Shown in pieces: positions 1 to 64,000 of a DNA stretch of 64,000 bases. Both the position numbers and the translations under genes were made by a program. Below the pieces are notes generated by a model. It searched no databases. It was given only the letters and a program-made list of their open reading frames with translations, and had not been told where the DNA came from. The stretch's first letter is position 1. Every line of letters starts with the position of its first letter. Source of the DNA: Pseudomonas svalbardensis (GTDB lineage: Bacteria; Pseudomonadota; Gammaproteobacteria; Pseudomonadales; Pseudomonadaceae); NCBI RefSeq assembly GCF_030053115.1, contig NZ_CP125619.1, positions 1,985,001-2,049,000 on the forward strand. The letters are read 5' to 3'.

Positions 1-718
1 CAAGCCTTACGACTATTTCGCTATTCCCGGTCAGAACGAATGGAACCTGTCGAAAGACGCGGCCTACGTTCACTACGCGCCGAACGAAACCATCGGTGGC
101 CTGGAATTCAACTGGGTCCCGGAAACCGGTGATGTCCCGCTGGTCGCCGACATGTCTTCCGACATTCTCTCGCGTCCGATCGATGTATCGCGCTTCGGCA
201 TGATCTACGCCGGCGCCCAGAAGAACATCGGTCCGAGCGGCATCGTCGTCAACATCGTTCGCGAAGACCTGCTGGGTCACGCCCGTTCCCTGTGCCCGAC
301 CATGCTCAACTACAAGGTCGCGGCCGACAACGGCTCGATGTACAACACCCCGCCAACCCTGGCCTGGTACCTCTCGGGTCTGGTATTCGAGTGGCTGAAA
401 GAGCAGGGTGGTGTTGAAGCCATTGGCAAGCTCAATGAAGTGAAACAGCGCACGCTGTACGACTTCATCGACGCCAGCGGCTTGTACAGCAACCCGATCA
501 ACAAGTCGGATCGCTCGTGGATGAACGTGCCGTTCCGCTTGGCTGACGACCGTCTCGACAAGCCATTCCTGGCCGGTGCCGAAGAGCGTGGCCTGTTGAA
601 TCTCAAGGGTCACCGTTCCGTGGGTGGCATGCGAGCCTCCATCTATAACGCCGTCGACATCGTTGCGGTCAGCGCACTGATTTCGTACATGGCAGAGTTC
701 GAGAAGGAACACGGCTAA
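1..718 (+). CDS. serC: Phosphoserine aminotransferase, 3' part (cut by window edge)
   Basis: PLP enzyme that makes 3-phosphoserine from 3-phosphohydroxypyruvate and glutamate (serine pathway, also pyridoxine synthesis). The reading frame is open from base 2 to the TAA at 716-718, so the gene starts left of the window. The motif [12 protein letters not shown] around 208-243 is the SerC cofactor site; its lysine codon at 221-223 is the expected Schiff-base lysine. The C-terminal part ([15 protein letters not shown]) is also typical. The stop codon overlaps the pheA start in a TAATG arrangement, which suggests translational coupling. Identity is very secure; the N-terminus cannot be judged. Confidence 0.96.
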
Positions 719-1812
719 TGTCTGAGCAAGAACTCAAGGCACTGCGCCTGCGCATTGATGCCCTGGACGAGAAAGTCCTGGAGCTGATCAGTGAGCGCGC
801 ACGCTGCGCCCAGGAAGTTGCGCGAGTAAAGATGGCCTCGCTGGCCGAAGGCGAAGTGCCGGTGTTCTATCGTCCTGAGCGTGAAGCTCAGGTGCTCAAA
901 CGCGTCATGGAGCGTAACCAGGGGCCGCTGGGCAACGAAGAGATGGCGCGGTTGTTCCGCGAAATTATGTCCTCGTGCCTGGCCCTCGAGCAGCCATTGA
1001 AAGTGGCTTACCTCGGCCCTGAAGGTACCTTCACCCAAGCGGCGGCCATGAAGCACTTCGGTCACGCGGTGATCAGCAAGCCGATGGCGGCAATCGACGA
1101 AGTGTTCCGCGAAGTGGCAGCCGGTGCGGTGAACTTTGGCGTGGTTCCGGTGGAAAACTCCACCGAGGGCGCGGTCAACCACACCCTCGACAGCTTCCTC
1201 GAACACGACATGGTGATCTGTGGCGAAGTCGAGCTGCGGATTCACCACCACCTGTTGGTCGGTGAAAACACCAAGACCGACAGCATCAGCCGCATCTATT
1301 CTCACGCCCAGTCCCTGGCCCAGTGCCGCAAGTGGCTGGACGCGCATTACCCGAATGTCGAGCGCGTGGCGGTGTCCAGCAACGCCGAAGCGGCCAAGCG
1401 GGTCAAGGGTGAGTGGAACTCGGCGGCGATTGCCGGCGACATGGCCGCAGGCTTGTACGGGCTGACCCACCTGGCCGAGAAAATCGAGGATCGCCCGGAC
1501 AACTCCACGCGATTCCTGATGATTGGCAGCCAGGAAGTGCCGCCGACCGGCGACGACAAGACGTCGATCATCGTCTCCATGAGCAACAAGCCCGGCGCAC
1601 TTCACGAGTTGCTGGTGCCGTTCCACGACAACGGCATCGACCTGACGCGAATCGAGACGCGTCCGTCGCGCAGCGGTAAATGGACCTACGTGTTCTTCAT
1701 CGACTTCGTCGGCCACCACCGTGATCCGTTGATCAAGGGTGTGCTGGAAAAGATCAGTCAGGAAGCAGTAGCACTCAAAGTGCTGGGTTCCTACCCGAAA
1801 GCAGTTCTCTAA
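718..1812 (+). CDS. pheA: Bifunctional chorismate mutase / prephenate dehydratase (P-protein)
   Basis: Converts chorismate to prephenate and then to phenylpyruvate in phenylalanine synthesis. The 364-residue product has three parts: an AroQ helical mutase domain (about 1-95, with Arg/Lys-rich helix starting [17 protein letters not shown]), the dehydratase domain (about 96-275, with VPVENSTEG and the catalytic NSTRF motif), and a C-terminal ACT domain (about 280-360). GALHELL and ETRPSRSG are the usual phenylalanine-binding sites for feedback inhibition. The ATG overlaps the serC stop. hisC follows after 12 bases. Length and domain order are those of Pseudomonas P-protein. Confidence 0.97.
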   Translation: MSEQELKALRLRIDALDEKVLELISERARCAQEVARVKMASLAEGEVPVFYRPEREAQVLKRVMERNQGPLGNEEMARLFREIMSSCLALEQPLKVAYLGPEGTFTQAAAMKHFGHAVISKPMAAIDEVFREVAAGAVNFGVVPVENSTEGAVNHTLDSFLEHDMVICGEVELRIHHHLLVGENTKTDSISRIYSHAQSLAQCRKWLDAHYPNVERVAVSSNAEAAKRVKGEWNSAAIAGDMAAGLYGLTHLAEKIEDRPDNSTRFLMIGSQEVPPTGDDKTSIIVSMSNKPGALHELLVPFHDNGIDLTRIETRPSRSGKWTYVFFIDFVGHHRDPLIKGVLEKISQEAVALKVLGSYPKAVL

Positions 1813-1824
1813 GGGCGGTAGCAA

Positions 1825-2937
1825 ATGAGTGGTGACTTCCTCGCTCTGGCACAGCCGGGCGTGCAACAACTTTCGCCTTACGTTCCGGGCAAGCCTGTGG
1901 ACGAACTGGCGCGCGAGCTGGACATCGATCCGGCCAGCATCGTCAAACTGGCGAGCAACGAAAACCCGTTGGGCGCCAGCCCCAAGGCTCTGGCGGCGAT
2001 TCGCGAAGAATTGGCCGAGCTGACCCGTTATCCAGACGGCAACGGTTTTGCGCTCAAGACCCTGCTGGCTGATCAGTGCCGTGTCGAGCTGAATCAGGTG
2101 ACGCTGGGCAACGGCTCCAACGACATTCTGGAACTGGTCGCCCGTGCTTATCTGGCGCCGGGGCTGAACGCTGTGTTCAGCGAGCATGCGTTTGCGGTCT
2201 ATCCGATCGTCACGCAAGCCGTTGGCGCTACGGCCAAAGTGATTCCGGCCAAAGACTGGGGCCATGATCTGTCGGCCATGCTGGCCGCGATCGATGCCGA
2301 TACCCGCGTGGTCTTTATCGCCAATCCGAACAACCCGACCGGGACCTGGTTTGGCGCCGAGGCGCTGGACGAATTCCTGCAGGACGTACCGGAACACGTG
2401 CTGGTGGTGCTGGACGAGGCCTACATAGAATACGCCGAAGGCAGCGACTTGCCGGATGGCCTGGATTATCTGGCGGCCTACCCGAACCTGTTGGTTTCGC
2501 GCACATTCTCCAAGGCTTACGGCTTGGCGGCATTGCGGGTCGGCTATGGCTTGTCCACTGCGGTGGTTGCGGATGTGCTGAACCGTGTGCGTCAACCGTT
2601 CAACGTTAACAGCCTGGCTCTGGCCGCTGCATGCGCTGCGCTGCAAGACACCGAGTACCTGGCTGAAAGCCGTCGCCTGAACGAATCCGGCATGCAGCAA
2701 CTGGAAGCGGGCTTCCGCGAGCTGGGGTTGAGCTGGATTCCGTCCAAGGGCAACTTCATCTGCGTCGATCTGGGTCGTGTTGCTGCAACGGTCTTCCAGG
2801 GCTTGTTGCGCGAAGGCGTGATCGTGCGTCCGGTGGCCAATTACGGCATGCCGAACCACTTGCGCATCACCATCGGTTTGCCGGCTGAAAACAGCCGCTT
2901 CCTTGAGGCGCTGACCAAGGTTCTGGCTCGTGGTTGA
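1825..2937 (+). CDS. hisC: Histidinol-phosphate aminotransferase
   Basis: PLP-dependent class I/II aminotransferase, 370 residues. Visible motifs are KLASNENPLG near the N-terminus, ANPNNPTG in the middle, LDEAYIEY, and SRTFSKAYGLAALRVGYG with the cofactor lysine at residue 230. In pseudomonads this copy sits inside the aromatic supraoperon and may act on both histidinol phosphate and aromatic amino acids (family knowledge, not visible here). The ATG is preceded by AAGGGCGGTAGC, an acceptable ribosome site. The stop lies within the start region of the next gene. Confidence 0.95.
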   Translation: MSGDFLALAQPGVQQLSPYVPGKPVDELARELDIDPASIVKLASNENPLGASPKALAAIREELAELTRYPDGNGFALKTLLADQCRVELNQVTLGNGSNDILELVARAYLAPGLNAVFSEHAFAVYPIVTQAVGATAKVIPAKDWGHDLSAMLAAIDADTRVVFIANPNNPTGTWFGAEALDEFLQDVPEHVLVVLDEAYIEYAEGSDLPDGLDYLAAYPNLLVSRTFSKAYGLAALRVGYGLSTAVVADVLNRVRQPFNVNSLALAAACAALQDTEYLAESRRLNESGMQQLEAGFRELGLSWIPSKGNFICVDLGRVAATVFQGLLREGVIVRPVANYGMPNHLRITIGLPAENSRFLEALTKVLARG

Positions 2938-2965
2938 TGTCACTGCACTGCAATCTGCTGAACCT

Positions 2966-5173
2966 ATGATCGGTCGCCTGGTGGTGGTCGGTCTGGGGCT
3001 GATCGGCGGTTCGTTTGCCAAGGGTTTGCGTGAAGGCGGCCTGTGCCGGGAAGTGGTCGGGGTCGACCTCGACCCGCAGTCGCGCAAACTGGCGGTTGAA
3101 TTGGGTGTGGTGGATCGCTGCGAAGAAGACCTGGCCGTTGCTTGCCAGGGCGCCGACGTGATTCAACTGGCCGTACCGATCCTCGCCATGGAAAAAATGC
3201 TCGGCCAATTGGCCAGTATGGACCTGGGGCAAGCGATTCTGACTGACGTCGGCAGCGCCAAAGGCAATGTGGTGCGTGCGGCAACCGGGGCGTTTGGCGG
3301 CATGCCGTCGCGATTCGTGCCGGGGCATCCGATTGCCGGTTCCGAGCAGAGCGGGGTGGAAGCCTCTAACTCAGAGCTGTTCCGTCGCCATAAAGTGATT
3401 CTGACACCGCTGGATCAGACGGATCCGGCAGCCCTGGCAGTGGTCGACCGTTTGTGGCGCGAATTGGGCGCCGATGTCGAGCACATGCAGGTCGAGCGTC
3501 ATGACGAAGTGTTGGCGGCGACCAGCCATTTGCCGCACTTGTTGGCGTTCGGTTTGGTCGATTCGTTGGCCAAGCGCAATGAAAACCTTGAGATCTTCCG
3601 TTACGCTGCGGGCGGTTTCCGTGATTTCACAAGAATCGCGGGTAGCGACCCGGTCATGTGGCACGACATCTTCCTCGCCAACCGCGAAGCTGTCCTGCGC
3701 ACACTCGATACATTTCGCAGCGACCTCGACGCCTTGCGCGACGCGGTCGATGCAGGGGATGGGCACCAATTGTTGGGCGTGTTCACTCGCGCCCGGGTTG
3801 CCCGCGAACATTTCAGTAAAATCCTGGCCCGCCGGGCTTATGTGGACGCTATGAATTCCAACGACCTGATTTTCCTGGCACAACCTGGTGGCCGCCTGAC
3901 TGGGCGGATTCGTGTACCGGGCGACAAATCGATTTCCCACCGTTCGATCATGCTCGGCTCCCTGGCTGAAGGCGTCACTGAAGTGGAAGGTTTCCTCGAG
4001 GGCGAAGACGCCCTGGCAACCTTGCAAGCCTTCCGCGACATGGGCGTCGTGATCGAAGGTCCGCACCACGGTCGCGTGACCATTCACGGCGTCGGCCTGC
4101 ATGGCTTGAAGCCTGCGCCGGGCCCGATCTATCTGGGCAACTCCGGCACTTCGATGCGTCTGCTGTCTGGCCTGTTGGCTGCGCAGAACTTCGACAGCAC
4201 GCTGACAGGCGATGCTTCGCTGTCCAAGCGTCCGATGAATCGCGTGGCCAATCCGCTGCGTGAAATGGGCGCCGTGATCGAGACTGCCGCTGAAGGTCGT
4301 CCACCGATGATCATTCGTGGCGGCAACAAGCTCAAAGGCCTGACCTACACCATGCCAATGGCCAGTGCCCAGGTTAAATCCTGCCTGTTGCTGGCGGGTT
4401 TGTACGCCGAAGGCAAAACCACCGTCACCGAGCCTGCTCCAACCCGCGACCACACCGAGCGCATGCTGCGTGGCTTCGGCTACCCGGTTTCCGTCAACGG
4501 TGCGACCGCTTCGGTCGAGTCCGGCCACAAGCTGACCGCGACCCACATTGAAGTGCCGGGCGACATCTCGTCTTCCGCGTTCTTCCTGGTGGCGGCATCG
4601 ATTGCCGAAGGTTCGGAGCTGGTGCTTGAGCACGTCGGCATCAACCCGACCCGTACCGGCGTGATCGATATTCTGCGTCTGATGGGCGCCGATATCACCC
4701 TGGAAAACCAGCGTGAAGTCGGCGGCGAGCCGGTTGCGGACCTGCGCGTGCGTGCAGCTAAACTCAAGGGTATCGAGATTCCCGAAGCGCTGGTTCCGCT
4801 GGCCATCGACGAATTCCCGGTGCTGTTCGTGGCCGCGGCCTGTGCCGAAGGGCGCACCATCCTGCGTGGCGCTGAAGAGCTGCGGGTCAAGGAGTCGGAC
4901 CGGATTCAGGTCATGGCGGATGGCTTGCTGGCGCTGGGCGTCAAGTGCGAGCCGACCCCGGACGGCATCATCATCGACGGCGGACAGATCGGCGGCGGCG
5001 AAGTGCACGGTCACGGCGATCACCGGATTGCCATGGCCTTCAGCGTGGCTTCGCTGCGCGCCACTGCGCCGATCCGCATCCATGATTGCGCCAACGTCGC
5101 GACGTCGTTCCCGAACTTCCTCGCGCTGTGCGCGCAGGTCGGTATCCGTGTTGCACAAGAGGCTCAGTCGTGA
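2966..5173 (+). CDS. Fused prephenate/cyclohexadienyl dehydrogenase - EPSP synthase
   Basis: One continuous 735-residue frame joins TyrA (about 1-290) to AroA (about 305-735). The TyrA part has the NAD-binding [12 protein letters not shown] and the [10 protein letters not shown] motif. The AroA part has [51 protein letters not shown] and [10 protein letters not shown], the full set for 5-enolpyruvylshikimate-3-phosphate synthase. The fusion thus covers a common-pathway step and a tyrosine-branch step. A GTG at 2930 would add 12 residues and overlap hisC; the ATG at 2966, giving [15 protein letters not shown], is preferred because it matches the usual length of this known pseudomonad fusion. 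The end overlaps cmk by four bases. Confidence 0.95.
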
Positions 5174-5859
5174 TTATCAAGCCACCGGTCATCACCATCG
5201 ACGGGCCTAGCGGTTCGGGCAAAGGCACTATTGCCGGGATTCTGGCCAAGCGCCTGGGCTGGTGTCTGCTGGATTCCGGTGCGCTGTACCGTCTGCTGGC
5301 ATTCGCCGCGCGCAATCATGGCGTCGATCTGACCAATGAAGAGTCGCTGAAGCTGTTGGCCGCTCATCTGGACGTGCAGTTCGTCGGTGCGACCGAAGGT
5401 CATCCGCAGCGGATCATTCTCGAAGGTGACGATGTCACTGATGATCTGCGCAACGAACAAGTTGGCGCCTGGGCATCGCAAGTGGCTGCTCTGCCGGCGG
5501 TGCGCGACGCGCTGCTGCAGCGCCAGCGGGCGTTTCAGGAGGCTCCGGGTCTGGTGGCCGATGGCCGCGACATGGGCACGGTGGTTTTCCCGGATGCACC
5601 GCTGAAGATATTCCTCACTGCCAGTGCCGAGGAGCGTGCGCGCCGTCGATACTTGCAGTTGAAGGGCAAAGTCGATGGTGTTAGTCTGTCGAGTCTGCTA
5701 GATGAGATACGTGTCCGCGATGAGCGTGACACCCAGCGAGCGGTAGCCCCGCTCAAGCCGGCGGCTGACGCCATACAGCTGGATTCCACGGAATTATCCA
5801 TCGATCAGGTGCTGGAACGCATCATGAGCGAGATCGCCATTCGCGATATCGCCGGGTGA
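5170..5859 (+). CDS. cmk: Cytidylate kinase
   Basis: Phosphorylates CMP and dCMP. The 229-residue product carries the P-loop GPSGSGKGT, then DSGALYR, the substrate-binding [13 protein letters not shown] and an Arg-rich lid ([13 protein letters not shown]). The GTG start at 5170 overlaps the tyrA-aroA stop as GTGA and gives the normal family length; the open frame extends upstream to 5086 but that extension lies inside aroA. It is the last metabolic gene before rpsA, an arrangement also known in enterobacteria. Confidence 0.95.
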
Positions 5860-5917
5860 CCAAGAAACTCCGTAGGGGACCAGTCATAGTCTTGCGGTGT
5901 TTCTTCTAATGAACATA

Positions 5918-5979
5918 ACCCACGTCGTCTGGGACGTGGAGATGGGCGTATCCTTCGCCCTTATTCAACAGGAATTAAA
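5918..5979 (+). promoter_or_regulatory. Structured rpsA leader with two hairpins
   Basis: Two stem-loops lie directly before rpsA: a 7-bp stem CCACGTC/GACGTGG (5920-5926 with 5933-5939) and a 5-bp stem GGGCG/CGCCC (5944-5948 with 5956-5960). The Shine-Dalgarno AGGA sits just after them. In gammaproteobacteria the rpsA leader folds into hairpins that let S1 repress its own translation; this leader is likely the same device, but the binding is inferred. Confidence 0.6.
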
Positions 5980-7671
5980 ATGAGCGAAAGCTTTGCGGAA
6001 CTCTTTGAAGAAAGCCTAAAAACCCTGAACCTTCAGGCAGGCTCCATCATCACCGGTGTTATCGTTGATATCGATTACCAAGCTCGCTGGGTAACCGTTC
6101 ACGCTGGCCTGAAGTCTGAAGCACTCATCCCGCTTGAGCAGTTCTACAACGATGCTGGCGAACTGACTATCAACGTCGGTGACGAAGTTCACGTTGCTCT
6201 GGACTCGGTTGAAGACGGCTTTGGTGAAACCAAGCTGTCCCGTGAAAAAGCCAAGCGCGCTGAATGCTGGATTGTTCTGGAAGCAGCCTTCGCAGCCGAA
6301 GAAGTGGTCAAGGGCGTTATCAACGGTAAGGTTAAAGGCGGCTTCACTGTCGACGTTAACGGCATCCGTGCGTTCCTGCCAGGTTCTCTGGTTGACGTCC
6401 GTCCTGTGCGCGACACCACGCACCTGGAAGGCAAAGAGCTGGAATTCAAGGTCATCAAGCTTGACCAGAAACGCAACAACGTTGTCGTTTCCCGTCGTAG
6501 CGTCCTCGAAGCCGAGAACTCCGCTGAGCGTGAAGCTCTGCTGGAATCCCTGCAGGAAGGTCAACAAGTCAAAGGTATCGTCAAAAACCTCACCGATTAC
6601 GGCGCATTCGTCGATCTGGGTGGCGTCGATGGCCTGCTGCACATTACCGACATGGCTTGGAAGCGTATCAAGCATCCTTCCGAAATCGTCAACGTTGGCG
6701 ACGAGATCGATGTCAAGGTTCTGAAGTACGATCGCGAACGCAATCGTGTTTCCCTGGGCCTCAAGCAACTGGGCGAAGATCCATGGGTTGCTATCAAAGC
6801 CCGTTACCCAGAAAGCACTCGCGTTACCGCTCGTGTAACCAACCTGACCGACTACGGCTGCTTCGCTGAGCTGGAAGAAGGCGTTGAAGGCCTGGTACAC
6901 GTTTCCGAAATGGACTGGACCAACAAGAACATCCACCCTTCGAAAGTCGTACAAGTCGGCGACGAAGTGGAAGTTATGGTTCTGGACATCGACGAAGAGC
7001 GTCGTCGTATCTCCCTCGGCATCAAGCAGTGCAAATCTAACCCATGGGAAGATTTCTCTGGCCAGTTCAACAAGGGCGATAAAATCTCCGGCACCATCAA
7101 GTCGATCACCGATTTCGGTATCTTCATTGGTCTGGACGGCGGCATCGACGGCCTGGTTCACCTGTCCGACATCTCCTGGAACGAAGTGGGCGAAGAAGCC
7201 GTTCGCCGCTTCAAGAAGGGCGACGAGCTGGACACCGTTATCCTGTCGGTTGACCCAGAGCGCGAGCGTATCTCCCTGGGTATCAAGCAACTGGAAAGCG
7301 ATCCGTTCTCCGAGTACGTTCAAGAGAACGATAAAGGCGCCATCGTTAAAGGCATCGTGAAAGAAGTTGACGCTAAAGGCGCCATCATCACTCTGGCCGA
7401 CGATATCGAAGCGACTCTGAAAGCCTCCGAAATCAGCCGTGACCGTGTTGAAGACGCGCGCAACGTTCTGAAAGAAGGCCAGGAAGTAGAAGCCAAGATC
7501 ATCAGCGTTGACCGCAAGAGCCGCGTAATCCAGCTCTCCATCAAGTCGAAAGACGATGCTGAAGAGAAAGAAGCAATCCAGAGCTTGAAAGACAAGCCTA
7601 CGGATAGCATCGCTGCTGGTCCTACCACTCTGGGCGACCTGTTGCGTGCACAAATGGAAAAACAGAACTAA
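5980..7671 (+). CDS. rpsA: 30S ribosomal protein S1
   Basis: 563-residue S1 protein built from six S1 (OB-fold) repeats, each containing forms of '[22 protein letters not shown]' split over the protein (for example [12 protein letters not shown] and [12 protein letters not shown]). It binds mRNA and brings it to the 30S subunit. The length is close to the 557 residues of E. coli S1. Codon use is strongly biased (AAC, GGT, CGT, CTG), as expected for a highly expressed gene. ATG at 5980 follows CAGGAATTAAA. It has its own leader and is followed by a strong terminator. Confidence 0.98.
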
Positions 7672-7685
7672 GTTCTGTCAGGCCA

Positions 7686-7718
7686 TAAAAAAGGGCGACT
7701 TCGGTCGCCCTTTTTTGT
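7686..7718 (+). terminator. Rho-independent terminator of rpsA
   Basis: AAAAAAGGGCGACttcgGTCGCCCTTTTTT: an 8-bp GC-rich stem (GGGCGACT-type arms around 7693-7710) with a loop of TTCG type, preceded by an A run and followed by a T run, so it could work in both directions. Confidence 0.92.
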
Positions 7719-7888
7719 GTCTGGGATTTGGTGATCCTAATGGTTTCGCGGCGCTGCGATTGTTTGCCGTGAAACCAATCGACCCGGCAAGTTGTCTCTT
7801 TCTTTAATCGGATCAATCGTTTATTTGCAGCTAGTCTTTAGCTTGAAGCGAACGACCGTCGGGCGGCGTGTCCAGCCTAAGGAAGCGA

Positions 7889-8167
7889 ATGAACAAGCTC
7901 ATTGTCGTCATAGCAGTGCTGACATTGGCGGGTTGTACCACTAGCGCCAAGACTCACGCGGTGCGTGGGGTCAGTGGCATCGAGATCGATTGTTCGGGGT
8001 TGGGGTCGGGCTGGGAGAAGTGTCGCAAGCGAGCGAACAAGGAGTGCAAGGCGGCGGGCTACAAAGTTGTAGCCAGGTCCGATGATGCCAAGGACGAGGA
8101 TGAGTACCCCTTTGGCTTTAATCCCGCGGGCTATCTGACGCGCACCATGCTGGTTATCTGCAGATGA
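7889..8167 (+). CDS. Small putative lipoprotein of unknown function
   Basis: 92-residue protein beginning MNKLIVVIAVLTLAGC: a short charged start, a hydrophobic stretch and a lipobox (LAGC), so it is probably lipidated on Cys16 and anchored in a membrane. The mature part has several cysteines and charged residues (ending LVICR) and no domain I recognise. The ATG at 7889 is chosen over the upstream GTG at 7868 because AAGGAAG lies at the right distance before it. It stands between rpsA and ihfB as a single gene. Confidence 0.75.
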   Translation: MNKLIVVIAVLTLAGCTTSAKTHAVRGVSGIEIDCSGLGSGWEKCRKRANKECKAAGYKVVARSDDAKDEDEYPFGFNPAGYLTRTMLVICR

Positions 8168-8320
8168 GTGAGTAATGGCGCGACGGTGTTTCAGAGCCCT
8201 TCGTGTCCAGCATCCCGATGCTGGCAGATATACGTCAAAACATGGGCTGTTCAAATTCCTCCGGTCATGCTAAAACCTTGATAGCGATTTTCCTAGCTGC
8301 TTGAAAAAGAAGGGAAAAAT

Positions 8321-8623
8321 ATGACGAAGTCGGAGTTGATCGAACGAATTGTCACCCATCAAGGGCTGCTCTCATCCAAGGATGTGGAGCTGGCCATCAA
8401 GACTATGCTCGAGCAAATGTCTCAATGCTTGGCCACCGGGGATCGCATTGAGATTCGTGGGTTTGGCAGCTTCTCCTTGCACTACCGCGCGCCGCGGGTG
8501 GGGCGTAATCCGAAGACCGGTCAGTCGGTCAGCCTCGACGGCAAGTTCGTGCCGCATTTCAAGCCGGGTAAAGAGTTGCGCGACCGGGTCAACGAAGAAG
8601 AGGAGGGCTTCTGTGACGAGTAG
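8321..8623 (+). CDS. ihfB: Integration host factor, beta subunit
   Basis: 100-residue HU/IHF-family DNA-bending protein. [10 protein letters not shown] at the start and [20 protein letters not shown] with GQSV in the beta arm are almost identical to E. coli IhfB. With IhfA it forms the heterodimer that bends DNA at promoters and recombination sites. ATG follows GAAGGGAAAAAT. The 3' end overlaps lapA by 11 bases. In P. aeruginosa this gene marks the border of the O-antigen locus, as it does here. Confidence 0.96.
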
Positions 8624-8867
8624 GTGGCGAGATAGGAGTCGCTTCAAGCGGCTCGTCATCACCGGTCTTTTACTGTTAATTTCGATTGCATGCCTGCTTT
8701 TTGTGTTGGAAAACCAAAAGCTTATCGTGGTTTCATTTTTCGGTTTTTCTTCTCCTCAGTTGCAGGTGTCGATTTTTGTACTCGGTTCGTTCCTCGTTGG
8801 GACAGTTGTGGGCGGGCTGTTGATGTCTGCTAGCGCCTTAAGGCGTAGGGCCGCGGGCGACAGGTGA
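8613..8867 (+). CDS. LapA-domain (DUF1049) small membrane protein
   Basis: 84-residue protein starting with GTG at 8613, inside the end of ihfB and preceded by GAGGAGGGC, a strong ribosome site. Two membrane segments are visible (about residues 11-31, [20 protein letters not shown], and 44-68, with [14 protein letters not shown]), separated by [15 protein letters not shown], which is the pattern of the LapA/YciS family. In E. coli LapA works with LapB in control of LPS synthesis; a link to the neighbouring O-antigen locus is suggestive only. Confidence 0.85.
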
Positions 8868-9048
8868 CTTGCTGATTTTTGGCTTCGGACATTCAAAAGG
8901 CGACAGTGATGCGGTATCCTGCGCGCGTTTATTATGAGAATGGATCGGTGTGGTTTCAGCTTGAATTGCTGAGATCTGCAGTGAAGGCTCTAAAAATCGT
9001 CTACATTTACTGAAGTAATGTATTCCTAAGGTAAAAGGCTAGCAATAT

Positions 9049-10089
9049 ATGTACGTTGAGTCTAAAGATAAAAAAGGTTTAGACGATTTTGAGTTGCAGA
9101 GATTCATCCACGGCCTTTGGCAGCAAAAGTTGATCGTTATTGGTTTCACCATTTTGGGCGCTGTTCTTGCGGCCAGTTATGCGTTTCTTGCGAAGCCAGT
9201 CTATGAAGCAAAAGCATTTGTAGCGCCACCGACTCAGAACGATATTGCAAACTTCAATTATGGGCGGATGAAAGAGTCGGAGTTAGTGCCCTACCGTGTT
9301 AAAGATGTCTACGACATTTTTACGCGTCGCTTACAGGCAGAGTCGCTGCGAAGAGATTTTTTTAGCAAAGTCTATGTGCCGAGTTTGTCTCCAGACGAGC
9401 GTAAAATACCCCAGGACGTACTGTACTCAAAGTTTTCTCAGGTGCTTCGCGTAGTTCCGCCGCTCAAAGAAACTTCTGACAAGTACTCGGTCGTCGTGCA
9501 AACCGGTAATCCTGAACAGGCCAAAGGGTGGGTTAGTGCATACGTTGCTCAAGCCGGGGATTTAGCTAAAGACGAGATGCTCAAGAATATTTCAATCGAA
9601 TCTGAAGTCCGTGCTCGTAATCTGGATCAGCAAATACGTTCGGCCAGAGAGAATAGCCGTAGGGCGAGAGAGGACTCGATTGTCAAGTTAAATGAGGCGT
9701 TGCATATCGCTGAGTCGATCAATCTGGAGAAGCCGCCAGCGATTACGGTCAACCAATCTGTCATTGCGGGTGGGGAGTCTGGTCAGCTTACTTACATGCG
9801 TGGTTCGAAAGCGCTGAAAGCTGAAATCGAAAATCTGCAGGCTCGTCAGTCGGATGATCCATTTTCGGATCGTTTGCGTGATCTTCAAGATAAGTACAGC
9901 TATTTCAAGGGTCTGAAAACTGATCCGTCGCTGGTGGCTGTTTATCGGCAGGACGGGGTCGTAGAGTTGCCAGACAACCCTATCAAGCCTAATAAGGCGC
10001 TGATCCTCGTTTTTGGGGTGATAACTGGTCTGATCCTGGGGGTAGTATTTGTATTGTTTCGTAGTTTCTTTGTGGCGAAACCGGAATAG
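9049..10089 (+). CDS. wzz: O-antigen chain-length determinant (Wzz/polysaccharide co-polymerase)
   Basis: 346-residue inner-membrane protein with the Wzz layout: a cytoplasmic N-terminus, a first membrane segment at about 31-51 (LIVIGFTILGAVLAASYAFL), a long periplasmic region with coiled-coil-like stretches (about 190-290), and a second segment near the C-terminus (about 316-340) preceded by the Pro-rich DNPIKPNKAL. It would set the modal length of the O chain with the polymerase at 14227. Base composition falls from here on relative to the flanking housekeeping genes, as usual for O-antigen DNA. It is followed by its own terminator. Confidence 0.9.
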   Translation: MYVESKDKKGLDDFELQRFIHGLWQQKLIVIGFTILGAVLAASYAFLAKPVYEAKAFVAPPTQNDIANFNYGRMKESELVPYRVKDVYDIFTRRLQAESLRRDFFSKVYVPSLSPDERKIPQDVLYSKFSQVLRVVPPLKETSDKYSVVVQTGNPEQAKGWVSAYVAQAGDLAKDEMLKNISIESEVRARNLDQQIRSARENSRRAREDSIVKLNEALHIAESINLEKPPAITVNQSVIAGGESGQLTYMRGSKALKAEIENLQARQSDDPFSDRLRDLQDKYSYFKGLKTDPSLVAVYRQDGVVELPDNPIKPNKALILVFGVITGLILGVVFVLFRSFFVAKPE

Positions 10090-10123
10090 TTGAAAGCCCA
10101 GCTACGCTTGTTCTTCATTTAGG

Positions 10124-10156
10124 CCGCGTGACAAGAATGTCACGCGGTTTTTTTTG
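10124..10156 (+). terminator. Rho-independent terminator after wzz
   Basis: Perfect 10-bp stem CCGCGTGACA (10124-10133) with TGTCACGCGG (10138-10147), loop AGAA, followed by eight T. It separates wzz transcription from the main O-antigen operon. Confidence 0.93.
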
Positions 10157-10486
10157 AACTGACTTTAGTGTTCAGCAACGAGAGAGGGCTTTGTGCTCAG
10201 AGGTCTGGCTGTCAGGCGCCAGATCGAAAATTGCCGTGAGGACGCTCCTTCGGTTCCTCCCATGGCTATTTTCCTACGAGTGGTAGGTGTGGATGTGGGT
10301 GATTTCGCAAAGGGTGGGGGTGTCAACTCGCGTTTCCTCTTCTAGCGGCTTAAAATGGTTATGGTTCCCTGCGGAGCTTTGGGTATAATTTCCAATTTAT
10401 GCAGCTGTGATGCTCGTTTCTGAAAGCGCGAGATGTGAAGTAGTTTTTACGATCAACTTAATATTGATGAATGGCAAGGGAAAACA
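10157..10486 (+). promoter_or_regulatory. Probable promoter/leader region of the O-antigen operon
   Basis: A 330-base noncoding stretch after the wzz terminator. A good -10 hexamer TATAAT lies at 10384-10389; no strong -35 is seen 16-18 bases upstream, so activator help is possible. No JUMPstart/ops element (GGCGGTAGCGTG) was found. The region ends in the AAGGGAAAAC ribosome site of the dehydrogenase gene. Confidence 0.4.
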
Positions 10487-11764
10487 ATGCTTAAACTCGA
10501 AGATGTAAAGTTGGCCATAGTAGGTCTCGGTTATGTGGGCTTGCCGCTGGCGGTTGAGTTTGGCAAAAAAATGCAAGTGGTTGGATTTGATATCAGCCAG
10601 CGACGAATTGAAGCGCTGAAGTCAGGTCATGATGCTACTCTTGAAGTATCTGACGATGAATTGCAGTCGGCCTCAGGACTAAGTTATAGCTCTGCGCTGG
10701 ACGAGTTGTCGGAGTGCAATATATTTATTGTTACCGTACCTACCCCAATTGATGAGCACAAAAGGCCCGATCTGACGCCTTTGGTTAAGGCCAGCGAGTC
10801 CATTGGTCGTGTTCTGAAAAAAGGCGATATCGTTATATATGAGTCAACGGTCTATCCTGGTGCAACCGAGGAGGACTGTGTCCCGGTATTGGAAAAGGTA
10901 TCCGGCCTTAAGTTTAATGTTGATTTTTTTGCTGGCTATAGCCCGGAGCGGATAAACCCGGGCGATAAAGAACATCGTGTAACTACCATTAAAAAAGTCA
11001 CGGCAGGGTCCACTTCTGAAGTGGCTGATCTGGTAGATGACCTATATAACACCATTATTGTCGCCGGAACTCATAAGGCGAAAAGCATCAAAGTCGCCGA
11101 GGCAGCAAAAGTTATTGAAAATACTCAGCGTGACTTGAACATTGCGCTGATCAATGAGCTGGCATTGATTTTCAACAAGATGGGTATTGATACCGAGGCG
11201 GTGCTAGAAGCCGCGGGGACAAAGTGGAACTTCTTGCCGTTTCGTCCGGGCTTGGTAGGTGGGCATTGCATTGGGGTAGATCCTTACTACCTTACTCATA
11301 AAGCGCAGTCAATAGGTTACCATCCTGAAATCATCCTGGCCGGGCGCCGTTTGAATGACAGCATGGGCGCTTATGTCGTATCTCAACTAGTCAAAGCAAT
11401 GCTCAAGCGCAAAATTCATGTTGATGGGGCTCGCGTCTTGATAATGGGGCTTACATTTAAAGAAAACTGCCCGGATCTGCGCAACACCAAAATCATCGAC
11501 ATTGTGAATGAGCTCGCTGAGTTCAATATTAAGGTTGATGTGTATGATCCATGGGTGGACGCAGCCGAGGCGATGCATGAGTACTCGATCACGCCCGTCA
11601 GCGAGCCGCAGAATAATGCCTACGATGGCATTATTCTGGCCGTCGCCCACAATGAGTTCGCCGCAATGGGTGCCGAAAAAATTCGGAGCTTGGGTAAAGC
11701 TGAACACGTTCTCTATGACCTTAAGTATCTGCTGGATGCCTCTCAGTCGGATCTGCGTCTTTGA
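10487..11764 (+). CDS. UDP-N-acetyl-hexosamine 6-dehydrogenase (WbpO/TviB type)
   Basis: NAD-dependent UDP-sugar dehydrogenase, 425 residues, that oxidises C6 of a UDP-HexNAc to a uronic acid. It shows the Rossmann motif [26 protein letters not shown], and the catalytic cysteine in [11 protein letters not shown] (Cys261). The overall sequence style fits the WbpO/TviB branch, which forms UDP-GalNAcA or UDP-GlcNAcA, rather than UDP-glucose dehydrogenase. The C4-epimerase that follows makes UDP-D-GalNAcA the likely product. It opens the O-antigen operon. Confidence 0.88.
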
Positions 11765-11829
11765 ACCCCGGGGGGCTGTAAAGACCCCGATTCGTTTTCG
11801 CTGATACTACAATCCAAGTCGAGAATTAC

Positions 11830-12888
11830 ATGATTCGTTTCGAAGAAATCAAAGCAGAAATTCAACAATCCCCCAAAGTCTGGTTGATCACGGGAGTGGC
11901 CGGATTTATTGGTTCCAATCTATTGGAAACCCTGCTGCAACTGGATCAACGGGTTGTGGGGCTGGATAATTTCGCTACGGGGCATCAGCGTAATCTCGAT
12001 GAAGTTCGATCAGTGGTGAGCCCTGAGCAATGGGCGCGGTTCGTATTGGTCAGCGGCGATATCAGAAATGTAGAAGATTGCAAAAAAGCGATGACTTTCC
12101 AGGCTGACATTGCTACGGCAGGCACTCCGGTAGACTACGTATTGCACCAGGCGGCACTGGGCTCTGTCCCTCGCTCTATCAACGATCCTATTACAACAAA
12201 CAGCACGAATATTGATGGTTTTCTGAATATGTTGGTTGCTGCGAAAGATGCGGAGGTAAAAAGCTTTACCTACGCAGCTTCTAGTTCTACCTATGGTGAT
12301 CATCCAGCGCTCCCGAAAGTGGAGGGCGTCATCGGAAAGCCTCTTTCGCCGTATGCGGTCACGAAATATGTCAACGAATTGTATGCTGAGGTTTTTTCCA
12401 GCACTTACGGCTTCAAAACTATCGGGCTTCGCTACTTTAACGTCTTCGGTAAGCGTCAGGATCCTAACGGCGCCTATGCAGCCGTAATTCCGAAGTGGAC
12501 CGCGGCCATGATCAATAACGAAGAAGTTTTCGTTAACGGTGATGGCGAAACGAGTCGAGACTTCTGTTTTGTAGAAAATGCCGTTCAGGCCAACATCCTC
12601 GCAGCCTGTGCCAGCGATGAAGCAAAAAATAACGTTTATAATGTCGCGGTGGGTGATAGAACAACATTGAATCAGGTCTTTGCCTGTATCAAGGATGCTC
12701 TGGCTCGTGTTTCTGTGAACTCTGGCTCGGAAATGATCTATCGCGAGTTTCGGGCGGGTGACGTAAGGCATTCGCAAGCGAATATAGACAAGGCAAAAAA
12801 CTTGCTGGGTTATGAACCACTTTTCAATGTTGGTGAGGGAATGTTGAAAGCGGCGGGGTGGTATGTATCCTTCTTTGCAAGAAGTTAA
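11830..12888 (+). CDS. UDP-GlcNAc/GlcNAcA C4-epimerase (WbpP/TviC type)
   Basis: 352-residue extended SDR epimerase. The NAD-binding motif [26 protein letters not shown], the catalytic Tyr175-Lys179 in YAVTKYVNE and [20 protein letters not shown] are characteristic of the WbpP branch, which interconverts gluco- and galacto-configured UDP-HexNAc (or the uronic acids). With the preceding dehydrogenase it would give UDP-GalNAcA, a common Pseudomonas O-antigen sugar. ATG at 11830 follows a weak ribosome site. wzx starts five bases after the stop. Confidence 0.88.
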
Positions 12889-12893
12889 TTTTT

Positions 12894-14111
12894 GTGATTA
12901 AGGAGATTTGCGCAATCACTGTCTTGGCGAACAAACTGTGTATGTTTGTTTTGCTATTCAGTTTGGCTCGAATACTAGGGGTCGAGCTATATGGCGTTTT
13001 TTCTTACCATTATGCGATCGTAACAGGGGTCGCTACAGTGGTCGGGGAATGCTTGAGCGTGGCCCTGAGTCGTTACGCCGTCATGAATGCCGGGCGAGTA
13101 AACTACAAGACGTCCCTGAGCCTCATGGCATGGGGCGGTATCGTCGTTGGTGCTCTCTGTATCATTGTCTTTTCAGCTTTTCCGGTGCCAGATTCTGCTT
13201 ATGACGTAAGCACAGGTTACTTGATGGTTGGAGCTTTTTTTCTGGGTTTTGCATGTGTTTGCAATTTAACCGTTACCGGAATGATGTTCTCCCTTAATAC
13301 CTCCGGAAGATGGGCGGCAGCATTAGCCGCTCATGGGCTTATAGGATTACTGTTGGTTGTTGCTATTGCCAAGCTAGAAGGGCGTATAGAAGGGGTAGTG
13401 TTCACACTGGCCATATGTACGATGATCGCACCCGCTTTTGGCTTTTGGATGATAAAGGCAAGCAAATTCAGCAATGAGGAAGGCCGCGCGCTTTTTTCCT
13501 TTCGCAAAATGATCGGGCTGCTTTCGGAGTCGGGGGCTCCTGCCATTGCCGGCAGTATGATTTTAGGGGCGCCTGTTCATATTGTTTGTCTGATGGTATT
13601 TGCTAACTCAAGCTTGAATGTCTCGGAAGTCGGTTATTTCAATCTTTTTTTCCTGTTCTATATTTTGGTGACCGTGCTTCCAAGCTCGTTGACTTCCTAT
13701 GCCATTGTCCGGCTGGCGGGGCACGGGAACAGCGCCAGCAGGTTGTACTTGATGCTCGGGATATTAATATCTATCTGTCTACCCTTACTCATGATTTTGT
13801 CGCAGAACTATTGGTTGTGCTTCCTGGGGACAAGTTTTTGCAGTAAGAGTGATCTGTTGACCTATGCGGTACTGGCAGGAGGTATTGGCCTTACGACGAC
13901 TATTGTGACGCAAATACTGCACAGCAAGAACAAGACGAGAGTAGTGTTTCTGGGTAGTTGTGTATACGCAATAGCGTATTTGTCGGCGACAATTTACGTG
14001 AGTCTGAAAGGTGATATGTTGGCGCTTGATCTTTTTAGGTCTTTTGTGTTGGCTCTGATTGCTCAAATTGTTGTTCTTGCAGCTTTCGGCAAGCGTAAAT
14101 GGGTGTCATGA
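12894..14111 (+). CDS. O-antigen flippase (Wzx-like, MOP superfamily)
   Basis: About 405-residue, very hydrophobic protein with roughly 12 membrane segments and few charged loops, the pattern of the polysaccharide flippases that move undecaprenyl-linked repeat units across the inner membrane. ARILGVELYGVFSYHYAIV near the start matches the usual 'LG-YG-F' N-terminal feature of Wzx. The GTG at 12894 is preferred to the one at 12858, which would overlap the epimerase gene. Sequence is diverged, as is normal for Wzx, so the call rests on topology and place. Its TGA overlaps the ATG of a 39-codon ORF. Confidence 0.8.
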   Translation: MIKEICAITVLANKLCMFVLLFSLARILGVELYGVFSYHYAIVTGVATVVGECLSVALSRYAVMNAGRVNYKTSLSLMAWGGIVVGALCIIVFSAFPVPDSAYDVSTGYLMVGAFFLGFACVCNLTVTGMMFSLNTSGRWAAALAAHGLIGLLLVVAIAKLEGRIEGVVFTLAICTMIAPAFGFWMIKASKFSNEEGRALFSFRKMIGLLSESGAPAIAGSMILGAPVHIVCLMVFANSSLNVSEVGYFNLFFLFYILVTVLPSSLTSYAIVRLAGHGNSASRLYLMLGILISICLPLLMILSQNYWLCFLGTSFCSKSDLLTYAVLAGGIGLTTTIVTQILHSKNKTRVVFLGSCVYAIAYLSATIYVSLKGDMLALDLFRSFVLALIAQIVVLAAFGKRKWVS

Positions 14112-14227
14112 ATAGTGTTTTTGTTGTGAGCCATGGTCATGTAATGTGCGTGGCAGAAATCGATACGGGGGCCAGAGTTAATTCTGGTTTGCAGTTTAGT
14201 TGTTTTGATTTTGTTGGTTTAAGCTGA
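14108..14227 (+). pseudogene. 39-codon ORF between wzx and wzy, possible glycosyltransferase remnant
   Basis: Short frame of 39 codons. It begins with ATGA overlapping the wzx stop and ends with TGATG overlapping the wzy start, so it bridges both genes. It begins MNSVFVVSHGHV; a '-V-VSHGH-' start is typical of a group of family-2 glycosyltransferases in O-antigen loci. After that the sequence resembles nothing I know. It could be the stump of a deleted transferase kept as a coupling ORF, or a chance frame. Being too short, it is not a functional transferase. Confidence 0.4.
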
Positions 14228-15438
14228 TGGCGATAGTACTGGTTTCGACGTGCTTACTGATTTTGATCACGCAGTGCGTCTTATGCCTGATATTCAAAAA
14301 ATATCTGGTCGCGCTGTATGCCGTCTGTTACTCGGTACCCTTTCTCGGGCTCGTAAGCTGTCTGTGGGGAGACACCGTTACGCTTTGGCCGATCGGGGGG
14401 TATGAGTATTACCTGGATGACCTGCTGGTGTTCAGGCTTTCTCTCGTCTGGCTTTTGGGTGTTGTGGGTGGGCTGTTTGCCTATCTACTCTCGCTGTTGA
14501 TACCTGCCAGAAAGCTTGATTTGGGCGGGCCCACTTTTTTTTCTGCGATGGATTTTAAACTGGCAGGCGTGATTTTTTTTGCGCTTTCACTCTTTTTTAT
14601 CGCCTTTAGACTCATTAACGCGAATGCGATGCTTGAGATGTTTGCGGGTATCGAGTCGGTAGTTGTTTTCTCCATTATTGCGATCACCGCTTTGGCGTTC
14701 GCCTACCCGTCCAGGTTAATGCTGACGGCGTCTGCGATGTTGGTGCTGTCTTACTGCGTTGCCAATGCAATGACAGGTGACCGTGATTTTGTCGTGCTCG
14801 TTGTTGCTTACATACTGGGTTTGCTATTCCGTTATAACGCGTTGATCAAGCTGAAAATACTGCTGCTTGTTGCTGCATTCATGGTGCTTCTGCTGGTAAG
14901 CGGTGTAGTGGTTTCAATGAGCCGCATGGACGTGGACCTGACATCGGATAACATCACCCAGTATTTTTTGTTCAACTCCTGGAATGCGATCATTTTGCCG
15001 CTGGTTCAGCAGTTGACGAGTTTTTGGGATGGAGAGCACCTGAGATATGGTCAGACCTATCTCGACATGTTTTTTTCGCTCGCACCATCGCCTATCTATT
15101 CGGCTTTCGGTATAGAAAAACCCATCATGGTAGATAACCCAGCGCTCTGGTACTACATTACCGGACTTGGCGGTATTCATGTGGCGGGGGTTGCTTTTGA
15201 GAATTTCGGTTTGTTTGGCGTTTTTCTCAATGGCTTCATCAGCGTTTGCTTCTTGCGTTTGATCGACTCGCGTTGTCGCGATGACGACTTTTTGCGGCTT
15301 TTTCTCTATATGCTTTGTGCCGCTTCGGTTATGCATTGGATTTGGTACGGTGAAATATACCTGCTGAATTCACTGGTTTTTTATGTGATGTCATTAGGAT
15401 TATTCTTCGCAATGAAGCTCGTCAGGGTTTTGAAGTGA
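14227..15438 (+). CDS. O-antigen polymerase (Wzy-like)
   Basis: 403-residue protein with about 10-12 membrane segments and a large periplasmic loop around residues 240-310 (MSRMDVDLTSDNITQYF onward, including the W-rich LTSFWDGEHLRYGQ). This is the usual topology of Wzy, which joins repeat units on the periplasmic face. The only other multi-span protein in the locus is the flippase, which supports the assignment. Wzy proteins share little sequence, so the call is by topology and context. ATG overlaps the stop of the 39-codon ORF. Confidence 0.75.
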   Translation: MAIVLVSTCLLILITQCVLCLIFKKYLVALYAVCYSVPFLGLVSCLWGDTVTLWPIGGYEYYLDDLLVFRLSLVWLLGVVGGLFAYLLSLLIPARKLDLGGPTFFSAMDFKLAGVIFFALSLFFIAFRLINANAMLEMFAGIESVVVFSIIAITALAFAYPSRLMLTASAMLVLSYCVANAMTGDRDFVVLVVAYILGLLFRYNALIKLKILLLVAAFMVLLLVSGVVVSMSRMDVDLTSDNITQYFLFNSWNAIILPLVQQLTSFWDGEHLRYGQTYLDMFFSLAPSPIYSAFGIEKPIMVDNPALWYYITGLGGIHVAGVAFENFGLFGVFLNGFISVCFLRLIDSRCRDDDFLRLFLYMLCAASVMHWIWYGEIYLLNSLVFYVMSLGLFFAMKLVRVLK

Positions 15439-15472
15439 AGTTAAATATTTTCACTGGATTGAGAGAGTAGGT

Positions 15473-17398
15473 ATGTGCGGAATTGCGGGAGTTGTCGGGT
15501 GGAAGCTGGATCAGCACAGCGCCGTTGCCGTGGGCAAGATGGCAGATGCGTTGATACACCGCGGGCCCGATGACGGAGCAGTTTGGTCAGATTCCGATAG
15601 CGGAGTTTCGCTAGGTCACCGGCGGCTTTCTATTTTAGAGCTTTCGGTGCACGGCAGTCAGCCAATGGTGTCCGATAACGAGCGGTTCGTTATCGTTTTT
15701 AACGGCGAAATTTATAACTTCAACGAGCTTCGTCAAAAACTGATTGATGCAGGTTGCTCCCGCGTTTGGCGTGGACACTCCGACACTGAAGTGCTTTTGA
15801 CCGCAATCGAAGCATGGGGCGTACAAACTACCCTAGAAAACTTGGTAGGCATGTTTGCGTTCGCTGTCTGGGACAAAGTGACGAAAACAATTACGTTGGC
15901 CCGAGACCGGATGGGGGAAAAACCTCTCTATTACGGCATTCTCGGCAATCGCTTTGTTTTTTCTTCCGAGTTGAAGGCTATCAAGGCTGCTTTTAGTGGC
16001 GAGCTGCGAATCGATCGTCGTGCATTGGCGAAGTTTGTGCAGTATGGGTATGTTCCGGCTCCGGACTCTATCTACGAAGGTATCAAGAAGCTAAAGCCGG
16101 CTCACTATTTGACCGTCGACTCGCTTAATTGCGCGCAAGCGCCAGTTTCTTACTGGTCGCTAAAATCCAGTAGTGCGTTGAAGGACGAGTTGTCGCAGGC
16201 GACCGACAAAGAGGTTGTAGGTGTAGTCGGCGAAAGACTGTCTACCGCTGTCAAATCGCAGATGATCGCCGATGTTCCGCTGGGGGCATTTCTGTCGGGC
16301 GGCGTCGACTCAAGCCTGATCGTTTCGTTGATGCAGGCGCAGAGTCCTACAAGTATCAATACGTACACAATCGGCTTCAATGAGCCTGAATTTGATGAAG
16401 CACCTTACGCGAAGGCCATCGCCAAGCACTTGGGAACGACTCACACTGAGTTTTACTTAAGTGCTGATGACGCAGTTTCGATTATTCCAAGTTTGCCAGA
16501 TGTCTACGATGAGCCTTTTGCCGACTCATCGCAGATCCCGACAATCCTGGTGTCCAGGATGACGAAGCAATATGTAACGGTAGCGCTGTCCGGAGACGGT
16601 GGCGACGAGCTTTTTGCAGGATATCCCCGCTATCAAATTACTGCCGGTTTGTGGGAGCGTATAAAAAAGCTTCCATTGCCTGCGCGCCATATCATGGCGT
16701 ATTCCCTTCGGTCTCTTTCGTCTAAAGGGTGGGACAACGTCTGTTCCATTTTGCCGGGTACCGTACGAGCTAAAGTAAATGGTCGGCGAATCTACAGAAT
16801 GTCTGAGTTGCTGGCGTCTGAGAATCTGGCGCAGATGTACACAGGTCTGATGTCCCAATGGCAGCCTACTGACGACGTGGTGCTGGGCATTGACGATCAT
16901 GATCGTGGGGTTGTCTCTTGGGAGTCGGCGGTCGATTACATTGAGGAAATGCGTCGGTGGGATGTCTCTCAGTATTTGCCTGATGATTTGCTGGTCAAAG
17001 TAGACCGCGGTGCGATGAGTGCAAGCCTGGAAACCCGGGCTCCACTGCTCGACCACCGCGTAGCGGAACTGGCGTTTTCCTTGTCTTCAAGCCAATTGAT
17101 AAAGAGCGGCGTGGGTAAGTGGCCACTGCGGGAGTTGCTCAAGCAGTATGTGCCTACCTCGTTCTTTGACAGACCAAAGGCGGGTTTCTCTATTCCGCTT
17201 GCAGAATGGCTGCGTGGACCGTTGAAGGGGTGGGCGGAAGACCTGTTGGCTGAAGAGCGGATCAAGAGAGAGGGGTATTTCGATTGTCAGAAAATTAGAT
17301 CGGCGTGGCTTCAACATCAGAATGGAACTTACGATCGAAGTCTTCATTTGTGGAATATTTTAATGTTCCAGTCCTGGCTTGATAGAAATAGTCGTTAA
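15473..17398 (+). CDS. Asparagine synthase-like glutamine amidotransferase
   Basis: 641-residue protein with an N-terminal class II glutaminase domain (Cys2 nucleophile in MCGIAGVVGW, FNGEIYNF, about 1-215) and a C-terminal AsnB-type synthase domain with the pyrophosphate loop FLSGGVDSSLIV at about 272-283 and GDGGDELFAGYPRY. In O-antigen loci such proteins (for example WbpS of P. aeruginosa O6) are thought to turn the carboxyl of a uronic acid into an amide. Here the partner would be GalNAcA made by the first two genes. ATG follows GAGAGAGTAGGT. Confidence 0.9.
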   Translation: MCGIAGVVGWKLDQHSAVAVGKMADALIHRGPDDGAVWSDSDSGVSLGHRRLSILELSVHGSQPMVSDNERFVIVFNGEIYNFNELRQKLIDAGCSRVWRGHSDTEVLLTAIEAWGVQTTLENLVGMFAFAVWDKVTKTITLARDRMGEKPLYYGILGNRFVFSSELKAIKAAFSGELRIDRRALAKFVQYGYVPAPDSIYEGIKKLKPAHYLTVDSLNCAQAPVSYWSLKSSSALKDELSQATDKEVVGVVGERLSTAVKSQMIADVPLGAFLSGGVDSSLIVSLMQAQSPTSINTYTIGFNEPEFDEAPYAKAIAKHLGTTHTEFYLSADDAVSIIPSLPDVYDEPFADSSQIPTILVSRMTKQYVTVALSGDGGDELFAGYPRYQITAGLWERIKKLPLPARHIMAYSLRSLSSKGWDNVCSILPGTVRAKVNGRRIYRMSELLASENLAQMYTGLMSQWQPTDDVVLGIDDHDRGVVSWESAVDYIEEMRRWDVSQYLPDDLLVKVDRGAMSASLETRAPLLDHRVAELAFSLSSSQLIKSGVGKWPLRELLKQYVPTSFFDRPKAGFSIPLAEWLRGPLKGWAEDLLAEERIKREGYFDCQKIRSAWLQHQNGTYDRSLHLWNILMFQSWLDRNSR

Positions 17399-17422
17399 TT
17401 TATATTGAGCATAAGGTGCCCT

Positions 17423-18559
17423 ATGAAGATAGTTTTCAACGCTCTTTCTGCCCGGCTTGGTGGTGGTCAGACTTATCTGATCAATCTTTTTCAGTTTGTG
17501 CCCGAGGACGACGATCTTGAAATCGTCGTGTTCGCTCCTGCGTCACTAAAGTTACCGAATCATCCAAAGATTCGACGAGTAGAGCCGGCTTGGCCTACCG
17601 AAAATCCGATTGTAAGGGCGCTGTGGGAGAAGTGGATGCTCCCCGGTATCTTGAAGGCTGAAAAGGCCGACGTTCTATTTTGTCCTGGCGGGGTCGTGGG
17701 CACCCGTCCGCCAGAAGGCTGCAAAGTAGTAACAATGTTTCGTAATATGATTCCATTCGATTTGCGAGTGCGTAGAAGTATTCCGTTAGGTCTGCAGCGG
17801 TTAAGAAATTGGCTGTTGAATCGTATTATGTTGAAGAGCATGTCCGAGGCCGACTTGACGATTTTCATATCTAATTACGCGCGAAGTGTTATTGAATCGC
17901 TCACTAAAGTTAAAAACGCGATTACGATTCCTCACGGGATCGGTTCGGTGTTTAGAACTCACAGAAGCACTGTTGCTCGTCCTGATTTTCTTCCGGTCAA
18001 TGAATATATTTTATATGTGTCGAGGTTTGATGTTTATAAACACCACTACGAAGTGGTGAATGCCTACGCAAAACTCTCCCCAGAACTCCGTGAGCGTTTT
18101 TCGCTGATTCTTGTGGGGGAGAAAAATCTGCCTGAGGCAGAGCGAGTCAAGGCTCTGGTGACGAGCCTGGGTCTTGAGCAACAGGTATTGCTGATGGGTG
18201 CCATTCCCTACCAGAGTCTCCCACCGCTGTACCACCATGCTTATCTCAATCTTTTCGCGTCGTCTTGTGAGAATTGCCCAAATATCCTTCTTGAGGCGCT
18301 TGCTTCGGGTAGGCCGATGGTTTGCTCCAATGTTATGCCTATGCCGGAATTCGGTGCGGAAGCGGCCCTGTATTTTTCTCCGTTTGATCCGGTTGATATA
18401 TACAAATTGTTGTCTGAGGTGTTATCAAATCCGGAACTTTTAAGTCGGTTGTCGGCTGAGGCAGTTCGGCAGAGTGATAAGTTTGACTGGGCGAACACTT
18501 CTAAAAGGACTTGGAGCGAGTTGCTGTCTTTGGCTAAGTGCGCCAAAGAAGGAGTTTAA
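17423..18559 (+). CDS. Glycosyltransferase family 4 (GT-B)
   Basis: 378-residue cytoplasmic transferase. The N-terminal half has the glycine-rich LSARLGGGQTYLINL, and the C-terminal half has the donor-binding pattern of GT4: YILYVSRFDVYKHH, LILVGEKN and NLFASSCENCPNILLEALASG, including the E-x7-E type motif. It probably adds one sugar of the repeat unit to the undecaprenyl-linked acceptor. The ATG at 17423, after AAGGTGCCCT, is chosen over TTG at 17405. The sugar used cannot be read from the sequence. Confidence 0.87.
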   Translation: MKIVFNALSARLGGGQTYLINLFQFVPEDDDLEIVVFAPASLKLPNHPKIRRVEPAWPTENPIVRALWEKWMLPGILKAEKADVLFCPGGVVGTRPPEGCKVVTMFRNMIPFDLRVRRSIPLGLQRLRNWLLNRIMLKSMSEADLTIFISNYARSVIESLTKVKNAITIPHGIGSVFRTHRSTVARPDFLPVNEYILYVSRFDVYKHHYEVVNAYAKLSPELRERFSLILVGEKNLPEAERVKALVTSLGLEQQVLLMGAIPYQSLPPLYHHAYLNLFASSCENCPNILLEALASGRPMVCSNVMPMPEFGAEAALYFSPFDPVDIYKLLSEVLSNPELLSRLSAEAVRQSDKFDWANTSKRTWSELLSLAKCAKEGV

Positions 18560-18562
18560 TGC

Positions 18563-19807
18563 ATGAGAATTCTGGTGGTTTCACAATATTTTTGGCCGGA
18601 ATCTTTTATCATTAATGATTTGGTTAGGAATCTATCTGCTCAAGGTCATGTTGTAAAAGTTTTAACCGGCAAGCCAAACTATCCGGATGGCGTAGTTTTT
18701 GCCGGTTATAGAGCTTCAGGTTACGTTGAGGAAGACTACGAGTCCAAGGCTCGCGTTTGTCGTGCGCCGCTTCGTCCTCGTGGGGCGTCGGGAGCAAAAA
18801 ATTTACTGCTTAACTATTTATCTTTCATTGTTAACGGATTGAAGTTCTATCCTGCTGCGGTGAAAGGCGAAGCGTACGACGCGATCTTTATGTTTGCGCC
18901 ATCCCCCATTACGTCGGTCATTCCTGCCATATATTTAAAGTGGAAGCTCAACAGTCATTTGGCCGTATGGGTTCAAGACCTCTGGCCTGAAAGTTTAAGC
19001 GCGACAGGGTTTATCAAAAACAAGTTGGCGCTACGAGTAGTGGGCTGGATGGTAAAAGGCATTTATGCCTTTGTTGATACGCTGCTTGTACAGTCGCGGG
19101 CGTTCCGTCAACCCGTGGCCCGTTATGCTAATTCTGACAAGATTGTCTATTACCCCAATTCCTATCAGGACGTGCTTGGCAGTCTCCAGGAGCCTCAGAT
19201 CCCTGCGCCATTGCTGGCCGAACTCGATAACCATTTTTGTCTGGTCTTTGCCGGGAATTTGGGAACAGCACAGTCAGTCGAAACCCTCGTGGAGGTCGCA
19301 GACAAACTGCGGCATTTGCCCGCGCTGAGAATTGTGCTGGTTGGTAGCGGCAGTATGTTGAGTTGGCTCGAGACTCAGAAACAATCGAGAGGCTTGGACA
19401 ATCTTGTCCTTGCCGGTCGTTTCCCTGTAACCGAAATGCCACATTTTTTTAGTCGTGCCGCAGGTTTGTTGGTGACGTTGAAGCAGGATGAGGCGTTCTC
19501 CTATACCATCCCCAGTAAGGTCCAGGCTTACCTCGCAGCAGGTAGGCCGATCATTGCTGCGCTGGATGGCGAAGGAGCAAGTGTCATTCAAGAGGCGAGG
19601 GCCGGCCTGACGACTCCAGCGGAAGATGCGGAAGGTATGGCGACTTGCATCGAGCAACTCTTCCACATGAGCTCGGATGAGCGCGAATCATTGGGAATAT
19701 CAGGGCGGGAGTATTACCTTGAGCATTTCGAAATGGAGCGGCAAAGCCAGCGTCTGGTAGAAATTCTCGGTTCCAGGATCAATGAATTGAAAGGTAAGTC
19801 AAAATGA
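18563..19807 (+). CDS. Glycosyltransferase family 4, WbuB-like (L-FucNAc/L-QuiNAc transferase)
   Basis: 414-residue GT4 protein. The start RILVVSQYFWPESFIINDL and TGKPNYPDG are hallmarks of the WbuB group, which transfers N-acetyl-L-fucosamine or N-acetyl-L-quinovosamine. It is followed directly by three genes for making such a sugar, which supports the assignment. The C-terminal domain has LVFAGNLGTAQ and KVQAYLAAGRPI, normal for GT4. It lies four bases after the previous transferase and overlaps the next gene by four bases. Confidence 0.85.
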   Translation: MRILVVSQYFWPESFIINDLVRNLSAQGHVVKVLTGKPNYPDGVVFAGYRASGYVEEDYESKARVCRAPLRPRGASGAKNLLLNYLSFIVNGLKFYPAAVKGEAYDAIFMFAPSPITSVIPAIYLKWKLNSHLAVWVQDLWPESLSATGFIKNKLALRVVGWMVKGIYAFVDTLLVQSRAFRQPVARYANSDKIVYYPNSYQDVLGSLQEPQIPAPLLAELDNHFCLVFAGNLGTAQSVETLVEVADKLRHLPALRIVLVGSGSMLSWLETQKQSRGLDNLVLAGRFPVTEMPHFFSRAAGLLVTLKQDEAFSYTIPSKVQAYLAAGRPIIAALDGEGASVIQEARAGLTTPAEDAEGMATCIEQLFHMSSDERESLGISGREYYLEHFEMERQSQRLVEILGSRINELKGKSK

Positions 19808-20661
19808 AAGTTCTCGTGTTAGGGGTCACTGGAATGCTGGGTAGCGCGGTGTTCAGGCAATTCCATGGAAACCCGCATTACGAGGTGTGGGGTACTTTGC
19901 GTCATCCGGGAGGCGCAAGACACTTTTCTGAAGACACCCACGGTTCGTTGATCAGTAACGTCGACGTGCTTGACCAGGATTCGCTTGTTTCGGTGTTGGC
20001 GCGTGTACAGCCCGATGTCGTCATCAATTGCGTCGGGTTAATCAAGCAGCTGTCGGATGCCAAGGATCCCCTTTCTGCGCTCCCTATCAATGCCATGTTG
20101 CCGCATCGCATTGCAAAACTTTGCGAGCTGTCCGGCGCACGTTTGATTCACATCAGCACGGATTGCGTATTTTCCGGTCGCAAAGGCTTGTACACCGAAG
20201 AGGATATCTCCGATGCGGAGGATCTCTATGGGAAGTCCAAGTATATTGGCGAGCTTCACACTTCGCCGAATGCCGTCACCCTTCGGACGTCCATTATTGG
20301 TCACGAGTTGGGAAGTCAGTATTCGCTTGTTGACTGGTTTCTTTCCCAGAACGGGCCAGTTAAAGGTTACGAAAAGGCGATTTTTTCAGGGCTGCCTACC
20401 GTAGAACTTGCGCGTGTCATTCGCGACTACGTGATACCAAACCCGGAGCTTAAAGGGCTTTATCATGTCTCCGTTCAGCCAATTGACAAGTTGTCGTTGC
20501 TGAAGTTGGTAGCGGAAGTTTACGAAAAGAAAATCGACATCATTCGAGATAATCAAGTTTCTATAGATCGATCGCTGAATTCATCAAAATTTCAATCTGC
20601 GACCGGCTACGTTCCACCTTCGTGGTTGGAATTGGTCAAGTCGATGCGCGCGCTGCGTTGA
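19804..20661 (+). CDS. RmlD-like SDR reductase for an L-HexNAc sugar (WbvR type)
   Basis: 285-residue SDR of the RmlD group: NAD(P) motif VLGVTGMLGSAVFRQF, NCVGLIKQ, STDCVFSGRKGLY and the Tyr-x3-Lys in YGKSKYIGE. In this place in L-FucNAc pathways one usually finds WbjC/CapF, about 370 residues with a C-terminal cupin domain. The cupin domain is absent here. A short RmlD-like reductase is instead typical of the WbvB-WbvR-WbvD pathway, which makes UDP-L-RhaNAc and then UDP-L-QuiNAc. The product is therefore inferred to be L-QuiNAc rather than L-FucNAc. Confidence 0.75.
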   Translation: MKVLVLGVTGMLGSAVFRQFHGNPHYEVWGTLRHPGGARHFSEDTHGSLISNVDVLDQDSLVSVLARVQPDVVINCVGLIKQLSDAKDPLSALPINAMLPHRIAKLCELSGARLIHISTDCVFSGRKGLYTEEDISDAEDLYGKSKYIGELHTSPNAVTLRTSIIGHELGSQYSLVDWFLSQNGPVKGYEKAIFSGLPTVELARVIRDYVIPNPELKGLYHVSVQPIDKLSLLKLVAEVYEKKIDIIRDNQVSIDRSLNSSKFQSATGYVPPSWLELVKSMRALR

Positions 20662-20694
20662 TCATTAAATTCAATCAAGTTTGGGAAGGTAGTT

Positions 20695-21705
20695 ATGTTT
20701 GATAACAAAGTTTTGATGATTACCGGCGGAACCGGTTCGTTTGGCCATACGGTGTTGAAACGCTTTCTCGATACGGATGTGAAAGAAATTCGCGTATTCA
20801 GCCGTGATGAGAAAAAACAGGAAGATATGCGTATTGCCTTGTCCAACGACAAGGTGAAGTTCTACATTGGTGATGTGCGCGACCGCGACAGCCTTACTCA
20901 GGCAATGGTGGGTGTGGATTACATTTTCCACGCGGCTGCGTTGAAGCAGGTTCCTTCCTGCGAGTTTTACCCTATGGAAGCCGTGCGTACGAACGTTATG
21001 GGCACCGAAAACGTGCTGAACGCTGCCATTGCTTCGGGTGTAAAACGCGTTGTCGTGCTCAGTACGGACAAGGCTGTTTATCCGATCAATGCCATGGGTA
21101 TTTCCAAGGCCATGGCGGAAAAGCTGATGGTTGCCAAGTCCCGGATGATTCCCGAGTCGGGCCCTGTAATCTGCGCGACCCGCTACGGTAACGTCATGGC
21201 CTCGCGCGGTTCAGTGATCCCGCTGTTTATCAATCAACTGCAGAATGGCGAACCGCTGACCGTCACTGACCCGAACATGACCCGCTTCCTGATGTCGCTC
21301 GAGGACTCTGTTGACCTTGTACTGCATGCGTTCGAGCACGCCGAACAAGGCGATATCTTCGTGCAAAAAGCACCGGCTTCGACAGTGGCGGATCTGGCAC
21401 AGGCACTTAAAGAACTGTTCTCTTGTGACAACGCTGTCAAAGTCATTGGCACCCGTCACGGAGAGAAGCTTTACGAGTCGCTGATTTCCCGCGAAGAAAT
21501 GGCCAAAGCCGAGGACATGGGGCGTTACTACCGAATCCCTTCGGACAACCGCGACCTGAACTACAAGAAGTTTTTTGTTGAGGGTGAGCAGGAAATTTCC
21601 GATCTGGATGATTACACCTCGCACAATACTGAACGTCTGGATGTTGAGGGCGTGAAAAAAGTGCTTTTGAACCTGGATTACATTCAGGAGAAACTCGATG
21701 CTTAA
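20695..21705 (+). CDS. UDP-GlcNAc 4,6-dehydratase/5-epimerase (WbjB/WbvB/CapE type)
   Basis: 336-residue extended SDR. It has the NAD motif ITGGTGSFGHTVLKRFL, FHAAALKQVPSCEFYP and LSTDKAVYPINAMGISKAMAEK. The central Tyr of the usual Tyr-x3-Lys is replaced by Met (MGISK), as is normal for this dehydratase group. It converts UDP-GlcNAc to a 4-keto-6-deoxy L-sugar, the first step toward UDP-L-FucNAc or UDP-L-QuiNAc. ATG at 20695 follows GGGAAGGTAGTT. The end overlaps the next gene by eight bases. Confidence 0.92.
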   Translation: MFDNKVLMITGGTGSFGHTVLKRFLDTDVKEIRVFSRDEKKQEDMRIALSNDKVKFYIGDVRDRDSLTQAMVGVDYIFHAAALKQVPSCEFYPMEAVRTNVMGTENVLNAAIASGVKRVVVLSTDKAVYPINAMGISKAMAEKLMVAKSRMIPESGPVICATRYGNVMASRGSVIPLFINQLQNGEPLTVTDPNMTRFLMSLEDSVDLVLHAFEHAEQGDIFVQKAPASTVADLAQALKELFSCDNAVKVIGTRHGEKLYESLISREEMAKAEDMGRYYRIPSDNRDLNYKKFFVEGEQEISDLDDYTSHNTERLDVEGVKKVLLNLDYIQEKLDA

Positions 21706-22825
21706 GGTCATGACACTGGTCGGTACGCGGCCAGAACTTATCAAGATGAGCCGCGTCATTGCAGAGCTCGATAAGCAGGTTGAGCATGTGCTGGTTCACT
21801 CGGGTCAAAACTATGACTTCGAGTTGAATCAGGTATTTTTCGACGAACTTGGAATTCGAAAGCCCGATTATTTCCTGGGCGCTGCTGGCGACACCGCAGC
21901 AAAGACCATCGCGGAGGTGATTTCCAAGGCTGATGAGGTTTTTGAATGCGAAAAGCCTGATGCACTGTTGCTCTACGGTGATACAAACACCTGTCTTGCG
22001 GTGATTGCTGCCAAGCGCCGCAAGATTCCGGTGTTCCATATGGAAGCCGGTAATCGCTGCTTTGATCAGCGTGTTCCTGAGGAACTAAATCGCAAGGTGC
22101 TCGATCACCTGAGCGATATCAACATGGTGTTGACCGAGCACGCTCGACGCTACCTCATTGCTGAAGGAATCCGTCCCGAAACCATTATCAAAACCGGTTC
22201 GCATATGGAGGAAGTGCTCGATTATTACATGCCGAAAATCCTCGCGTCCGACGTCTTGGTTCGAGAAGGGCTGGAGCAGGATAAATTCTTTATTGTCAGC
22301 GCTCATCGTGAGGAAAACGTCGACACGCCGGAAAACCTGCGCGATTTGCTCAAAACGCTGCGAGCACTGGCCGACAAGTATCAATTTCCGATTATCGTTT
22401 CCACACATCCTCGTACTCGCAAGCGTCTGGAAGCAATTGGTGAATCCCTGGATCATCCACTGATTCACTTCTCGAAACCCTTCGGTTTGCTTGATTACAT
22501 CAAGTTGCAGATGTCGGCGTTCTGCGTTCTGTCCGATAGCGGCACCATCACCGAGGAAGCCTCTCTTCTGAACTTGCCTGCCATTACTATCCGTAATGCG
22601 CATGAGCGTCCGGAAGGGATGGACGAGGGAACACTCATTATGAGTGGCCTGAAAGTAGATGGTGTTCTGGATGCCGTACGTGTGGTCACCAGTCAACATG
22701 ATCGTACTCAGCGCGTCATCCCTGTCGTCAGGGATTATCAGGCAGGTCCGGTTTCGAAGCAGGTAGTTCGGGTCGTATTGAGTTATACCGACTACATCAA
22801 TCGTACTGTCTGGTCGAAATCCTAA
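21698..22825 (+). CDS. UDP-HexNAc 2-epimerase, non-hydrolysing (WbjD/WbvD/FnlC type)
   Basis: 375-residue WecB-family epimerase. VGTRPELIKMSRVI at the N-terminus, the HMEAGNRCFDQRVPEELNRK region, SAHREENVD, SDSGTITEEAS and the late RPEGMDEG are all standard. The change from the usual G-R to G-N-R in 'AGNRCFDQRVPEE' marks the WbjD/FnlC branch acting on 6-deoxy L-sugars rather than WecB. It would do the final C2 inversion to UDP-L-QuiNAc (or L-FucNAc). Start overlaps the dehydratase gene. Confidence 0.92.
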   Translation: MLKVMTLVGTRPELIKMSRVIAELDKQVEHVLVHSGQNYDFELNQVFFDELGIRKPDYFLGAAGDTAAKTIAEVISKADEVFECEKPDALLLYGDTNTCLAVIAAKRRKIPVFHMEAGNRCFDQRVPEELNRKVLDHLSDINMVLTEHARRYLIAEGIRPETIIKTGSHMEEVLDYYMPKILASDVLVREGLEQDKFFIVSAHREENVDTPENLRDLLKTLRALADKYQFPIIVSTHPRTRKRLEAIGESLDHPLIHFSKPFGLLDYIKLQMSAFCVLSDSGTITEEASLLNLPAITIRNAHERPEGMDEGTLIMSGLKVDGVLDAVRVVTSQHDRTQRVIPVVRDYQAGPVSKQVVRVVLSYTDYINRTVWSKS

Positions 22826-22843
22826 GGGCTCCGAGGTTTGAAA

Positions 22844-23812
22844 ATGCGTGTTTTATTGACAGGTGCTACTGGTTTTGTCGGTCGTGCAGTACTGGGTCGG
22901 TTAGCGGCCTCTAATGACTTGGAACCGGTGGCAGCCATTCGTGGGCACGCATTGCCCGACTGTCCGCAGAACGTTACAACCGTTCGGACCGCCGGGCTTC
23001 ATGCTGACACCGATTGGTCAGAAGCATTGGATCAAGTGGCGGTTGTCATTCACGGCGCCGCTCGCGTTCATGTCATGAACGACACCGAATCCGATCCGCT
23101 TGAGGCTTTCCGTAAGGTAAATGTCGAAGGCACGCTGAAACTCGCACGACAGGCAGCAAGCTTGGGAGTGCGTCGCTTTATATTCATCAGTTCGATCAAG
23201 GTGAATGGTGAAGGGACGCCGGTCAACGAACCTTACGTTGCTGACGCACCTCCAGCGCCAGCAGATCCGTATGGCGTTTCGAAGATGGAGGCCGAGCAAG
23301 GGTTACGAGACATTGCCGTTCAGACCGGGATGGAAGTCGTCATCATCCGGCCGACGCTGGTTTATGGCCCGGGGGTGAAAGCCAACTTCCTGAATATGAT
23401 GCGTTGGCTAGACAAAGGCATTCCCTTGCCATTTGGGGCTATCCATAATCGACGCAGCCTGGTGGCACTGGATAATCTTGTTGATTTGATCGTAACTTGT
23501 ATTCGCCATCCCGCTGCAGCGAATCAGACTTTCCTCGTCAGTGACGGGGAGGATCTGTCCACAACGCAGTTGTTGAGGCGAATGGGGCAAGCACTGGGCA
23601 AGCCGGCGCGGTTGCTACCGGTGCCGAGCGTGCTGCTTGAGCGAAGTGCACAACTTCTCGGCAAACGGGCACTCTCGCAGCGGCTGTGCGGTTCGCTCCA
23701 AGTCGATATAACCAAGACTCGCGAGTTGCTGGACTGGACTCCTCCAGTCAGCGTCGACAACGCGCTTCGATCGACTGCGACCTATTTTTTGAACAAGGAA
23801 AGGCAGCGGTAA
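22844..23812 (+). CDS. UDP-6-deoxy-4-keto-HexNAc reductase, WbpV-like SDR
   Basis: 322-residue extended SDR with LLTGATGFVGRAVLGRL, the Tyr-x3-Lys in YGVSKMEAEQ, RPTLVYGPGVKANF and NRRSLVALDNLVD. In pseudomonad O-antigen loci this protein stands next to WbpL and WbpM and reduces the 4-keto product of WbpM to UDP-D-QuiNAc (WbpV) or UDP-D-FucNAc. The NRRSLV signature and length fit WbpV; which epimer is made cannot be proven from sequence. The ATG at 22844 is preferred to TTG at 22838. Confidence 0.83.
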   Translation: MRVLLTGATGFVGRAVLGRLAASNDLEPVAAIRGHALPDCPQNVTTVRTAGLHADTDWSEALDQVAVVIHGAARVHVMNDTESDPLEAFRKVNVEGTLKLARQAASLGVRRFIFISSIKVNGEGTPVNEPYVADAPPAPADPYGVSKMEAEQGLRDIAVQTGMEVVIIRPTLVYGPGVKANFLNMMRWLDKGIPLPFGAIHNRRSLVALDNLVDLIVTCIRHPAAANQTFLVSDGEDLSTTQLLRRMGQALGKPARLLPVPSVLLERSAQLLGKRALSQRLCGSLQVDITKTRELLDWTPPVSVDNALRSTATYFLNKERQR

Positions 23813-23883
23813 GCTGACACATTACATATGACAGCACGGGTTCGATTGCAGAATTGGTTTTGGCTGTTTCAGGAAGTTGACCT

Positions 23884-24909
23884 TTGAACACAATATGGTT
23901 GTTGGCGATAGTAGTAGGCGTTTCTTTTCTGGCCACTGGTGCGTTGCGCAAGTATGCATTAGCACGCAGCCTGATAGATGTTCCAAACGCACGTAGTTCG
24001 CATTCGGTACCGACGCCGCGGGGCGGTGGTGTGGCCATCGTCCTCAGTTTTCTGGTTGCTCTGCCGATCCTGGCATGGACAGGAGCAATCACCTGGCTTC
24101 TTGCGTTGGCACTGCTCGGCGCCGGGGGCTGGATTGCTGTCATCGGTTTTCTGGATGATCATGGGCATATCGCTGCGCGCTGGCGCTTGTTGGCGCACTT
24201 CGGTGGCGCTGCGTGGGCGTTGTGCTGGATTGGCGGTATGGCCGCGTTCACTGTCTTTGGTCAAGACGTCCATCTTGGATGGTTTGGTTATGTGATCGGT
24301 GCGTTTTATCTGGTCTGGATGCTGAACCTCTATAATTTCATGGATGGCATTGATGGCTTGGCGAGCGTCGAAGCGATTTGTGCCTGTGTGGGTGCATGCC
24401 TTGTTTATTGGATTGGAGGCTATGCGAGTCTGGGTATTGCGCCGGCGATGTTGGCAATGGCAGTGCTCGGTTTCCTGATCTGGAATTTCCCCCCCGCACG
24501 AATTTTCATGGGCGATGCCGGAAGCGGTTTTTTAGGCTTGGTGCTTGGAGTGTTGTCGCTGCATGCCGCCTGGAGCGACCCCGTTTTTCTGTGGGCGTGG
24601 CTCATTTTGCTGGGCGTGTTTATCGTTGACGCCACCTTTACCCTGATCCGACGTCTGTTGCGCGGGGATAAAATTTATGAAGCTCATCGCAGCCATGGAT
24701 ACCAGTATGCGTCACGCAAGGTGGGAAGCCATCGACCAGTGACTGTGGCGATATCTGCCATAAATTTGTTGTGGTTAGTACCGGTCGCTATATTGGTAGT
24801 GATGCGATACCTCGACGGCGCAGTAGGTCTAATTTTGGCGTACGCACCATTGGTGTTGCTGGCTTTCAAGTTTCACGCGGGCGAATTGGAAGTTGCAAAG
24901 AAATCTTAA
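23884..24909 (+). CDS. wbpL: Initiating sugar-1-phosphate transferase (WbpL/WecA type)
   Basis: 341-residue membrane protein with about 10 hydrophobic segments. It has the family motifs DVPNARSSHSVPTPRGGG, NLYNFMDGIDGLA (Mg/nucleotide site) and ARIFMGDAGSGFLG. It transfers a HexNAc-1-phosphate, probably QuiNAc or FucNAc in pseudomonads, to undecaprenyl phosphate to start the repeat unit. Translation must begin at TTG 23884 (after CAGGAAGTTGACC), since no ATG or GTG lies nearby in frame. The WbpV-WbpL-WbpM order is the standard right end of the Pseudomonas O-antigen locus. Confidence 0.9.
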   Translation: MNTIWLLAIVVGVSFLATGALRKYALARSLIDVPNARSSHSVPTPRGGGVAIVLSFLVALPILAWTGAITWLLALALLGAGGWIAVIGFLDDHGHIAARWRLLAHFGGAAWALCWIGGMAAFTVFGQDVHLGWFGYVIGAFYLVWMLNLYNFMDGIDGLASVEAICACVGACLVYWIGGYASLGIAPAMLAMAVLGFLIWNFPPARIFMGDAGSGFLGLVLGVLSLHAAWSDPVFLWAWLILLGVFIVDATFTLIRRLLRGDKIYEAHRSHGYQYASRKVGSHRPVTVAISAINLLWLVPVAILVVMRYLDGAVGLILAYAPLVLLAFKFHAGELEVAKKS

Positions 24910-25011
24910 GCGTTGTTTTGATTGTTTAGTAATGCGCAGTGTGGATGTGGCATACCGAAATCAGCGGTTGCTGTATCAACGCTAGGAGCTCGAGAGGTGG
25001 TTAGAGGGGTT

Positions 25012-27006
25012 ATGGATAAGATTCGGGCAAAGTTGCTAAGTCTGCCAAGACGACACAAGCGTATTGTGCAAGTGATGACTGATATCCTGTTGGTCTGGCT
25101 GGCATTGTGGATGGCTTTCATTGTACGCCTTGGGCTGGACGAGATGGTCAACCCACTCACTCAGCACCTCTGGCTTTTTGTCAGTGCTCCTGTCGTGGCC
25201 ATTCCTCTTTTCATTCGCTTTGGCATGTACCGAGCCGTCATGCGCTATTTTGGAAATGACGCGCTGATCGCCATTATCAAGGCCGTCACCTTGTCGTCCT
25301 TGATACTCGGCATTGTGGTTTATTGGTACAGCAATCATCAAAATGTCGTCCCACGCTCGATCATTTTCAACTACTGGTGGTTGAGTCTGATCATGATCGG
25401 CGGCCTGCGCCTGGCGATGCGTCAGTATTTTTTGGGGGACTGGTTCAGCGCTGCTCAGCACGTACCGTTTACCAACCGGGATGACGGTTTGCCGAGAGTC
25501 GCCATTTATGGTGCAGGGGCGGCAGGTAACCAACTCGTTGCCGCATTGCGAATGGGCCGGGTCATGCGCCCTGTTGCGTTTATCGATGATGATAGCGGGA
25601 TCGCCGACAGGGTCATTTCCGGTTTGCAGGTCTACAAGCCCAAACATATCCAGCAGATGATCGATAACACCGGGGCCCAGGAAATTCTCCTTGCTATCCC
25701 TTCTTCCAACCGTGGGCGCCGTCGCGAAATTCTTAGTTTCCTCGAGGGGTTCCCTCTCCATGTGCGAAGTGTCCCGGGATTTATGGATTTGGCCAGCGGT
25801 CGAGTGAAGGTCGATGATATTCAGGAGGTAGACATTGCTGACCTCTTGGGTCGTGATGCCGTTCCGGCCCAGGCTGACTTGCTTGAGCATTGTATCAAGG
25901 GGCAGTCCGTTCTGGTCACCGGGGCCGGAGGGTCCATCGGTTCTGAACTGTGCCGTCAGATTCTGGCATTGCGTCCAACCACGCTTTTACTTTTTGAACA
26001 CAGTGAGTTCAACCTTTACAGCATCTTGTCCGAGCTTGAACAGCGCATCGCGCACGAGTCCTTATCGATTCGTCTGTTGCCGATTTTGGGCTCGGTGCGT
26101 AATCAGGACAAGTTGCTGGATGTGATGAAAACCTGGCATGTGGGTACGGTTTATCACGCTGCGGCTTACAAACATGTACCCATGGTTGAACATAACATTG
26201 CCGAAGGCGTGCTCAATAACGTAATCGGTACGCTAAATACCGCCCAGGCAGCACTTCAGGCTGGCGTCGCCAACTTTGTGCTGATCTCGACCGATAAGGC
26301 GGTACGTCCTACAAATGTAATGGGCAGTACCAAACGCCTTGCCGAGTTGACGCTGCAGGCACTCAGCCAGGAACTGGCTCCGGTGCTGTTTGGCGACACG
26401 ACCAACGTTTCCCGCGTTAACAAGACGCGCTTCACTATGGTGCGTTTCGGTAATGTCCTGGGGTCTTCCGGCTCGGTGATTCCGCTGTTTCACAAGCAGA
26501 TCAAGTCGGGTGGGCCGCTGACGGTCACCCATCCGAAGATCACTCGTTATTTCATGACCATTCCCGAAGCCGCGCAACTGGTGATTCAGGCAGGCTCAAT
26601 GGGGCAGGGGGGAGATGTTTTCGTCCTGGACATGGGCGAGCCAGTGCGGATCGTCGAACTTGCCGAGAAGATGATTCATTTATCCGGGTTGAGTGTCCGT
26701 TCGGAAAAAAATCTGCATGGTGATATCTCAATTGAGTTCACGGGGCTGCGTCCGGGCGAAAAACTCTACGAAGAGTTGTTGATCGGCGACAATGTGGCCG
26801 CTACTCGGCACCCGATGATCATGAGCGCCAACGAGGATCACCTGCCTTGGGATGTGCTTAAGTCAAAGCTGACAGAGTTGCTCAAAGCGGTTGAACAGGA
26901 CGACTACGCGCGTGTTCGCCAACTGCTGCGCGATACCGTCAGCGGTTACAGCCCGGACGGGGAAATCGTTGACTGGATCTACCAGCAACGTCGCCTCGAA
27001 CCCTGA
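25012..27006 (+). CDS. wbpM: UDP-GlcNAc 4,6-dehydratase, membrane-bound (WbpM)
   Basis: 664-residue protein with about four N-terminal membrane segments (roughly 15-140), a nucleotide-binding middle domain (IYGAGAAGNQLVAAL) and a C-terminal dehydratase domain with VTGAGGSIGSELCRQI, YHAAAYKHVP, STDKAVRPTNVMGSTKRLAE and VRFGNVLGSSGSVIP. It produces UDP-4-keto-6-deoxy-GlcNAc, the substrate of the WbpV-like reductase. The ATG at 25012, after AGAGGGGTT, gives the usual length; 30 more upstream codons are open but unlikely. Confidence 0.95.
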   Translation: MDKIRAKLLSLPRRHKRIVQVMTDILLVWLALWMAFIVRLGLDEMVNPLTQHLWLFVSAPVVAIPLFIRFGMYRAVMRYFGNDALIAIIKAVTLSSLILGIVVYWYSNHQNVVPRSIIFNYWWLSLIMIGGLRLAMRQYFLGDWFSAAQHVPFTNRDDGLPRVAIYGAGAAGNQLVAALRMGRVMRPVAFIDDDSGIADRVISGLQVYKPKHIQQMIDNTGAQEILLAIPSSNRGRRREILSFLEGFPLHVRSVPGFMDLASGRVKVDDIQEVDIADLLGRDAVPAQADLLEHCIKGQSVLVTGAGGSIGSELCRQILALRPTTLLLFEHSEFNLYSILSELEQRIAHESLSIRLLPILGSVRNQDKLLDVMKTWHVGTVYHAAAYKHVPMVEHNIAEGVLNNVIGTLNTAQAALQAGVANFVLISTDKAVRPTNVMGSTKRLAELTLQALSQELAPVLFGDTTNVSRVNKTRFTMVRFGNVLGSSGSVIPLFHKQIKSGGPLTVTHPKITRYFMTIPEAAQLVIQAGSMGQGGDVFVLDMGEPVRIVELAEKMIHLSGLSVRSEKNLHGDISIEFTGLRPGEKLYEELLIGDNVAATRHPMIMSANEDHLPWDVLKSKLTELLKAVEQDDYARVRQLLRDTVSGYSPDGEIVDWIYQQRRLEP

Positions 27007-27065
27007 TTGTTTCACATCCTGTAACGGACACATTTTTGACAGACTCCAGACATCGTCTAAGTTTG

Positions 27066-27094
27066 GAAGGCAGCTTCGGAAAAGCTGCTTTCTC
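27066..27094 (+). terminator. Probable terminator between wbpM and the comEA-like gene
   Basis: AAGGCAGCTTcggAAAAGCTGCTTTCTC: a 7-bp stem GCAGCTT/AAGCTGC with a short loop and a modest T-rich tail. It may end the O-antigen transcript. Confidence 0.5.
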
Positions 27095-27118
27095 AATTGA
27101 TGTCATGGAGCTTCATTT

Positions 27119-27454
27119 ATGCGTACTGGCTATTTCTACTCTCTGGTTTTCGCCCTGCTCACCAGCGCCTCTATTGCTGCCATTGCTTCGCCGACGGCCA
27201 AGCCCGAGGCTGGCAATGCACCCTTGGTGCTGGAAGTTTCTCCCAAGGAGCAGTCCGGCAAGGTCGATCTGAATCAGGCCGATGCGCCAACCCTTCAGCG
27301 CGAGTTGGCCGGTGTGGGCGAGGCCAAGGCCAAGGCGATTGTTACCTATCGTGAGAGTAATGGGCCGTTTGCGTCCGTGGACGAATTGCTCGAAGTGAAG
27401 GGAATCGGTAAAGCGATTCTGGATAAGAATCGCGAGAAGCTTGAGGTGAACTAA
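27119..27454 (+). CDS. ComEA-like helix-hairpin-helix protein
   Basis: 111-residue protein. The first 24 residues form a Sec signal peptide (hydrophobic FYSLVFALLTSASIAAIAS), and the C-terminal 60 residues hold two helix-hairpin-helix motifs (LNQADAPTLQ, GVGEAKAKAI, VKGIGKAILDKNREKL), the DNA-binding fold of ComEA. It is probably a periplasmic DNA-binding protein linked to DNA uptake, although many pseudomonads carry it without known competence. ATG follows GGAGCTTCATTT. Its terminator has been split by the IS4 element just downstream. Confidence 0.88.
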   Translation: MRTGYFYSLVFALLTSASIAAIASPTAKPEAGNAPLVLEVSPKEQSGKVDLNQADAPTLQRELAGVGEAKAKAIVTYRESNGPFASVDELLEVKGIGKAILDKNREKLEVN

Positions 27455-27474
27455 GCTTATACGTCAGCGCCAGG

Positions 27475-27490
27475 GGCCGGTCATTGATCG
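27475..27490 (+). terminator. Left half of the comEA terminator split by IS4
   Basis: If the IS and one copy of the 13-bp repeat are removed, 27475-27490 joins 28932-28942 to give GGCCGGTC-ATT-GATCGGCC followed by eight T: an 8-bp stem (one G-U pair), a 3-base loop and a U tract. The insertion therefore separated the 5' arm from the 3' end and T run; only a 5-bp stem plus T run remains on the right (28919-28942). Confidence 0.8.
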
Positions 27491-27499
27491 CAATGCTGT

Positions 27500-28837
27500 T
27501 CACTTAAGCGGAGCAGCCTTGCGGTTAACCGGATACCGGGTTTTTGACATCTTCACCGCCCTAGGCCTCGCAGGCCTGGGGCGTTTTGCTATGAAGAGCA
27601 CACCAATGCTGCCGCGAAGCTCGTCCAGGCGTCTTGGCGTGTGTGAGGGCGAGACCGCTCCGGCCATGACCACCAGATGGCTGGCGATGTGCTGACAGGC
27701 AAACTTGAAACTCACCTCGCTGGGAGCCCGCTTATGAGCTACAGCCGCCTGACTGGCTTCTCGACGCACTACGTTATAAGCCAGTAACAGCCCCCATAAT
27801 TCTTGATACACCAGGTCTACAGTCTTGCTGCGAAGGGTCAAGGCATTGTCTTGCATTGAGCTTTTGATATCCCTGAAACCCAGTTCGATTTCCCATCGCT
27901 CGTGATAAAGGGTGGCGACCTGCTCAGCGCTAAAGTGCGAGGCTGGCAGGGAGGTGAAGACGGTTTTTTCTTTCCCGGCGACCTCGTAGGTGACCGCCCG
28001 TACTTGCCAGTACTCAGGCAACAGTGGGTTCTTTTTACGCGCTTGCTGCGAGACCTTCATCTGGACTAGGTAATCACCATCGCCGTAGTGTTCAATTTCC
28101 GTGCGAACAGTACCCTTACGCTCCGGGATCATCCAATGCCGGTTTTTTTCAGTACTTTGGATACTCAACAATAGGTCCGCACTGAAAAACCCTTTGTCCA
28201 GCAGGGTCACTGAGTGGTTGGGTATGCTCTCGATGAAGTCCTTGGCCAGCGGGATCTCCCCTTTGCGGTAAGGGCTGATGGCCGCGTTGGCGATGATATG
28301 AGAACGGGCGTTCATCAACGCAACAAGGCGCAGCACCGGATAAGGGGTTTGACGATCGGAGGAGGTATTGCCGGAGCCAAAATGGTCCCGCAATGACGAC
28401 GTTTCCGGGGTTCGAAACAAGGCACCGTCGACGGCAAAGACTTGAAGACCGTGCCAGTCATCTTGCGGGTAGCGCTCGTATCCCCAGACATTGGCGCACT
28501 GTTGAAATAACCAAGCGACAGGCTGATTCCCCAGACGCTGGCGCGCCTGCGACAACCCGCTTTTGGCTAACAGCACCTCATTAGCAAGACCGTCGGCACA
28601 AATATTCAGTCGGCGAGCGACCTCGACTATTGGCTCACCTCTGAAAAGTGCCATCCCGACTACCAGCCAAAGGACTATGTCCGAAGGCAAGCGCCGACGT
28701 CGGATCGTGGCTTTATCCGCCAGAGCGGCCGCTGCGGTGATCCAATCATGAGGAATATGATCGGTGAACACCTCAAGGCGAGAGAGCGGTTGCTTAGCAA
28801 AATCCAAAACCGCGCTTAAATCCTGAGCAACAGACAT
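27500..28837 (-). CDS. IS4-family DDE transposase
   Basis: 445-residue transposase. The N-terminal part (DHIPHDWITAAAAL... RRRRLPSDIVLWLVVGMALF) is the IS4 N-terminal domain. The catalytic part has an Asp in FAVDGALFRTPE, another in VTLLDKGFFSADLL and the C-terminal family signature YHERWEIELGFRDIK (Y-x2-R-x3-E-x6-K). The frame is intact. It ends within the left inverted repeat region. A stem-loop covers its ribosome binding site (see separate entry). Confidence 0.95.
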   Translation of the reverse strand: MSVAQDLSAVLDFAKQPLSRLEVFTDHIPHDWITAAAALADKATIRRRRLPSDIVLWLVVGMALFRGEPIVEVARRLNICADGLANEVLLAKSGLSQARQRLGNQPVAWLFQQCANVWGYERYPQDDWHGLQVFAVDGALFRTPETSSLRDHFGSGNTSSDRQTPYPVLRLVALMNARSHIIANAAISPYRKGEIPLAKDFIESIPNHSVTLLDKGFFSADLLLSIQSTEKNRHWMIPERKGTVRTEIEHYGDGDYLVQMKVSQQARKKNPLLPEYWQVRAVTYEVAGKEKTVFTSLPASHFSAEQVATLYHERWEIELGFRDIKSSMQDNALTLRSKTVDLVYQELWGLLLAYNVVRREASQAAVAHKRAPSEVSFKFACQHIASHLVVMAGAVSPSHTPRRLDELRGSIGVLFIAKRPRPARPRAVKMSKTRYPVNRKAAPLK

Positions 28838-28839
28838 AA

Positions 28840-28872
28840 AAAATCCGGAATCCTTATCAGATTCCGGATTTT
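28840..28872 (-). promoter_or_regulatory. Fold-back hairpin over the IS4 transposase start
   Basis: 13-bp perfect stem (28840-28852 with 28860-28872) and a 7-base loop. In the transposase direction the stem is followed by six U and then the ATG at 28837, and the AAGGA ribosome site lies in the loop and 3' arm. It can act as a terminator and sequester the ribosome site when transcribed from outside, so it would silence the transposase on read-through transcripts. Confidence 0.75.
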
Positions 28873-28980
28873 CCGGCTGCCTGAGGATTAGTCAACAATC
28901 CTTAAGTGAACAGCATTGCGGTCATTGATCGGCCTTTTTTTTCATTTCTGACGAGATGAATTCATCAGAAGATCAAGAGA

Positions 28981-29004
28981 TCGCAGCCTTCGGCAGCTCC
29001 TACA
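28981..29004. repeat. Single arm of a dispersed Pseudomonas repeat
   Basis: TCGCAGCCTTCGGCAGCTCC followed by TACA. The same core appears as both arms of the inverted repeat at 49269-49398. It lies upstream of the SDR gene in noncoding DNA. Confidence 0.6.
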
Positions 29005-29145
29005 AGGGCAGTCATTTCGTCGATGTTGGAAAAATTACGTCTATCATATGCGGTTCAGATTATGCCTATAATAAATGGGTTTCCGCCAAGCGTTTTGAGC
29101 CTCAGGCGCTTGTCTTTCCCTTAGGCATCTCCCAGGAGCACAGTC

Positions 29146-29940
29146 ATGAACTCTGTCCAGTCCCAAGGTACGGCCCTCGTCACCGGTGCTTCTTCCGGTA
29201 TCGGTGCGATTTACGCCGAGCGGTTGGCGGCGCGTGGTTTTGATTTGTTATTGGTCGCCCGTGATCAAGAGCGGCTGGAAGCAGCGGCTACCAGGTTGCG
29301 CGCCGAGCATGGCGTTCAGGTCGAGGTGCTCAAGGCGGATCTGACGCAAAAGGATGAGGTGCTGAAGCTTGAGCAGCGTCTTCGCAGCGATTCGAGTATC
29401 AGCCTGTTACTGAACAACGCCGGTGTTGCAGCGGATGGTTTGTTGGCCAATTCCGACATGGATCAACTGGAGCGTTTGATTCAACTGAACGTGACAACGG
29501 TCACGCGGTTGGCATCGGCAGCGGCCGCCAGTTTTGCCAAGGCGGGTCGGGGGATGATCATCAATATCGGGTCAGTAGTCGCCTTGTTTCCGGAGCGCTT
29601 CAACGCGACTTACAGTGCCAGCAAGGCCTATGTGTTAAGTCTGACGCAGTCGTTGAACGCTGAACTGGAGGGCACTGGGGTCAAGGTGCAGGCCGTGTTG
29701 CCAGGCGTAACACGTACCGAAATCTGGGAGCGCTCCGGTATCGACGCGACCCAGATTCCGGCGGATATGGTCATGGAAGCCGGGGATATGGTTAATGCGG
29801 CGTTGTCGGGTCTGGACCAGGGTGAGTTGATCACCATTCCTTCGTTGCCGGATGCGGCCGACTGGGATGCCTTCATTGCGGCGCGTCATGTATTGGCACC
29901 GAATCTTTCCAAAAATAAGGCTGCCGCGCGTTACACGTGA
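29146..29940 (+). CDS. Short-chain dehydrogenase/reductase
   Basis: 264-residue classical SDR: cofactor motif TGASSGIG, LLNNAGVA, the catalytic Ser in INIGSVVAL and Tyr-x3-Lys in YSASKAYVL. The substrate is unknown. ATG follows CCCAGGAGCACAGTC, a good ribosome site. The FabF-like gene begins 33 bases after the stop, so the pair may be co-transcribed and act on the same acyl chain, with the SDR reducing a keto group; this is inference. Confidence 0.9.
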   Translation: MNSVQSQGTALVTGASSGIGAIYAERLAARGFDLLLVARDQERLEAAATRLRAEHGVQVEVLKADLTQKDEVLKLEQRLRSDSSISLLLNNAGVAADGLLANSDMDQLERLIQLNVTTVTRLASAAAASFAKAGRGMIINIGSVVALFPERFNATYSASKAYVLSLTQSLNAELEGTGVKVQAVLPGVTRTEIWERSGIDATQIPADMVMEAGDMVNAALSGLDQGELITIPSLPDAADWDAFIAARHVLAPNLSKNKAAARYT

Positions 29941-29972
29941 GGCGTCATGAATCGGCTTGAGGTATTTGCGGT

Positions 29973-31247
29973 ATGAGTGATCGTCGAGTGGTTGTAACGG
30001 GCATGGGTTTGGTGTCGCCATTGGGTTCTGGCGTCGAAGCCGTTTGGTCGCGTCTGTTGGCCGGGCGTTCCGGGTTACGCAATTTGCCGGATGAGGTGGT
30101 TGCCGATTTGCCGGCCAAGGTCGGTGGCGCAGTGCCGACGCTGGCTGACGATCCCGAGGCGGGATTTGACCCGGACCGGGCGACGGCGCCCAAAGAGCAG
30201 AAGAAGATGGACCGCTTCATTATGTTCGCCATGGAAGCGGCGCGTCAGGCGCTGGAGCAGGCCGGTTGGCAAGCGGCGGACGCCAATGCCCAGGAGCGTA
30301 CGGCAACCATTATCGGTTCCGGCGTGGGTGGTTTCGGTGCGATTGCCGATGCGGTGCGCACAACGGACAGCCGTGGACCGCGACGCCTGTCGCCGTTCAC
30401 CATTCCTTCATTTCTGGTCAACCTCGCCGCGGGTCATGTGTCGATCCAGCACGGTTTCAAGGGCCCATTGGGTGCTCCGGTGACGGCTTGCGCGGCCGGG
30501 GTGCAGGCGATTGGTGATGCGGCGCGGTTGATTCGTTGTGGCGAAGCTGACATTGCGGTATGTGGCGGCGCGGAAGCGGCGATCGATCGCGTCAGTCTCG
30601 CCGGGTTTGCCGCTGCTCGCGCCTTGTCCAGCGGATACAACGACACCCCGGAGCGTGCCTCGCGGCCGTTCGACAGTGACCGCGATGGCTTCGTCATGGG
30701 GGAGGGCGCTGGCCTTCTGGTGATTGAATCCCTGGAACATGCCTTGGCCCGCGGTGCTCAGCCGCTGGCGGAACTGGTCGGTTACGGCACCAGTGCCGAT
30801 GCCTATCACCTGACGGCGGGGCCCGAGGATGGCAGCGGTGCGCAACGGGCGATGTCGCTGGCGTTGGCCCAGGCGGGCATTTCGCCGGCGCAGGTGCAAC
30901 ATCTCAATGCTCACGCAACCTCGACGCCGGTCGGCGATCTGGGGGAGTTGGCTGCCATCAAGGCGTTGTTCGGCACGGATAACAAAATCGCCGTGACATC
31001 GACCAAATCGGCCACCGGGCATTTGCTCGGTGCAGCGGGCGGTATCGAGGCGATCTTCACGCTGTTGGCGATTCGCGATCAGGTCGTGCCGGCCACCCTC
31101 AACTTCGATAACCCGGACCCCGCCGCCCAAGGCGTGGACATTGTCCACGGCCAGGCGCGGCCGATGGCAATCGAATATGCGCTGTCCAATGGCTTCGGGT
31201 TTGGTGGGGTGAATGCCAGCGTGCTGTTCAAGCGCTGGGAGGGCTAG
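29973..31247 (+). CDS. Beta-ketoacyl-ACP synthase II-like protein (FabF type)
   Basis: 424-residue condensing enzyme with the complete Cys-His-His triad: Cys173 in TACAAGVQAIGDA, His314 in NAHATSTPVGD and His350 in KSATGHLLGAAGG. It has VVVTGMGLVSPLG at the start and FGFGGVNAS at the end. It condenses malonyl-ACP with acyl-ACP. It is not in a fab cluster (no fabD, fabG or acpP beside it), so it may be a secondary synthase working with the adjoining SDR. Its stop codon overlaps that of the convergent tetR-like gene (CTAG). Confidence 0.9.
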   Translation: MSDRRVVVTGMGLVSPLGSGVEAVWSRLLAGRSGLRNLPDEVVADLPAKVGGAVPTLADDPEAGFDPDRATAPKEQKKMDRFIMFAMEAARQALEQAGWQAADANAQERTATIIGSGVGGFGAIADAVRTTDSRGPRRLSPFTIPSFLVNLAAGHVSIQHGFKGPLGAPVTACAAGVQAIGDAARLIRCGEADIAVCGGAEAAIDRVSLAGFAAARALSSGYNDTPERASRPFDSDRDGFVMGEGAGLLVIESLEHALARGAQPLAELVGYGTSADAYHLTAGPEDGSGAQRAMSLALAQAGISPAQVQHLNAHATSTPVGDLGELAAIKALFGTDNKIAVTSTKSATGHLLGAAGGIEAIFTLLAIRDQVVPATLNFDNPDPAAQGVDIVHGQARPMAIEYALSNGFGFGGVNASVLFKRWEG

Positions 31248-31801
31248 TCCCGGGGCTGTTTGAGATAGGCGCGAGTCACGTCGAGAATCCGCTGCGCCAG
31301 CTCGGGATTCTTGACACTGCGTGACAGCAGTAAAGCCCCGACCAGTGTCGACATGATGACGATGCTTTGGTCGGCGGCGTTCTCGTCTTCAAGAGTGCCT
31401 TGCACTTGTTCGAGTCGTGCGTTGAGCACCACGTCAGTGGTCGGGCTTTGCTGCCCGCGCAGGCCGAGTTCCGATGACATGGTCGGCAACGGGCAACCCT
31501 CATCGGGTGAAGTCTGGTGCCATTCGGACAAATAGGCGTCGATGAACGCTTCCAGCGGACGATCTTGAGCGAACAGTTCGGCGCAAATGACATCGACCTG
31601 CTCGCCCGCGGCTTGCAAAGCCTTTTCCACCAGTTCGTCTTTGGACTTGAAATGCGAGTAGAAACCACCGTGAGTCAGGCCCAGTGCTTTCATCAGCGGT
31701 TGCAGACCTGTCGCGCCAATGCCATCGCGGCGAAAGCGCGCTGACGCTTCCTTGATGATGCGTTGGTGGGTCTGGGCTTTATGGTCCTGCGAGTAACGCA
31801 T
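31244..31801 (-). CDS. TetR-family transcriptional regulator
   Basis: 185-residue regulator. The N-terminal helix-turn-helix is clear (RIIKEASARFRRDGIGATGL, then LTHGGFYSHFKSKDELV). The C-terminal part is the ligand-binding domain, with LSEWHQTSPDEGCPLPTM typical of the YxaF/AcrR_C group. The start MRYSQDHKAQ at 31801 is chosen over an upstream start at 31819. It is convergent with the FabF-like gene, sharing the stop palindrome, and may control it or the SDR. Confidence 0.87.
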   Translation of the reverse strand: MRYSQDHKAQTHQRIIKEASARFRRDGIGATGLQPLMKALGLTHGGFYSHFKSKDELVEKALQAAGEQVDVICAELFAQDRPLEAFIDAYLSEWHQTSPDEGCPLPTMSSELGLRGQQSPTTDVVLNARLEQVQGTLEDENAADQSIVIMSTLVGALLLSRSVKNPELAQRILDVTRAYLKQPRD

Positions 31802-31971
31802 CGGGTATCTCCGCAACAATGCGCCATATTAACCAATGAAAATGGGATGGTGATTGTACTTCTACTTCTAAAAAGCATGCAGATGCGTCCAACTCCGTCC
31901 TGCTGTCTTGAGCTAACTGGCACGAATAGTGATTACTCGTTAACTGACGATTGTTGAACAATCACGAGGCA

Positions 31972-32631
31972 ATGAGTATGAACAGCGGACTGTCCCTGGC
32001 CGACCACATCACCCTTGAGTTGCGCGCCGACATCATTGGCGGCCGTTTGCTACCCGGCATGGCATTGGTGGAAAACGATCTGGTGTCTGCCTACAACGCA
32101 TCCCGCAATACCATTCGCGAAGCGCTGCATCGCTTGGGGCAGGAAGGTCTGACCCGTTATGTGCGCAACAAGGGCGTGATGGTGCGCAGGCTGGGCGTCG
32201 AGGACGTGCGGGATCTGTTCAAGGTCAGGCGCACCCTGGAGCTGCAGGCCATCAGCGCGAGTCAGCCGCTGCGCGACTATCAATCCGACCGGATGCTCGA
32301 AGCCCTGGAAGCCACCGAGCTTGCCCGGGAGCGCGAGGACTGGCGCGCTGTCGGCACCCACAGTCTGGCCTTTCATCAACACATCGTTGGATTGCTGCGC
32401 AGTCCGTTGTTCGATGAGTTCTTCACCAACGTCGTCGCGCAATTGCGCCTGGTGTTTTGCACCGCTCCCGACGAATCACGTTTTCAGGCGCCCTGGCTGG
32501 CGCGCGACCGGCAGATCCATGAGTTGTTGGCCGAGGGCGACAAGCGCGCGGCCGAGGACGCCATGAGCCTGTATCTCGACGATTCCGAACACCTCCTTTT
32601 GCAAATGCTTGCCCCAGTTTCCCATCACTGA
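31972..32631 (+). CDS. GntR-family regulator (FadR/FCD subgroup)
   Basis: 219-residue regulator. The winged helix-turn-helix lies at about 12-75 (LELRADIIGGRLLPGMALVE, then ASRNTIREALHRLGQEGL), and an FCD all-helical effector domain follows (LFKVRRTLELQAI, with His residues such as HSLAFHQHIV that bind a metal in this family). ATG at 31972 follows CGAGGCA; ATG at 31978 is also possible. The DUF1989 gene starts 15 bases downstream and is its likely target. Confidence 0.88.
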   Translation: MSMNSGLSLADHITLELRADIIGGRLLPGMALVENDLVSAYNASRNTIREALHRLGQEGLTRYVRNKGVMVRRLGVEDVRDLFKVRRTLELQAISASQPLRDYQSDRMLEALEATELAREREDWRAVGTHSLAFHQHIVGLLRSPLFDEFFTNVVAQLRLVFCTAPDESRFQAPWLARDRQIHELLAEGDKRAAEDAMSLYLDDSEHLLLQMLAPVSHH

Positions 32632-32646
32632 TCGAGGATTCGTGCC

Positions 32647-33498
32647 ATGTACAAAGACTATCCGGCGGCCTATCAAGTCAGCAAAGGCTCAGCCTTGCAG
32701 GTGGACAAAGCCTTCTACGAACGGATTCGCGATGCAAAGGAGGGGCGCACCCTAATCGAGGCATTCGAGGTGCCGATCCGCACCGGTCGCGCCTGGAAGG
32801 TGCCAGCCGGGCATGTGTTTCGCGTGACCACCCCCGTCGGGCCCCAAGTCGGGGATTTCAACGTCTGGAATGCCAACGATCCACGGGAGCGTTTGTGGGC
32901 GGCACGGACCCGGCAATTACAGGGCGCACACGTCAGCACCCATGACCGGCTCTGGTCGAATCTGCCTTTTCTGCGGCCGCTGGTGACCATCACTGATGAC
33001 AGCCTGGCCGGTTACGGCATCGACGAACATGGCGGTCGCTTGCACGATTTGCTCGGCACCCGTTGCGACCCTTACGTGAACAAAATGCTCACCGGCGAAG
33101 ACTTTCACCATCACTGCCACTCGAACCTGACCCGCGCGGTCCTGCCTCATGGGCTGACCGAATTCGACGTGCATGACGTGCTGAACATTTTCCAGTGCAC
33201 GGGCCTGAACCACGATGACATGTATTTCATGAAAGCCTGTCCGGCACAGAAGGGCGATTACCTGGAATTCTTTGCCGAAATCGATCTGCTCTGCGCCCTC
33301 TCGACCTGCCCGGGTGGCGATCTGTCGCTTGCCATGTGGGGGCCGGATGCACAGGATCCGCTAAGCGTGTGTCGTCCGCTCGGGGTAGAGGTTTATCAGT
33401 TGGAGGATTCGTTGCTTGAGGGCTGGAGCCAGCCGGAACGCGCGGCATACAAAGGGCTGCATGGCCTGCACATCGCCAAGGCCGATTGGGAGAAATAG
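32647..33498 (+). CDS. DUF1989 (urea carboxylase-associated) family protein
   Basis: 283-residue protein of the family often found beside urea carboxylase genes. The core runs from about 40 to 245: VPAGHVFRVTTPVGPQVGDFNVWNA, STHDRLWSNLP, a His/Cys-rich HHHCHSNLTRAV and NIFQCTGLNHDD, and CALSTCPGGD. The clustered His and Cys suggest a metal site (inference). No urea carboxylase is present; the neighbours are a GntR regulator and, on the other strand, an ethanolamine-type permease. The biochemical role of this family is not established to my knowledge. Confidence 0.85.
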   Translation: MYKDYPAAYQVSKGSALQVDKAFYERIRDAKEGRTLIEAFEVPIRTGRAWKVPAGHVFRVTTPVGPQVGDFNVWNANDPRERLWAARTRQLQGAHVSTHDRLWSNLPFLRPLVTITDDSLAGYGIDEHGGRLHDLLGTRCDPYVNKMLTGEDFHHHCHSNLTRAVLPHGLTEFDVHDVLNIFQCTGLNHDDMYFMKACPAQKGDYLEFFAEIDLLCALSTCPGGDLSLAMWGPDAQDPLSVCRPLGVEVYQLEDSLLEGWSQPERAAYKGLHGLHIAKADWEK

Positions 33499-33506
33499 AA
33501 ACGCAA

Positions 33507-33541
33507 AACCCCGTCATTTGATGAGAATGACGGGGTCTGTT
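33507..33541. terminator. Bidirectional terminator
   Basis: 10-bp stem CCCCGTCATT (33509-33518) with AATGACGGGG (33526-33535), flanked by AAAA on the left and TCTGTTT on the right. It lies between the convergent DUF1989 and DUF2897-like genes and can serve both. Confidence 0.85.
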
Positions 33542-33544
33542 TAG

Positions 33545-33712
33545 TTAGCGGTCCTGCGCATCCTTGGCATCCGCTTCCGCGTTGCGTTCAGCGACGCGTT
33601 TGCGTTGCTCCTCGGTCAGTTCGACCTTGTTGGCGGTGTCACGCAACATCATCAAACCACCAACGATCGAGCCGATTGCAACGATCAGAATCAACCAGGC
33701 ATACCAGGGCAT
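33545..33712 (-). CDS. DUF2897-like small membrane protein
   Basis: 55-residue protein: one N-terminal membrane segment (MPWYAWLILIVAIGSIVGGL) followed by a charged helical tail rich in Glu, Arg and Lys (LTEEQRKRVAERNAEADAK). The layout matches the DUF2897 family of pseudomonads. Start at 33712 is supported by AAGGAGAGCCCT just before it; the longer frame to 33802 has no such site. Function unknown. Confidence 0.75.
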   Translation of the reverse strand: MPWYAWLILIVAIGSIVGGLMMLRDTANKVELTEEQRKRVAERNAEADAKDAQDR

Positions 33713-33850
33713 AGGGCTCTCCTTGAGGGCAGGCCGATTGGCGGGTTTTGCCAACCGATCGTGCATACCACTTTGAGCGATGGATTTTCGCACTGGTTCC
33801 ATCGCAGTCGCTCCATTCTATGCCTGTTCTGACAGCAACACTTCGCCTGT

Positions 33851-35215
33851 TTAGAGCCCGGTCAGCATCGCGTCCGCCGGCGCATCGGCACGCAGTTGCG
33901 CCGTCAGCATAAAGTACACGAACCCAACCGCCATGAAGCCCAGGAAGATCAACCCGATCAGCGTGTTGAACCAGGCCATTGCCACCAGGCAGACCACCGC
34001 TAGCACCAGCGCAATGAACGGCACCAACGGATAACACGGCGCGCGAAAGGTGCGCTCCAGATTCGGTTCGGTTTTGCGCAGTTTGAACAGGCTGAGCATG
34101 CTCATGATGTACATCACGATTGCCCCGAAGACCGCCATCGTGATCATCGCCGCCGTCAGCGTCATGCCGCCCAGGTTGATCAAACCATCACTGTAGATCG
34201 CGGCAATGCCGATCACGCCACCGGCGATGATTGCCCGGTGCGGTGTCTGAAAGCGTGACAATTTGGCCAGAGACGCCGGCAGGTAACCGGCCCGGGCGAG
34301 GGCGAAGAACTGCCGCGAGTAGCCGAGGATGATTCCGTGGAAACTCGCCACCAGGCCGAACAGGCCGATCCACACCAGCATGTGCAACCAGCCCGAACTT
34401 TCACCCACCACGGTTTTCATCGCTTGCGGCAGCGGGTCGTTGATGTTCGACAAGGTGCGCCAGTCACCGACGCCGCCGGCAAAGAACATCACGCCCATCG
34501 CCAGCAAAACCAGCGTCAGAATGCCGCTGATGTAAGCCTTCGGAATGGTGCGTTTCGGGTCCTTGGCTTCTTCGGCGGCCATGGCCGCGCCTTCGATGGC
34601 CAGGAAGAACCAGATGGCGAAGGGTATCGCCGCGAACATCCCGGCAATCGCCGGCGCGCCGAACACATCGGAACCGGCCCAGCCATTGAGTGCGAAATTG
34701 CTGAAGCTGAACGCCGGGGCGACCACGCCCATGAACACCAGCAGTTCGGCCACTGCGAGAACGCAGACCACCAGTTCGAAGGTTGCGGCCAGTTTCACCC
34801 CGAGGATGTTCAGGCCCATGAACACGATGTAGGCGCCGACCGCGGCGTGTTTCGGATCAAGCGCTGGAAACTGAACGTTCAGATACGCACCGATCGCCAG
34901 AGCGATGGCTGGCGGGGCGAAGACAAATTCAATCAGTGTCGCCAGCCCCGCGATCAATCCGCCTTTCTCGCCAAAGGCGCGGCGGCTGTAGGCAAAGGGA
35001 CCACCAGCGTGAGGAATCGCGGTGGTCAACTCGGTGAAACTGAAGATGAAGCAGGTGTACATCGTGGCGACCATAAAGGACGTCACCAGAAAACCGAGTG
35101 TGCCTGCCACGCCCCAGCCATAACTCCAGCCGAAGTATTCACCGGAAATCACCAGCCCGACCGCAATGCCCCACAGGTGCAGCGTGCCCAGTGTGGGTTT
35201 GAGTTGTGTGTTCAT
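33851..35215 (-). CDS. Ethanolamine permease-like APC transporter
   Basis: 454-residue transporter with about 12 membrane segments. LHLWGIAVGLVISGEYFGWSYGW, GGPFAYSRRAFGEKGGL and AAMAAEEAKDPKRTIPKAYI are close to the ethanolamine permease group (Eat) of the amino acid-polyamine-organocation superfamily. Start at 35215 follows GGGAGCAACGC; the frame continues upstream to 35602 but the extra part is low-complexity basic sequence. Substrate is inferred from family; no eutBC genes lie in the window. Confidence 0.85.
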   Translation of the reverse strand: MNTQLKPTLGTLHLWGIAVGLVISGEYFGWSYGWGVAGTLGFLVTSFMVATMYTCFIFSFTELTTAIPHAGGPFAYSRRAFGEKGGLIAGLATLIEFVFAPPAIALAIGAYLNVQFPALDPKHAAVGAYIVFMGLNILGVKLAATFELVVCVLAVAELLVFMGVVAPAFSFSNFALNGWAGSDVFGAPAIAGMFAAIPFAIWFFLAIEGAAMAAEEAKDPKRTIPKAYISGILTLVLLAMGVMFFAGGVGDWRTLSNINDPLPQAMKTVVGESSGWLHMLVWIGLFGLVASFHGIILGYSRQFFALARAGYLPASLAKLSRFQTPHRAIIAGGVIGIAAIYSDGLINLGGMTLTAAMITMAVFGAIVMYIMSMLSLFKLRKTEPNLERTFRAPCYPLVPFIALVLAVVCLVAMAWFNTLIGLIFLGFMAVGFVYFMLTAQLRADAPADAMLTGL

Positions 35216-35411
35216 GCGTTGCTCCCTGAACGGTTTGGAAAGCTCAGGGAGGGCGTTTGCAGTGGGCGTGCCATTGTGTGTTGACGCGTCGTAAAGCGCC
35301 GAAAGCTGTCGTATCGGGGATGTTTGCCGCTCGATGCGCGCAAATGGGTGCGCCAGTTGGGGGCGCTGGTGGCGGTTTTGCCGTCTTCGTGGGCAAGTCC
35401 TGCTTGTAGGT

Positions 35412-36281
35412 TTAGCCTTGCTCGGCAAGACATTCGCGCAGCGCAAGTTGCCAGTCTGGTTGGCTGATGCCCCATTCACGTTGCAGGCGACTGCAATCAA
35501 GGCATGAGTTGAGCGGTCGGGCCGCCGGTGTCGGGTAATCGCTGGAGGGAATCGGCAGCAGGTTTGCGCAGGGCTTTCCTTGTTGCCGTAACGCTTCGCC
35601 AATGGCCTGGGCGAAGCCGAACCAGGAGGTTTCTCCCTGAGCGGTCAGATGATATGTCCCCCAAGTAGCGGCCTCACCTGCCTGCCAGCGTTCGATCAGG
35701 GCAAGGGTGCTATTGGCAATTGTGCCTGCCCAGGTAGGTGCGCCGATCTGATCGGCGACAATGCGTACTTCCGGTCTCTCTTGCAGCAGGCGTTGCATCG
35801 TCAGCAGGAAATTGCGGCCATGGGTCGAATAGACCCAGCTGGTACGCAGGATAAGATGTTTGCCTTGCACGTCAGTGATCGCCCGTTCACCGGCCAGTTT
35901 GCTCTTGCCGTAAACCCCGAGAGGGTTTGGCGTGTCGTCTTCGTTATAAGTCCCGACCTTCATGCCGTCGAATACATAATCGGTGGAGTAGTGAATCAGC
36001 GGGATGCCAAGCTTCAGTGCTTCTTCGGCAAAGATGCCAGGGGCCACGGCGTTGATGGCAAAGGCTGTTTCCGGCTCGCTTTCAGCCAGATCGACCGCTG
36101 TGTGGGCCGCCGCATTGATGATCAGATCCGGACGAACCTTTTGTACCTGTTGGCGAATCTGCTGGGGTTGTGCCAGATCGAGTTGATCGCGACCCAGCAC
36201 GATCAACTCGCCGACCCCCCCCAGTCGACGCTGCAGTTCGCGTGAGACCTGACCATGCTGGCCGCTGATGAGAACTCTCAT
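35412..36281 (-). CDS. rmlD: dTDP-4-dehydrorhamnose reductase
   Basis: 289-residue SDR, last step of dTDP-L-rhamnose synthesis. Motifs: LISGQHGQVSRELQRRL, INAAAHTAVDLAESEP, HYSTDYVFDG, YGKSKLAGE (Tyr-x3-Lys) and LRTSWVYSTHGRNFL. The ATG at 36281 overlaps the stop of a 25-codon ORF as ATGA. It is the last gene of the rmlB-rmlA-rmlD group. Confidence 0.95.
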   Translation of the reverse strand: MRVLISGQHGQVSRELQRRLGGVGELIVLGRDQLDLAQPQQIRQQVQKVRPDLIINAAAHTAVDLAESEPETAFAINAVAPGIFAEEALKLGIPLIHYSTDYVFDGMKVGTYNEDDTPNPLGVYGKSKLAGERAITDVQGKHLILRTSWVYSTHGRNFLLTMQRLLQERPEVRIVADQIGAPTWAGTIANSTLALIERWQAGEAATWGTYHLTAQGETSWFGFAQAIGEALRQQGKPCANLLPIPSSDYPTPAARPLNSCLDCSRLQREWGISQPDWQLALRECLAEQG

Positions 36282-36355
36282 GGGAGCAGATCAGCCAATT
36301 GCAGGCTTTTACCGATGATCACTTCGCCGCGCAGACCGGTTTCATTCACACCCAT
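36278..36355 (-). pseudogene. 25-codon ORF in the place of rmlC, possible remnant or coupling ORF
   Basis: Starts with ATG at 36355 inside the rmlA end (10-base overlap) and stops with a TGA overlapping the rmlD ATG (ATGA). The peptide begins [10 protein letters not shown] and ends GKSLQLADLLP. The end has the look of RmlC C-termini (G-K-x-L-x-x-A-D-L-x-P), and rmlC is otherwise missing from the group, so an internal deletion of rmlC is possible. It may equally be a small ORF kept for translational coupling. Confidence 0.4.
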
Positions 36356-37227
36356 TGTTCATCCCCTGCGAGCTTGGCCAGGTACTGGCCATACCCGGTC
36401 TTGCCGAAGTAGCGGGCACGCTCCAGCAGCTGTTCGCGGTTGATCCAGTTCTTTTCATAAGCGATCTCTTCGAGGCAGGCGACTTTCAAGCCTTGTCGAC
36501 GTTCGATGGTCTGCACGTACTGAGAGGCATCGAGCAAGCTGTCGTGGGTGCCGGTGTCGAGCCAGGCGAAACCACGGCCGAAGCGCTCGACCTGCAGGTC
36601 TCCCCGTTTGAGATACGCATTGTTGACGTCGGTGATTTCCAGCTCGCCGCGAGGCGAAGGCTTTACCGCTTTGGCGATCCTGATTACATCGTTGTCGTAA
36701 AAATACAGGCCGGTGACGGCATAGCTGGATTTCGGTGTTTTCGGCTTTTCTTCGATCGACAGCGCACGGCCCTGGCTGTCCAAATCAATCACGCCGAATC
36801 GCTCCGGGTCTTTGACCCAATAGCCGAACACGGTAGCGCCAGAAGTGCGTGTTGCCGCGTTTTGCAACTGCTCGCCAAAGTGTTGACCATGGAAAATGTT
36901 GTCGCCGAGGATCAGGCACACTGGATCATTGCCAATGAAGCTTTCGCCAATCAGAAAAGCCTGGGCCAGTCCATCCGGCGACGGCTGCTCGGCATAGCTG
37001 AAATTGACCCCGAACTGACTGCCATCACCCAGCAGATTGCGGTACTGGGGCAGATCCTGGGGAGTAGAGATCACTAAAATGTCTTTGATGCCGGCCAGCA
37101 TCAGGACCGAAATCGGGTAATAGATCATCGGTTTGTCGTAGACCGGCAACAGCTGTTTGGACACCCCGAGCGTGATCGGATGCAGGCGTGTGCCCGAGCC
37201 GCCTGCCAAAACGATACCTTTCATCAT
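36346..37227 (-). CDS. rmlA: Glucose-1-phosphate thymidylyltransferase
   Basis: 293-residue nucleotidyltransferase making dTDP-glucose. Motifs: [22 protein letters not shown] split by the activator site, [41 protein letters not shown] and [18 protein letters not shown]. The ATG at 37227 overlaps the rmlB stop by four bases, giving coupled translation. Product inhibition by dTDP-rhamnose is usual for the family. Confidence 0.97.
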
Positions 37228-38306
37228 GCATGAAGCTCCTGGGGATTGATGGCACCAAGGCGTTCACCCTGGTAGCTGCCATCCTGAACGCGACGGCACC
37301 ACTCAAGGTTGTTCAAGTACCACTGAACGGTTTTGCGAAGGCCGGTTTCGAAGGTCTCTTCGGGTACCCAGCCCAGTTCGTGTTCGATCTTGCTGGCATC
37401 GATCGCGTAGCGCAGGTCATGGCCAGGACGATCCTGTACGAACGTGATCAAGTCGGCGTAGTGCGCGACCCCCACTGGCTTGTGCGGTGCCAGTTCTTCA
37501 AGCAGGGCGCAGAGGCCACGCACCACGTCGATATTCTTTTGTTCGTTGTGCCCGCCGATGTTGTAGGTCTCGCCGACGATACCGGTGGTCACCACTTTGA
37601 GCAGCGCCCGGGCGTGATCTTCGACGAACAGCCAGTCGCGGATTTGCAGGCCGTCGCCGTACACCGGCAGCGGCTTGCCGGCCAAGGCATTGAGGATGAC
37701 CAGCGGAATCAATTTTTCGGGAAAGTGGAACGGACCGTAATTGTTCGAGCAGTTGGTCAACAGCACCGGCAGGCCATAGGTGCGCTGCCAGGCACGGACC
37801 AGGTGGTCGGACGCCGCTTTGCTGGCGGAGTACGGTGAACTCGGGGCGTAGGGCGTCGTTTCCGTAAACAGATCATCGGCACCATGCAGGTCACCATAGA
37901 CCTCGTCAGTGGAGATATGGTGGAAACGGAAGGCGCTTTTTTTCGGCTCGGCGAGGGTTTGCCAATATGCGCGGGTGGCCTCCAGCAGGCTGTAGGTGCC
38001 GACGATGTTGGTCTGGATGAAATCCGAAGGTCCGTCGATGGAACGGTCGACGTGGGATTCCGCTGCCAGGTGCATGATCGCCTGCGGCTGGAAACGTGTC
38101 AGCACCGCGCTGACGGTCGCCTGATCAACGATATCGGCTTGAACGAACTCGTAGCGAGTGTCGTTGGCAATGCCGGTCAGCGATTCGAGATTGCCGGCGT
38201 AGGTCAGCTTGTCCAGGTTGAGCACTTCATGCTCGGTGTGTCGAATCAGCTCGCGAATCAAGGCAGAGCCAATGAAACCGGCACCGCCGGTGATGAGGAT
38301 ACGCAT
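37224..38306 (-). CDS. rmlB: dTDP-glucose 4,6-dehydratase
   Basis: 360-residue extended SDR, second step of dTDP-rhamnose synthesis. Motifs: [55 protein letters not shown] and [15 protein letters not shown]. It is the first gene of the minus-strand rml operon and runs divergently from kdpF; both promoters must lie in 38307-38614. Rhamnose may go to the O antigen core or to other glycans, since no rhamnosyltransferase is recognised here. Confidence 0.97.
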
Positions 38307-38614
38307 GTTGGCCAGCCTTTTTCAGTAGTCGAAAACGCAAACGGTCATATCTTGTCGGCAGGGGCGGGGTGGTGCAATAGGTTGTTCATCCCACTTTGGT
38401 TTTGGGGAGTCTTAACTATCGATGCAGGACGATAGAGATGCCTGATAAATCCGGAACGGTGTTGTATGCCCCCAGACACCACCGTAACCCTAGCGTAAAC
38501 CCACTCTTTACGCTTTTTTTATGCCCCGCCACACCCCTCGCTCTCGTTCGTTTACAGCCTCCCTACCGACAATGACTCCACACGCGGCAATACGCCGTAA
38601 CACGGAGAACTTCC
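38307..38614. promoter_or_regulatory. Divergent promoter region rmlB / kdpFABC
   Basis: 308-base intergenic region. It holds the probable KdpE box (38507-38530) and, overlapping it, an 8-bp inverted repeat AGCGTAAA/TTTACGCT (38492-38499 and 38507-38514) followed by seven T, which could also act as a terminator-like structure. No clear -10/-35 pair could be assigned for either direction. Confidence 0.55.
38507..38530 (+). promoter_or_regulatory. Probable KdpE operator of kdpFABC
   Basis: TTTACGCTTTTTTTATGCCC, then CGCC. As I recall it, the E. coli KdpE site reads TTTATACTTTTTTTACACCC, then CGCC, which agrees at 20 of 24 positions. It lies about 85 bases before kdpF, a plausible activator distance. 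The KdpD/KdpE genes are in the same cluster. Confidence 0.65.
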
Positions 38615-38704
38615 ATGAGCGTTCTGGACGGGGTGTCACTGCTACTGGCAGTGGGGCTGTTCATTTATCTGTTGGTTGCGCTATTGCGCGCGGACCGGAA
38701 CTAG
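38615..38704 (+). CDS. kdpF: KdpF, small subunit of the K+-transporting ATPase
   Basis: 29-residue single-span membrane peptide (MSVLDGVSLLLAVGLFIY, then LLVALLRADRN). It has the usual length and ending of KdpF, which stabilises the KdpABC complex. ATG follows GGAGAACTTCC. kdpA begins eight bases after its stop. Confidence 0.92.
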   Translation: MSVLDGVSLLLAVGLFIYLLVALLRADRN

Positions 38705-38712
38705 GAGCGGCT

Positions 38713-40407
38713 ATGCACAGTTATGACTATTGGCTGATCCTCGCCTTCTTCGCCCTGGTGCTGATTCCGGCACCGTTTCTGGGGCGCTTCTACTACAAGG
38801 TGATGGAAGGTCAGCGCACTTGGCTGACTCCGATCCTCGGCCCGGTAGAGCGCGGGTGTTATCGGGTGGCCGGCGTAGATCCGCAGGCCGAACAGAGCTG
38901 GCAGAAGTACACCCTGGCCTTGCTCGCCTTCAACCTCGCGGGCTTTTTGCTGTTGTTCGCGATCCTGTTGTTCCAAGACCACTTGCCACTGAACCCGCAG
39001 AACCTGCCGGGTCAAGAGTGGACGCAAGCGTTCAATACCGCCGTCAGCTTTATGACCAATACCAACTGGCAGTCCTACAGTGGCGAAGCGACCCTGAGCT
39101 ACCTGAGTCAGATGGTCGGCCTCACCGTGCAGAACTTTGTCAGCGCCGCCACCGGCCTCGCCGTGTTGGTTGCCCTGTGTCGCGGGATCGGCCGCAAGTC
39201 GAGCAAGACCCTCGGCAACTTCTGGGTCGACATGACCCGCGCCACCCTCTACGGCTTGTTGCCGCTGTGCCTGCTGCTGGCGCTGTATCTGGTCTGGCAG
39301 GGCGTGCCGCAAACCTTCGCGCAGTACGTGAATGCCGTGACGATGCAGGGTGTTGATCAAGTGATCCCGCTCGGCCCTGCGGCCAGCCAGATTGCGATCA
39401 AGCAACTGGGCACCAACGGTGGTGGCTTCTTCGGCGTCAACTCGGCACATCCGTTCGAGAACCCGACAGCCTGGAGCAACCTGTTCGAGATGACCTCGAT
39501 CATTCTGATCCCGGTCGCGCTGGTGTTCACTTTTGGCCATTACGTGAAAGACCTGCGTCAGAGCCGGGCGATCATCGCCTGCATGCTGGCGCTGTTCCTG
39601 ATCGGCGGCGCCACCTCGTTGTGGGCTGAATACCAACCGAACCCGACCCTGAACAACGTCGCTGTCGAGCAGACAGCGCCACTGGAAGGCAAGGAAGCAC
39701 GCTTCGGCACGACCGCCACGGTGCTGTGGTCGGTGACCACCACTGCGGCATCCAACGGTTCGGTCAACGGCATGCACGACAGCCTTAACCCGCTGAGCGG
39801 CATGGTCGTGCTGGTCAACATGATGGTCGGCGAAGTGATCTTCGGCGGCGTCGGTGCCGGGCTCTACGGCATGTTGCTGAACGTGTTGATCGCGGTGTTC
39901 CTCGCCGGCCTGATGATCGGCCGCACCCCGGAATACCTCGGCAAGAAACTGCAAGCGAAGGAAGTCCAGTTGTTGGTTGTGACCTTGCTGGTGATGCCGG
40001 TCGGCGTGCTGGTACTTGGCGCGATTGCCGCGAGCCTGCCAGGCCCGGTGGCCTCGGTGAGCAACCCCGGCGCCCACGGTTTCAGCCAATTGCTCTACAA
40101 CTACACCTCGGCCAGCGCCAACAACGGTTCTGCATTCGGCGGCTTCGGTGCCAACACCGCGTTCCACAACCTGATGCTGGGCCTGGGCATGTTGATCGGT
40201 CGCTTCGGTTACATCCTCCCGGTACTGGCTCTGGCCGGCAGCCTGGCGATGAAGAAAACCGCACCGATCGGCCAGAACAGCTTCCCGACTCATGGCCCGC
40301 TGTTCGTGACCTTGCTGACCGTGACCATTTTGCTGGTGGGTGGTTTGACCTTCCTGCCGACATTGGCGCTGGGTCCTATTGCTGAACATCTGAGCCTGGG
40401 CTTCTAA
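38713..40407 (+). CDS. kdpA: K+-transporting ATPase, channel-like subunit A
   Basis: 564-residue membrane protein with about 10 spans, related to K+ channels. Filter-like segments are visible: [53 protein letters not shown] and [17 protein letters not shown]. It forms the K+ entry path of the high-affinity pump. The ATG at 38713, after TAGGAGCGGCT, gives the family length; the open frame upstream overlaps kdpF and is not used. Confidence 0.97.
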
Positions 40408-40414
40408 GGAGTCA

Positions 40415-42475
40415 ATGATGAATATGCCCGCAACTAAAGCCGCCACCGTCAAGGCGCCGGAACAACCGAAAACCGCGATCTCGGCCCTCTGGCGTCCGGC
40501 GCTGGTGCAAGCCTTCGTCAAGCTCGACCCTCGGCAATTGCAGCGTGCGCCAGTGATGCTGGTGGTCGAACTGACCGCGATCCTGACCACCGTGCTGTGC
40601 TTCATTCCTGACAGCAGCGTGCCGACTTTTGTCGCCGCGCAAATCGCCTTGTGGTTATGGTTCACCGTGCTGTTTGCCAACTTCGCCGAAGCACTGGCCG
40701 AAGGTCGCGGCAAGGCTCGCGCTGACAGCCTCAAGGCCGGTAGCGAAGGCCTGAGTGCTCGGCGCAAAACCGGCAACGGCGCCTTTCAAGTCGTGCCGGC
40801 CACCAGCCTGCGCAAGGGTGATGTGGTCCGCGTTGAATCGGGGGAAATGATCCCCGGTGACGGCGAGGTGATTGAAGGTATCGCGGCGGTCAACGAAGCG
40901 GCGATTACCGGTGAATCCGCGCCGGTGATTCGCGAATCCGGCGGCGACCGTTCGGCCGTCACCGGCAACACCCGACTGGTGTCCGACTGGCTGTTGGTGC
41001 GCATCACCGCCAACCCGGGTGAGTCGACACTCGATCGCATGATCGCCCTGGTCGAAGGCGCCAAACGCCAGAAAACCCCGAACGAAGTGGCGCTCGATAT
41101 CCTGCTGATCGGCCTGACCCTGATCTTCCTGCTGGTGGTCGTCACCCTGCAGCCGTTCGCCCACTTCGCCAACGGCAGCCTGCCGCTGGTGTTCCTGGTG
41201 GCGTTGTTGGTCACGCTGATTCCGACCACCATTGGCGGTCTGTTGTCCGCCATCGGTATCGCCGGGATGGACCGTCTGGTGCGCCTGAATGTGATCGCCA
41301 AATCCGGTCGCGCCGTGGAAGCGGCGGGGGACGTACACGTCCTGTTGCTGGACAAGACCGGCACCATCACCTTCGGTAACCGTCGTTGCACCGCGGTCTA
41401 TGCCGCGCCGGGTGTGAGCAGCAAAGAGCTGGCCGAAGGTGCGTTGTTCGCCTCGCTGGCCGATGACACGGCCGAAGGTAAATCCATCGTCGAGTACCTG
41501 CGCGGGATTCATCCACAGCCAGAGCCAGCCACCGAGTTGCTGACCGTGGTGCCGTTCAGTGCTGAAACTCGTCTGTCCGGTGTCGACTATCAGGGCCGCG
41601 TGTATCGCAAAGGCGCGGTGGATTCGTTGCTGGCCTTCGTTGGCCTGAAACGTGCCGATCTGGCCGCGCCGCTGTCCCGGGAAATCGACAAGATCGCCCA
41701 GAGCGGCGGGACCCCGTTGCTGGTTTGCGCCGACGGTAAATTGCTCGGCGCGATTCACCTCAAGGACGTGGTCAAACCCGGCATTCGCGAGCGTTTCGCC
41801 GAACTGCGCAAACTGGGGATTCGCACCGTCATGGTGACCGGCGACAACCCGCTGACCGCCGCGGCGATTGCGGCCGAGGCGGGCGTCGATGACGTGCTGG
41901 CCGAAGCCACACCGGAGAAAAAACTGGCGCGCATTCGCCACGAGCAGAACGACGGTCGCCTGGTCGCCATGTGCGGCGACGGCGCCAACGACGCCCCGGC
42001 CCTGGCCCAGGCGGACGTGGGCATGGCGATGAACGACGGGACGCAAGCGGCGCGCGAGGCGGCGAACATGGTCGACCTCGACAGCGATCCGACCAAACTG
42101 CTGGACGTGGTGCAGATCGGTAAGGAACTGCTGGTGACCCGCGGTGCGTTGACGACGTTTTCCATCGCCAACGACGTGGCCAAATACTTCGCGATTTTGC
42201 CGGCGCTGTTCGCCTCGATCTACCCGCAACTGGGCGTGCTGAACGTCATGCACCTGAGCAGTCCGCAGAGCGCGATTCTCTCGGCGATTGTGTTCAACGC
42301 CTTGATCATCGTGGTGCTGATTCCATTGGCATTGCGCGGCGTGCGCGTGCAGGCGGCGAGTGCATCGGCGTTGTTGCGACGCAATCTGCTGATCTATGGA
42401 TTGGGCGGGCTTGTGGTGCCGTTTGTGGGGATCAAGGCGATCGACATGCTGTTGACGGCGTTGCATTTGGTTTGA
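40415..42475 (+). CDS. kdpB: K+-transporting P-type ATPase, subunit B
   Basis: 686-residue P-type ATPase. The phosphorylated Asp313 lies in [14 protein letters not shown] appears in [10 protein letters not shown], and [18 protein letters not shown] is the hinge motif. Membrane segments lie at about 40-85, 225-280 and the C-terminal 130 residues. It hydrolyses ATP to drive K+ uptake through KdpA. ATG at 40415 follows AAGGAGTCA. Unusually, kdpC is separated from it by 222 bases holding a long inverted repeat. Confidence 0.98.
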
Positions 42476-42488
42476 GGCTGAAATCGAC

Positions 42489-42649
42489 CCCCTCACCCTA
42501 ACCCTCTCCCCAGGGGGGCGAGGGGACTGACCGAGGTGTTTTTACGAGGTGTGCAGACCTGAAAGACCGAGTCGAACTCAAGTTTTGAAAAACTTGAAGA
42601 TCTGCTCCCTTTCCCCTCTCCCCTATGGGGAGAGGGCTGGGGTGAGGGG
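42489..42649. repeat. Long imperfect inverted repeat inside the kdp operon
   Basis: Arms of 23 bases at 42489-42511 (CCCCTCACCCTAACC...) and 42627-42649 (GGGGAGAGGGCTGGGG...), complementary at 21 of 23 positions, separated by 115 bases. The arm sequence is of a type dispersed in Pseudomonas genomes. It sits between kdpB and kdpC. Confidence 0.85.
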
Positions 42650-42697
42650 TGGATTTCCCTGACACCCCACAACTTCTCCAATTTCGAGGATTCTGAA

Positions 42698-43243
42698 ATG
42701 TCCACAATGATACGCCCGGCCCTGAGCCTGCTCGTCCTGATGACCCTGATCACCGGCGTTGCCTATCCACTGGTGGTCACCGGTGTCGCCCAGGTCGCAT
42801 TCCCGGATCAAGCCAATGGCAGTCTGGTCCACGACGCGGATGGCAAGGTCCGCGGCTCGTCGCTGATTGCGCAAGATTTCGTCGGCGACGCCTGGTTCCA
42901 TCCACGGCCATCGGCCGGTGCATTTGCCACCGTGTCGAGCGGTGCCAGCAACCTTTCGCCAAGCAACCCGGCCCTGGCCACTCGGGTGACCGATGATGCC
43001 CACAAGCTGCTAGTGTCGGGCCAGGGTCCGGTGCCATTGGCGATGGTCACCACCTCCGGCAGCGGCCTCGATCCACACTTGCCACCGGCCGCAATTACCT
43101 ATCAACTTGCGCGTGTTGCGGCGGCGCGCAATTTGCCGGTGTCTACGCTCCAGCAGTTGATGGATGCGAATATCGAGCAGCCATTGGTGGGGCCGCCAGT
43201 GGTGAACGTGTTGGCGCTGAATATGGCGCTGGAAAACCTGTAA
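42698..43243 (+). CDS. kdpC: K+-transporting ATPase, subunit C
   Basis: 181-residue protein with one N-terminal membrane segment ([21 protein letters not shown]) and a soluble part containing [27 protein letters not shown] and [20 protein letters not shown], all KdpC signatures. It helps ATP binding and K+ transfer. ATG follows GAGGATTCTGAA. A REP palindrome lies between it and kdpD. Confidence 0.97.
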
Positions 43244-43260
43244 ATCGGTGGCGCCCCTAA

Positions 43261-43322
43261 TCGCGAGCAGGCTCGCTCCCACAGGAGAATGCATTCCAAT
43301 GTGGGAGCGAGCCTGCTCGCGA
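43261..43322. repeat. REP palindrome between kdpC and kdpD
   Basis: Perfect 23-base inverted arms (43261-43283 and 43300-43322; core GCGAGCAGGCTCGCTCCCAC) around a 16-base spacer. The same core recurs at 50682-50774 and, with small changes, at the IS110 insertion site. Confidence 0.92.
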
Positions 43323-43373
43323 AGACGGCCGAAAAATCACCATATCAATACCTGAAAGAAGAGAACTTCAAGC

Positions 43374-46019
43374 ATGAGTGATTCCGGCCGCGCCGACGCG
43401 CTGTTAGCAGACCTGCCCCGCGACGGCCGTGGCCGGCTCAAGGTTTTTCTCGGCGCCGCACCCGGTGTCGGCAAGACCTACGCCATGCTGCAAGCGGCCC
43501 ACACCCAACTGCGCCAGGGCGTGAAAGTCATTGCCGGCGTGGTCGAAACCCACGGTCGTGCCGAGACCGAAGCGCTGCTCGGCGGCTTGCCGCAGCAGCC
43601 GTTGGTGCGCTCGGAATACCGTGGTGTGATGCTCGAAGAAATGGACCTCGACAGCTTGCTCGCCGCCAAACCGAAACTGGTGCTGGTGGACGAACTGGCC
43701 CACAGCAACGCGCCCGGCAGTCGTCACGCCAAACGCTGGCAAGACATTCAGGAACTGCTCGCTGCAGGCATCGACGTGTACACCACGGTCAACGTCCAGC
43801 ACCTGGAAAGTCTGAACGACAAAGTGCGTGGCATCACGGGCGTGCAGGTCCGCGAAACCCTGCCGGACTGGGTGCTGCAAGAGGCCTACGAACTGCTGCT
43901 GATCGACCTGCCGCCGCGCGAGCTGCTCGAGCGTCTGCGCGATGGCAAGGTCTACGTGCCGGAGCAGGCGAGGGCGGCCATCGACGCTTTCTTCACCCAG
44001 ACCAACCTCACGGCCCTGCGGGAACTGGCGATGCAAACCGCTGCCGCTCAGGTCGATGATGATTTGGCCCAGGGCTATCGCCAGCTCGGCCAAGCGGCGC
44101 CGGCGGTACGCGGTCGCCTGTTGGTTGGCGTCGATGGCGATGCACAGGCCGAGCGTCTGGTGCGTCACGCCAGTCGCGTTGCCCAGCGTCGGCATTTGCC
44201 GTGGAGCCTGGTGCATGTGGACAACGGCAGTGTGCGTGACGAGCAGTCGCGCTTGCGTCTGCAAAGTGCCCAGCAATTGGCCGAACGCCTCGGCGGCGAA
44301 GTGGTGTTGTTGCGGGCTGGTGAGGTGGCGAAAACCCTGATCCAGCACGCCGCCGAACGTCGCGCCAGTCTTGTGTTGGTGGGGCAATCCCGGCAACGAT
44401 TGCGTCGGCGCTTGTTCGGCGGCGGACTGGCGTCGCGTTTGCTGCGCGATGCGCGCGGGCTGGAAATCAACGTCCTCGACAGCGATCACGAACAGCATCA
44501 GCCGCGTCAGCGTTCGGCGCAGGCACTGGTGTGGTTCGACTACGCGCTGGCGTTGGTGGCGACGGTGCTCGCCAGTGCGTTGGCCTGGGCGGTGGCAAGT
44601 GTCTTGCCGCTGCCCAATATCTCGCTGGTGTTCCTCGTTGCAGTGTTGCTGGTGGCGGTGCGCAGCAGCCTCGGCCCGGCGCTGGCCTGTGCGGTGTTGT
44701 CGTTTCTGACCTACGACTTTTTGTTCATTCCGCCGACTTTCTCTTTCAGAATCCAGCGCGAAGAAGACGTGCTGACGTTGCTGTTCTTCCTGCTGATGGC
44801 GGCGCTCACCGGTAACCTCGCGGCCCGACAGCGGCGGCAGTTACAAGCCCTGCGCGACACTCAGGAAGAGACCACCGAACTGCTCGACTTGTCACGCAAA
44901 CTCACGGCCGCCACCGACCGTCAGGCGGTGGTCAGCGCAGCGGCCCAGCACCTCAACGGCTGGAGTGACCTGCAACTGTGCCTGCTCAATCAAGACGGGC
45001 AGGGCGGCTGGAAAGTCGAAACCGGTGGCCCGCTGGAGTTTTCCGAAGCCGAGCGCGCTGCCGCCGATTGGGCCTGGCAACACGATCAACCGGCGGGCGC
45101 GGGCACCGGCACGTTGCCGTTCGGACGTTGGTGGTGGTGGCCGTTGTCAGTGGAAGACGGGCCGCTGGCGCTGCTCGGCGTGTGTGCCAAAGAGGGCCAG
45201 AGCTTGAGCGGTCAGCGTCGGCGTTTGTTGACCGCGCTGAGCCAGCCGCTGGCTCAGGCACTGGCCCGTGCGCAATTGGCCGAGGACCTGGAAGCCGCCC
45301 GCCTGCACGGCGAAACCGAGCAACTGCGCAGTGCCTTGCTGGCCTCGGTGTCCCACGATTTGCGCACGCCGCTGACCTCCATGCGCGGCAGCATCGATAG
45401 CCTGTTGGCCCTCGGTGAAGCGATCCCGCTGGAAGATCGCCGCGAACTGCTCGAAGGCACGCGCGATGAAGCCGAGCGCCTCGATCGCTACATCCAAAAT
45501 CTGCTGGACATGACCCGCCTCGGGCACGGCGCGCTGAAGCTGGCGCGGGACTGGGTGTCGCCGGCCGACATCGTCGGCAGTTCGCTCAATCGTCTGCGCG
45601 CCGTGCTGGCGCCGTTGCAGGTGAGCACCGAAGTGCCGCCGCAGTTGCCGCTGCTGTATGTCCACGCCGCGCTGATCGAACAGGCGCTGGTCAACGTGCT
45701 GGAAAATGCCGCGCGGTTTTCACCGTCTCACGGTCGCCTGCAATTGCGCGCCGGAGCCGACGACAGCGAGCTGTTTTTTTCGGTGAGCGATGAAGGGCCG
45801 GGGATTCCGCAGGAAGAGCGGGCGAAGATTTTCGACATGTTCTACACCGCCGCGCGCGGTGATCGTGGCGGGCAGGGGACCGGTCTGGGGTTGGCGATCT
45901 GTCAGGGCATGGTCGGTGCCCATGGCGGGCGGATCAGCGTCGCCGATGGCATCGAGGGGCGCGGCACCTGCATCACCTTGCACCTGCCGTTGCAAACTCA
46001 GCCGGCCTTTGAAAATTAA
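43374..46019 (+). CDS. kdpD: K+-responsive sensor histidine kinase KdpD
   Basis: 881-residue sensor. In order: KdpD domain with Walker A GAAPGVGKTYAML (about 27-39) and DELAHSN; a UspA-like domain (about 245-370); four membrane segments (about 390-485); a GAF-like region; the phospho-acceptor His661 in SVSHDLRTPLTSMRG; and the ATPase domain with NVLENAARFS and GQGTGLGLAIC. It reads K+ limitation and phosphorylates KdpE. ATG follows GAGAACTTCAAGC. Confidence 0.97.
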   Translation: MSDSGRADALLADLPRDGRGRLKVFLGAAPGVGKTYAMLQAAHTQLRQGVKVIAGVVETHGRAETEALLGGLPQQPLVRSEYRGVMLEEMDLDSLLAAKPKLVLVDELAHSNAPGSRHAKRWQDIQELLAAGIDVYTTVNVQHLESLNDKVRGITGVQVRETLPDWVLQEAYELLLIDLPPRELLERLRDGKVYVPEQARAAIDAFFTQTNLTALRELAMQTAAAQVDDDLAQGYRQLGQAAPAVRGRLLVGVDGDAQAERLVRHASRVAQRRHLPWSLVHVDNGSVRDEQSRLRLQSAQQLAERLGGEVVLLRAGEVAKTLIQHAAERRASLVLVGQSRQRLRRRLFGGGLASRLLRDARGLEINVLDSDHEQHQPRQRSAQALVWFDYALALVATVLASALAWAVASVLPLPNISLVFLVAVLLVAVRSSLGPALACAVLSFLTYDFLFIPPTFSFRIQREEDVLTLLFFLLMAALTGNLAARQRRQLQALRDTQEETTELLDLSRKLTAATDRQAVVSAAAQHLNGWSDLQLCLLNQDGQGGWKVETGGPLEFSEAERAAADWAWQHDQPAGAGTGTLPFGRWWWWPLSVEDGPLALLGVCAKEGQSLSGQRRRLLTALSQPLAQALARAQLAEDLEAARLHGETEQLRSALLASVSHDLRTPLTSMRGSIDSLLALGEAIPLEDRRELLEGTRDEAERLDRYIQNLLDMTRLGHGALKLARDWVSPADIVGSSLNRLRAVLAPLQVSTEVPPQLPLLYVHAALIEQALVNVLENAARFSPSHGRLQLRAGADDSELFFSVSDEGPGIPQEERAKIFDMFYTAARGDRGGQGTGLGLAICQGMVGAHGGRISVADGIEGRGTCITLHLPLQTQPAFEN

Positions 46020-46087
46020 GAGCCGAAAGTGAAGCTTGATCCCGCTTGCGTTACTCTCTTGCCACTTCTTTATGTTGATGTGAATTC

Positions 46088-46786
46088 ATGAGCCAGACCG
46101 CGACCATTTTGGTCATCGACGACGAACCGCAGATCCGTAAATTTCTGCGCATCAGCCTTGTTTCCCAGGGCTACAAAGTGCTGGAGGCCGGCACTGGCAC
46201 CGAGGGCCTGGCCCAGGCGGCACTGAATAAACCGGACTTGCTGGTACTCGACCTCGGCCTGCCGGACATGGACGGCCAGCAGGTGCTACGCGAGTTTCGC
46301 GAGTGGTCGACGGTGCCGGTGCTGGTGCTCTCGGTGCGCGCCAGTGAAGGGCAGAAAGTCGAAGCGCTCGACTACGGCGCCAACGACTACGTGACCAAGC
46401 CGTTTGGCATTCAGGAGTTTCTTGCGCGGGTGCGTGCCTTGTTGCGTCAGGCTCCGGCGGGAGAAGCGCAACAAGCGGCACTGACGTTCGGCCCGTTGAC
46501 CGTGGATCTGGCTTATCGCCGGGTGTCGCTCGACGGCACCGAAGTCGCGCTGACCCGCAAGGAATACGCGGTACTGGCGCAACTGGCGCGACATCCGGGA
46601 CGGGTCATCACCCAGCAGCAATTGCTCAAGGATATTTGGGGGCCGACTCATACCGAAGACAGTCACTACCTGCGGATTGTGGTCGGGCATTTGCGCCAGA
46701 AACTGACGGATGATCCGACGCAGCCTCGGTTTATCGTCACCGAGGCGGGGGTCGGGTATCGGTTGTTGAGTGAGGACAATCTTTAG
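46088..46786 (+). CDS. kdpE: Response regulator KdpE
   Basis: 232-residue OmpR/PhoB-type regulator. Receiver domain with acidic pair in VIDDEPQ, phosphorylated Asp55 in LLVLDLGLPDMDG and Lys in YVTKPFG; the C-terminal winged helix has LTRKEYAVLAQLARHPG and DSHYLRIVVGHLRQKL. It activates kdpFABC, probably at the box at 38507-38530. It lies 68 bases after kdpD and ends at a strong palindrome. Confidence 0.96.
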   Translation: MSQTATILVIDDEPQIRKFLRISLVSQGYKVLEAGTGTEGLAQAALNKPDLLVLDLGLPDMDGQQVLREFREWSTVPVLVLSVRASEGQKVEALDYGANDYVTKPFGIQEFLARVRALLRQAPAGEAQQAALTFGPLTVDLAYRRVSLDGTEVALTRKEYAVLAQLARHPGRVITQQQLLKDIWGPTHTEDSHYLRIVVGHLRQKLTDDPTQPRFIVTEAGVGYRLLSEDNL

Positions 46787-46796
46787 TTTTGTATTG

Positions 46797-46844
46797 AATG
46801 ATCCGGCCCCATCGCGAGCAAGCTCGCGATGGGGCCGGATCATT
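46797..46844. terminator. Long palindrome acting as terminator after kdpE
   Basis: Perfect 23-bp arms (46797-46819 and 46822-46844) around a 2-base centre, containing CCGGCCCCATCGCGAGC. It lies between the convergent kdpE and patatin genes. There is no clear T run, so it may be a REP-type element that also stops transcription. Confidence 0.7.
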
Positions 46845-46856
46845 CATTCGAGAATC

Positions 46857-47897
46857 TCAGGAATCCCGCTCACTCTCATACCGATCGAGCGTATCCCGCG
46901 CAATCTCCCGCCCCAGCGCGATCAATTCCGGCGCCTTGTAAAACTCGAAAAACCGGCACACTCGCTTTGGCACGTTGATCAAAATATCCGGCGGATAACC
47001 GGCGATCTTGTACTGCGACAATGAGGTTTGCATCACCTCGAAACTCTGGTTGATCAGGTCCAGCAAAGACGCCGGTCCGACGTTGTCGATGATGAACGAA
47101 CCGGTGGCGGACTTCGGCGCGCCGTCGCGTTCAGGGGCGGCGGCCGGCTGCTGGGCTTTGGGTTCGGCGGATTCGATCCACGGGTTGATCTCGGCCGCTT
47201 CTGCCATCAACGCTTCCTTTTCCAGCAGCAGCAATTGTTCCGCCTGTTTGCGGCGAAATGGCAATTTTGAACCGAGCGAGTTGATCAGGCTGTCGAAACG
47301 GCTCTTGAACGCCGCCGGGCGCTGGATCACCGGCAATTGATAGTGGCGCTGGTTGGTGGAGTTGAGGTTGACCGCGATGATCAGGTCGCAATGACTCGAC
47401 ACCACCGGCACGATCGGTAAAGGGTTGAGGATGCCGCCGTCCACCAGCATGCGGTTGCCTTGCATCACCGGGGTGAACAGGCTGGGAATCGCCGCCGAGG
47501 CGCGCATGGCTTGGTGCAGGCAGCCTTCCTGGAACCAGATTTCCTGTTGGTTGGTCAGGTCAGTGGCCACCGCCGTGTAGGGGATGCGCAGGTCCTCGAT
47601 ATTGATCTCGCCGACGATCTTGCGGATCTGCCCGAAAACCTTCTCTCCGCGAATCGCGCCCAGACGAAAACTGACGTCCACCAGACGCAAGACGTCGAGG
47701 TAATCCAGGCTTTCGATCCAGTTGCGATATTCGTCGAGTTTGCCGGCGGCATAGATCCCGCCGACCACCGCGCCCATGGAGCATCCGGCGATGCAGGCGA
47801 TGTCATAGCCACGCCGTTCGATCTCTTCAATGACCCCGATATGGGCGTAGCCCCGGGCCCCACCTGAGCCCAGCACCAGCGCGACACGCTTTTTCAT
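46857..47897 (-). CDS. Patatin-like phospholipase/esterase (RssA/YchK type)
   Basis: 346-residue protein. The N-terminal 200 residues form a patatin domain with oxyanion loop LVLGSGGARGYAHIGV, the nucleophile serine in GCSMG and the catalytic Asp in VDGGILNPLP. The C-terminal 130 residues are Ala/Glu-rich and then contain a conserved-looking IAGYPPDILINVPKRVCRFF. No signal peptide, so it is cytoplasmic. Start at 47897 follows GAGGGCGATT; 54 more codons upstream are open but not typical. The natural lipid substrate is unknown. Confidence 0.87.
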   Translation of the reverse strand: MKKRVALVLGSGGARGYAHIGVIEEIERRGYDIACIAGCSMGAVVGGIYAAGKLDEYRNWIESLDYLDVLRLVDVSFRLGAIRGEKVFGQIRKIVGEINIEDLRIPYTAVATDLTNQQEIWFQEGCLHQAMRASAAIPSLFTPVMQGNRMLVDGGILNPLPIVPVVSSHCDLIIAVNLNSTNQRHYQLPVIQRPAAFKSRFDSLINSLGSKLPFRRKQAEQLLLLEKEALMAEAAEINPWIESAEPKAQQPAAAPERDGAPKSATGSFIIDNVGPASLLDLINQSFEVMQTSLSQYKIAGYPPDILINVPKRVCRFFEFYKAPELIALGREIARDTLDRYESERDS

Positions 47898-48119
47898 GAA
47901 TCGCCCTCGTCTGACAAGGTTCAACAATGCACCCATCGAGGGGCGCGCTTCAATCGCTAAGGTCGTTCCGCGAGGCGAGGGCGTCGTTTTTTCGACACTC
48001 TTTGGCGGCAGATGGGTATTCTCGCGAGCGCTAGAGTTTCCGAGGCGGGAGCAAGGCACTTTTCACGCGCCAGACCGTCTTAACTGCACGACTGTTTACC
48101 TATCTTTGAGGTGTGAATA

Positions 48120-48398
48120 ATGAAAGCCTGGATCTGTGTGCCTTTGATTGCCCTGGCACTTGCCGGTTGTGCCGGCAAAACCGCTTACCGTGACAGCTGC
48201 GGTAGCGGGATCGATGCTGCGTGGCGTGAACTGGATCTGGCGAAGGCTGAAGGTTTTGCCGGAACTGTCAGCTATTCCAAGGCCCTGTCGCTGCTGACCG
48301 GCGCCAAGACTCAGCAGCAATTCGAAGCGTTCGAAGGCTGCACCAAGAAGGCCGAGAAGGCGCGTTTTTATATTCGTGAATCGCGCGCGGGGCGCTGA
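48120..48398 (+). CDS. Small putative lipoprotein
   Basis: 92-residue protein starting MKAWICVPLIALALAGCAGK, with a lipobox LAGC (Cys17). The mature part is helical and contains two cysteines (DSCGSG and FEGCTK) and an Arg/Lys-rich end. ATG follows TTGAGGTGTGAATA. I recognise no function; similar short lipoproteins are common in pseudomonads. Confidence 0.8.
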   Translation: MKAWICVPLIALALAGCAGKTAYRDSCGSGIDAAWRELDLAKAEGFAGTVSYSKALSLLTGAKTQQQFEAFEGCTKKAEKARFYIRESRAGR

Positions 48399-48416
48399 AA
48401 GCAGCTCTAAGCTCTA

Positions 48417-48468
48417 AGCTGCAAGCAATAAGTCGGTCGCCCCGGATTTCGGCTGACGGCTTGCAGCT
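48417..48468. repeat. Inverted repeat between lipoprotein and CHAD genes
   Basis: Arms AGCTGCAAGC (48417-48426) and GCTTGCAGCT (48459-48468), with a 32-base spacer. It resembles the dispersed AAGCTGCAAGC elements of pseudomonads and may form a weak terminator. Confidence 0.6.
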
Positions 48469-48487
48469 GTTTACGGAGTAATACCCC

Positions 48488-49246
48488 ATGATTAACCGGT
48501 TGGTGGCTCATGTACTGGGCCTGGAAGTCCGTTTGCTGGCCTGTCAGGCACGCTTGAGTGCGCGCACCGACCCTGAAGCGCTGCACGATCTGCGTACCAC
48601 GGTTCGCCGCTTGCGCAGTCTGCTGCGGCCATTGCGCGGTTTGCCCGGGGTCGAACAGCTGGAAGCGGCGGCGTCCCGGGTCGGCGACTTGACCACACCG
48701 TTGCGCGATCGCGAAGTGCTGGCGGCCTACCTGCTCGAGCATGATCAACCCGAGGCTGCCCATCGGCGTATGGCGCAAATGGCCGAGGCTTACCCGGCGG
48801 TCGCGACGAGTCCTGAAGTGGCGCAGTTGCTGATGATCCTCGACGCCTTCCCGCGTTTTCTGCGGGCCTCCCAGCGTCAGGGCTTGCTCAAGGGCTTGCG
48901 TCAAAGCATCGAACAACGTTTGGCCAAACAGTGGAAAAAACTCGACAAAGCCCTGCACGATCCAGCGCATGATCGCCACCGTTTGCGCCTGTTGATCAAG
49001 CGTGTGCGCTATGGCATCGAAGCCTATCCCGAACTGGATCGACTGCCGAAAGCGGCGATGCCGTGCTTGAAATCCGCGCAAGGTGCATTGGGCGATTGGC
49101 ACGATTGCTTGCAATGGCTGGCCATAGCTGAGAAGGAAACCGATTTGCAGCCCTGCGTCGCGGCCTGGAAAACCGCCATGGCCAAGGCCGAAGGCCGCGC
49201 CGACCGCGTCCTCGACAAATTCAGCGCTGCTTGCTTCAAATCCTGA
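48488..49246 (+). CDS. CHAD-domain protein
   Basis: 252-residue, all-helical protein with the pattern of the conserved histidine alpha-helical domain: DPEALHDLRTTVRRLRSLL near the start, LHDPAHDRHRLRLLIKRVRY in the second half, and LGDWHDCLQWL near the end. CHAD domains bind polyphosphate through their basic surfaces (family knowledge). No CYTH domain is attached. ATG follows CGGAGTAATACCCC. Confidence 0.88.
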   Translation: MINRLVAHVLGLEVRLLACQARLSARTDPEALHDLRTTVRRLRSLLRPLRGLPGVEQLEAAASRVGDLTTPLRDREVLAAYLLEHDQPEAAHRRMAQMAEAYPAVATSPEVAQLLMILDAFPRFLRASQRQGLLKGLRQSIEQRLAKQWKKLDKALHDPAHDRHRLRLLIKRVRYGIEAYPELDRLPKAAMPCLKSAQGALGDWHDCLQWLAIAEKETDLQPCVAAWKTAMAKAEGRADRVLDKFSAACFKS

Positions 49247-49268
49247 AACCACCACAAGACAGATCTAT

Positions 49269-49398
49269 GTAGCAGCTGCCGAAGGCTGCGTTCGGCTGCG
49301 CAGCAGTCGCTAATCTGGTTATCTCGGTGATAGCTGTAAAATCGCATGCAGGTTTTACGACTGCTTCGCAGCCGAACGCAGCCTTCGGCAGTTGCTAC
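49269..49398. repeat. Inverted repeat with 32-base arms
   Basis: Arms at 49269-49300 and 49367-49398 are complementary at 31 of 32 positions; the core is GCCGAAGGCTGCGTTCGGCT. The same core appears singly at 28981-29004. It lies between the CHAD and thioesterase genes. Confidence 0.88.
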
Positions 49399-49512
49399 AG
49401 GGATGGCGGTACTATCCGGCTCATCTGTCAGTGCTTTTGGCCGGAATAAGCGCTGTGCCATCCTCGCGGGCTGGTTAAGATCCCTTCATCCTTTTCCCGC
49501 ACCGAGGTTTCC

Positions 49513-50310
49513 ATGCGCTTTTCCGATCTGCTCGACGCTGTCCGCAGCCAGCCGCTGGAGCTGTCTATCCCGGCCGAATGGGCTCAGGGGCGTGCCAGTT
49601 TCGGTGGCCTGGTGGCCGCCTTGCAGTACGAAGCCATGCGCGCAAAAGTCCCGGCGGATCGTCCGGTGCGCTCGCTGGCGATCACCTTTGTCGGCCCGGT
49701 CGAGCCTGAAGTGCCGGTCAGTTTTGAAGTCGATGTGTTGCGCGAAGGCAAAGCGGTCAGCCAGGTGCTGGGCCGGGCGATGCAGAAGGGCCAGGTGGTG
49801 ACATTGGTCCAGGGCAGCTTCGGCGCCTCGCGACCGTCGGAAGTGGCGGTGATCGCCGAACCGGCGCCCGAGATGAAGCACTGGGACGACTGTCAGGAAC
49901 TGCCTTACATCAAAGGAGTGACTCCGGAGTTCATGCGGCATCTGGCGATGCGCTGGAGTGTCGGCGGTCTGCCGTTCACCGGCAACAAATCCCGCGAGAT
50001 GGGCGGCTGGGTGCGCTTGCGTGGGGACGTGAAGGAAGAGGCAGTCAGCGAGTCGCATATCCTGGCGCTGGTCGACGCCTGGCCACCGGCGCTGTTGCCG
50101 CACCTGAAAAAACCGGCGATGGGCAGCACGCTGACCTGGACCATTGAATTCGTCCAGCCGTTGCTTGAGCTGAGCACGCTGGACTGGTGCAAATACCTCG
50201 TCGAGATCGAGCATGCCGCTGACGGCTACGGCCATGCGGCCGCGAAGTTGTGGAGCGCGGACGGTCAGTTGATTGCCATGAGCCGGCAGACGGTGACGAT
50301 TTTCGCCTGA
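49513..50310 (+). CDS. Acyl-CoA thioesterase-like double-hotdog protein
   Basis: 265-residue protein. Two hotdog halves are visible: the N-terminal WAQGRASFGGLVAALQYEAM with LAITFVGPVEPEVPV, and the C-terminal SHILALVDAWPPALLPHL with ADGYGHAAAKLWSADGQLIA. This matches the TesB-like/4HBT_3 thioesterase family, which hydrolyses acyl-CoA. ATG follows GAGGTTTCC. Its stop codon is immediately followed by that of a convergent small gene. Confidence 0.85.
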   Translation: MRFSDLLDAVRSQPLELSIPAEWAQGRASFGGLVAALQYEAMRAKVPADRPVRSLAITFVGPVEPEVPVSFEVDVLREGKAVSQVLGRAMQKGQVVTLVQGSFGASRPSEVAVIAEPAPEMKHWDDCQELPYIKGVTPEFMRHLAMRWSVGGLPFTGNKSREMGGWVRLRGDVKEEAVSESHILALVDAWPPALLPHLKKPAMGSTLTWTIEFVQPLLELSTLDWCKYLVEIEHAADGYGHAAAKLWSADGQLIAMSRQTVTIFA

Positions 50311-50553
50311 TCAGTGACGACGGTGGCGCTCACGGTGACCGTGGCGTTGCAGGCCGAGCGCTGCGAGCAGGCCGATCACACCGATCGCGACATTTGCGAA
50401 GCTCAGACTGAATACCCCCGAGACAATCAGCAGAAACGCCACGATGAACAGTGGCACGGCAATCAGGTGCAGCACCAGATTGGTCGGGTGCTGGTGATTG
50501 TTCGGGGGCGCTCGCCATTGCCAGGCGGGCAGGTTGGGGTGACGTTTGCCCAT
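50311..50553 (-). CDS. Small membrane protein, Mpo1-like (DUF962-related)
   Basis: 80-residue protein with two hydrophobic segments (LVLHLIAVPLFIVAFLLIVSG and NVAIGVIGLLAALGL). The stretch HQHPTNLVLHLIAVPL has the H-P-x-N-x3-H-x3-P-L spacing of the Mpo1/DUF962 family, in which the histidines hold a metal. The rest is too short for a full Mpo1 and ends in a His/Arg-rich tail. Start at 50553 follows AAGGATTACCATC. Confidence 0.65.
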   Translation of the reverse strand: MGKRHPNLPAWQWRAPPNNHQHPTNLVLHLIAVPLFIVAFLLIVSGVFSLSFANVAIGVIGLLAALGLQRHGHRERHRRH

Positions 50554-50681
50554 GATGGTAATCCTTGTTCGTTGAGGCTCTTGAACAAAGAATAGGCCGG
50601 GCCAAACCAGTCGGCGAATCAAGGCTGGCTATCGAAGCGATAGGTGTCATGTTTGGAATTGATGTTGAACGGGCTGACGCC

Positions 50682-50774
50682 TTCGCGAGCAGGCTCGCTC
50701 CCACAGTGGATCTCGTTTGTACCAAAAATTAATGGTCACTGAGGATCACATGTGGGAGCGAGCCTGCTCGCGAA
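50682..50774. repeat. REP pair (inverted) between two minus-strand genes
   Basis: 24-base arms at 50682-50705 and 50751-50774, perfect inverted copies with core GCGAGCAGGCTCGCTCCCAC and a 45-base spacer. Same element as at 43261-43322. Confidence 0.92.
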
Positions 50775-50781
50775 GGGGTCC

Positions 50782-52263
50782 TTACAGTTTGAGCTGACCG
50801 ATAGCCTTGCTCAATTCCCCCGCCAACGCTGCCAGTTCATGGCTGGTGGTCGCCGAATCCACCGTCTGCTGCACGGTGGTCTCGGTGACGTCGCGAATAC
50901 TCACCACCGCCCGATTCATCTCTTCCGCCACGTGGCTCTGCTGCTCGGCCGCCACGGCGATCTGTGTGTTGCTTTCCCGCATCTGCGCCACTGCGCTGGT
51001 GATTTCCGCCAAGGATGCGCCGGCCTCCTGAGCTTGCTGCACGCAATCGTCGGCCTTGAACGAGCTTTCCTGCATGAAATCCACCGCGTCCCGAGTACCG
51101 GCCTGCAACGCGGAAACCATGATTGTGATCTCGTCAGTGGAGGTCTGGACACGTTTGGCCAGGTTGCGCACTTCATCGGCGACCACCGCAAACCCGCGCC
51201 CCATTTCACCGGCACGGGCCGCTTCAATCGCTGCGTTCAGCGCCAGCAGATTGGTCTGCTCGGCGATGCTGTGAATCACACTGACTACGCCGTTGATCTT
51301 CTGACTGTCCTCGGCCAGACGCTGAATCATCTCGGCAGTCTGCTGCACCCCGCTGGACAAACCGGCAATCGACTTCTGCACCCGACTGACCACTTCCTGC
51401 CCGCTGCCGGCCAGGGTGTCGGCGGTTTGCGAGAGGTCGCGGGTGGCGCCGGCGTGCTGGGCTATGTGATAGACCGTGGCAGTCATTTCGTTGATCGCCG
51501 TGGCGGCCTGATCGGTTTCGCTTTGCTGGCCGAGCATGCCGTGACGCACCTCGTTCATGCTCGACGCCAGCCGTGCCGCGCCGACATCCAGTTGCCGGGC
51601 GGTGCTGGCAACGGTGTTGACCACTCGCTGGTAACCGGCCTGCATGGCGTTGAAGGCATTGGCCATCTGCCCGACTTCATCCGTGCAGGCCAGCGGCACA
51701 CGGGCTGACAGGTCACCGGTTTTCTCGACGTGAAGCATCACGTCCTTCAGCGTATTGAGCTGGCTGAGCAGGAAGCGGATCAACAATTGCGAAGCGCCGA
51801 GCATCGCCAGCATCAGGATCGCCACCGCCACCGCATAGTTGGGAAAACGCTCGCCAAAGACCTGGGTCAGGCTCGGGCCATGGGCAATCACTGCGACCTG
51901 GTTGCCATCCGTGCGCGTAAACACTTCGGCGCCCATCAACGGGTTGTCGCCGAACAGCGGCATGGCATTGATTCCGACCCAGCCGTTGGTATCGGCCAGT
52001 TCCAGAACCGGCTGCCCGTTCAGCAACGGTGCCTGCCCGCGACTGAAAGTCAGCACGTTTTCGGCTTTGGGGAGCGGTTGCCCGGCAGGCCAGGCGTTGA
52101 GCAGTCGCGCCTGGGCTTGTGCCGATGCCTGATAAGCATGGCTGCGGGCCTGTTGTTCGAGCTGTACGGCATACAACACCAGCAACAAGGTCGTGACGAA
52201 GGCGACGGCATTGACCGCCCAGAATTTGTATTTCAGCGAGATATTGCTAAGCCAGGCACCCAT
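50782..52263 (-). CDS. Methyl-accepting chemotaxis protein
   Basis: 493-residue receptor: membrane segment at about 15-38, a periplasmic sensor of only about 115 residues, second segment at about 151-172 ([20 protein letters not shown]), HAMP domain, then the signalling domain with the hairpin tip [20 protein letters not shown] and [12 protein letters not shown]. The short sensor has no domain I can name. It ends without a CheR-binding pentapeptide. Start [15 protein letters not shown] at 52263 is chosen over 52299. Confidence 0.92.
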
Positions 52264-52441
52264 GGAGGTCTTCTCTGATAGCGGAAACAGTTTCGGCAAG
52301 GTGCCAGTATTGTGCCGCTACTCAGGGCGCCGGATCTTGATGTGTGTCAACATTCCCGGCCATGCTCGCGCACAGGAATTGCGGGGCGTAATGCGCTATC
52401 CTTCGCGCCTTCAAAATTCCCTCGCTACAGGATTCCGCCCC

Positions 52442-52972
52442 ATGAAAGCCGCACTCGTCGAACTCATCAGCAAAATAAGCTCCGGGTGCATGAGCGATGA
52501 CGAAATCCTGAAAGTCGCTGACGAAGCGGCCCAGGCCTACGCCGATCCCGAGGCTTTTCTGACGGCCAATCCGGATATCAACTACGACGACACGTTTCCG
52601 ATTCCGCTGGGCGAGTGGGTCGTCGTCGGCAGTCTTCCGGAAACCGTGCTGTTCCAGGCCGACACCTACATGGACCTGTTCGCCCAGATCGTTTCCTCGT
52701 TCGGGCCCGGCGTTGATTTCAATATCAAACCCAAGCAACTGGCCAAGACTGAAGCCCTCACCGCACTCAATCGCATTCAGGTGCAGATGGGCAGCATGAA
52801 CAAGGAAAACGGCGGTTACACGCTGATGAACTTCAGTCAGTTGCTTGACGACGAACTGCAAGTGGTGCTGGTCTACGGCAACGACGTGCCGCGCGTACTC
52901 GAGTTGTGCGCCAAAGTCGGCATCGCTGCCGCACCCTCGCTGGAAGCCCTCAAAATTGCCATCCACGTTTAA
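52442..52972 (+). CDS. Conserved hypothetical protein
   Basis: 176-residue soluble protein without signal peptide, starting MKAALVELISKISSGCMSDD. It is acidic with mixed alpha/beta character. I do not recognise a domain. ATG at 52442 follows CAGGATTCCGCCCC; the frame is open upstream to 52193 but that part overlaps the divergent chemoreceptor promoter and start. It stands alone between the chemoreceptor and a PLDc_N-type gene. Confidence 0.75.
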   Translation: MKAALVELISKISSGCMSDDEILKVADEAAQAYADPEAFLTANPDINYDDTFPIPLGEWVVVGSLPETVLFQADTYMDLFAQIVSSFGPGVDFNIKPKQLAKTEALTALNRIQVQMGSMNKENGGYTLMNFSQLLDDELQVVLVYGNDVPRVLELCAKVGIAAAPSLEALKIAIHV

Positions 52973-53036
52973 AAAGCGGAACCCTCGCAAGGCCCGGCTA
53001 TCCTAAGAGTGCAAACCACTCTTAGGGAGCAACACC

Positions 53037-53228
53037 ATGGGTTCCACGTTCAACGGTCTGATTGGCCTGATTATTCTTGCCTTGGATATCTGGGCAATCA
53101 TCAACGTGCTCAAAAGTGGTGCCGACACAGGGATGAAAATCATCTGGGTGCTGCTGATCCTGCTGCTGCCGGTGCTGGGTCTGATCATCTGGGCCATCGC
53201 CGGGCCACGAGGCAATGTAAGGATCTGA
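53037..53228 (+). CDS. PLDc_N-domain small membrane protein
   Basis: 63-residue protein of two membrane spans: LIGLIILALDIWAIINVLKS and IIWVLLILLLPVLGLIIWAI, ending AGPRGNVRI. The D-x-W-A-I-x-N-V and P-x-x-G-x-I-x-W-x-x-x-G-P pattern is that of the phospholipase-D nuclease N-terminal (PLDc_N) family of small membrane proteins. No nuclease domain is attached. ATG follows AGGGAGCAACACC. Confidence 0.85.
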   Translation: MGSTFNGLIGLIILALDIWAIINVLKSGADTGMKIIWVLLILLLPVLGLIIWAIAGPRGNVRI

Positions 53229-53364
53229 CAGTCCGCTGGACGGTTCGACCTGTCATGTTCCGCAACGTAGAATTTGAGCCTTTCCCGGGGCAATCGAGCT
53301 GATCGATTGGCCATCATGGGCGGGTAACCGTCCGTTGCCACCCGCATTCATCGGAGCACTTCCC

Positions 53365-54240
53365 ATGAGCAACACCCCGCCCAGCGAGTATCTGGAAACT
53401 CTCTACGAAGGTTACGGCCAGCGTTTTCGCATGGAAAAACTGCTGCACGAAGTGCGCACCGAACACCAACACCTGGTGATTTTCGAGAACCCGCGCATGG
53501 GCCGCGTCATGGCGCTGGACGGCGTGATCCAGACCACCGAAGCCGACGAATTCATCTACCACGAGATGTTGACCCACGTGCCGATCCTGGCGCATGGCAC
53601 CGCCAAGCGCGTACTGATCATCGGTGGCGGCGACGGCGGCATGCTGCGTGAAGTGGCCAAGCACCGCAGCATCGAGCACATCACCATGGTCGAGATTGAC
53701 GGCGCCGTGGTCGACATGTGCAAGGAATTCCTGCCGAACCACTCCAAGGGTGCGTTCGCTGATCCACGCCTGAACCTGGTGATCGACGACGGCATGCGTT
53801 TCGTCGCCACCACCACCGAAAAATTCGACGTGATCATTTCCGATTCCACCGACCCGATCGGCCCGGGCGAAGTGCTGTTCTCGGAAAACTTCTACCAGGC
53901 CTGCCGTCGCTGCCTGAACGAAGGCGGCATCCTGGTGACCCAGAACGGTACGCCGTTCATGCAAATCGAAGAAGTCAAAACCACCGCCGGGCGCCTGCGC
54001 AGCCTGTTCCCGGACTGGCACTTCTATCAGGCGGCCGTGCCGACTTACATCGGCGGTGCCATGACCTTCGCCTGGGGCGCGACCAATACCGCTTATCGCA
54101 AATTGTCCCGCGAAACCCTGCAGCAGCGCTTCGCCGGTAGCGGCATCATCACCCGCTACTACAACCCGGAAATCCACATCGGCGCGTTCGCCTTGCCGCA
54201 ATACGTCCTGCAGGCTGTGAACAAACCTAGCAACGACTGA
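53365..54240 (+). CDS. speE: Spermidine synthase
   Basis: 291-residue aminopropyltransferase that makes spermidine from putrescine and decarboxylated S-adenosylmethionine. Motifs: YHEMLTHVP, the cofactor site [31 protein letters not shown], and the catalytic Asp in [11 protein letters not shown]. The full-length bacterial layout is present. ATG at 53365 follows CGGAGCACTTCCC; an upstream frame to 53335 has no support. It ends at a strong terminator. Confidence 0.95.
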
Positions 54241-54255
54241 TATCGAGCAAGCCAG

Positions 54256-54306
54256 AAAGGGCCCTCTCAGGTTGTGTGAAAACACACCGCAGTCGGCCCT
54301 TTTTTC
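54256..54306 (+). terminator. Terminator of speE
   Basis: Outer stem AAAGGGCC/GGCCCTTT (54256-54263 and 54295-54302), with an inner hairpin GTGTG-AAAA-CACAC (54274-54287), followed by T run. Confidence 0.8.
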
Positions 54307-54403
54307 ATGCTTCACTTATAGAAGGTCCGGTTGAACGATTGGCCGGGGAAGAATGTCGAGATACATGTAAGCCCATCCATGGGTTTTATCGAGGAGGCAC
54401 CTG

Positions 54404-54637
54404 ATGCAAAAGTGGAAAGTCACTTTCGTTGATGATCACGGTGAACAAGCTGACGAGGTGTTCGAGAGCGATGAATGCCCGAACAACGAACAAGCCGCGA
54501 AGCTCATTCGCGCCCGGTGTCTGCCTGTGGCTGCCGAACTGGACCTCAACGATCTGGAAGGGCGCACCGATGATCCGACTGTCAAAAGTCTGAAGTCCCA
54601 GTACAGCATTGAAATCCTCAGCATCACGCCAATCTGA
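54404..54637 (+). CDS. Small hypothetical protein
   Basis: 77-residue soluble protein, acidic, starting MQKWKVTFVDDHGEQADEV. No domain is recognised. ATG follows GAGGAGGCACCTG, one of the strongest ribosome sites in the region, and the codon use is normal, so it is probably translated. It is monocistronic, after the speE terminator. Confidence 0.75.
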   Translation: MQKWKVTFVDDHGEQADEVFESDECPNNEQAAKLIRARCLPVAAELDLNDLEGRTDDPTVKSLKSQYSIEILSITPI

Positions 54638-54850
54638 ACATCTCCTGTCACATTCCTAACCAGGCCTTGGCAGCGGCTCTATCTTGAGGCTACTCTGCAA
54701 TCGAGATCAGCGAACGGATCGCTAAGGTCTGGTCTTGTCAGCTACATGCTTGCTTCCCACCGGCAACGTTGTTGCCGCATCACTCGCCCCATTCGGTTGC
54801 GAGTGCCGGGAATACGGAAAGTCTATCCATCAGTCTGAGGGGGACGTTTC

Positions 54851-55192
54851 ATGAGCACAGCCTATCAAGAAGACATCAGCACCAGCGTCTTGCGCCGTAT
54901 GAAAGAAGGCGGCTTCGACTTTTCACGATTCCATCCCATCGAGTTCTACGCCATTTTCCCGGACGAGGAGCGGGCGCGCAGGGCGGCAGGGCATTACTGC
55001 GGTGAATCCTTGAATGCACAAATCAGCGTGCGCGACGACGGCGCGTGGTACCTGGAACTGAGCAAAGTGATGTACGCCACTTATGACGGCATCGGCGATT
55101 TTGAGCAGGATTTCGAGGCGGTGGTCGAGCCTTTGGGCGGCATCATCGAAGGATGGGGCGTCAAGCAGGAGGTACGAGGGCGACTCGCATAA
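54851..55192 (+). CDS. RraB-like protein (RNase E inhibitor family)
   Basis: 113-residue protein. FDFSRFHPIEFYAIFPDEERARRAAGHY and the C-terminal GGIIEGWGV follow the RraB pattern (an H-x-I-x-x-x-x-F segment, then a final D/E-G-W-G). E. coli RraB inhibits RNase E. The acidic tail of E. coli RraB is missing here, so activity on RNase E is uncertain. ATG follows GAGGGGGACGTTTC. Confidence 0.65.
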   Translation: MSTAYQEDISTSVLRRMKEGGFDFSRFHPIEFYAIFPDEERARRAAGHYCGESLNAQISVRDDGAWYLELSKVMYATYDGIGDFEQDFEAVVEPLGGIIEGWGVKQEVRGRLA

Positions 55193-55585
55193 CTTATGAA
55201 CAGTGACAACACTCAGCAACGGCTGACCTCAGGGTTGGCCGTTTTCGTTTGTCGGGTTTGGAAATCGTGTTTTTGATTCATAACGTTTCAAAAACGCAAA
55301 AAAAAGCCGCCTAAACAAGCGGCTAAAGGGAAATTCGTCAAGATTTTCAGCGAATGCGCGGATTATCCGCATCGACTCCCGGGCAGTGAAATCAACTCTG
55401 GCTATGCTGGTGATAGGCGACAACATTGCTTCGCAATGAAGCGGGGGCGATCAGGTGGGGGCATTTACCGCACAGGATTGGTGCGGTTCGTGCAATGCGA
55501 TTATCCAACTGATTGATATCAAAGCGTTTATGCCGATGGCACGGGCTTTGCGAAGCCCAGATGTCCGGGTGACAAGGAGTACGGC
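55193..55585. other. 393-base gap with a minus-strand terminator; candidate small RNA
   Basis: No convincing gene. A stem AGCCGC/GCGGCT (about 55304-55325) is preceded by a run of eight A, so read on the minus strand it is a terminator with U8. No minus-strand gene lies upstream of it (the next gene is on the plus strand), so a short minus-strand RNA starting around 55400-55560 is possible. Its promoter was not identified. Confidence 0.4.
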
Positions 55586-56995
55586 ATGATCCGCACCTAT
55601 TTTGATGAGATGTACGATGCCGGCGGCCAGGTCCGCCCGCATTATCGGGAGTTTGCCCGTTGGCTGTCCGAAACGCCTGACGAGCTTTTGGCACCACGGC
55701 GACGCGAGGCCGATCTGTTATTTCATCGCGCCGGGATTACGTTCACGCTCTATGGTGATGAGCAAGGGACAGAGCGCCTGATTCCCTTCGACACCATCCC
55801 CCGCAGCATCCCCGCCAGTGAATGGCGAGTCGTCGAGCGCGGCTGCATTCAGCGGGTCAAGGCGTTGAAAATGTTCCTCACCGACCTCTATCACGAGCAG
55901 CGCATTATCAAGGCCGGCATCATTCCGGCCGAGCAAGTGCTGGCCAACGAGCAATACCAGTTGGCGATGCAAGGGCTGGATTTGCACCGCGATATCTATT
56001 CCCACATCTCCGGGGTCGATCTGGTGCGCGATGGCGACGGCACGTACTACGTGCTTGAAGACAACCTTCGTACACCGAGCGGCGTCAGCTACATGCTGGA
56101 AGACCGCAAGATGATGATGCGGTTGTTCCCCGAGTTGTTCGCGGCCCAGCGCATTGCCCCTATCGACCACTATCCGAACCTGTTGCTCGACACCTTGAAA
56201 AGCTCCAGCCCGATCGATAACCCGAGCGTGGTGGTGCTGACGCCGGGTCGTTTCAACAGCGCGTTCTTTGAACATGCGTTTCTGGCGCGGGAAATGGGCG
56301 TTGAGCTGGTGGAAGGCGCGGACCTGTTCGTGCGGGATGACAAGGTGTTCATGCGCACCACGGACGGACCGAAAGCCGTCGACGTGATCTACCGTCGCCT
56401 CGACGATGCGTTCCTCGATCCGCTGGCGTTCAACCCGGACTCGATGCTCGGCGTTCCAGGGCTGCTGTCGTCGTATCGCTCCGGCAACGTGGTGCTGGCA
56501 AATGCCATCGGCACCGGGGTCGCGGACGATAAGTCGGTGTATCCATTCGTCACGGACATGATCCGTTTCTATCTGGATGAAGAGCCGATTCTGAAGAATG
56601 TGCCGACGTGGCAGTGTCGTAATCCCTCTGAACTGTCCCATGTACTGGCCAATCTTCCAGAACTGGTGGTCAAGGAAACCCAGGGCTCCGGCGGTTACGG
56701 AATGCTGGTAGGGCCGGCGGCGACGGCGGCGGAAATCGAGTCTTTCCGCGCGCGGATCAAAGCAAAGCCCCATGCGTACATCGCGCAACCGACGTTGTCC
56801 CTGTCGACCTGTCCGACCTTTGTCGAAAACGGCATCGCTCCACGCCACATCGACCTGCGTCCGTTTGTATTGTCTGGCCGCGAAACCCGGGTTGTGCCCG
56901 GCGGTTTGACCCGTGTCGCCCTGCGCGAAGGCTCCCTGGTGGTGAATTCATCCCAGGGCGGTGGAACCAAGGACACCTGGGTGGTCGAGGATTGA
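55586..56995 (+). CDS. Circularly permuted ATP-grasp protein
   Basis: 469-residue protein of the CP_ATPgrasp_2 group: FDEMYDAGGQVRPHY at the start, GVDLVRDGDGTYYVLEDN, RTPSGVSYMLEDR, and the ATP-binding VVKETQGSGGYGMLVGP, ending in a glycine-rich NSSQGGGTKDTW. ATP-grasp enzymes join a carboxylate to an amine; the substrate of this group is unknown, with peptide bond formation proposed. It opens a three-gene operon with alpha-E and transglutaminase proteins. ATG follows AAGGAGTACGGC. Confidence 0.88.
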   Translation: MIRTYFDEMYDAGGQVRPHYREFARWLSETPDELLAPRRREADLLFHRAGITFTLYGDEQGTERLIPFDTIPRSIPASEWRVVERGCIQRVKALKMFLTDLYHEQRIIKAGIIPAEQVLANEQYQLAMQGLDLHRDIYSHISGVDLVRDGDGTYYVLEDNLRTPSGVSYMLEDRKMMMRLFPELFAAQRIAPIDHYPNLLLDTLKSSSPIDNPSVVVLTPGRFNSAFFEHAFLAREMGVELVEGADLFVRDDKVFMRTTDGPKAVDVIYRRLDDAFLDPLAFNPDSMLGVPGLLSSYRSGNVVLANAIGTGVADDKSVYPFVTDMIRFYLDEEPILKNVPTWQCRNPSELSHVLANLPELVVKETQGSGGYGMLVGPAATAAEIESFRARIKAKPHAYIAQPTLSLSTCPTFVENGIAPRHIDLRPFVLSGRETRVVPGGLTRVALREGSLVVNSSQGGGTKDTWVVED

Positions 56996-57007
56996 AGGAA
57001 GCCTGCC

Positions 57008-57958
57008 ATGTTAAGTAGAACTGCCTCGGATTTGTATTGGATGTCGCGTTACCTGGAGCGGGCGGAAAACCTCGCACGGATGCTCGACATCAGTTATTCG
57101 CTGTCGCTGATGCCGCAGGATGGCCGTGGTGACGGCCTGCATGAACTCGCCATGCCGCTGTTGATCACCGGCACCCTGGACGATTACCTGGAGCGCCACG
57201 GTGAATTGCACGCTGAACGGCTGCTGCATTTCTTCGCCCTGGACGCGGCCAATCCGGCGAGCATCTACAGCTGCCTCGGCGCCGCGCGGGCCAGTGCCCA
57301 TGCGGTGCGTGGGCGAATCACCGCCGATATGTGGGAAAACATCAATGCCACCTGGCTGGAAATTCGCGGGATAGCTGATCAAGGCTTGAGTCGCTACGGC
57401 ATGAGCCGATTCTGCGAGTGGATCAAGGAACGTTCCCACCTGTTCCGCGGCGCGTCCTACGGCACGATCATGCGTAACGATGCGTTCCGCTTTATTCGTC
57501 TGGGGACGTTTATCGAAAGGGCCGACAACACGTTGCGCCTGCTCGACGCCCGCTACGAAATGGCTGGCGATCAGGCAGAGGCGGTCAGCGATGGCACCGC
57601 TCACGCGTATTACCAGTGGAGTGCTTTACTGCGGGCGTTGTCCTCGTTCGAGGCCTATACCGAAATCTACCGCGATGCGCCCGGCGCCCGGCATGTGGCT
57701 GAGTTGCTGTTGCTGCGCGCTGACGTGCCGCGTTCATTGCGCGCCTGCACTGAAGAAATCGACCAGATCCTTGCCCAGCTGCCGGGGGCCAACGGCCGTC
57801 CCGCGCAACGCCTGGCAGCGGAAATGGATGCACGCCTGCGCTACACCGGCATCACCGAAATTCTCGACGAAGGCCTGCACGCCTGGCTGACCGAGTTCAT
57901 CCCGCTGGTGCGCCAGTTGGGTAACGCCATACACAGTTCCTACCTGGAGGCTGCATGA
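57008..57958 (+). CDS. Alpha-E domain protein
   Basis: 316-residue all-helical protein starting MLSRTASDLYWMSRYLERAENLARMLD in part, the signature of the alpha-E family, with RLGTFIERADNTLRLLDARY repeating the same pattern in the second half. Function unknown; it nearly always accompanies the circularly permuted ATP-grasp protein. It starts 12 bases after that gene (AAGGAAGCCTGCC) and overlaps the transglutaminase gene by four bases. Confidence 0.88.
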   Translation: MLSRTASDLYWMSRYLERAENLARMLDISYSLSLMPQDGRGDGLHELAMPLLITGTLDDYLERHGELHAERLLHFFALDAANPASIYSCLGAARASAHAVRGRITADMWENINATWLEIRGIADQGLSRYGMSRFCEWIKERSHLFRGASYGTIMRNDAFRFIRLGTFIERADNTLRLLDARYEMAGDQAEAVSDGTAHAYYQWSALLRALSSFEAYTEIYRDAPGARHVAELLLLRADVPRSLRACTEEIDQILAQLPGANGRPAQRLAAEMDARLRYTGITEILDEGLHAWLTEFIPLVRQLGNAIHSSYLEAA

Positions 57959-58764
57959 GACTTTCCATTAGCCACGAGACCACCTATCACTACGAAGATC
58001 AGGTGCGGGCGAGCATCCAGTACCTGCGACTGACACCCCACGACAGCGAGCGCCAGCATGTGCTCAGCTGGCAGCTCGACTTGCCACGCCCGGTGCGTGC
58101 GCAACTCGATCCGTTCGGCAATATCTTGCACGTGCTGACCATGGACGAGCCTCATGAGGCGATCATCATCGGCGCTCGTGGGCAGGTGGACATTGACGAA
58201 TTGCGTGAGGCGGAGCATGAAAGCCAGTCGGCGCTGCCGTTCCTGCGTTTCACGCGCCTGACCGAAGCCGACGAAGCCCTGCGTGCGTTCGCCGAGAAAG
58301 AATGCAAGCAGCGCCGGGATCGCACGGCGCTGATCGACTTGATGCATGGCCTGAACCAGCACATGACCTACACGCCGGGCTCCACCGAAGTGGACACCAG
58401 CGCCGCCCAGGCCTTCGCCGGGCGTTCGGGCGTCTGCCAGGACCACACCCACGCCTTTCTCGCCTGCGCTCGCAGCCTGGGCATCCCTTCGCGTTATGTG
58501 TCGGGCTATTTGTACAGCGAGAACAGCGAACACCTGGCCAGTCACGCCTGGGCGGAAGCCTGGCTCGATGACGCCTGGTACAGCTTCGACGTGACCAATG
58601 AATTGGCGCGGCCTGAGCGTCATTTGAAACTGGCGGTGGGCCTGGACTACCTGGATGCCTGCCCGGTGCGAGGCATGCGGCGTGGCGGTGGTTGCGAGCA
58701 GATGCATGCGAAGGTGTTTGTGTCACCGACACCGATGCCGATTATCTCAGTCCAACAGCAATAA
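57955..58764 (+). CDS. Transglutaminase-like cysteine protease family protein
   Basis: 269-residue protein. An N-terminal beta domain (ISHETTYHYEDQVRAS) precedes a transglutaminase core with the catalytic Cys in GRSGVCQDHTHAFL, His in ASHAWAEAWL and Asp in YSFDVTNEL. No signal peptide, so it acts in the cytoplasm. The family can cleave or form peptide bonds. ATGA overlap with the alpha-E gene shows tight coupling. Confidence 0.9.
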   Translation: MRLSISHETTYHYEDQVRASIQYLRLTPHDSERQHVLSWQLDLPRPVRAQLDPFGNILHVLTMDEPHEAIIIGARGQVDIDELREAEHESQSALPFLRFTRLTEADEALRAFAEKECKQRRDRTALIDLMHGLNQHMTYTPGSTEVDTSAAQAFAGRSGVCQDHTHAFLACARSLGIPSRYVSGYLYSENSEHLASHAWAEAWLDDAWYSFDVTNELARPERHLKLAVGLDYLDACPVRGMRRGGGCEQMHAKVFVSPTPMPIISVQQQ

Positions 58765-58822
58765 TCCGGAACACCACGAATCCCCTGTGGGAGATTCTAT
58801 GTTGCAGGGCAACCCCGCAACC

Positions 58823-59758
58823 TCAGGCCGGGTGGTATTCGCTCTGATTTTTCATCAGGGCAAATGCCACCCGGCAGAGTTTCCGGGCAAGGGCCACCAA
58901 GGCCTGGGTTTTCGAGAAGCCTCTTGCCAAATACGACTCGTAAAACGGTTTCCATTTAGCTGAGCGACAGGCTGCCATTGCGGCGTTGTAAGCCAACCGG
59001 CGGACTTCCGGATCCCCTTTTTTTGTCAGGTGCCGGGGGCCGTTCTTCTTCCCGGAGTCATCGACCGTAAGGTCCATCCCTAGAAACGCGATGAACGCAT
59101 CACTATTGGCAAAATCACCGCGCATAAAGGTCGTCGCCAACCCGGTTGCAGTCAGTTCGCCAACCCCTTCGATGGCTTTGCAGCGGTCGATATTCTCTTC
59201 AATACCCGCCTCTTTGCTGACCTTGCGCAGCAGTTTCTGAATGGCCTGATCCGCTTGCTTGAAGGCCTTTTGCTGGGCGCTCTGTACTTTCTTCAACAAG
59301 GGTTCATTGGCCCAGCTCAGCATCAGACCGGCATGGTTCTGGATCAGCGTTGCACGTCTGTGGAGCAGGCTTTTCAGCGAGGTGTAGGCCTTGGGTGGTG
59401 GGCTCCAGATCCGCAGTCCGTCTTGTTCGTTCGTCAAATAACGCGCCAGCAGACGGGCATCGCAGGGATCGTTCTTGGCTCGTTGGCCGATGCCGCGGCG
59501 ATAGTTGCTCACCCGATAAGCATCCACGACATAGACCTGGTGCCCCATCGCATGGGCCAGCTCGACGGTGTCCAGGTGGTAGATGTTGGTGGCTTCAACG
59601 GCGATAGCGCTTTGGGCGGGCAATGTTTTAAGCCAGCGTTTGAGGGCTGTTCGATCGTTCTTGATGGTGTCAGTGGTTAGCCGGTCGGAGCGATAGACAA
59701 CTATTTCGGTCTTGGCGATATCGACGCCAACCACCGTCTGCGAAGTAAGGATTGTCAT
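58823..59758 (-). CDS. IS110-family DEDD/serine recombinase
   Basis: 311-residue transposase. The N-terminal RuvC-like DEDD domain starts VVGVDIAKTEIVVYRSD and has AVEATNIYHLDTVELA and KNDPCDARLLARYL. The C-terminal Tnp domain has IEGVGELTATGLATTF, FIAFLGMDLTVDDSGKKNG with the serine expected to be catalytic, and KKGDPEVRRLAYNAAMAA. The frame is intact. Recombination in this family is guided by a bridge RNA from the element's own noncoding end. Confidence 0.93.
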   Translation of the reverse strand: MTILTSQTVVGVDIAKTEIVVYRSDRLTTDTIKNDRTALKRWLKTLPAQSAIAVEATNIYHLDTVELAHAMGHQVYVVDAYRVSNYRRGIGQRAKNDPCDARLLARYLTNEQDGLRIWSPPPKAYTSLKSLLHRRATLIQNHAGLMLSWANEPLLKKVQSAQQKAFKQADQAIQKLLRKVSKEAGIEENIDRCKAIEGVGELTATGLATTFMRGDFANSDAFIAFLGMDLTVDDSGKKNGPRHLTKKGDPEVRRLAYNAAMAACRSAKWKPFYESYLARGFSKTQALVALARKLCRVAFALMKNQSEYHPA

Positions 59759-59953
59759 GACGAATCCTCGGAGCTAGGGTTTAAGAGCTTGTCGGGGTCT
59801 ACCGTTGCGCTGGCTTGCCTCTATCGTCGGTTTTACCGATGAATTCCTTATCGGCGCTTTGGGTAGAAGGGGCGGGATGAGAAGTCTCCCACGGTCTGTA
59901 CTGGTCAGAATCGAGCTTTTAGTCCCGCCCACCCCTTCAAGTCTAAACATACA
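59759..59953 (-). ncRNA. Probable IS110 bridge RNA region
   Basis: 195 noncoding bases upstream of the transposase. On the minus strand an 8-bp stem GGGCGGGA/TCCCGCCC (complement of 59923-59930 and 59870-59877), extended by GAAG/CTTC, closes a 45-base loop. The 5' side of the loop holds AAGCTCG and the 3' side GTGGGAG; these match the left target and the complement of the right target of this insertion. Further hairpins lie nearer the transposase; the donor-binding guides were not resolved. Confidence 0.75.
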
Positions 59954-59982
59954 AGCGAGCTTGCTCCCACAGGGGGATGGTG

Positions 59983-60804
59983 TCAGGGTTTAACTTTTCG
60001 CCCAGCCATGTGCTTCAAATACCCCACCAACCCCTCCAGATCCCCGTCCGGCAACACCGTCGCCGAGAATCCGGGCATCTTCGCCTGTGGCCATTGGCGC
60101 AAGCTCTGCGGATCACGAATGTAGCGCTTGAGGAAATCCGCGCCGAAGTACTCGGTCGGGTTAAACGGAATATTCAGGTCCGGCCCAAACTGCGCATCCC
60201 CGGCGCCGTTCAATCGATGGCACGCCAGGCAATTCTTCTGAAACAGCGCAAAGCCCTTGTTCACCGGATCGTCAGCCTTCAACGCCGGATCGGGCAGCAG
60301 GGCAGGGAAGCGCTCGACCACCGGTGCCAAGCGCTTGATGCTCGCCACTTGAAAGGGCCATTGCTCGGGGCTGATGTCGCCCGCCTGCGGATCGGTCCAG
60401 ACCAGATAGAATGGCCCGGCGCCGGATTTGCCTTCCGACAGCGGTGGCCACGGCTTGGCGGGTTCTTCAATCGCCAACCATGCGCGCGCACCCTGTGTAT
60501 TGAGCAACGGCGCGGCTGACAGTTCTGCGGCGAAACCATCCAGGGCTACAGCCTGTAAGTGGTCTTCAGGTTTGATGCCCGTCAACAACGCAGCCAACGG
60601 AACAGCGCGATAGCTCATGTCCCGTTTGTAGGAAACGTCGTTGCTGATAGTGAGGGTCTGAACCTGAGGATGCTTAAGCAACTCCTCGGTTTGCCAGGTG
60701 CGACTGCTCGCGCCCAGCTCAAGGTTCAGTTGTGCGGCAGACAGAGCCGTGCTGAGCAGCAAGGCCCCGAAAAGAATGAGCGTTTTCAAGTGATCGCCGT
60801 CCAT
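59983..60804 (-). CDS. Monohaem c-type cytochrome
   Basis: 273-residue protein with a signal peptide (HLKTLILFGALLLSTALSA) and one haem site CLACH (Cys-x2-Cys-His) at about residue 190 in FALFQKNCLACHRLNGAG, with a distal methionine likely in KMPGF. The N-terminal 150 residues form a separate domain (TISNDVSYKRDMSYRAVPL) that I cannot name with certainty; it recalls oxidoreductase accessory domains. Start MDGDHLKTL at 60804 is chosen over 60864. It is periplasmic; its redox partner is unknown. Confidence 0.87.
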   Translation of the reverse strand: MDGDHLKTLILFGALLLSTALSAAQLNLELGASSRTWQTEELLKHPQVQTLTISNDVSYKRDMSYRAVPLAALLTGIKPEDHLQAVALDGFAAELSAAPLLNTQGARAWLAIEEPAKPWPPLSEGKSGAGPFYLVWTDPQAGDISPEQWPFQVASIKRLAPVVERFPALLPDPALKADDPVNKGFALFQKNCLACHRLNGAGDAQFGPDLNIPFNPTEYFGADFLKRYIRDPQSLRQWPQAKMPGFSATVLPDGDLEGLVGYLKHMAGRKVKP

Positions 60805-60913
60805 GTCGTGGAAGTGCCGTAAAGGTTGGCACACCCACGCTGGCCCGGGTAGCGAGCCAGTCACATTTTTAGAGGGCGATATAAAACCTGGCGCCGTATT
60901 TTTTATTGACCGA

Positions 60914-61009
60914 CTAGCCGATCACCTTGGTCAGGTTCGGCAAAATCAACAACAGCGTAGTGGCGAAAAGAATGAGCCCGGCTTGACGTACTTTCGATTG
61001 TTTGAACAT
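60914..61009 (-). CDS. Tiny single-span membrane protein
   Basis: 31 residues: a basic start MFKQSKVRQAG and one membrane segment LILFATTLLLILPNL. Start at 61009 is supported by AAGGCGGTCAAGCC before it. A longer frame to 61117 exists but lacks a good ribosome site. Function unknown. Confidence 0.5.
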   Translation of the reverse strand: MFKQSKVRQAGLILFATTLLLILPNLTKVIG

Positions 61010-61399
61010 GGCTTGACCGCCTTTATTGTTATTTCCTGATGCCTGCCTGCATTTCTCCATGACGGCAGAGCGTTGCACTTCCTGTTTGACGAGCGCCTCG
61101 GCAAAACCCGACGACAACTTCGTACAAGTTCACCTTAGAGCCCGCGTCACGCTTGGTTTAGATCCATTTCGTATGGGCCTCACATAAATTGCTCTTAAAA
61201 AGGCATGAGGCCTAATGCCAGCTTCTTGGGCGCCCGTTTGCTAGACAGCTTGGTGTCCTGAATCGGTTAATCCGGTGGTTGCCTACCGTCCGTCTGAGCG
61301 TGACCGTCAACGTCTGTGAGCACTGCGGTCATTGAATCCAGGGCCGCTCGGCCTAAGAGTGGGGACTGCATTTACTCCCCGCTCAGGTTCGAGGACGTC
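61010..61399. other. Noncoding region before the thiolase gene
   Basis: About 390 bases with no convincing gene. A 7-bp inverted repeat GGCCTCA (61176-61182) and TGAGGCC (61206-61212) could be an operator, but this is weak. No clear promoter was assigned. Confidence 0.35.
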
Positions 61400-62605
61400 A
61401 TGACCCAAGCTTTGATTTTCGACGCGTTACGCACGCCCCGCGGCAAAGGCAAGGCCAATGGCGCCTTGCACAGCGTCAAACCGGTGAACCTGGTAGCCGG
61501 GCTGCTAACGGCGCTGCAACAGCGCACGTCCCTCGACACCAGTCAGGTCGACGATGTGGTACTGGGCTGCGTGACGCCCATCGGCGACCAGGGTTCCGAC
61601 ATCGCCAAAACCGCGACTCAGGTGGCGGATTGGGACGTCAGCGTGGCGGGTTTGCAGATCAACCGCTTTTGCGCCTCGGGGCTGGAGGCGGTGAACCTTG
61701 GGGCGATGAAGGTGCGTTCCGGCTTCGAAGACCTGGTGGTGGTCGGCGGCGTCGAGTCCATGTCCCGCGTGCCGATGGGCAGCGATGGCGGCGCCTGGGC
61801 GCTGGACCCGGAGACCAATTTTCACAACCATTTTGCCCCTCAAGGCGTGGGCGCTGACCTGATCGCCACGATCGAAGGCTTTAGCCGTCAGGACGTCGAT
61901 GCCTATGCGCTGCACTCCCAGCAAAAGGCTGCGCGGGCAAGGGCCGACGGTTCGTTCAACAAATCGCTGGTGCCGGTGCAGGACCAGAACGGCATCATCC
62001 TGCTCGATCACGATGAATTCATCCGCGCCGAATCGACCATGGAGGGCTTGGGCAAGCTCAAGCCGAGCTTCGAGATGGTCGGGCAAATGGGCTTCGATGC
62101 CACCGCGCTTCGGGTCTTCAGCCATGTTGAGCGGATCAACCACGTGCACACGGCGGGTAACAGTTCCGGGATCGTCGATGGCGCGGCGCTGATGCTGATC
62201 GGCTCCGAAGCCAAGGGCCGGGCGCTGGGTTTGCAACCGCGGGCGCGAATCGTCGCCACCGCCGTCACCAGCACCGACCCGACCATCATGCTCACCGGTC
62301 CCGCGCCGGCCACCCGCAAGGCTCTGGCCAAGGCCGGTCTACGGGTTGAAGACATCGACTTGTTCGAGGTTAACGAAGCCTTCGCCTCGGTGGTGCTGAA
62401 ATTCATCAAGGACATGGCGATCGACCCGGACAAGGTCAACGTCAACGGCGGCTCCATCGCCATGGGCCACCCGCTGGGTGCCACTGGCTGCGCGATCCTC
62501 GGCACGCTGCTCGACGAATTGGAAACCCGGCGCCTGCGTTATGGCCTCGCGACGCTGTGTGTCGGCGGCGGCATGGGCATTGCCACCATCATCGAACGCC
62601 TCTGA
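61400..62605 (+). CDS. Acetyl-CoA C-acyltransferase (thiolase)
   Basis: 401-residue thiolase with nucleophile Cys in [14 protein letters not shown], His in [11 protein letters not shown] region and GHPLGATG, and the second Cys in TLCVGGGMG. It cleaves 3-ketoacyl-CoA with CoA in beta-oxidation. ATG at 61400 after CGAGGACGTC gives the normal length; the frame is open upstream to 61316. The next gene encodes the matching hydratase/dehydrogenase, 29 bases downstream. Confidence 0.93.
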
Positions 62606-62634
62606 GCCCCGACCGACTTCAAGGAAATCCTTTC

Positions 62635-64000
62635 ATGACCGAAGCCATCCGTTACGAAAAAGGTCAGGACCAGATCGTCGTCCTGACCATCGACATGCCG
62701 GGCCAGAGCGCCAACACCATGAACGCGGTCTACCGCGAAGCCATGGCCGCCTGTGTTGCCAGACTCGTTGCCGACAAAGACACCATCGCTGGCGTGATCA
62801 TCACCTCGGCCAAGAAAACTTTTTTCGCCGGCGGCGACCTCAACGAACTGATCAAGGTCGGCAAGCCTGAAGCCAAAGCCTTCTATGACATGGTGCTGAC
62901 GCTCAAAGGGCAGCTGCGAACCCTGGAAACCCTCGGCAAACCGGTGGTCGCCGCGATCAACGGCGCCGCGTTGGGCGGCGGTTGGGAAATCTGCCTGGCG
63001 TGTCATCACCGGATTGCGCTGGACGATTCTTCGGTGCAACTCGGCTTGCCGGAAGTGACCCTCGGCTTGTTGCCGGGGGGCGGCGGAGTGGTGCGCATGG
63101 TGCGGATGCTCGGTATTGAAAAAGCCTTGCCCTATCTGCTCGAAGGCAAGAAAGTCCGGCCGCAGCAGGCGTTGCGGGCAGGTTTGATTGATGAGTTGGC
63201 GGCGGATCGTGATGAACTGCTGGCTAAGGCTCGCGCCTGGATTATTGCCCATCCTTCAGCTGTGCAGCGCTGGGACGTGAAGGGTTACCAGATTCCCGGT
63301 GGTACGCCGTCGAACCCGAAAGTCGCGCAGATGCTGGCCATCGCGCCGTCGATCCTGCGCAGCAAAACCCAGGGCTGCCTGCCGGCGCCAGAGAAAATCC
63401 TCTGCGCCGCGGTGGAAGGCGCTCAGGTGGATTTCGACACCGCGCACTTGATCGAAACCCGTTACTTCACCGAATTGACCACCGGCCAGGTGTCGAAAAA
63501 CCTGATTGGCACGTTCTGGTTCCAGCTCAACGAAATCAATGCCGGCAGCTCGCGGCCTCGGGGGTTTTCGCCCTACGTGACTCGTCGCGTGGGCGTGCTG
63601 GGCGCAGGCATGATGGGCGCCGGAATCGCCTTTGTCAGCGCGTCGGCCGGCATCGACGTGGTGCTCAAGGACATCAACCTTGCGGCTGCACAGAAGGGCA
63701 AGGCTCATTCGGCGGCGCTGCTGGACAAGAAGGTTGCGCGTGGCCAATTGAGTGCCGATCAGCGCGATGCAACGCTGGCGCGAATTCACCCCACTGAAAG
63801 CGATGCCGACCTGGCCGGTTGTGATCTGATCATTGAAGCGGTGTTTGAAGATCGCGATTTGAAAGCCAAGGTCTCTTCGGCGGCGCAAAAAGTCGTTGGC
63901 CCGGATGCGGTGATTGCTTCCAACACGTCGACCTTGCCAATCAGCGGCCTCGCGACCGCCGTGCCGGATCAGAGCAAGTTCCTCGGCCTGCATTTCTTCA
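62635..64000 (+). CDS. FadB/FadJ-like 3-hydroxyacyl-CoA dehydrogenase with enoyl-CoA hydratase domain (cut by window edge)
   Basis: The frame is open from ATG 62635 (after CAAGGAAATCC) to the window end, 455 codons. An N-terminal crotonase domain (FFAGGDLNELI, AINGAALGGGWEICLAC, LPEVTLGLLPGGGG with the catalytic Glu) is followed at about residue 320 by the NAD-binding GVLGAGMMGAGIAFVSA of the dehydrogenase and IIEAVFEDRDLK, ASNTSTLPIS. With the thiolase it forms a beta-oxidation pair separate from the usual fadBA order. The substrate chain length cannot be told. Confidence 0.93.
   Translation, partial: MTEAIRYEKGQDQIVVLTIDMPGQSANTMNAVYREAMAACVARLVADKDTIAGVIITSAKKTFFAGGDLNELIKVGKPEAKAFYDMVLTLKGQLRTLETLGKPVVAAINGAALGGGWEICLACHHRIALDDSSVQLGLPEVTLGLLPGGGGVVRMVRMLGIEKALPYLLEGKKVRPQQALRAGLIDELAADRDELLAKARAWIIAHPSAVQRWDVKGYQIPGGTPSNPKVAQMLAIAPSILRSKTQGCLPAPEKILCAAVEGAQVDFDTAHLIETRYFTELTTGQVSKNLIGTFWFQLNEINAGSSRPRGFSPYVTRRVGVLGAGMMGAGIAFVSASAGIDVVLKDINLAAAQKGKAHSAALLDKKVARGQLSADQRDATLARIHPTESDADLAGCDLIIEAVFEDRDLKAKVSSAAQKVVGPDAVIASNTSTLPISGLATAVPDQSKFLGLHFF

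Follow-up and report, generated by a model that had tools for sequence, protein, structure and literature searches.

What directs an insertion sequence to one REP when its host genome offers hundreds of near-identical ones? This question is raised by an element, named here IS-A, that interrupts a REP in a 64,000-nucleotide stretch of Pseudomonas svalbardensis DNA (the window in what follows). The element and its surroundings are organized as follows.

58794..59953, minus strand: IS110 element IS-A, 1160 bp, ends set by an alignment of nine copies.
58823..59758, minus strand: tnp, coding for a DEDD-type IS110 recombinase of 311 aa (PF01548 and PF02371 domain matches).
59759..59953, minus strand: predicted bridge RNA in the 195-nt left noncoding end.
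59954..59955, minus strand: CT core, left edge (copy alignment).
58792..58793, minus strand: CT core, right edge (copy alignment).
59956..59962, minus strand: left target AAGCTCG of the interrupted REP.
58787..58791, minus strand: right target CCCAC of the interrupted REP.

The tnp product contains both the DEDD_Tnp_IS110 and the Transposase_20 domains, above the curated cut-off, and has two matches in the PDB, the transposases of ISCro4 and IS621. With 195 nt of noncoding DNA upstream of tnp and 29 nt downstream, the layout is that of the IS110 group and not of IS1111, and IS-A is, judged by its sequence, an IS110-family (IS110 group) insertion sequence. The host genome (G000), a single contig of 6.36 Mb, contains nine full copies of 1160 or 1166 bp, all with the CT core at both edges and all at one fixed position of the REP (9/9). 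In two of them (L008 and L009) the apical hairpin described below contains a 6-base tandem, TCTGAC; since relatives from G121 and G011 also have the tandem, the seven shorter copies have probably lost it. Decayed remnants of IS-A are present as well (L010, L011 and L012, two right ends and one left end), and the decayed left end, L011, sits at an AGGCTCG REP. A plasmid search gave 1373 records, and the best place in each was below 60% identity.

The left noncoding end contains a predicted target-binding loop with the following parts.

59866..59938, minus strand: target-binding loop, made of stem, left guide, apical hairpin, right guide and stem (predicted from the fold, z -2.59, and a covariance model).
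59910..59918, minus strand: left target guide AAGCTCG, followed by AT facing the core (guide/flank comparison).
59895..59909, minus strand: apical hairpin TCTGACCAGTACAGA between the guides (28-row alignment).
59886..59892, minus strand: right target guide GTGGGAG (shuffles and guide/flank comparison).
59885, minus strand: candidate handshake base A, which would pair with donor position 7 (T), a role taken from the available text on the IS621 structure (PMC11208158).

An 8-bp stem with a 45-base loop had been noticed here in the initial annotation, and it is found as described: on the minus strand, GGGCGGGA (59923-59930) and TCCCGCCC (59870-59877) close 45 bases (59878-59922). Two further observations hold base for base, namely that AAGCTCG on the 5' side (complement of 59912-59918) is identical to the left flank (complement of 59956-59962), and that GTGGGAG on the 3' side (complement of 59886-59892) is the reverse complement of the right flank CTCCCAC (complement of 58787-58793). 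On the minus strand the loop therefore reads stem, AAGCTCG(AT), the TCTGAC..CAGTACAGA hairpin, GTGGGAG(A) and stem; its left guide has the sequence of the top strand of the left target, and the right guide, which follows, is complementary to the top strand of the right target. These are the order and orientations of IS621, in agreement with the guide order of an IS110 bridge RNA that had been claimed for it. The first core base mismatches the left guide (guide AT, core CT) and matches the right guide. An A follows the right guide in 47 genus genomes, as found by exact patterns ending in A, all of which matched.

The 195-nt noncoding end was shuffled 20,000 times with its dinucleotides preserved, and no shuffle contained exact AAGCTCG and GTGGGAG in this order 5-40 nt apart; singly, the two words occurred in 377 and 190 shuffles. 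When each word could have up to one mismatch, the pair appeared in 91/5,000 shuffles, so that the improbable part is the exactness of the guide pair. Folded alone, the target loop is more stable than its shuffles (z -2.59), and the fold of the whole 195 nt is unexceptional by the same comparison (z -1.49). Across an alignment of 28 relatives, both sides have changed at 4 of 19 consensus pairs. All seven hairpin pairs of the consensus are standard in 27-28 rows, with both-side changes in three rows at one pair and in one row at another.

An Rfam scan of the 56-62 kb region gave no bridge-RNA family, and its matches to mir-1420 and Ysr276 were far below the gathering scores. Because no IS110 model was found in Rfam, we built a family covariance model from relatives. 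It contains 28 of the 41 distinct target-loop sequences, hand-picked for variety after G000, G042, G112 and G377 had been excluded; none of them comes from this genome. This model, a check suggested with the initial annotation, puts the target loop at 59866-59941 of the minus strand (74.2 bits, E 7.5e-17), and among the matches listed to E 1 in the 64 kb there is one other, of 12.9 bits (E 0.45). At the level of sequence, the match shows that the loop is placed where relatives have theirs, that is, a shared position and not an independent proof of function. The family model recognizes neither IS621 nor a second element of this host, IS-B; therefore, the case for homology with the IS621 RNA is an anatomical one. 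We infer that an RNA is made from 59759-59953 of the minus strand and acts as a guide.

The sites occupied by IS-A were compared with those left empty in the same genome. The left sites of the nine full copies are AAGCTCG-CT-CCCACA in eight cases and AGGCTCG in one (L008). The expectation that other copies would be flanked by AAGCTCG-CT-CCCAC thus stands for 8/9 full copies and fails for L008. Empty sites of the form GCNNGCNNGCTCCCACA number 667 in the host genome. By version, 62 are AAGCTCG, 481 AGGCTCG, 76 AAGCCCG and 1 AAGCCAG, and the reversed patterns give 0; with these four versions taken together, AAGCTCG has a share of about 11%. Against these four versions, finding at least eight of nine insertions at the guide-matched one has a P of 1.9e-7 (8.5e-7 with the remnant L011 as a tenth event). 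Eight of nine copies are thus at a minority version, and therefore IS-A chooses the version of its guide and not REPs in general. The initial observation is confirmed and its interpretation supported: "programmed to insert into REPs" was right, and can be sharpened to one REP version that is a minority in this host.

The same genome harbors a second IS110 element, IS-B, with a 313-aa open frame 29% identical to that of IS-A and 13 copies (L168-L177, L185-L187). All 13 lie at AAGCCCG-CT-CCCACA. Its left guide, ATGCCCG, matches the AAGCCCG site at 6/7 positions, its right guide, GTGTGGGAG, at 8/8 over TGTGGGAG, and its own left end contains the donor words ACAGTTG (7/7; eighth base unpaired) and AC..ACAAG (7/7). 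From these words, IS-B appears to carry a near-complete set of four IS621-type guides. The REP versions are split between the two elements, with AAGCTCG for IS-A in 8/9 copies versus AAGCCCG for IS-B in 13/13 (Fisher 2.8e-5).

The commonest version, AGGCTCG, with its 481 empty sites, holds 1/9 of the IS-A copies, 0/13 of the IS-B copies and one remnant. Two inverted REP pairs of this version (REPIN-like) are found in the window at 43267-43316 and 50689-50767. The host genome also contains a third, IS1111-like group (L178-L183), with a 376-aa open frame and a noncoding region downstream of it; at the ends of its copies there is a comparable palindromic flank of another type, for example GAAGCCTGCGTTCGGCTGCG in L181-L183.

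Relatives of IS-A at E 1e-60 or better were found in 51 of the 398 genus genomes searched. We scored 145 insertions in 48 genomes, which are 47 of those 51 and G042, from another genus. Outside G000 the sample holds at most about five copies per genome; G181, G285, G304 and G411 were left out, and three of the 148 loci (L013, L037 and L161) were repeat fetches of counted loci. Left guide and left flank agree at all 7 positions in 66/145 insertions; another 46 agree at 6 positions, 13 at 5 and 20 at 4 or fewer, so that in the fixed frame 79/145 have at least one mismatch. Averaged by genome, the left match is 5.65/7, compared with 4.53 (sd 0.12) when guides are permuted among genomes. The permuted maximum is 5.02, and 0/10,000 permutations reached 5.65. 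Frames shifted by one to four bases, within the extent of the cut-out, gave a mean match of at most 2.91. Inspection by hand placed 13 of the 20 insertions with four or fewer matches in G404, G005, G149 and G322, where the guide appears, from its sequence, to be shifted by one base or to have an extra base; no guide shift accounts for the other seven (G235, G112, G234, G207 and G042).

On the right side, the guide is GTGGGAG in 44 genomes, with flanks CTCCCAC in 127/133 insertions, CTCCTAC in four, CTCTCAC in one and a missing flank in one. In the two genomes where it is GTAGGAG, the flanks are CTCCTAC in 6/6 insertions. G101 has the guide GTGAGAG, yet CTCCCAC is present at the two loci looked at. 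Exceptions aside, guides covary with targets among the relatives in these 48 genomes. In the Pseudomonas relatives sampled, the left guide varies with the REP version of the site, and the donor ends and right guide are nearly fixed.

Some of the loci were unusual. In G004 and G160 (L015, L047, L077-L079) the guide is AAGCCCG, but 4/5 sites are AAGCCCC, in REPs of another kind (GGGAGCAAGCCCCC, GGGGGCAAGCCCCC), and perhaps the element has newly met another REP family. The noncoding end of L059 (G112) is only 125 nt long, and the donor-loop motif was not found there. At L132 (G207), the left flank CCCACATTTGGTAGCT repeats sequence from the right of the element, and this could be a tandem or rearranged copy.

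REP versions were counted in 31 genomes, of which seven were excluded, their guide being none of the four versions. The remaining 24 provided 80 sampled insertions, 68 of them usable (none in G207). The 12 that were dropped either lay at a left site outside the four versions or had a right flank that was not CTCCCACA; on inspection by hand, four of these match the guide exactly and eight do not. The version of the guide is used in 54/68 insertions, against 32.2 expected from the version counts (P 2.7e-12, 24 genomes), and in 46/59 against 31.2 once G000 is removed (P 3.6e-7), these P values treating insertions as independent events, a generous assumption. Where the matched version represents less than 30% of the counted sites, a stratum picked afterwards, it is used in 15/27 insertions versus 3.2 expected. 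By genome, 19 are above expectation and four below, the latter being G226, G288, G311 and G160 (one usable site, unmatched). In G226, G288 and G311 the guide is AGGCTCG, but the sampled sites are AAGCTCG in 5/5. This mismatch would permit an rG-dT wobble, a type tolerated by IS621 at position 4 according to the available text of PMC11208160.

Altogether, we put at about 95% the probability that bridge-RNA guides direct IS-A to the REP version matching them. The guides spell the version that most copies occupy and those of relatives tend to follow other versions, and therefore the known RNA-guided mechanism explains IS-A. The recombinase might instead recognize palindromic REPs by itself, the guide-like segments being incidental. 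IS3, IS4 and the other REP-targeting families outside IS110 are not known to have a guide RNA. That such families (IS3, IS4 and others) also target palindromic REPs, as the accessible parts of PMC1525189 report, speaks for recognition of this kind; against it, IS-A and IS-B share one REP position and differ in version as their guides say (Fisher 2.8e-5), and guide-matched versions are over-used. The guide sequence, beyond the site merely being a REP, predicts the version used. Recognition by the recombinase alone is already disfavoured, and we consider it very unlikely. Both segments are REP words, as they would be if they were REP fragments captured by the element and not guides. They are, however, in opposite orientations flanking a conserved hairpin, at corresponding loop places in 28 relatives, and the left one varies with the site; we give such a capture almost no credence.

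Guide and site could also agree through the shared descent of element and host lineages, without discrimination at insertion. On a tnp tree of 47 of the 48 genomes (G005, whose fragment was too short, was omitted), the guide types are clustered, 20 types needing 24 changes versus 34.6 when shuffled, and independent contrasts (43 genomes) are few. At guide position 5, 4-6 pairs agree and none oppose (median p 0.06-0.13), and at position 2 some pairs are opposing ones (mean 0.6 against 2.7). Changes in the guide and in the site are linked to descent, and the contrasts are too few to decide. Between G060 and G226 the recombinases hardly differ, and the guides, AAGCTCG and AGGCTCG, are one base apart. 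What counts against descent as the whole explanation is the within-genome test, which removes host effects and still gives 54/68 versus 32.2 expected, and 15/27 versus 3.2 in the stratum chosen afterwards, below 30%. Agreement by descent without discrimination is thus highly improbable, and we retain guide-directed choice of the REP version.

The donor guides had been left open in the initial annotation. By analogy, applying the published IS621 numbering to the database copy of IS621, candidates can be proposed.

59807..59858, minus strand: candidate donor-binding loop, closed by GCGC/GCGC (homology to IS621).
59842..59849, minus strand: candidate left donor guide AAGGAATT, with 5 pairs, 2 wobbles and 1 mismatch to ATAGAATC.
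59814..59824, minus strand: candidate right donor guide AT-AGAG-GCAAG, discontiguous as in IS621, with 6 pairs and 1 wobble.
59813, minus strand: candidate handshake base C, which would pair with target position 7 (G).
58794..58800, minus strand: left donor end ATAGAAT.
59948..59953, minus strand: right donor end TGTATG, present in 148/148 family loci.

The candidate guides fit the donor ends, which hardly vary in the family. The motif was found in 43 genomes, and in 40 of them the right donor guide is followed by the handshake C. In G101 this base is G, and C occupies position 7 of all five sites; in G004 and G160 it is T, yet C is at position 7 in 4/5 sites, a misfit. The donor guides and handshake are a proposal, with covariation from one lineage. 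Folding 52 complete noncoding ends to a consensus gave a weak structure that includes, from the donor loop, only GCGC/GCGC. The sequence ATAGAATCT lies within 200 nt downstream of tnp in 141/148 loci; the exceptions are five G101 loci, one truncated locus and G042, and in the two G101 loci looked at it lies further downstream. The 3'-end CCCCGACAAGC was rejected as right donor guide because this 3' copy varies (TTCAAG, CTCAAG) and because the conserved ATAGNRRCAAG agrees with the IS621 pattern and lies across from the left donor guide in the same stem.

Two promoter-like boxes are split between the ends of IS-A.

58807..58812, minus strand: -35-like TTGCCC in the right end (uncontrolled consensus match).
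59946..59951, minus strand: -10-like TATGTT in the left end (uncontrolled consensus match).

They come to a 17-bp spacing only in a circle (TTGCCC-17-TATGTT) and have 4/6 and 4/6 consensus bases. By extension from IS621, IS-A would excise as a circle, the junction of which would form a promoter. In the RNA of the left end, the left guide would pair with the bottom strand of the REP and the right guide with its top strand, a second loop would pair with the circle junction, and the recombinase would then join circle and REP at the CT core.

More broadly, we lean slightly towards seeing Pseudomonas REPs as a many-niche landscape, in which IS110 left guides are re-tuned repeatedly by small changes and co-resident types divide the versions (AAGCTCG for IS-A, AAGCCCG for IS-B), the commonest, AGGCTCG (481/667 empty sites of the searched form), being nearly unused by both in this host. 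If true, the element would be otherwise fixed, and its guide RNA would be the part that evolves fast and adapts to the host. The mechanism is already known; what IS-A adds is quantitative evidence from nature that the bases of the guide decide between otherwise near-equivalent repeats. Hundreds of near-identical REP sites one base apart are a built-in choice experiment inside genomes, to which two co-resident elements answer differently, as their guides predict. The naturally evolved guide/target pairs, with their wobbles, single mismatches and shifted guides, offer material for learning the mismatch tolerance of bridge RNAs, and natural re-programming of IS110 guides becomes directly testable in one genus. 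In the open-licence literature, searched by title and abstract and apart from supplements, we found nothing on guides discriminating REP versions within a genome, nor on two IS110 elements dividing REP versions.

The bridge RNA of IS621 from E. coli is known together with cryo-EM structures, and the anatomy of left guide, hairpin and right guide has been described for it (PMC11208160 and PMC11208158, in the parts available). IS-A shares with IS621 the Pfam domains, a noncoding end on the upstream side of tnp, the CT core, CTTGTAT as the start of the right donor, a target loop in which a hairpin separates the left guide from the right one, a REP as target, and -35/-10-like boxes split across the ends 17 bp apart (counted by hand in IS621). 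It differs in its distant sequence (PDB match at E 2.3e-18), in a right guide of 7 nt versus 4, in a left guide that mismatches the first core base, in the unpaired stretch of the candidate right donor guide (4 nt versus 2 nt) and in the sequence of its REP. The elements ISPpu9 and ISPpu10 of P. putida KT2440 share one fixed REP position, in 7/7 copies each and with a 2-bp direct repeat, and, dissimilar as they are, do so like IS-A and IS-B; the accessible parts of this 2006 paper (PMC1525189) describe no guides. ISPpu9 expression has been studied in PMC8450116, from what is available of it. The name ISPpu10 is attached in the database to two of 120 listed relatives of IS-A, at 88% and 65% identity, and IS-A is ISPpu10-like, a likeness by database names and descriptions. 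ISPa11, an IS1111-group element in the P. aeruginosa REP, resembles IS-A in RNA-guided insertion into a Pseudomonas REP, but its noncoding region is downstream of tnp and its strand-match order is reversed, according to the available text of PMC11187229. Bridge or seek RNAs and single cases of natural re-programming were already known (PMC11208160 and PMC11187229, as far as accessible). The same portions of PMC11187229 report natural seekRNA redirection in ISEc21/ISMch6 and ISEc11/ISXne4, with changed guides and correspondingly changed sites; whereas these are single pairs, the IS-A family forms a series across many hosts, for which the available sites were counted.
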